Virus record (IMG/VR): IMGVR_UViG_3300039100_000035
Location: 1 to 22,674 of that record
Origin: a virus
DNA: 22,674 bases
Strand: one strand, 5' to 3'
The position numbers were made by a program, and so were the translations under genes. The notes below the pieces were generated by a model that made no database searches, was not told the origin of the DNA, and saw only the letters and a list, made by a program, of their open reading frames with translations. Positions 1 to 22,674 of the stretch are shown in pieces (position 1 is the stretch's first letter; each line of letters begins with the position of its first letter).

Positions 1-2
1 TT

Positions 3-527
3 GATACACCCCCTGTGATCACTACGATCACACATAACAGAGAACGCTTAACAGAGAACGTAGAACAAGAGACGTTGAATATAAAACCCCTACCCCTTTC
101 AAAATCCAAGCAGGAAATCATCACACCAGATCGGGCCGTGTTCGATGATTGCCGCAAGCGATTAACCCCCAAGGGCAAGGAACGCCTTACGTTGGCAAAG
201 GCTTGGACGAACTGGCAAGCGCTAACCAAAACACATGGGACTGATTTGGTTGTTGCAGCCTTCAATCATTGGAACGACTCCCAAGACTGCCAGAAGGAAG
301 GCGGACGCTTTCAGGGCGACTTAGCAATCTGGCTTCGAGATAAAGCCTCTAACATCATCGAACTTTTGAACGAAGGAACAATTCATGACTTCAACGCAAA
401 TCATCACAACCACGCCAGCCAACTATCCGGTCAAGGAAACAGAGCGCAGGGCTCAAACTCAACTGGCACTGATGACGGACTGTTTGGCTACCTTATGGGC
501 GAACTTTCCAAAACAGAGCGACCCTGA
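3..527 (+). CDS. Replication organiser-like protein, C-terminal part (5' end outside window)
   Basis: The reading frame is open from the left edge; a GTG at 15 is in frame, but codons before it are also open (reading D-T-P-P) and there is no ribosome binding site, so the gene very likely starts outside the window. The visible part opens with a Thr/Glu-rich linker that includes a short tandem repeat (the bases AACAGAGAACG occur twice near 39-61). A helical segment follows, with W-rich stretches such as AKAWTNWQ and AIWLRDKA. Phage replication initiators commonly have an N-terminal winged helix, a polar linker and a C-terminal helical domain ending in a WL motif; this segment would be the linker and last domain. 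Its low-complexity tail (about residues 120-170) overlaps the next gene by 143 bases. The role in loading the replisome at the phage origin is inferred from this shape and from the following gene; no homology search was possible. Confidence 0.55.
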   Translation, partial: DTPPVITTITHNRERLTENVEQETLNIKPLPLSKSKQEIITPDRAVFDDCRKRLTPKGKERLTLAKAWTNWQALTKTHGTDLVVAAFNHWNDSQDCQKEGGRFQGDLAIWLRDKASNIIELLNEGTIHDFNANHHNHASQLSGQGNRAQGSNSTGTDDGLFGYLMGELSKTERP

Positions 528-945
528 ATTTTGGATTCGAGCCAGCCAAACTAAGTCAGGCGACATTGTGAAGCTGCCAGAAGGGCCGTTCACCGAAAGT
601 CTGGAAGCGATCAAGTCTTGCATCGTGAAACCGGACCGCCGCGAATTGCTTAAGGCATTGGTTAAAATCGTCCAATGCTGCAAAGCCCCAAGCATGCAAG
701 GCTTCAAGGCTGCGGTCTGGACTGAAACAATGATTGAAGTCTTGAGCCAGTATTCCGCCGACACGATCTTGGACGCGTGCGATGAATGGCTACACCAATC
801 AAAGTGGTTGCCTGCCCCGGCTGAATTGATTGAACTTGCCAAGGCAAAGGATGGCCCGCGCGAGAGGCTAAAATACATTCTGCTCATGACGCGTTGGGAG
901 TATGAACAACGCAGGCCATCGGATTACCCCGAAGGCGTCTCTTGA
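385..945 (+). CDS. Putative phage replication / helicase-loader-like protein (186 aa)
   Basis: The start at 385 is supported by a strong ribosome binding site, AAGGAA at 373-378, six bases upstream, although it lies 143 bases inside the preceding gene in another frame. The protein is all-helical by composition. Its C-terminal part reads DTILDACDEWLHQSKWLPAP followed by AELIELAK (about residues 130-155). This is the 'helix, W, P-x-P-x-E-L-x-x-L-A' pattern seen in the small helical domain of many phage proteins that follow the replication organiser and act as DnaB loaders (lambda P-like or DnaC-associated). No Walker A motif is present, so it is not a DnaC-type ATPase. An internal ATG at 472 is an alternative start but lacks as good a ribosome binding site. 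Function is inferred from position and pattern only. Confidence 0.55.
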   Translation: MTSTQIITTTPANYPVKETERRAQTQLALMTDCLATLWANFPKQSDPEFWIRASQTKSGDIVKLPEGPFTESLEAIKSCIVKPDRRELLKALVKIVQCCKAPSMQGFKAAVWTETMIEVLSQYSADTILDACDEWLHQSKWLPAPAELIELAKAKDGPRERLKYILLMTRWEYEQRRPSDYPEGVS

Positions 946-1945
946 TCGAAACACCGAACAAGAGCAAATGACACTTGCCAAGCCAAACAGACTGTTGGAG
1001 CCAATCACACCCATGAACGCCACCCAGACCGCCCCGCAAATGGATAATACCCATCAGTCAACGGCATTGGCGGTCGTTTCGGTACCATCTACCCAAATTA
1101 CCAAGGAAGCCAGCCACAGCCCAATTGTGAGCCTTCCACAAATGGTCCGGGAAGATCACGATTTGGTGGCTCTCTTGCGTTCACACCGGGCTAGACTTGG
1201 CTTGGCCCAATTCAGTTTAGACATTGATGCAGGCTTGCAGGATGGCTATGCCTCCAAGCTAGAGGGACCGGGCAGAGCATACGGGCGGAGACCAACACGC
1301 CTGAGCAAACCAATCTCGGTGACATTCGAACGCGACACCGGGGATATGGTTTCAATCGGCAACACAAAGATCGACAAGGGCCGGGGAGAGTTTCCCGTTA
1401 TCACTGCCCAAGCAAACTGGTATATTCAGGCTATGGGTCTAGCGGTCGTGGTGATGGAACGCGATCAGGCCGACGCGCTATGCAAAAGGCCGGTCCCGTT
1501 TCAGGTGACAACGCCAAAGGCTCGCACGGGTACACGCGTGAGGCGTCTTGCAATCGACATGACAATTTCGGACGTAGGAATTGAGCCCAAGGCTGTTACC
1601 CCTGTCGCCCCCGAGATAGTCCGTGAGGCTGCGATTAGAATGATCAAGGCCCAGAAGTCAGCCCGAGTTGGTGCCCTAGCCAGTGCAATTCGGTTTGCCA
1701 AGGACGCCGGAATAGATCCTGACGCGCTTAAAATGGCGATCAGCATGAGTCCAAATCAGGGAGTCCAATTGGCTGGCAGGCTGGCGAGAATGGCAAGCTA
1801 TCTTGACGCGCTTAAAAATCCATCGGTCACGGTTTCGATGGTCGACTCCATGGATCACGTCATTGATCGGGCAGATACCGAGATTGAGAAACACGCAGAG
1901 AATTGCGAAAAGTGGCACGCCCTTTTCAGAGATGCCACCGCTTAG
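902..1945 (+). CDS. Protein with XRE-like helix-turn-helix domain and helical C-terminus (347 aa)
   Basis: The first 80 residues are polar and disordered-looking. Residues about 87-128 read like a small XRE-type DNA-binding domain (LLRSHRARLGLAQFSLD, then GLQDGYASKLEGPGR). That family normally continues directly to a hydrophobic helix and strand, but here that part (WYIQAMGLAVVVM, residues 173-185) comes only after about 40 extra residues. The rest is helical with charged stretches and has no recognised motif. The start is uncertain. ATG 902 overlaps the previous gene by 44 bases and has GGGAG only one base upstream; ATG 968 has AAGAG at spacing three; ATG 1013 has GGAG at spacing twelve. It is likely co-transcribed with the replication genes. 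A regulatory or DNA-binding role is inferred from the domain; a replication accessory role is possible. Specific function unknown. Confidence 0.6.
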   Translation: MNNAGHRITPKASLDRNTEQEQMTLAKPNRLLEPITPMNATQTAPQMDNTHQSTALAVVSVPSTQITKEASHSPIVSLPQMVREDHDLVALLRSHRARLGLAQFSLDIDAGLQDGYASKLEGPGRAYGRRPTRLSKPISVTFERDTGDMVSIGNTKIDKGRGEFPVITAQANWYIQAMGLAVVVMERDQADALCKRPVPFQVTTPKARTGTRVRRLAIDMTISDVGIEPKAVTPVAPEIVREAAIRMIKAQKSARVGALASAIRFAKDAGIDPDALKMAISMSPNQGVQLAGRLARMASYLDALKNPSVTVSMVDSMDHVIDRADTEIEKHAENCEKWHALFRDATA

Positions 1946-1960
1946 CTGATTGAATTTTGA

Positions 1961-1982
1961 ATGAGCGCCACGAGTCCAAATG
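1961..1982. repeat. Imperfect direct repeat, left copy (22 bp)
   Basis: This 22-bp stretch matches 3057-3078 at 19 of 22 positions, including an exact 12-base core CGAGTCCAAATG. The two copies are in the same orientation about 1.1 kb apart and bracket the leftward four-gene cassette. Both begin with ATG and could read as very short peptides (12-13 codons), but neither has a ribosome binding site. Their role is unknown; they could be a recombination scar, a binding site or a decayed duplication. Confidence 0.6.
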
Positions 1983-2004
1983 TTCCGACCGGCGCAAAGT
2001 GAAA

Positions 2005-2028
2005 GGGCGAGGCCGCTAAGCCCCGCCC
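2005..2028 (-). terminator. Intrinsic terminator of the leftward operon
   Basis: The arms GGGCGAGGC (2005-2013) and GCCCCGCCC (2020-2028) pair over nine positions with one A-C mismatch and a six-base loop. Read leftward, the hairpin is followed by TTTCACTTT, a usable U-tract. Read rightward, it is followed by CCTTTGATTGCTT, which is weaker. It probably ends the leftward transcript and may also help stop the rightward replication transcript. The stop codon of the last leftward gene (2016-2018) lies inside the loop. Confidence 0.65.
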
Positions 2029-2276
2029 CCTTTGATTGCTTCACCCAGCTTGATAAGCGCGAGTCCAAGTGATGCCAGCCCGTCACCCATTTCGTCCCTA
2101 AGATCGGCGGTTTTTCCAATCTCCATCGCCGGGTCTATATCCGCCATGGCATGCCACCGCTGCAACGTGCGCCGGTTCATGCCCGTAGCCTCCCGGATGA
2201 TCTCAGGCCACGCTTCCCCGCAAGTATCGCGGCCCAGTCTGGCTAACTCCCCGGTGGTTAATCTCTTGCGTGTCAT
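2016..2276 (-). CDS. Small helix-turn-helix protein (86 aa), last gene of leftward cassette
   Basis: Residues about 8-45 (GELARLGRDTCGEAW, then PEIIREATGMNRRTLQRW) fit a helix-turn-helix: an L-x-R-x-G entry helix, a 'G-x-x-W' segment, a second helix, and a recognition helix N-R-R-T-L-Q-R-W. This arrangement is typical of small phage and host HTH proteins with the pattern 'YGxxWxxxLAxxLGVxxRTVxRW'. The C-terminal 40 residues form a short amphipathic region. The start codon overlaps the stop of the upstream 82-aa gene by four bases (ATGA), so translation is coupled. The protein is a plausible autoregulator of the cassette, with the inverted repeat at 2977-2995 as candidate operator; that is inference. 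Its stop codon lies in the terminator hairpin. Confidence 0.75.
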   Translation of the reverse strand: MTRKRLTTGELARLGRDTCGEAWPEIIREATGMNRRTLQRWHAMADIDPAMEIGKTADLRDEMGDGLASLGLALIKLGEAIKGGGA

Positions 2277-2521
2277 GCGTCAGCATCTTCCCACACATAG
2301 TCTTCGGGCGGGATGTTGATCGGATTAGGATTGCCGCTGACACCGTAACGTGCGCGGATTTCATAGTTACAGCCTATGAAAGCATCGACCCCGTGATTAC
2401 CGCCGTGCTCTATATCTTGCAGGATCACAAAAGCGGCCTGCTCCCCGATAACATGCGCTGCCAGATATTCCTTCCAACGTGCGCGGGCTTCACTGGTTAA
2501 ACGTGTTGCTACTTTTTCCAT
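2273..2521 (-). CDS. Small protein of unknown function (82 aa)
   Basis: The leftward start at 2521 has AGGGG about eight bases upstream. The gene begins one base after the stop of the 51-aa gene and overlaps the next gene by four bases (ATGA), so it sits in a tightly coupled operon. The protein has a helical first half (EARARWKEYLAAHVIGEQAA) and a C-terminal half rich in G, N, P and acidic residues, ending in WEDADA. It carries no signal peptide, membrane segment or recognised catalytic motif. I do not recognise the family. The size, acidity at the C-terminus and operon context are those of phage accessory proteins that bind host or defence proteins, but this is only contextual. Confidence 0.7.
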   Translation of the reverse strand: MEKVATRLTSEARARWKEYLAAHVIGEQAAFVILQDIEHGGNHGVDAFIGCNYEIRARYGVSGNPNPINIPPEDYVWEDADA

Positions 2522-2522
2522 A

Positions 2523-2678
2523 TCAATTTCCCCTCGTGTTTATGTTCATTTCTTGGCAGATTTGCCGCAACTCGGACTCGGTTCGGAACACAAGCATAAG
2601 CCAGAAGTCACCCGTAACGGGCTGGCTATTTGCCTTAACAGTGTTCATGATCTCTTTGCGCATGTGTTCGGCGGTCAT
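2523..2678 (-). CDS. Very small protein of unknown function (51 aa)
   Basis: This frame starts at ATG 2678 (leftward) and stops at 2523-2525. It begins MTAEHMRKEIMNTV, continues through a hydrophobic centre (GDFWLMLVFRTESELRQI) and ends EMNINTRGN. The ATG overlaps the stop codon of the upstream 94-aa gene by four bases (ATGA), and the stop is one base away from the next start. This perfect packing between two likely genes is the main evidence that it is real despite its size. A weak GGGAAG lies about 12 bases before the start, so initiation probably depends on coupling. The function is unknown. Confidence 0.65.
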   Translation of the reverse strand: MTAEHMRKEIMNTVKANSQPVTGDFWLMLVFRTESELRQICQEMNINTRGN

Positions 2679-2959
2679 TGTCTATTCACCGCTTCCCAGA
2701 AAGCGCCCCAAGCGCGATCTGTCCAGAACCCTTGCCCCGGCTTAAATTCTTTGCCGTCATGGATTGAAACAAAGCTGGAGAACCCGTCACCCCACTTGCA
2801 AACGTGAAAAGTCACGTCATCAAAATTGCCCGCAAGCATCCAAGATTTAGTTTCTTGCGCGCGCCTCTTGTCTCGCCCGTGTGTAAGATTGGTTAGGCTA
2901 ACGGTGCCGTACTTCCAATCCCCTATGACGTAGTATGAATTTCCTATTGATTGCGTCAT
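2675..2959 (-). CDS. Small protein of unknown function (94 aa), first gene of coupled cassette
   Basis: The start at 2959 has an excellent leftward ribosome binding site, GGAAGGA, seven to eight bases upstream. The protein is rich in aromatic residues and beta-like segments (NSYYVIGDWKYGTVSL, VTFHVCKWGDGFSSFVSI, PGQGFWTDRAWGAFWEAVNRQ). It has no signal peptide, membrane helix or recognised motif. It is the first of four coupled small genes. A 7-bp-arm inverted repeat (2977-2995) lies immediately upstream of the ribosome binding site, so its expression is probably controlled there. I do not recognise the family. A beta-rich small protein at the head of an accessory operon fits an inhibitor or host-takeover protein, but nothing in the sequence proves it. 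Confidence 0.75.
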   Translation of the reverse strand: MTQSIGNSYYVIGDWKYGTVSLTNLTHGRDKRRAQETKSWMLAGNFDDVTFHVCKWGDGFSSFVSIHDGKEFKPGQGFWTDRAWGAFWEAVNRQ

Positions 2960-2976
2960 GCTGTTTTCCTTCCGTG

Positions 2977-2995
2977 TTGAACCCTATCGGTTCAA
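2977..2995 (-). promoter_or_regulatory. Inverted repeat, candidate operator of leftward cassette
   Basis: Perfect arms TTGAACC (2977-2983) and GGTTCAA (2989-2995) are separated by five bases. The repeat ends 17 bases before the start codon of the 94-aa gene and directly abuts its ribosome binding site. This is the expected position for an operator bound by a dimeric HTH protein such as the one encoded at the end of the operon. It could also act as an RNA hairpin. No convincing promoter hexamers were found immediately around it. Confidence 0.5.
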
Positions 2996-3056
2996 GTCTG
3001 ACCAAACGCGATTGCTATTTGATCAAGCTAGAAACGCTAGAAAGCGCGGCCCGCAC

Positions 3057-3078
3057 ATGAACACCCCGAGTCCAAATG
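3057..3078. repeat. Imperfect direct repeat, right copy (22 bp)
   Basis: This is the partner of 1961-1982, with 19 of 22 identical bases and the exact core CGAGTCCAAATG. It lies in the short non-coding stretch (2960-3101) upstream of the four-gene leftward cassette. The same stretch also has GCTAGAAA twice (3027-3034 and 3036-3043). Confidence 0.6.
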
Positions 3079-3101
3079 CGAGCCAAACGCCATAGAGGGG
3101 G

Positions 3102-3263
3102 CTAGTAGGCTAGTGTTGCTTGCCCGCATTCGGTTAACTTTTGGGCCGATGTTTCCTTTAGACCGCACTTGGGATTGGCCTTAACGTAGTTATTCCAAGA
3201 CTTTGCCAATTGCGTATATGTGAACCCATATTCCCGCGCAGAACATGGCACGCGCGATTGCAT
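3102..3263 (-). CDS. Candidate small leftward gene, possibly 5'-truncated or frameshifted (53 aa)
   Basis: An ATG at 3263 with AAGGA seven bases upstream opens a 53-codon leftward frame. It contains VPCSAREYGFTYTQLAKSWN, then NYVKANPKCGLKETSAQKLT, and ends with a stop at 3102-3104. It has three cysteines and balanced composition and looks like real protein. The same frame stays open and protein-like upstream to a TAG at about 3367, reading HGAAKSKGKYHARSQAGKGP, but without an ATG, GTG or TTG start. Just above that point a different frame reads WCKWGLYIIGRRR. One added base near 3360 would join these into a single protein of about 95-100 residues. It may therefore be a frameshifted, recoded or mis-assembled gene. 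The competing frame ending at 3158 has an SD before ATG 3325 but many CTA/AGG codons and looks less real. The function is unknown. Confidence 0.45.
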   Translation of the reverse strand: MQSRVPCSAREYGFTYTQLAKSWNNYVKANPKCGLKETSAQKLTECGQATLAY

Positions 3264-3373
3264 CCAAATATCCTTAGACGATTGCCCGCTAGGCTTAGGC
3301 CCCTTGCCCGCTTGTGATCTAGCATGATACTTCCCCTTAGATTTAGCGGCCCCATGCCGCGTCTACGCCCGAT

Positions 3374-3402
3374 TATATACAAGCCCCATTTGCACCAGTC
3401 AA
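3374..3402 (-). promoter_or_regulatory. Leftward sigma70-like promoter
   Basis: Read leftward, there is a -35 box TTGACT (3402-3397), a 17-base spacer, and a -10 box TATATA (3379-3374); a perfect TATAAT overlaps it with a 19-base spacer. Transcription would start near 3367 and run through the small leftward frame at 3102-3263 and the four-gene cassette to the terminator at 2005-2028. The caveat is that the same bases could code for the N-terminus of the frameshifted gene described at 3102-3263. Confidence 0.5.
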
Positions 3403-3433
3403 CACACTATTTTACCCAATTGCAGCAACCAGC

Positions 3434-3444
3434 TTGCCTGGCAA
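3434..3444. promoter_or_regulatory. Short palindrome in divergent control region
   Basis: TTGCC-T-GGCAA is a perfect 5+1+5 palindrome. It lies 32 bases upstream of the leftward -35 box and between the divergent leftward cassette and the rightward terminase genes. It could be a binding site; its short arms make chance occurrence possible. Confidence 0.25.
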
Positions 3445-3526
3445 TCAAGCCCCAATGTGGCCCGATAAACAAAAGCTAGATAAGAGTGACAAGAAATAGT
3501 AGATAGCATTGCAGGATGATCACTAA

Positions 3527-3541
3527 ACACGCGTAGCGTGT
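3527..3541. promoter_or_regulatory. Perfect inverted repeat before small terminase gene
   Basis: ACACGC and GCGTGT are separated by GTA and form a 15-base symmetric site ending 23 bases before the preferred terS start at 3565. It overlaps the alternative GTG start at 3538. It could be an operator or a small RNA hairpin in the leader of the packaging transcript. Confidence 0.4.
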
Positions 3542-3564
3542 CTGTAAGAGGCTTGGATAAGACT

Positions 3565-4044
3565 ATGCGAGTAGATCACTTGCCAGAAGCAAACATAAGA
3601 CAGACACGCATTGCACCCCGCTTGCATCAAGCGCTTGAATTAATCGTAAATGAGGGACTATCTCTAAAAGATGCAGCCGAAAGAGTAGGTTACACGCAAA
3701 ACGCTCTAGCCATAGCTTTACGCAAACCGCACGTTATTGCGAGAAAGCGAGATATATTGCAATGTTTTATGCAATCCGGGGCCGATTTGTGTAGAAATTC
3801 TCTCTTAGAAATAGTCAAAACGTCAAAATCTGACGGCGCCCGAATTGAAGCGATTAAGACCTTCCTAACGCTGACTGGCGATCTAGGCGGCGACAAGGCG
3901 ACGACTAATAACTTGAACGGCGACGTCATTATCAACTACCTTCCGGCCCCTTCTCGGGATGAAATGCCGACGATCACTATTCAACCGACGCGGCCTAATG
4001 TGTTGAATGTATTGGATAGTATTGATCAAGGCGACGCTGACTAG
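3565..4044 (+). CDS. terS: Terminase small subunit
   Basis: This is the DNA-recognition subunit of the packaging motor. Residues about 20-60 form an HTH (HQALELIVNEGLSLKDAAER, then VGYTQNALAIALRKP), the typical N-terminal DNA-binding fold of small terminases. A helical oligomerisation region follows (LLEIVKTSKSDGARIEAIKT, then FLTLTGDLGG), and then a polar C-terminal tail that would contact the large subunit. At 159 residues from ATG 3565 it is of normal size, and it is followed after a non-coding gap by terL. I prefer ATG 3565 over GTG 3538, which falls inside an inverted repeat and lacks a ribosome binding site; AAGAGG at 3546-3551 is rather far from 3565, so the start is not firm. The gene is more AT-rich than the downstream head genes and uses ATA and CTA codons more often. 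Confidence 0.75.
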   Translation: MRVDHLPEANIRQTRIAPRLHQALELIVNEGLSLKDAAERVGYTQNALAIALRKPHVIARKRDILQCFMQSGADLCRNSLLEIVKTSKSDGARIEAIKTFLTLTGDLGGDKATTNNLNGDVIINYLPAPSRDEMPTITIQPTRPNVLNVLDSIDQGDAD

Positions 4045-4232
4045 GCTTCACGTGTTTCCCGTGAGTATTCGCATAATATGCATTATGGGACTCTTTTGAC
4101 CCCCTTTAACCCCCTGTTTAATGGGCGATTGTTGGTTGATAGGCGTATCGGACCGCCTCTCTTGACCCTATCAGTCTAGCCAGCATGCCTATTAAAAGGC
4201 TTGCCGATTTGGGCCGGCACTATCGAGGGGGG

Positions 4233-4285
4233 TGGGGGGTAAACGCGACGAGTCAAAAGCGTATAGCTATCCCCCAAGAATTTTT
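4233..4285 (+). terminator. Candidate hairpin/terminator between terS and terL
   Basis: TGGGGG and CCCCCA (at 4271-4276) can pair, with a nested ACGC/GCGT pairing inside. The hairpin is followed by AGAATTTTTGG, a short U-tract. The loop is long and alternative pairings with C6 (4288) or C7 (4316, followed by AGTCTTTTTG) compete, so this may be a weak terminator or an attenuator rather than a simple stop. Confidence 0.35.
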
Positions 4286-4393
4286 GGCCCCCCAGCAATA
4301 TGCCCTAGTCGTTATCCCCCCCAGTCTTTTTGCCTTGTTGTTGGAAATTTTAGCCCTCCCTAGGAAAATTGGCTCTATCTTGTAGCAAAATTG

Positions 4394-4495
4394 TTGCGTG
4401 ATTGTTTGGATTTGGCGCAAGATTATTTTCCCGCCCAGCGATTTGACGCAACGATTTTACAAAGTGCACCGGTCTGGTATGCAAGATTATTGCGT
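4394..4495. repeat. Cluster of TTGCG motifs and an 11-bp direct repeat
   Basis: TTGCGT occurs at 4394-4399 and 4490-4495 on the plus strand and at 4446-4451 on the minus strand; TTGCGC is at 4415-4420 on the minus strand. GCAAGATTATT is repeated exactly at 4417-4427 and 4481-4491. Repeated short motifs in both orientations just before terL are compatible with a protein-binding array such as a small-terminase recognition site. The assignment is speculative. Confidence 0.4.
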
Positions 4496-4559
4496 TTGGG
4501 TTGTTATTGGAGGATGATTGTGCGGGGTTAATGCTGCGGGGATGGAGGATGGTTAGGGC

Positions 4560-6134
4560 ATGGCAGGACGACGGATAGTAAACAGATCGGGTAAGACGCC
4601 TCAGTTGAATGCTCAGGTGGATGGGAAGATGCTGGAGACGTTTCTGCATTCCCGCGCCAAGGTGGATATTATTCAGGGTCCGGTTGGATCAGGGAAGACT
4701 AGGGCCGCTCTTATGCGCCTTGGGATTATGGCGGCCGAGCAATATGTGGTTGAGGGTTTCCGTGAGAGCCGGTGGTTGATTACACGGGCGACGGCACCTG
4801 AATTGAAGACTTTGCTCAAAGACTTTCTCGAATTGTACCCAGAGGAAGACGGTTGGGGATTGCTTAATCAGACGCCGCCGATGACGTTCAAGATGTCGGT
4901 GGGGAATATCCGGGCTGAGTTTGTGTTCTTGGCGCTCGATGACATTGCCGATGTTCGCAAGCTGAAGTCTACTCAATTCACGGGGGCGTATATCAACGAG
5001 GGTCAGTTTGTGACCTTGGAGATGTTCACCGAGATCAAAGAGCGTATCGACCGCTATCCATCGCGGAAGCGGGTGAATGGTCAGCTTGTGGGCGGGGCTC
5101 GCAATCCTTGTGTGATCATGGACATGAACGCGGCGGACGAGAGCCATTGGGTTCCGATTATGCGGGGCGATGTGCCGATGCCGGATTGGTTCACGGTCGA
5201 TCAGCAAAGACAGCATGCCAAGCCGCCCGATTGGAATTTCTTAGTTCAGCCTCCCGCGCTGATCGAAATTAAGGACGCGGCGGGAGTTGTGGTAGACTGG
5301 GTTCTAAATCCAGAGGCGGATAATTTGGCGTTTCTGTCGCCGGATTATTACCCGGACAAGATTGCGGGGCGGTCAAAGGAAGTCATCGACATGACTTGTA
5401 TGAACCGCACTGGTGCATTGAGAGGGGGTAAGCCCGTGCATACTGGTTGGAACAAAGAGATCCACGTTGCCAAAGAGCAATTGGCCTACAAGCCCGAGCA
5501 TGAATTGATTGTGGGCTTGGACTTTGGGCGGACTCCTGCTGCTGTGTGGGGTCAGACTTATGGCCGCCGATGGTATATTCTGGGTGAGTATTATTTGGAA
5601 GACGTGTCCTCGAGCGAGTTTGCGCCTGCTTTGAAGCGGGAGTTAATCCGCCGTATTCCGAATTTGGATTGGAAGAATATCAAGTTCTGGGGAGACCCGG
5701 CTGGTGACTTCGGCAATGACGCAACCAACTCAACGTCTTATGATATTTTCCGCCAACACGGGCTGTTTGTTCGTGAGGCCATGGCTGGTTTGCGGATTAG
5801 CGCACGCCTAGAAACGGTTGATGCTATTTTGGCCCGCATGGTTGGGGGCTTTCCGGGGTTGTTAGTCGACTCATCGTGCCGGATGTTGGTGTCTGGCTTC
5901 GGTGGTGGCTACAAGTGGAAGCAGGTGTCTGGGCGCGATGGGATGGTGACGATTGATCAGCCTGTCAAGAACAAATCCTCTCACCCGATGGACGCCCTTC
6001 AGTACCTATTAGCCGGGGCTGGAGAGGTTTCAGAGGTTACGCTTGGGGGTAGGGCACAAAAGCCGATGGATACCCGCGTGCAATCGCGTGTGTTCCGCCG
6101 TGATCGTCCTGGTGCCTTGAGGAAGCGCGCATGA
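4560..6134 (+). CDS. terL: Terminase large subunit
   Basis: This is the ATPase and nuclease of the DNA-packaging motor (524 aa). The ATPase domain has Walker A GPVGSGKT (residues 40-47) and a Walker B-like TGAYINEG (141-148, E147 as candidate catalytic glutamate). The RNase H-like nuclease domain starts at VGLDFGRTPAA (D321), followed by WGDPAGD (D379, D383) and SHPMDALQYL (H475, D478), which supply the usual acidic metal ligands. Length is normal for podovirus large terminases. ATG 4560 follows GGAGG at 4544-4548 at a long spacing; an in-frame ATG at 4542 is ruled out by a stop four codons later. The stop codon overlaps the next start (ATGA), so the downstream genes are coupled. All catalytic motifs are intact. 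Confidence 0.95.
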   Translation: MAGRRIVNRSGKTPQLNAQVDGKMLETFLHSRAKVDIIQGPVGSGKTRAALMRLGIMAAEQYVVEGFRESRWLITRATAPELKTLLKDFLELYPEEDGWGLLNQTPPMTFKMSVGNIRAEFVFLALDDIADVRKLKSTQFTGAYINEGQFVTLEMFTEIKERIDRYPSRKRVNGQLVGGARNPCVIMDMNAADESHWVPIMRGDVPMPDWFTVDQQRQHAKPPDWNFLVQPPALIEIKDAAGVVVDWVLNPEADNLAFLSPDYYPDKIAGRSKEVIDMTCMNRTGALRGGKPVHTGWNKEIHVAKEQLAYKPEHELIVGLDFGRTPAAVWGQTYGRRWYILGEYYLEDVSSSEFAPALKRELIRRIPNLDWKNIKFWGDPAGDFGNDATNSTSYDIFRQHGLFVREAMAGLRISARLETVDAILARMVGGFPGLLVDSSCRMLVSGFGGGYKWKQVSGRDGMVTIDQPVKNKSSHPMDALQYLLAGAGEVSEVTLGGRAQKPMDTRVQSRVFRRDRPGALRKRA

Positions 6135-6553
6135 CCGATGCGTTTATTGCGTTTGTCGGGCGCAATCGGCGGGAATTTTGGACCGATCTGTTCAATCCCA
6201 AGGGGTTTCGCCACTGTCACCCGTTTTGGTATGACCCAATCTGCGAACGGTGGATCATTACCGACTGCACTCAGGGCAATATCACGGTGGATGCTCTCAC
6301 GCCTGCCCAGTTTGACCATTGGTTGCTGATAATGCAGCGGGCCGGGGCTGTGTTCTTGGGTGTCAAACGCCAAGTAAGCCCGCATTTTCTCACCAGACTG
6401 GGAATTTGGTGTGTTCCGTTTACGGCCCATGCGGTGGGGAGTTCGTCCCGTGCGTTTCGACCAATAGGCCTTTTCCGTGATCTTGTGCGTGAAGGCGCGG
6501 TGCCCGCGTTCACCCGATCCCCGCAGGAATCTATCTCCGATGATGAAAGCTAA
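6131..6553 (+). CDS. Small protein next to terL, possible permuted NlpC/P60-like fold (140 aa)
   Basis: It starts inside the terL stop codon (ATGA), so it is coupled to the terminase. The sequence has conserved-looking spaced residues: H28 or H30 in FRHCHPFWYD, D45 in WIITDC, and C94 in GIWCVPFTAHAVG, followed by a C-terminal segment FRPIGLFRDLVREGA. Small phage proteins found beside terL often share this order (early His, later 'C-V-x-x-x-K/A-x-x-L/V-G', then a 'T/R-P-x-x-L' helix), which resembles circularly permuted papain-like (NlpC/P60, LRAT-type) enzymes, in which His precedes Cys. Whether it is an active hydrolase cannot be told from sequence alone. It has no signal peptide. The gene itself is secure; the fold assignment is tentative. 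Confidence 0.75.
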   Translation: MTDAFIAFVGRNRREFWTDLFNPKGFRHCHPFWYDPICERWIITDCTQGNITVDALTPAQFDHWLLIMQRAGAVFLGVKRQVSPHFLTRLGIWCVPFTAHAVGSSSRAFRPIGLFRDLVREGAVPAFTRSPQESISDDES

Positions 6554-6854
6554 GGCTCCCAAAGAAGACCCGGCCGTTGTCGCCGCCCGCAATGCTGAGA
6601 TTGCTCGAGCCGACAAAGAAAATTTAGGCGCGCAGCAAAGTGTTCTCGACACTCTGACCAAAAGATATGCCCGCCGGTTTGGTCTGGTTAAGGGCCAAGG
6701 CGGCAATCAAGGTAATATCTTGGGCGGTCTGGTTGCGCTTCAAGCGGCGGCCGCTGCCGGTGGTGGGTCTGGTGGTTTGTTCGGTGGATTTACCGGTGGT
6801 GGCGGAGGCGGTGGCGGCATTGGCGGCGACAATTTTTACACTGAATTGAGGTAG
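6540..6854 (+). CDS. Small glycine-rich protein upstream of portal (104 aa)
   Basis: It begins with two consecutive ATG codons (6540 and 6543), overlaps the preceding gene by 14 bases, and has AGGA at 6525-6528 about 11 bases upstream. The first 40 residues are charged and helical (KEDPAVVAARNAEIARADKE), then an RRFGL turn, then Ala runs and a Gly-rich tail with eight glycines in a row ending NFYTELR. Small proteins with a charged helix followed by an 'R-G-F-G' segment and a disordered tail are common just before the portal gene in podoviruses, usually without assigned function. The GTG start of the portal gene is two bases beyond the stop, so the gene belongs to the packaging operon. A virion assembly role is inferred from position only. 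Confidence 0.7.
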   Translation: MMKAKAPKEDPAVVAARNAEIARADKENLGAQQSVLDTLTKRYARRFGLVKGQGGNQGNILGGLVALQAAAAAGGGSGGLFGGFTGGGGGGGGIGGDNFYTELR

Positions 6855-6856
6855 CC

Positions 6857-8392
6857 GTGGACAAGAAATATGTTCTCGAAAAGCTGAACGCTGCCCGACA
6901 AGACCGCAACACGGCTCAAGTCTGGCTGAACGAATGTCTGCGCTTTGCCCGCCCTTTGGCTAACCGGGTAAACTCAACGATCATCAACAGCCCGCGCAAG
7001 CCAGAAGATGAAGACGATCTGTTTGATACGACGCTTCAAGATACGGTGGATGACTTCGGGTCTGACATGACTCACTTGTTCACGCCCCGACATGAGCGCT
7101 GGGTAAAGTTTGAACCAACAGACAATCTATCCGCCGGGGAAAAGAAGCAACTCGAGGCAGAGATTGACGCTGAGGCCCAAGCAGTCTTTGGCGAAATCGA
7201 GCGCTCAAATTTTTATGAGGCGGCCGGTGAGGCGTACCGTGATTGGTCAATATCGGTCATGGCCATGTCGATTGCAGATCCCGGTCCCGGCAAATCGTTT
7301 GACTGCCAGCCGATTGAGTTAGCCTCACTTTTCTTGGCGCGCGGACCATTGGGTTCATTCGATGGACGATTCCGCGAGTGGACGCCTATGAAGCGCTCCG
7401 AGGCCGAAATTGTTTTCAACGGTATCTTAAAAAAATCGGATGAGGCGGAAGGCAAAAAGACTGTCAATCTGGTAGATGGCTGGTGCCGTGACTGGTCTGA
7501 CCCGATGATTGAGGCTTGGTATCACGTCATCTTGATCAACAACAAAGTCGAATACATGAGCGCGCCCGGTGCCCACGTTGGTCCGGGCTCATGCGGTTTT
7601 ATTGTTTCCCCGTGGCGCAAAGCATTTACTACCGCTTGGATGCCGGGGCCTGCCTATAAGGCGTTACCGCCCGCCCGCACGCTAGACGAATTATCATACT
7701 TGTATCTGAAGGCGCTTAACCGCGACGTTGACCCCGTTGTGTCCTATGTGGACGATGGGATTATGAACGTTGAGGGCGGGATCGACGCTGGCACATGGTT
7801 GCCCCGTGGTCCAAATTCTGAGGCTCCAGAAGCTATTTCCAGCAATGCCCGTCTTGATGCAGCCGTGTTCGAGCGCGACAAGCTGGAACAAAAGATTAAG
7901 AAAGCGCTCTATCAGGATCGCCCCGATCAACCCGGTAAAACTCCGCCGACCGCTACCCAATGGGTAGATGAAAAGGCTTGGAACACACGCCGGATGGAAT
8001 TGCCCCGAGACTTGGCAACAAACAACTGGGTTCTTCCGATCATTAACCGGTTCACATATCTAAGAGCCAAGCGCGGACAGGATTTGGGAGTCACGCTCAA
8101 CAAGCAGTTTGTGCAATTGCGCCCGGTCACGCCACTTTCCAAGGCCCGTGATCTTGAGGACATTCAAACCACTATGCAAATCATGAGCATGGTTACGCCA
8201 CTTCTGCAAATGGAGCAGGCTGGGAATCCGATTGACGCACGCGCAACAATTGAGAATTTGCAAAAGACGGCCAATGAGCGCCACTTGGTTCTAAAGTCTG
8301 AGGAACAGATTGCCCAAGAACAAGCTATGGCCATGATGCAGCAAGGCGGCGGTATGCCGATGGATGGAAGCCAAGATGTCTCGATTGCCTAG
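6857..8392 (+). CDS. Portal (head-to-tail connector) protein
   Basis: This protein of 511 residues resembles the podovirus head-tail connector family (T7 gp8 type). The N-terminus reads LEKLNAARQDRNTAQVWLNE followed by CLRFARP, the usual opening helix. The clip and wing region includes DDFGSDMTHLFTPRHERWVK, and the C-terminal part is a long helix with a Met/Gln-rich tail ending MPMDGSQDVSIA. It forms the dodecameric ring through which DNA is packaged and to which the tail attaches. The start is GTG 6857, backed by GAGG at 6848-6851 with five-base spacing. Length is slightly below the T7 protein (about 536 aa). The next gene starts within its last codons. Confidence 0.93.
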   Translation: MDKKYVLEKLNAARQDRNTAQVWLNECLRFARPLANRVNSTIINSPRKPEDEDDLFDTTLQDTVDDFGSDMTHLFTPRHERWVKFEPTDNLSAGEKKQLEAEIDAEAQAVFGEIERSNFYEAAGEAYRDWSISVMAMSIADPGPGKSFDCQPIELASLFLARGPLGSFDGRFREWTPMKRSEAEIVFNGILKKSDEAEGKKTVNLVDGWCRDWSDPMIEAWYHVILINNKVEYMSAPGAHVGPGSCGFIVSPWRKAFTTAWMPGPAYKALPPARTLDELSYLYLKALNRDVDPVVSYVDDGIMNVEGGIDAGTWLPRGPNSEAPEAISSNARLDAAVFERDKLEQKIKKALYQDRPDQPGKTPPTATQWVDEKAWNTRRMELPRDLATNNWVLPIINRFTYLRAKRGQDLGVTLNKQFVQLRPVTPLSKARDLEDIQTTMQIMSMVTPLLQMEQAGNPIDARATIENLQKTANERHLVLKSEEQIAQEQAMAMMQQGGGMPMDGSQDVSIA

Positions 8393-8678
8393 AACGTTTG
8401 ACTCATTGCGTGCCCCGCGCACGGCCCCGCCTGCCCCCGCAATTTCAGAAGATTTGCACGCCACGTTTTCAACCCCGGCCGGGCGTCGGGTCATGCAATG
8501 GCTATTTGATCAAACCGTTCTTTCCCAGCTTCCCGTCAACGCTGAAGATTGTGCGTTTCGAGAAGCCGAGGGAAAAAAGAGACTTGTCCTCGAACTGATC
8601 ACCAAGATTGAGGAATTTACACTTGTCTCTGATGGACCAAGCGAGCGACCAAAACGCAGCCCCGGACTCACCGGCTGA
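8376..8678 (+). CDS. Bbp19-like phage protein (100 aa)
   Basis: The sequence carries the Bbp19-family pattern of 'F-x-T/S-P-x-G-R-R-V-L/M' near the start (TFSTPAGRRVMQWLFDQTVL) followed by a 'E-G-K/R-R-x-L-V-L-x-I' helix (EAEGKKRLVLELITKIEEFT). This small family was named from Bordetella phage BPP-1 and sits between portal and scaffold in many podoviruses; its exact role is not established. I prefer ATG 8376, which has GGAAG five bases upstream, over ATG 8364. The gene overlaps the end of the portal gene by 17 bases and the scaffold gene by 47, as expected in a coupled head operon. Confidence 0.8.
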   Translation: MSRLPRTFDSLRAPRTAPPAPAISEDLHATFSTPAGRRVMQWLFDQTVLSQLPVNAEDCAFREAEGKKRLVLELITKIEEFTLVSDGPSERPKRSPGLTG

Positions 8679-9324
8679 TGTTAGCAATGTCGCGCCTACT
8701 GAGCAGCCCGGTCAACCAGCGGCACAAGCCGCGACTGCACCAGAGGGTTTGCCAGAAGCGTTTTGGAAAGACGGCAATCTCGATGTCGACTCTATCAAGG
8801 CACTTCACGAAGCGAGCGCAGCCGAGCAAGCCAAGCAAGCCGCCCGTGCCGCTGAAATTCCTACCGATGGAAACTACATTCTTGCGCTTCCCGAGGATCT
8901 AAAAGACGACGCGGGCAAGCCAATTGAAATCGACACCAACAACGCGGCTTACTTCACTTTGGTTGAAGCAGCCCGCGAGTTGAAGTTGACTACATCTGAG
9001 GCCAACAAGTTTGCCGAAATGATGGTTCGCAAAGAACTTGAGCAAATGAAGGCTGATCAAACGGCGCAAGCTGATGCAATGAAAGCAGAATTGGCTAAGT
9101 TGGGCGCAAACCCATCTGAGCGCATTGCCGCTGCCAAGAACGCTATCATTGGCCACCTTGGCGAAAAAGCAAATGCCCTAACTTCTCAAATCCTGACGGC
9201 CGATGGCGTGATGGCTTTGGAAGCATTGATTGCTAAGATCAACGCAACCCCACTTGTTCCGCCCCCTCCCCCTTCAAAACAAGACGTTCCTGCTCACGAA
9301 CGCATCTACCGCCGCAGCGCCTAA
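8632..9324 (+). CDS. Scaffold / capsid assembly protein
   Basis: A 230-residue acidic, Ala/Gln/Lys-rich protein located directly before the major capsid gene, the standard site for a podovirus scaffold. It opens with a disordered Pro/Ala/Gln segment, then LPEAFWKDGNLDVDSIKALH (a motif common near the N-terminus of phage scaffolds), then long helices with coiled-coil character (FAEMMVRKELEQMKADQTAQ). It ends with a polyproline linker (PPPPP) and a basic tail (HERIYRRSA), the usual capsid-binding end. It would guide procapsid assembly and then leave. The start is uncertain: ATG 8632 has little upstream pairing, while an in-frame TTG at 8608 has none. Confidence 0.85.
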   Translation: MDQASDQNAAPDSPADVSNVAPTEQPGQPAAQAATAPEGLPEAFWKDGNLDVDSIKALHEASAAEQAKQAARAAEIPTDGNYILALPEDLKDDAGKPIEIDTNNAAYFTLVEAARELKLTTSEANKFAEMMVRKELEQMKADQTAQADAMKAELAKLGANPSERIAAAKNAIIGHLGEKANALTSQILTADGVMALEALIAKINATPLVPPPPPSKQDVPAHERIYRRSA

Positions 9325-9336
9325 TAGGAGTCCCCA

Positions 9337-10341
9337 ATGGCTACAGTTAATGCTAACTTTCCTTCTCTCGTTGATGTCACCGCCCGCCTAGATCCAGACG
9401 GTAGCTTGGCCGCTGTCGCGGAATTGCTAACCCAGACCAACGAAATCCTGATCGACATGCCCTTCTTCGAAGGCAACTTGCCGACCGGGCACAAGGGTAC
9501 GGTTCGTACATCGTTGCCAACCGCTGCATGGCGTCTGCTCAACCAAGGTGTTCCTGTCGGTAAATCGACCACGGCGCAAATTGTGGACGCTTGCGGTATT
9601 CTGGAAAACTATTCGGTGGTTGACGAGGTTCTCTATAACCTGAATGGTCAATCTGCTGAGTGGCGTTTGTCGGAAGATGTTGCCTTTATTGAGGGTATCA
9701 ACCAGCAAATGGCAACTTCCATGTTCTATGGAAACTCCGGCCTCAACCCAGAGCAGCCACAAGGCTTTGCCCCTCGCTACTCGACCCGCAACGTAGCCAA
9801 CGCTGAGTCTGCTCAAAACGTCCTTAATGGCGGCGGTTTTGGCACCGACAACACTTCAATCTGGTTGATCGTTTGGGGCAAGAACACTTGTCACGGCATT
9901 TACCCAAAGGGGTCTAAAGCCGGTCTTCAAGTGGAAGACTTGGGCAAGAAAACCTTGTTCGACGCTGCCGGTGGTCGCTACCAAGGCTACGAAACCCAAT
10001 ACCAATGGATGCCCGGTTATCACGTCCGCGATTGGCGCTATCTGGTTCGCATTGCAAACATTGACGTTTCGGACCTGTCCACTGTCTCCCCTGCCAACCT
10101 CATTCGCTTGATGAGTCGTGCACTCAACTTGTTGCCATCGGGTGCGCGCCAAATTGGCCGCCCAGTGTTCTACATGAACCGTACCGTGAAAAGCTGGCTG
10201 GAAATCCAAACCTTGGAAAACCCACGCCTTGGCTTGCATGAACTCAAAACCGGCGACGGCGAGGAGCGGACCGCTTTCCGTGGTGTCCCAATTTCGGTTT
10301 GTGATGCCCTCCTAACCACCGAGGCGACTGTGCCCGCATAG
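9337..10341 (+). CDS. Major capsid protein, BPP-1-type
   Basis: This protein of 334 residues has AGGAG at 9326-9330, six bases before ATG, the strongest site in the head module. The sequence matches the style of the BPP-1 capsid family: DVTARLDPDGSLAAVAELL, NEILIDMPFFEGNLPTGH, the RLSEDVAFIEGINQQMA helix followed by 'YGNS', DNTSIWLIVWGKNTCHGIYP followed by KGSKAGL, and VRDWRYLVRIANIDVSDL. It forms the icosahedral shell. Bordetella phage BPP-1 capsid protein is known to have a variant connection order of the HK97 fold; if homology is as close as it looks, this protein should share it. It is followed by the matching cement protein. Confidence 0.93.
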   Translation: MATVNANFPSLVDVTARLDPDGSLAAVAELLTQTNEILIDMPFFEGNLPTGHKGTVRTSLPTAAWRLLNQGVPVGKSTTAQIVDACGILENYSVVDEVLYNLNGQSAEWRLSEDVAFIEGINQQMATSMFYGNSGLNPEQPQGFAPRYSTRNVANAESAQNVLNGGGFGTDNTSIWLIVWGKNTCHGIYPKGSKAGLQVEDLGKKTLFDAAGGRYQGYETQYQWMPGYHVRDWRYLVRIANIDVSDLSTVSPANLIRLMSRALNLLPSGARQIGRPVFYMNRTVKSWLEIQTLENPRLGLHELKTGDGEERTAFRGVPISVCDALLTTEATVPA

Positions 10342-10388
10342 GGCGCAGTCAGCGTCACCACTCTGTTTCTTTGCCTTTGGAGGCTACT

Positions 10389-10829
10389 ATGTTTCTCGAC
10401 CGCGAAAATTCCTTCCAACCCCATGCAACCCCACAAGTGCCAACCGCTACAGCCGTTTCGACTGACACCATTGACTTGGGTGCAAACCCTCGTGACATTG
10501 GCGTCGACTCCGAAATGGAATTGATTGTTCAGGTTGTAGCTCCCTTTGCTGGTGGCACCTCGTTGCAACCTATTTTGCAGACTGCAACCGATGTTGCCAT
10601 GACTTCGCCAATCTCGCTGCTCACTGGCCCGGTTATCCCTCTGGCTTCGCTGACTGCCGGTGCAACCTTCTCGCTTGGCAAGATTCCTCCCGGCGTTCTG
10701 CGGGCTTTGCGTATGAACTACGTCATTGTCGGCACCATGTCTGGGGGTGGTTCAATCCGCTCCTTCTTGGTCAAAGAGCGCCAAGCCAATCGCACCTACG
10801 CTGACCGCATGAACGTTGACGGCCTGTAA
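10389..10829 (+). CDS. Capsid cement protein, Bbp16-like
   Basis: This protein of 146 residues has a perfect GGAGG (10379-10383) five bases upstream of ATG 10389. It has beta-rich composition with alternating hydrophobic segments (EMELIVQVVAPFAGGTSLQP, PLASLTAGATFSLGKIPPGV) and a C-terminal 'LRALRMNYVIVGT' strand, typical of Bbp16-like cement proteins that always follow a BPP-1-type capsid gene. In that system the protein sits as dimers on the shell surface and stabilises it. Its stop codon falls in the loop of a hairpin at 10820-10838. Confidence 0.85.
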   Translation: MFLDRENSFQPHATPQVPTATAVSTDTIDLGANPRDIGVDSEMELIVQVVAPFAGGTSLQPILQTATDVAMTSPISLLTGPVIPLASLTAGATFSLGKIPPGVLRALRMNYVIVGTMSGGGSIRSFLVKERQANRTYADRMNVDGL

Positions 10830-10838
10830 TTCAGGCCG
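10820..10838 (+). terminator. Hairpin at end of cement gene, possible attenuator
   Basis: CGGCCTG and CAGGCCG pair perfectly around the five-base loop TAATT, which contains the stop codon. It is followed by CCTTCCCTTTTCT, an interrupted pyrimidine tract. It may reduce read-through or protect the 3' end of the highly expressed capsid/cement message. Confidence 0.45.
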
Positions 10839-10877
10839 CCTTCCCTTTTCTAGCATTCTAAATCTTGGAGATTATCA

Positions 10878-11093
10878 ATGGCTAAGGCAGAAAAACCCGG
10901 CGAAGACACCCGCGCAAAGTATCGCGTTTTGGTCCCTTCCTATATCAATGACCGCTATATCAGCCAAGAAGAAGTCGATGCTGGCTTCGAAATCTTTTAT
11001 GATGGCATTCCGGGATCTGCGCTCGAGCCCGTTAATGAGGCAGCGCTTGAAGCTAAAGCTGCGGCTCCTGTGCCAAAAGAACCCGCACTCTAA
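10878..11093 (+). CDS. Small head-module protein (71 aa), Bbp15-like
   Basis: ATG 10878 has TTGGAG eight to nine bases upstream. The sequence is MAKAEKPGEDTRAKYRVLVP, followed by SYINDRYI, an acidic loop, and GIPGSALEPVNEAA. This 'R-V-L-V-P-x-x-I-N-D-R-x-I ... G-x-P-G-x-x-L-E-P-x-N' pattern is seen in small proteins after the capsid and cement genes of BPP-1-like phages. Their function is not established; a minor virion or assembly role is likely by position. The gene ends just before the strong terminator at 11121, so it closes the packaging/head operon. Confidence 0.7.
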   Translation: MAKAEKPGEDTRAKYRVLVPSYINDRYISQEEVDAGFEIFYDGIPGSALEPVNEAALEAKAAAPVPKEPAL

Positions 11094-11120
11094 TATTTTC
11101 CCCCTGAGTGTAACACTGAG

Positions 11121-11146
11121 CCCCGCCTTAACCGGCGGGGTTTTTT
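11121..11146 (+). terminator. Strong intrinsic terminator closing head module
   Basis: CCCCGCC (11121-11127) and GGCGGGG (11134-11140) form a perfect seven-pair GC stem with loop TTAACC and are followed by TTTTTT. This is a textbook rho-independent terminator. A tight palindrome, AGTGT-A-ACACT (11107-11117), precedes it. Confidence 0.92.
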
Positions 11147-11205
11147 CTTGTGCGTTCGTTTGACCCTGCATTGCTGCCACTTTGGGCTAAACGTGGAGCA
11201 AGATC

Positions 11206-11553
11206 GTGGCCTTATTTCTAATCAAGCCAGTTGTCGGCGGCGGCTTTAATAACGCCAACCCAGTTGGCACCCTTCGGACTCTGGCCAACACAAGCATTGT
11301 GGACAATGCCGCATGGACGGAAATCTTCCCAAGCGCAACCTTGCTTGCTTTGCTTGAGCGCCAGCCAAATCGTGCGGCCAATCTGATTGCAATCAACACG
11401 TCAGCAACAACTGTCATGCAAGTGGCGGCAATGCCGGGAACGTCTGCGCCGACAACTGAAATTGGCGATTGGCTACCCGTCAACAGCCGCCAAGAGTTTC
11501 TGATTGACGCTGGTTCGCAAAGCATCTGGTTCCGCGTTGCGGCCATTACCTAA
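11206..11553 (+). CDS. Hypothetical phage protein between head and tail modules (115 aa)
   Basis: The start is GTG 11206 with GGAG seven bases upstream. The protein is beta-rich with many Thr, Ala and Asn residues (LANTSIVDNAAWTEIFPSAT, AANLIAINTSATTVMQVAAM) and ends in WFRVAAIT. It has no signal peptide or membrane segment. Position just after the head terminator and just before the tail-tube genes, together with the beta-sandwich-like pattern, suggests a minor structural or decoration protein, but I do not recognise a family. It is the first gene after the terminator, so it must have its own promoter or depend on read-through; a TTGACC at about 11160 is a weak -35 candidate without a clear -10 box. 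Confidence 0.7.
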   Translation: MALFLIKPVVGGGFNNANPVGTLRTLANTSIVDNAAWTEIFPSATLLALLERQPNRAANLIAINTSATTVMQVAAMPGTSAPTTEIGDWLPVNSRQEFLIDAGSQSIWFRVAAIT

Positions 11554-11600
11554 GTAGCGCCCATGACGACATTAAGTTGCCGGTCGGCGCTGAAGTTGAA

Positions 11601-11678
11601 ATGGATGATTACGCCAAGGAGTGTGCGCTGGTTGAGCGAGGCTTTCTAAAGTCGCTTAACAAACACGTCAACTCTTAA
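11601..11678 (+). pseudogene. Start-less coding segment, fragment of a small phage protein
   Basis: In the gap between the 115-aa gene and the tail-tube gene, one frame reads HDDIKLPVGAEVEMDDYAKE and continues CALVERGFLKSLN to a stop at 11676-11678. The 'LPVG-x-E-V-E-M/L-D-D' followed by 'G-x-L-K' is like the C-terminal half of small phage proteins that follow capsid genes. No ATG start exists before the internal ATG at 11601 (25 codons) and there is no good ribosome binding site; a TTG at 11577 is possible. It could be a decayed gene, a gene with an unusual start, or a -1 frame extension of the upstream gene. Confidence 0.35.
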
Positions 11679-11731
11679 TCCGCCCGTCGAACGTGCGTTC
11701 ATTGCGTGCGTGAGGTGGGCGACTATAGGCC

Positions 11732-12325
11732 ATGTCTTATGCTGCACCTATTGAAATCGTTCAGGCCGCGCTGGCTCGTGTCGGTGGGCAACTGATCACG
11801 TCCCTTGAAGATAACTCCATGCCTGCCGTGGTTGCCAAGGCCAATTATGAGATCATGGCCCGCAAGCGGCTTTCGATGCACACTTGGTCTTTTGCGTCAT
11901 ATCCGGTTCTTTTGGTTTATCAAGGTGAACAAGCGGTAGGGCAGATGCGGCATGCGTATCGTAAGCCCCCCGAAGCCTTGCGGATTCATTGGGTTGGCGT
12001 GGGTGAGCAACGCTTAGACAATTGGAAGCTGACTCAAGGAAAGATCGTTGTTCGGACGCCCGGAGAATATGAGGCCCTAATCTCGCACCGTGCCCCTGAA
12101 GGTGATTGGTCGGATGACTTCACCGAAGCTTTCGTGACTGAGATTGAGGCCCTGTATATCCAAAGTTTGCAGCGCAACATTCAAGAAGCGCGCATTCGCA
12201 TGAGGGATGCCGACGCCTTGTTTGCCAAAGCGCTTGCGTCGGACAAAAGGCAGTCTCCGGGACCGCAAGTTATCCGCACTGGCAGGCTTGCAAGCGCTTG
12301 GCTTGGCGAACGCGGGAGGCTTTAA
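11732..12325 (+). CDS. Tail tubular protein A-like (head-tail adaptor)
   Basis: This protein of 197 residues opens with MSYAAPIEIVQAALARVGGQ, then 'SLEDNSMPAVVAKANYE', then RLSMHTWSFASYPVLL. The order 'I-V-x-x-A-L-x-R-V/I-G ... A-x-x-x-Y-x-x-x-R-x-x-x-L-x-x-x-x-W-x-F-A' is that of T7 gp11-type adaptors that sit between portal and nozzle. The middle is beta-rich (HAYRKPPEALRIHWVGVGEQ) and the end helical. The ATG at 11732 has only weak upstream pairing (AGG at long distance). The next gene starts two bases after its stop, behind a strong GGAGG. Confidence 0.82.
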   Translation: MSYAAPIEIVQAALARVGGQLITSLEDNSMPAVVAKANYEIMARKRLSMHTWSFASYPVLLVYQGEQAVGQMRHAYRKPPEALRIHWVGVGEQRLDNWKLTQGKIVVRTPGEYEALISHRAPEGDWSDDFTEAFVTEIEALYIQSLQRNIQEARIRMRDADALFAKALASDKRQSPGPQVIRTGRLASAWLGERGRL

Positions 12326-12327
12326 CC

Positions 12328-14433
12328 ATGCCCCGCATCCGTACTTGGACCACATCAGTAGAGAGTGGCGAGATCGCTCCAGAATATCGTTTGCGTACCG
12401 ATGCGGTTGCTCGCAACAAAGGATTGCTGCAAGCCCGCAACACACGAATTTTAAGCGGTGGCGGCTGGTCTCGTCGGTGGGGCACATATCGCAAGGTGGG
12501 CCATATTGCCGATAGTCGATATGAAACTATTGGGATTGGTCAGTCTCAGGCGGTTCTGTTTGCCTTTTCAAATGGTCGGCTGGATATTTACAATTCGTCT
12601 TGGTCCCTGATCCAAACTATTACCGGTTGCCCATGGACCGGCGCGCATATCCACAAGATGCAAGTGGCGGCTGAGGCCAACCGGGTTAGCATTGCCCATC
12701 AGGCCTTCTATCCTCAAGAGTTAATCAAGACCGGGGCAACATGGGCACGCGCGGCGAAGTCGTTCACTCCCGGCCAAGGCACTACGATTAGACAGCCGTA
12801 CTATCGGTTTCAGGCTTCAGGCGTCACGCTTACCCCGTCGGCCTTAACTGGTTCGATCACGCTCACGTCATCGGCAAGTCACTTTGTGGCTGGTCATGTC
12901 GGTGCGCGTATTCGCTATGTGACCCAAGAGATTTTAATTACGGCTGTGGGAAGCGGAACAAGCGCCACAGGGACGGTTCAGGGCGCGCTGTTCCCTACCC
13001 TCAATGTTCCCGTCGTCACCTCTGTTGGCTTTTCTGTTGGTGATATTGTTGAGGGTGCAGACTCCAAGGTTCAAGGGCTTGTCACTGACATTCCAAGCGG
13101 GACCGCTTTAACCGTTCTGTTGATCAACGGCTATGAAAACTTCATCGGCGGCGCAACCAACGAAAACCTTGTTGGCCCCAATCAGCGCGCAAAGCTAACT
13201 GCTGCTTGCACGAACGCGACTCCTGCGGCTGCTGTAGATTGGGACGAAGCGCTTATCTCGGATGCTCGTGGCTTCCCCGGGGGCGTCGCATATCATCGCG
13301 GGCGCCAATTGCTGTTCGACTTCCCGGCCGCTCAAAACCTATTGGCTGCGTCTATTGCCGGAGATCCAGATGACTTTGACACTGGTGAGGCTGGCCCTAA
13401 CGATGCCGTGATTGAGACTGTCGGGCGTGACGACTCCTTGCGGGTTTTGTTTGTTGGTTCAATGGAGCAATTGTTGGTGTTCACGGAGGCGGGCGCTTAC
13501 TATGTCCCCGAGACAACCGGCGCACCATTCAGCCCAACCAATGCTGAGTTTCTAGCGATTGGTCCCGAGGTTATTGGTAACACTGCTCCAGTCCGTGTGT
13601 CTGAGGGTATGCTGTTTTGTGAAGCACGTTCTGGGCGCATGCTGGTTCTTGTGCCCACGGGTAATGTTCGCCGCTCTTGGGATGTGGCTGACTTGTCCGA
13701 ATTGTCTTTTCACATGATGGGCACGCCGAAGAAGATTTCAGTTCTGCCCGCCACCGCAACATCTGATCGTGAAATTGTGGTTCTGAAAGAAGATGGCTCT
13801 ATTGCGTGGATGCGTTACCGCCGTTCGCAAGAGTCTGCGGGCTGGTGTCCTTGGGACACAGAGGGACAATGGAAGTCAATTGCTGTTTTGGATGGTCGAT
13901 TGGTTCTTTCGTCAATGCGAACCCTTGCTGGATTGGATGGCTTCTTTGGTGAGGAATTGTCCGACGATTGCGTCCTAGACGGCTGCGTCACGGGAACAAC
14001 TGGTTCGTCGCCTTCTATGCCAACCGTGTTTGATGGAACCCAAGTGACAATCACTCAACACAAGCAGACCATCTTCCAAGGGCTATATGATGACTTTGTG
14101 CCCGAAGATTGGACTGGGACGGTTGATATTGGTTTTGCGCCTACAGTCACGGTTGAGTACCCTCCTCCGATTGATGGCGAGAACGGGCAATGGCGACCCA
14201 TGCAAATCATTCGCGCGTTTATTACGGTGGTTGCAAGCGGTTCATTCCGTGCTGACAATTATGAAATGGGCGCCTTTTTCCCCGAGTCTTCAGAAGATGA
14301 CTTGCCGCCTCTATGGTCTGATACGCGAGAGCATTGGTGTCAGGGCATTGGATGGAATCGCACCATGATTATATCTCAAGAAATCCCGGCCCCCTTGGTT
14401 GTTGAGGCGGTCACGTTGGAGGTTAAAAGTTAA
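12328..14433 (+). CDS. Tail tubular protein B-like (tail nozzle)
   Basis: This protein of 701 residues starts at ATG 12328, with GGAGG (12315-12319) eight bases upstream. It starts 'TWTTSVESGEIAPEYRLRTD', the common N-terminal pattern of podovirus nozzle proteins ('F-x-x-G-E-L/I-S/A-P-x-L/Y-x-x-R-x-D'), followed by a beta-rich body with repeated hydrophobic strands. Later it has 'NRTMIISQEIPAPLVVEAVT' and the usual aromatic/Gly segments. In T7 the equivalent gp12 forms the hexameric nozzle at the tail tip. Size is somewhat below T7 gp12 (about 794 aa). The start codon of the next gene overlaps its stop (TAATG). Confidence 0.88.
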   Translation: MPRIRTWTTSVESGEIAPEYRLRTDAVARNKGLLQARNTRILSGGGWSRRWGTYRKVGHIADSRYETIGIGQSQAVLFAFSNGRLDIYNSSWSLIQTITGCPWTGAHIHKMQVAAEANRVSIAHQAFYPQELIKTGATWARAAKSFTPGQGTTIRQPYYRFQASGVTLTPSALTGSITLTSSASHFVAGHVGARIRYVTQEILITAVGSGTSATGTVQGALFPTLNVPVVTSVGFSVGDIVEGADSKVQGLVTDIPSGTALTVLLINGYENFIGGATNENLVGPNQRAKLTAACTNATPAAAVDWDEALISDARGFPGGVAYHRGRQLLFDFPAAQNLLAASIAGDPDDFDTGEAGPNDAVIETVGRDDSLRVLFVGSMEQLLVFTEAGAYYVPETTGAPFSPTNAEFLAIGPEVIGNTAPVRVSEGMLFCEARSGRMLVLVPTGNVRRSWDVADLSELSFHMMGTPKKISVLPATATSDREIVVLKEDGSIAWMRYRRSQESAGWCPWDTEGQWKSIAVLDGRLVLSSMRTLAGLDGFFGEELSDDCVLDGCVTGTTGSSPSMPTVFDGTQVTITQHKQTIFQGLYDDFVPEDWTGTVDIGFAPTVTVEYPPPIDGENGQWRPMQIIRAFITVVASGSFRADNYEMGAFFPESSEDDLPPLWSDTREHWCQGIGWNRTMIISQEIPAPLVVEAVTLEVKS

Positions 14434-14876
14434 TGCAAGGATCGGTTGCTGCATCAGCTTTAGAAGCTGCGGGCTCTGTTTCTAAGGGCTATCAACGCGC
14501 GTCTGAACTAAAGAGCGAGGCTCTTAACTTTGAGCGTCGGGCCGCCGGTATTAAACTACAGGGCCAGCAAGACTCTGCCTCCCGGTATCAGGAATTGGAC
14601 AGCGCAATGCAAACTATTGCCGCCCTTCGTGGTGCCCGCAATGTTAGCTTCAATTCTCCAACTGCAATGGCAATTGACCGCCAAGTTCAAAAGCAGGCAA
14701 CCCGTGGCCTGCAAATCTCGCAGCTTGGGTTTGCACAAGAGGCCGATACTGCCCGAATGTCCGCAAGGTCTGCCCGTAAGGCAAGCCGCTTTGCTAAGGT
14801 GGCTGGCTGGCTAGAGGCGGTTCCATCAATTATGGATGCCGGTAGCAGTATGGCTAAAATGGGCGGAAAGAAATAA
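14433..14876 (+). CDS. Internal virion protein, small (gp14-like ejection protein)
   Basis: This protein of 147 residues is coupled to the nozzle gene by a TAATG overlap. It is Ala/Ser/Gln-rich and helical, with 'ASELKSEALNFERRAAGIKL', then 'IAALRGARNVSFNSPTAMAI', then repeated Ala/Arg/Ser helices (TARMSARSARKASRFAKVAG). The pattern 'Y-x-A-x-x-x-x-x-A-x-x-x-x ... G-A-R/S-x-V-x-x-x-S-P-T/S' is common to gp14-type internal proteins, which are ejected with the DNA and insert in the outer membrane. It is the first of three consecutive internal proteins of increasing size, as in T7 (gp14, gp15, gp16). It lacks a signal peptide. Confidence 0.75.
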   Translation: MQGSVAASALEAAGSVSKGYQRASELKSEALNFERRAAGIKLQGQQDSASRYQELDSAMQTIAALRGARNVSFNSPTAMAIDRQVQKQATRGLQISQLGFAQEADTARMSARSARKASRFAKVAGWLEAVPSIMDAGSSMAKMGGKK

Positions 14877-14878
14877 TC

Positions 14879-16564
14879 ATGGCCCTTGGTGACGGCTTCG
14901 GCCAACTCATTCGACCAACTGGAACAACGCCGCTGCAAAGTGGTGTTCGCATGTTTGACCCCGGCATTGGCGAGGCCTTAACCGGTCTTGGGCAAGACAT
15001 TGAACGCCGCGTGAAGCCTGCCCTGATGGACGAAGCGGCTACCAAGGGACGCATTGAGGGCGATGCCGGAATCCAGTCTGACGTTATTCCAATCACCGAC
15101 ATTGATCTTGCCTACAAGCGAGCCAATGAGCAGGCCTATCTAGCCCGCAACGACATTGACCGCGATGAAACTCTTGCGGCGCTCGAGCAACAATATAGTG
15201 CCGATCCAGAAAAGTTTAGCCTAGCTGCACTTGAAGCCAAGTCTGCCCAGATTAAAGGCGCGCGTGGTTCTTTGGCTGTTGCGGTCGAGCAATCTTGGGA
15301 TCGAGCGATTGCCCGCCGCACTACTGGCATTACCAAGGCCAAGGTTCAGCGTGACCTTAAAAAGTCATTGGATGATATTGACGTTGGTATCTCTCGCAAT
15401 CGTGCCGTTCTTGAGGCGGCCGCTCGCAATGGAACACTTGGATCCGATGAAGCCGTTGAGGCTATGCAAAAGCTGCAAGAGGGTATCAGGGGCAAGGTTG
15501 AGAATCCGCTCTCGACCTATACGGCTGTAGAGGCTGATCGTGACTTTCGCGTGGTGTCTGGTCAACTTGCTTCACTGACTGTTGGGCGCACGGTTGCCAC
15601 TACGTTTAGCGATGCGATGGCCGGTGGTGATACTATTGCCGGGTCTGAAGCCAAAGCGCGCGCCGGTCTCTTGGCTGCATTTGAGACTAACCCGGCATTG
15701 GCTGGCTTAGATCAGGCCGAACGCACCCGCTTGCTTAAAGTGGCTGATGACGCTCTTATCGAGAATGCCAGTCAGGCCCGTCGACTCAAGCAAGACTCCG
15801 ACGCGGAAGAACGTGCCGCGACGGCTGCAACTCGCGAAAAGCATCAGACTAATTATTACACGCTTTTGCCTGCGGCTGACGCCGGTGGCCTTAGCATTGC
15901 CGAGATTAACAAGCGCGAAGCCGCCGGTGACATTAGCGCCACTCAAGCGGACGCCCTTCGGGGGAACACACGCGCCGCCGCTTCTCGGGCAGAGACGGCA
16001 AGAAACCAATCTATTGCAGCGGCAAGGCGTGCTGAAGCCGACGCCACTAGAGAGGCCCGCCTTGGCGCGAGAGAGCAGGCTCAGGGGCTTGTTTATGATT
16101 TGCGTGACCAAGCGGACGTTGAGCCCGATGCCGCCATTTCTGAAGCGCGCAGAGCCCGTGGCGCGGGTATTATCACAGAGGCCCAATTCCGATCTATTGA
16201 GCGTGCCGCCCGTGCCGAATGGAACCGTGATGACAAAGACCGTTTGTCAGACACCCGCAATGCAATGAAGGCAGCCGGGGCTAAGCCAGAAGACATTGAT
16301 TACATGGAGCGCAGCTATAGCGACGTGATTGATGCAAACCCAAGCTGGAATGAGCAGGACCGCGACAAGTATCATGCTGCGTTTCGCAAGAACTACATCA
16401 CTCGGGCAGGGCGAAAGTCATCACCAACCGGGCAAGTCCGAAACGTTCAGCAAATCAATGCAGACATTCAGGCAACTACCCGGTCAAATGCTCCCGCTAC
16501 CGTGAAGTCACAAAGACTAGCCGCGCTTCGCAATGAACTCAGAGCCGCGACCGCAAGGAATTAA
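14879..16564 (+). CDS. Internal virion protein, medium (gp15-like ejection protein)
   Basis: This protein of 561 residues starts two bases after the previous gene. The sequence is almost wholly helical and rich in Ala, Arg, Glu and Asp, with long coiled-coil-like stretches (AEADATREARLGAREQAQGL, QRLAALRNELRAATARN at the end). The N-terminal region (GDGFGQLIRPTGTTPLQSGV) is a non-helical lead-in. Position between the gp14-like and the giant protein and the helical build fit a gp15-type protein of the periplasmic ejection tunnel. No enzyme motif was seen. Identity rests on synteny and composition more than on sequence motifs. Confidence 0.72.
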   Translation: MALGDGFGQLIRPTGTTPLQSGVRMFDPGIGEALTGLGQDIERRVKPALMDEAATKGRIEGDAGIQSDVIPITDIDLAYKRANEQAYLARNDIDRDETLAALEQQYSADPEKFSLAALEAKSAQIKGARGSLAVAVEQSWDRAIARRTTGITKAKVQRDLKKSLDDIDVGISRNRAVLEAAARNGTLGSDEAVEAMQKLQEGIRGKVENPLSTYTAVEADRDFRVVSGQLASLTVGRTVATTFSDAMAGGDTIAGSEAKARAGLLAAFETNPALAGLDQAERTRLLKVADDALIENASQARRLKQDSDAEERAATAATREKHQTNYYTLLPAADAGGLSIAEINKREAAGDISATQADALRGNTRAAASRAETARNQSIAAARRAEADATREARLGAREQAQGLVYDLRDQADVEPDAAISEARRARGAGIITEAQFRSIERAARAEWNRDDKDRLSDTRNAMKAAGAKPEDIDYMERSYSDVIDANPSWNEQDRDKYHAAFRKNYITRAGRKSSPTGQVRNVQQINADIQATTRSNAPATVKSQRLAALRNELRAATARN

Positions 16565-16566
16565 AA

Positions 16567-19500
16567 ATGGAACCCGATACCGCCGCTCCCCAGCCCACAA
16601 TGTTTTCTGTGCCGGTTGCCTTGGGTGATCGCACGATTACGGCTTATGTAGACGCCAACACGCAAGAAGAAGCGCAGGCCTTAATTGAGTCGCGCCGTGA
16701 ACGTGTGGCCAAGTTTAATCCGAACGAAAACGTTTATGTCATGCGCTCGGAAACGGGTGGCTATGGCTATTCATACGATACCGCCGACGAGGCAACCGCT
16801 CGAGCAAACGTTCAAAAGGGCATGGCTAATATGGACGCCATCGCTCGGTTCACAAATGAAAATGCTGAACTGGATTCTACTGCCGAGAATAATTTTGGTG
16901 CGGTCGAAACTAATGACATTATGTCCGAAATTGACGCATTGAATGCGGAGGCGGCCCAATCTGCTCCCGGCAAATCATTGGGCGACATGGCGTCTGGCGC
17001 GGCAAAAGATGTTGCGTTTGGTCTTGGCGTCGAGGCACCCACTCAAATCTTGGCTGGTGCTGCATCGGGGATCAACGAAACCTTAGACGCCATTCAGATT
17101 GCCGGTAACGAACTCTCCAAAATTGTCCCTAACCCTTATGTGGTTTGGAGTGGCGTTGGCGACGGTGTTGCAGGCAATGCTCAATTCCGCGTGGGTATGA
17201 CTGGTCGGGGCGGTAACTTTGAACGGGATGCTCAAGCGCTTGGCGTTGATCTTAATGAGTCTGCCGCTCCTGAATTGCCGGTGGTCGGTCAGCAACCAGC
17301 GTCCGTAACTGGTGGCGTTGTCCGTGCTATCTCGCAGTTTGGCGCGTCTATGGGTGTTGCCGGTCGTGCGCTTAAGGGCTGGCAAACTGCTTCGACCGTG
17401 GGAAAATTCTCTAAGGCCATGGTCACGGGTGCCATTGCTGACTTTGCCGCATTTGATGAAACCGACAAGCGCTTGAGTGACTTGATCGAGACTGTTCCAG
17501 AATTGTCGAACCCAGTCACCGAATGGCTGGCATCTGATGAAGATGACACGGCGCTAGAGTCCCGTCTTAAAAACGTGGTTGAAGGCGGCTTGATTGGCGT
17601 GGGGCTTGAAGCAATCGGCCCCATGGTCAAGCAGATTTCAGCGTATCGCCAACTCAAGAAGGCTCAGGCTCAAATCAAACCCCAAGCCGATCAGCTTATG
17701 GCGGAAACACTTTCTGCCGAGCGCAAGGTTGTCACCGATCTTAACGAAGCCATGAAGGTTCTCGGTGATCCAGAAGCAGACCTTGTTCGGGTAAAAACTA
17801 CACGCAAAGCGGCTGACATGGCCCCGATAGAGGGCAACGCCACAGAAGCGGCCGCTATGACGCGAACGGCGGATGCGGTGGGGTCTGCTGGTGCCGCTGA
17901 CCCCGAACGTCAAGTTGCCGGCCAGTATAGCCAAATGTGGGCGGAAATTGCTGATGCGACACAGCGTTTCAAAGCCGACCCGGCCAATGCTCGCGTTGTC
18001 GCCAGTATTGAAGGCGGCTATGGCGCTAATTCCACATCGGGTGCTGACTCGGACCGATACTTTGCGCGAATGCTAGACGCTGGCGCGTTTGACCTAATCC
18101 CAGAGAGCGCGATCAAAGACCGAATGATGCTGGTGCGCGCTTTCGATCAGGAAACGGGAGAGACGCTAACCTACGCTGAGAACGGCACGTTTCGTGGAAC
18201 CCACATTTTCAACATTCGTTCTGGAGTAGACAATGAGCTAGAAGCACAGCAAAACCTTGTCAGCCCACGCCCCACTCAGGCAGAGGCAGACGCCGCTCAG
18301 GCTCAAGCTACGGGCGATGTAGCCCCATCGTTTGGTGAAAATCCGTTTGAGATTAACTTTGCCAAGATCGCCCAGCCCGATGACGTGAACAGCATCATTG
18401 CTCAAATGATCGAAAGCAGACCCGACGCCATTGATGCGGCGCGGCGTGGTGTCCAAACGTGGGAGCAATCCAAGGCGGGTGCTGAAGCGCTTACGCAATC
18501 GGATAAGGCTTTTGTCGATCTTCTATCGCGCCGTCCGGGGCAGGCTGCCAACGACAAGGAAACGATTGCCTTGCGTATGCTCTGGGGTGAGAGCGGCTCT
18601 AAATTGCGAGAGGTTGCCAAACTGGCGGCCGACAATCCAACCGACGCAAACATGATGGTATTCCGCCAAATGCTAAGCGTTCATGGCACGATTGAAGAAG
18701 CCGCCATGGGTGCGCGTGCTGAAGCCGGTCGGGCCTTGCAAACATGGCGTATGCCCGTGGGCTCGAGTGAAGCAATCGCAACACGCGTTCGTGAATTGGT
18801 GAACGGTGCTGATGGCGCACTGCGTCAAGGCAACATTGATCTTGCCCGCCAAATCGGCGCGCTCGACGACTCCACCATTGGGGAGATTGCACGCAAAGCC
18901 CCGCAGATGACCAATGCTCAACGCATGCGAACGATTATCCAAGCCTCAATGCTGACTGCCCCCTCGACTCACGTCGCCAACATTACCGGCAACGCAATGG
19001 GCATGACGTTCGAGACTGCCTTGCGTGCGCTTGCACCTATGACCACCGGCGGCACGGGAGCGGTTAAAGAGGGAGAGGCTACGGCTATGTTTGCCGGGCA
19101 ACTTCAGGCCTTCTGGGACGTGATCAGAGCGGGCGATAAATTCAAGGCCTTTTGGAACACGGCCGAGAAATCCGGCGGCAAGGCTGAGATGAATGCTCAA
19201 CACATGTTCCCTAAAATGGCGGGCTCAAAAAATCAGGGCATTCGTGCCGTTGCCAACGTGGGTGACTTCTTAGTGAAGCTACCCGGCGGCGCGACAAACG
19301 CCATGGATAACGTGTTCAAGTATGCCCTTACTTCGGGCTCAATGAATGCCACGGCCTTCCGCAAGGCCATGGATGAAGTCAACGCTGGTGCCCTTAATCG
19401 TGAGGACGTGGTGAAGCGCCAACGTGAATTGGTTGCCAATCCAACTGATGACATGATTGACGAGGCGGGCAGGCTTTCCGAGGAAGCCACCTTCTCCAGA

Positions 19501-20817
19501 AGCCAAGAGACTTGGACGGATAGCGAAGGACGAAGCGGCCCCGGCTGGGGTAAGATCATGCTCAACATTCGCCAAGCGGCCGAGCGCGGCGGTCCTGCTG
19601 GTGGCTATGCGTCGGGCGTGATCATGCCGTTTATCAATACTCCGGCCAACCTTATGTCTTATGCCTTTCGGTCATCGCCTCTTGCCCCCATGATGGCGCG
19701 CTATCAGAAGGACTTGGCAGAAGGCGGGGCTCGTGGCGAGATTGCGCGCACCCGTATGATGGCCGGTTCTGCAATTATGTGGACGGCGTTTTCTTTGGCG
19801 GCCAGCGGGCAATTGTCCGGTGGTGGCCCGATAGATCCACAACAACGCCAATTGCTGCAACGGCAAGGTTGGCAGCCATATAGCGTGCGCGTGGGCGACA
19901 CTTGGTATTCTTACAGTCGACTCGATCCAATGGGCACGCTGTTCTCTATTGCTTCTGATCTTGGGGATATTGCGCTTAACACCGATTGGGACGACATGGA
20001 CTCCATCGAGCAGTGGAGTGAAATTGCGGCAACCACTATCGGCGCAATTGGTAACGCCTACGTGAACAAATCCATGCTCTCGGGCGCGGCCGATTTGTTT
20101 GAGTTTATGGGCGACCCAAAGCGCTATGGGGAACAATTCGTTCTCTCCAAATTATCAGCCCCTATTCCCGCCATTGCTGGTTTGGGTGAGCGCTTGGCCG
20201 ATCCTTATGCCCGTGAGCCAATGGTGACTCCCCGTGAGTCCGGCGGCGCAAATGACATTCTGAGCGGGCTTGAGTCCTTTATGCAGCAAGCTAAGACCCG
20301 CATTCCCGGAGTGTCCGAAACTCTCCCAATTCGCCGGGACATGTGGGGCCGCCCGCAAATGCAGGTCTCTGGCATGGGCACTGCTTGGGAAATCCTGTCA
20401 CCTTCGCGCGCCTCAAAGAACAAGTGGGAACCTATCGACGGGGAACTTGAGCGCTTGCGGTATTATCCGCCGAACATGCAAAAAACGATTACTGTCCCAG
20501 AAGAATTGTCGGCTGGCCCCGGCGATGACCGCAAGTATCCCCTGTCTGATCGTCCAGACATTTACAACCGCATTCTTGAGGTTCGTGGTGAAATCATCTT
20601 GCCACGGCTTAATGCGATGGTGAATGGTGAGGGCGATGAAGGCGCTATTTATGCTGTGTCAGATGACGTTGCCAAGCAAGAGATGATTGACAACGTGATG
20701 GACGAGGGCAACAAAATTGCTCGAGCGCAAGTCATTCAAGAATACTATGTGGACTTCGCCATGATGTCGGCAAAAAAGGCTGACGCAATGGGTGTGGCTC
20801 CCGCTCCAGTTGAATAG
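16567..20817 (+). CDS. Large internal virion / DNA ejection protein (gp16-like)
   Basis: At 1416 residues this is the largest gene here; ATG 16567 follows AAGGAATTAAAA. Its N-terminus has a short beta-alpha unit (DRTITAYVDANTQEEAQALI). A hydrophobic Gly/Ala region follows, with GAIADFAAFDETDKRLSDLI and 'PELSNPVTEWLASDEDD', motifs I associate with giant podovirus ejection proteins. Later come STHVANITGNAMG (about residue 800) and MPFINTPANLMSYAFRSSPL (about 1020), also typical. The C-terminus carries a 'RYYPP' segment and helices. No lytic transglycosylase motif or catalytic Glu context was found at the N-terminus, unlike T7 gp16. It should line the ejection channel through the inner membrane and draw DNA into the cell. 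Confidence 0.85.
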   Translation: MEPDTAAPQPTMFSVPVALGDRTITAYVDANTQEEAQALIESRRERVAKFNPNENVYVMRSETGGYGYSYDTADEATARANVQKGMANMDAIARFTNENAELDSTAENNFGAVETNDIMSEIDALNAEAAQSAPGKSLGDMASGAAKDVAFGLGVEAPTQILAGAASGINETLDAIQIAGNELSKIVPNPYVVWSGVGDGVAGNAQFRVGMTGRGGNFERDAQALGVDLNESAAPELPVVGQQPASVTGGVVRAISQFGASMGVAGRALKGWQTASTVGKFSKAMVTGAIADFAAFDETDKRLSDLIETVPELSNPVTEWLASDEDDTALESRLKNVVEGGLIGVGLEAIGPMVKQISAYRQLKKAQAQIKPQADQLMAETLSAERKVVTDLNEAMKVLGDPEADLVRVKTTRKAADMAPIEGNATEAAAMTRTADAVGSAGAADPERQVAGQYSQMWAEIADATQRFKADPANARVVASIEGGYGANSTSGADSDRYFARMLDAGAFDLIPESAIKDRMMLVRAFDQETGETLTYAENGTFRGTHIFNIRSGVDNELEAQQNLVSPRPTQAEADAAQAQATGDVAPSFGENPFEINFAKIAQPDDVNSIIAQMIESRPDAIDAARRGVQTWEQSKAGAEALTQSDKAFVDLLSRRPGQAANDKETIALRMLWGESGSKLREVAKLAADNPTDANMMVFRQMLSVHGTIEEAAMGARAEAGRALQTWRMPVGSSEAIATRVRELVNGADGALRQGNIDLARQIGALDDSTIGEIARKAPQMTNAQRMRTIIQASMLTAPSTHVANITGNAMGMTFETALRALAPMTTGGTGAVKEGEATAMFAGQLQAFWDVIRAGDKFKAFWNTAEKSGGKAEMNAQHMFPKMAGSKNQGIRAVANVGDFLVKLPGGATNAMDNVFKYALTSGSMNATAFRKAMDEVNAGALNREDVVKRQRELVANPTDDMIDEAGRLSEEATFSRSQETWTDSEGRSGPGWGKIMLNIRQAAERGGPAGGYASGVIMPFINTPANLMSYAFRSSPLAPMMARYQKDLAEGGARGEIARTRMMAGSAIMWTAFSLAASGQLSGGGPIDPQQRQLLQRQGWQPYSVRVGDTWYSYSRLDPMGTLFSIASDLGDIALNTDWDDMDSIEQWSEIAATTIGAIGNAYVNKSMLSGAADLFEFMGDPKRYGEQFVLSKLSAPIPAIAGLGERLADPYAREPMVTPRESGGANDILSGLESFMQQAKTRIPGVSETLPIRRDMWGRPQMQVSGMGTAWEILSPSRASKNKWEPIDGELERLRYYPPNMQKTITVPEELSAGPGDDRKYPLSDRPDIYNRILEVRGEIILPRLNAMVNGEGDEGAIYAVSDDVAKQEMIDNVMDEGNKIARAQVIQEYYVDFAMMSAKKADAMGVAPAPVE

Positions 20818-20861
20818 GGTGTGCGTGTTTTACGTGGGCTATGGCGGGCAAATTGTGCGTC

Positions 20862-22674
20862 ATGGCCCATATCACCGTTCCCGATGAATCCACCGTCACA
20901 ACCTTCGTAGTCACGACTGCGCAGAGTGTTTTCAGCTTTCCTTGGACATGCTTTGACAAGACAGATATTCAGGTTCTTGTGGGTGCATCCTTGCTGTTGC
21001 AATCGGATTTCACTTTTGTTGGAAACCCCGGCACCGAAGGAGGCTTTGATGGTGGCACGGTCACGCTGGTTGCTGCTGTCTCAAACGTCACCGTCACAAT
21101 CTATCGCGACATTATCGTTCAGCGGACCGATGATTTTGGGGCTGGCCCCGTGTCTTCGCGTGATCGTAATACGGCGCTCGACCGTCTGACCGCGATGGTT
21201 CAGGACACCAAGCGGATTGCCAAAGGCGTTCCTCCAGAAATCCCGTTGCTTCCAGATGCGGTTCAAACTGTAGGCAACATTGTGGCTTTGCGTGCGGCCT
21301 TGTGGCCTAGTGGACGTCCAACGCAAATTTATCTGGTCAATAACTGGAGCGCAGGCGACGGCGGCGGGACATTCCGCTGGGACGCAGCCTCAACCACAAC
21401 CGATGACAACGGCACAATTATCAAGGAAACGGCTGTCACGACTGGGCGTTGGAAGCGTCAAGAGAACATGTTCCTAGACCCTCGATGGTTCGGTGCTGCG
21501 GTTGATGCGCGTGTAGCCGATGACGGCGTAGGCACTGGCACAACTTCTGTTTCGTCGGCTACGATTGGCTTTACAAGCGCCGATGTTGGCAAGGCGGTAT
21601 TTTTAGGGCCACTTGCTTCGCCGTTGGTTACGACAATTATTAGCGTGACGAACGCGACAACCGCCGTCGTTGGCGCGACGGTTCCGATTGCGGCTGGCAT
21701 TCGGATTATCCTTGGCACCGATGACACCGCAGAGTGGCAGGCGTGTTTGGATTTTGCCGAAACATCAGGCCGTGAAATTATCGCACCAAACGGCTGGAGC
21801 GTTATCACTGCGCCGCTGATCTATGGCACCACGGCTGTCATCACAGACCCCACGGCAGGCAGGCGTTCAGGGCTAGCTATTCGCGGCACAAGCGCATCGG
21901 CCAGTGGCATGTATGCATTTCACGCTGGCGTCCTGCTGGACCTTCGCTATGGCACGGCTGACGGCGTTTCAACTTGGTTGCGTATTCAAGGAATGGCCTT
22001 TCATGGCCCATTACGGCGCGTTGGGTCGATTGGCCTCAAGATTGACAATTGCGCTTACTTCGAAATCGAAAACTGCGACATTGCCTTTTTTGAGCGCCAG
22101 ATTGTTGGAACAGATATTCTCTCAGGCGTGTTTGGTGAATGCACGATCCGTCTTGGGGTGCAAGGCTGGGAGTTTTCCTATTCCGATTTCTCACGGCCAA
22201 ACTCAATCACGTTCCGCGATTGTATTCTTGCCACAAACTACAGTTGGGGCGGGCTGGCCACTAATGCCGCGTGTATCCGTATCATTGGCGGATCGATTGA
22301 AGGCAACGGCATTGGATTGCCTTTGGCCTCGACGTCTGCATGGGGCGTCAAAGTAGTCAATTGCGGCACTGAAGGGTCAATCGGTCTTGATGTTAGTGGG
22401 GCATGCTACATTGAAGGCAACAACGGAAACGCCGATCTTTGGATTGACCAACAAACCAACGAAGCTCTGCATAATATTTCTGCCTCGTTCTTGCGCTACC
22501 TCTCAACCCAATACGTCACTCAAAATATTTTGTTTACACGCGATGCGGCCAGAACAGCTAGCTTTGTGCGTGTCGCTGGATCAGCATTCAAAGCCGCCAA
22601 CACCTATACCGAGGATGCTGGTCGGCCTTACATTTTCGCACCTAACGCCACCATAATTGACGGCGGCTCGAATG
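20862..22674 (+). CDS. Tail spike/fibre protein, 3' end outside window
   Basis: One frame is open from here to the right edge (604 codons without a stop). Residues 1-125 resemble the T7 tail-fibre N-terminal attachment domain: FPWTCFDKTDIQVLVGAS, a GGTVTLV strand, 'VTVTIYRDIIVQRTDDFG', then 'RNTALDRLTAMVQDTKRIAK'. A small domain follows with 'NWSAGDGGGTFRWDAAS' and 'TGRWKRQ', common as a spike linker. Then a pectate-lyase-like beta-helix begins with DPRWFGAAVDARVADDG, an inserted strand set (TSADVGKAVFLGP), GTDDTAEW, and 'REIIAPNGWSVI'. Such spikes bind and often cut surface polysaccharide. ATG 20862 is chosen because the family starts MAxITVP; an in-frame ATG at 20841 is possible. Both have weak ribosome binding sites. 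The enzymatic part and receptor tip cannot be judged because the gene is cut. Confidence 0.9.
   Translation, partial: MAHITVPDESTVTTFVVTTAQSVFSFPWTCFDKTDIQVLVGASLLLQSDFTFVGNPGTEGGFDGGTVTLVAAVSNVTVTIYRDIIVQRTDDFGAGPVSSRDRNTALDRLTAMVQDTKRIAKGVPPEIPLLPDAVQTVGNIVALRAALWPSGRPTQIYLVNNWSAGDGGGTFRWDAASTTTDDNGTIIKETAVTTGRWKRQENMFLDPRWFGAAVDARVADDGVGTGTTSVSSATIGFTSADVGKAVFLGPLASPLVTTIISVTNATTAVVGATVPIAAGIRIILGTDDTAEWQACLDFAETSGREIIAPNGWSVITAPLIYGTTAVITDPTAGRRSGLAIRGTSASASGMYAFHAGVLLDLRYGTADGVSTWLRIQGMAFHGPLRRVGSIGLKIDNCAYFEIENCDIAFFERQIVGTDILSGVFGECTIRLGVQGWEFSYSDFSRPNSITFRDCILATNYSWGGLATNAACIRIIGGSIEGNGIGLPLASTSAWGVKVVNCGTEGSIGLDVSGACYIEGNNGNADLWIDQQTNEALHNISASFLRYLSTQYVTQNILFTRDAARTASFVRVAGSAFKAANTYTEDAGRPYIFAPNATIIDGGSN

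Follow-up and report, generated by a model that had tools for sequence, protein, structure and literature searches.

The window analyzed here is the whole of an IMG/VR virus record of 22,674 bp, a fragment of a tailed phage whose TerL shares 32–38% identity with Pelagibacter phage Hodr, Microcystis phage Mwe-JY08, and Burkholderia phage BcepC6B. A unit of four small genes lies between the replication side, whose genes end at 1945, and the gene for the small terminase subunit (3538). It is on the minus strand—opposed to all other long ORFs of the window with an assignable role, which lie on the plus strand. Its first gene encodes a 94-aa orphan protein (2675–2959) and is preceded by a Shine–Dalgarno-like GGAAGG (2968–2973, minus strand). 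A small phage protein of 51 aa bearing an VTGDFWLMLVFR motif (2523–2678) and an 82-aa orphan protein (2273–2521) with a Shine–Dalgarno-like GAGGGG (2530–2535, minus strand) follow, and an 86-aa putative helix–turn–helix (HTH) regulator (2016–2276) is the last gene. The stop of the 94-aa gene overlaps the 51-aa gene in an ATGA (2675–2678), one base (2522) separates the 51- and 82-aa genes, and a second ATGA (2273–2276) joins the 82-aa gene to the HTH start. An earlier note on this DNA had described the cassette in just these terms—four leftward genes of these sizes, two ATGA overlaps and a 1-base gap, running against the rest of the phage—and all ORFs and joints were found as placed; a fifth leftward ORF of 53 aa (3102–3263, minus strand) had been overlooked. 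The four-gene unit conforms to the short-gene operon rule of AcaFinder, i.e., genes on the same strand, gaps <250 bp, and proteins <200 aa (PMC9765179).

Codon statistics support all four ORFs as real genes, together with dN/dS values well below 1 for two of them. Codon scores lie above those of shuffled sequences in every case (p <= 0.006), and the 51-, 82-, and 86-aa genes also beat every antisense control frame, the 82-aa gene with a score of 0.066 per codon. The 94-aa gene scores 0.018 and thus falls below its best antisense control (0.046). Selection could be assessed against the one other record found to carry both the HTH and the 94-aa gene: IMGVR_UViG_3300042310_000405, a 43.7-kb relative hereafter called G001, whose TerL is 98% identical to that of the window. 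The substitution rates (dS 0.35, dN 0.067, dN/dS ~0.19 for the HTH gene; dS 0.13, dN 0.023, dN/dS ~0.17 for the 94-aa gene) place both genes under purifying selection as judged from this comparison, so that selection supports the 94-aa gene where the codon controls do not.

The 86-aa protein is likely a DNA-binding HTH regulator. This assignment builds on a profile match to Pfam HTH_43 below the cut-off (E 0.09 for the window protein and 0.03 for its G001 counterpart), on a GMNRRTLQRW segment, and on an AF2 model that is all-helical at moderate confidence (pLDDT 70). The best Foldseek matches of this model include HTH proteins, none of them significant. The earlier description of a cassette ending in an HTH protein stands for the position of the gene; the HTH assignment of its product is weak by profile. 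Aca proteins are defined as small proteins (<150 aa) with an HTH domain; the Aca-type identity that the earlier note had suggested finds no counterpart in Aca1 or Aca2—the two families compared—with hhalign probabilities <1%. A search of the genome collection with the HTH alignment confirmed no relative, and tblastn of the HTH and 94-aa proteins against plasmids gave no match.

The inverted repeat that had been claimed ahead of the cassette is a palindrome, TTGAACC-N5-GGTTCAA (2977–2995, minus strand), which ends 17 nt ahead of the first gene (94 aa) and constitutes a candidate operator. It is identical in G001 and occurs only once in the window and once in G001. A perfect 7+7 repeat with a loop of 0–12 nt, however, arises in 6–8% of shuffled leaders of this size, and the palindrome is therefore only suggestive. 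Known Aca sites are inverted repeats that lie in the core promoter, no more than 150 bp from the start of the first gene (PMC9410906). A search of the window for a minus-strand sigma-70-like promoter, including the surroundings of the palindrome, found none. A tRNA-like reading of the palindrome region was dropped, as no tRNA was found, and an Rfam search returned no match. At the other end of the unit, the stop codon of the HTH gene lies within a stem-loop with a 13-bp stem (2002–2031, minus strand), a possible terminator; this stem-loop is also present in G001 and folds with −27.2 kcal/mol (z −2.8). The terminator of the earlier note is thus borne out as a hairpin, but its T tail is weak and a terminator scan of the window did not call it. 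A small HTH gene opposed to the late genes and an operator-like palindrome might also suggest a lysogeny (immunity) regulator module. We consider this very improbable, since the HTH gene comes last, behind the cargo, rather than divergent from an early promoter, and no integrase was recognized by eye in the 43.7 kb of G001.

The unit is bracketed by a direct repeat, the 12-mer CGAGTCCAAATG, with a left copy at 1971–1982 and a right copy at 3067–3078, both on the plus strand and both conserved in G001; each phage carries one copy per side. Its core, GAGTCCAA, recurs in the window at 1747, 1761, 1972, 2061, and 3068, always on the plus strand. These five copies are confined to 1.3 kb around the unit, with ~0.35 expected per window strand, and G001 carries four equivalent copies and one elsewhere. 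Regulator-binding or recombination sites are possible explanations. Micro-ORFs of 12–13 codons start at each flanking repeat (1961–2002, MSATSPNVPTGAK; 3057–3095, MNTPSPNASQTP); coding by these is unlikely, because the second one differs nonsynonymously from G001.

The cargo of the unit is made up of orphans and one more widespread protein. Profile searches of all four proteins against Pfam, PHROGs, PADLOC, and NCBIfam and a sequence search of the PDB gave nothing usable, and tblastn against phages yielded no match for any of them. The three non-HTH proteins, which the earlier note had not recognized either, match no defence, anti-defence, or other family in these libraries; a structural, lysis, or metabolic family, which had been named as counterevidence, is likewise not among the matches. 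The 94-aa protein shows no similarity to AcrIF1 or AcrIF8, and its AF2 model is beta-rich, of low confidence, and too poor for a fold search. For the 82-aa protein, a search for relatives found none. The 51-aa protein has relatives on at least 14 viral contigs at 54–69% identity, with no member confirmed in the GTDB genome collection. A weak SAP match of this protein (E 0.008) was dropped because only 1 of 13 family members has it. Its family occurs in many unrelated phages and in other contexts with no evident HTH neighbour, which speaks against the anti-defence reading and favors a different explanation—an ordinary early regulatory operon with a Cro-like HTH regulator, whose small proteins serve host takeover or act as replication accessories rather than in counter-defence. 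On a separate note, near-identical leaders precede small genes, 51-aa relatives included, in GC-rich (62–65%) viral contigs such as L022 and L028. These repeated leaders carry a reading frame with YSMCIGGKSFHHPPPAM and give the impression that each gene forms a cassette.

The comparison with G001 adds a variable element to this picture. G001 retains the palindrome, the 94-aa gene (96% amino acid identity), and the HTH gene (87 aa in G001, 92% amino acid identity); its 94-aa gene is joined straight to the HTH gene by an ATGA, and the pair of 51- and 82-aa genes is absent. The difference amounts to a 401-bp segment on the minus strand (2273–2673) that is present in the window and absent from G001, with ATGA (TCAT on the plus strand) at both of its ends, so that the boundary between the two phages is the ATGA tetranucleotide itself. 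Hence, this one genome pair shows two genes that appear to have been cleanly swapped in or out, and gene content varies beside a constant regulator—the very pattern that the earlier note had proposed to look for in related phages. The ATGA overlaps themselves were rejected as evidence of anti-defence, because G001 packs other genes in the same way: its 39139–43079 region (L016, L017) holds an array of 13 small leftward genes, functionally unassigned, with ATGA/GTGA-type joints throughout.

The large leftward array just described is a further argument for an ordinary early operon, for which tight packing would be normal. Against that explanation, the unit stands apart from the large array, having a leader and a terminal hairpin to itself, and the difference from G001 is a clean change of two genes beside a constant regulator. 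We regard the early regulatory operon as a serious contender that nevertheless falls short of an even chance. The two-gene state of G001 also resembles a toxin–antitoxin unit. HigBA-type operons consist of a small first gene and a second gene for an HTH protein, are coupled, and have a palindrome in front; in this order, the 94-aa protein would be the toxin and the HTH protein the antitoxin and autorepressor. The G001 unit comprises exactly these two genes, 94 aa and an 87-aa HTH, joined by ATGA behind a palindrome. Unlike HigBA, however, the 94-aa protein matches no toxin family in Pfam, NCBIfam, PADLOC, or PHROGs, and two more genes separate it from the HTH gene in the window, which makes a toxin–antitoxin unit improbable.

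The region upstream of the unit differs as well. Directly upstream on the same strand, G001 carries a gene for a 236-aa protein as well as ArdC, the latter with both of its domains (ArdcN, PF08401, E 1.4e-36; zincin peptidase, PF18818, E 1.2e-43). ArdC is a known anti-restriction gene (PMC7213743, PMC5512222). Alignment blocks place 228 bp of the window (3106–3333) in the position of these 1.8 kb of G001; ArdC is missing from the window, and the 53-aa ORF is a C-terminal remnant of the neighbouring 236-aa gene (38% identity over 45 aa, E 1e-10). Set apart by the palindrome leader, the ArdC gene of G001 may belong to another transcription unit. The block between this replacement and the two-gene segment (2674–3105) is 95% identical between the two phages, compared with 83–85% for most of the terminase-side sequence, and the 94-aa gene has a dS of 0.13 as against 0.35 for the HTH gene and 0.46 for TerL. 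Such block identity and low dS suggest a recent exchange of the leader together with the first gene. Elsewhere in G001 (6690–7256, L015), a DPPW-motif gene was noticed by eye, which is likely an MT-A70-type DNA methyltransferase and possibly a further protection against restriction.

Distant relatives show comparable gene content upstream of the terminase. Of 25 other loci that extend 5 kb or more upstream of terL, 4 have ArdC there on the minus strand, and so does Hodr. Further distant relatives have early blocks running leftward at the equivalent place, with small genes and XRE-like genes in them, which again would fit an ordinary early operon. In L056 (2706–3865), the equivalent position upstream of the terminase holds a leftward 272-aa orphan gene that is ATGA-coupled to a terminal XRE-like HTH gene, and a 9+9 bp palindrome lies upstream; this XRE-like protein has no significant similarity to the HTH protein of the window.

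Overall, the unit makes a good candidate for an operon by which the phage counters host defence, though an unproven one. The reading that we prefer, and to which we give roughly an even chance, is a single leftward accessory operon that is autoregulated by its HTH protein and carries exchangeable, probably counter-defence cargo. The anti-defence reading of the earlier note is hereby kept in part: the gene swap, the ArdC gene beside the G001 unit, and a layout like that of acrIF8–aca2 in Pectobacterium phage ZF40 argue for it, whereas the lack of likeness to Aca1 or Aca2, the missing family match of the cargo, and the occurrence of the 51-aa family in unrelated phages with no evident HTH neighbour argue against it. 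Support is partial and extends to a counter-defence or accessory operon in the broader sense; nothing points specifically to anti-CRISPR.

In such an accessory operon, one transcript would start upstream of the 94-aa gene and end after the HTH gene, and the ATGA overlaps would couple translation within the unit. Transcription from the leader would come as an early burst that yields the cargo first and the HTH repressor last; the repressor would—probably as a dimer—bind the leader palindrome and close the operon. Gene order and overlapping joints are directly visible in the two phages, as are the differing middle genes and the conservation of the regulator, the leader, and the first gene. Judging from this one comparison, new cargo enters or leaves exactly at the ATGA stop–start joints, an exchange that keeps the operator, the first gene, and the repressor while the cargo changes. 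An early action of the cargo on the host is most likely, with counter-defence as its most probable role, because ArdC occurs in this leftward block in G001 and in distant relatives. A bolder version is tentative and rather unlikely: a new Aca-like repressor family at the end of a modular operon that swaps whole inhibitor genes at ATGA joints, with the 94-, 82-, and 51-aa proteins as undescribed inhibitors of defence. If the cargo does serve counter-defence, two orphans (94 and 82 aa) and a widespread 51-aa phage protein are worth testing, and the HTH gene offers a new bait for finding such operons. The clean difference of two genes at an ATGA joint is in itself a concrete case of how phages swap accessory genes and leave an operon intact.

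Known anti-defence loci offer three points of comparison. Anti-CRISPR (acr) loci are described as clustering with genes for anti-restriction and with small uncharacterized genes (PMC7648647); G001 resembles such clusters by a genuine ArdC in the leftward block of the HTH unit, unlike the window, which has no ArdC and whose small proteins are orphans. The acrIF1–aca1 pair of the Pseudomonas phage JBD30 (L117, 846–1293) resembles the window unit in that a palindrome precedes a small cargo gene, which overlaps the small HTH gene after it. It differs in that it runs in the same direction as the surrounding head genes and has a longer palindrome located 49 nt upstream, and neither HTH nor cargo is similar between the two. 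The closest layout is found in acrIF8–aca2 of ZF40 (L118, 19220–19859; PMC8434428), which runs leftward between early and lysis/terminase genes, as the window unit does. There, a 92-aa protein is followed by a 116-aa HTH protein, comparable to the 94-aa first gene and the likewise terminal HTH gene of the window, and in both a 7+7 bp palindrome lies 17–23 nt before the first start. Unlike in ZF40, up to three cargo genes are present in the window, no promoter was recognized around its palindrome, and neither protein is similar in sequence. The acrIF8–aca2 operon is proven, and the window unit closely parallels it in layout.
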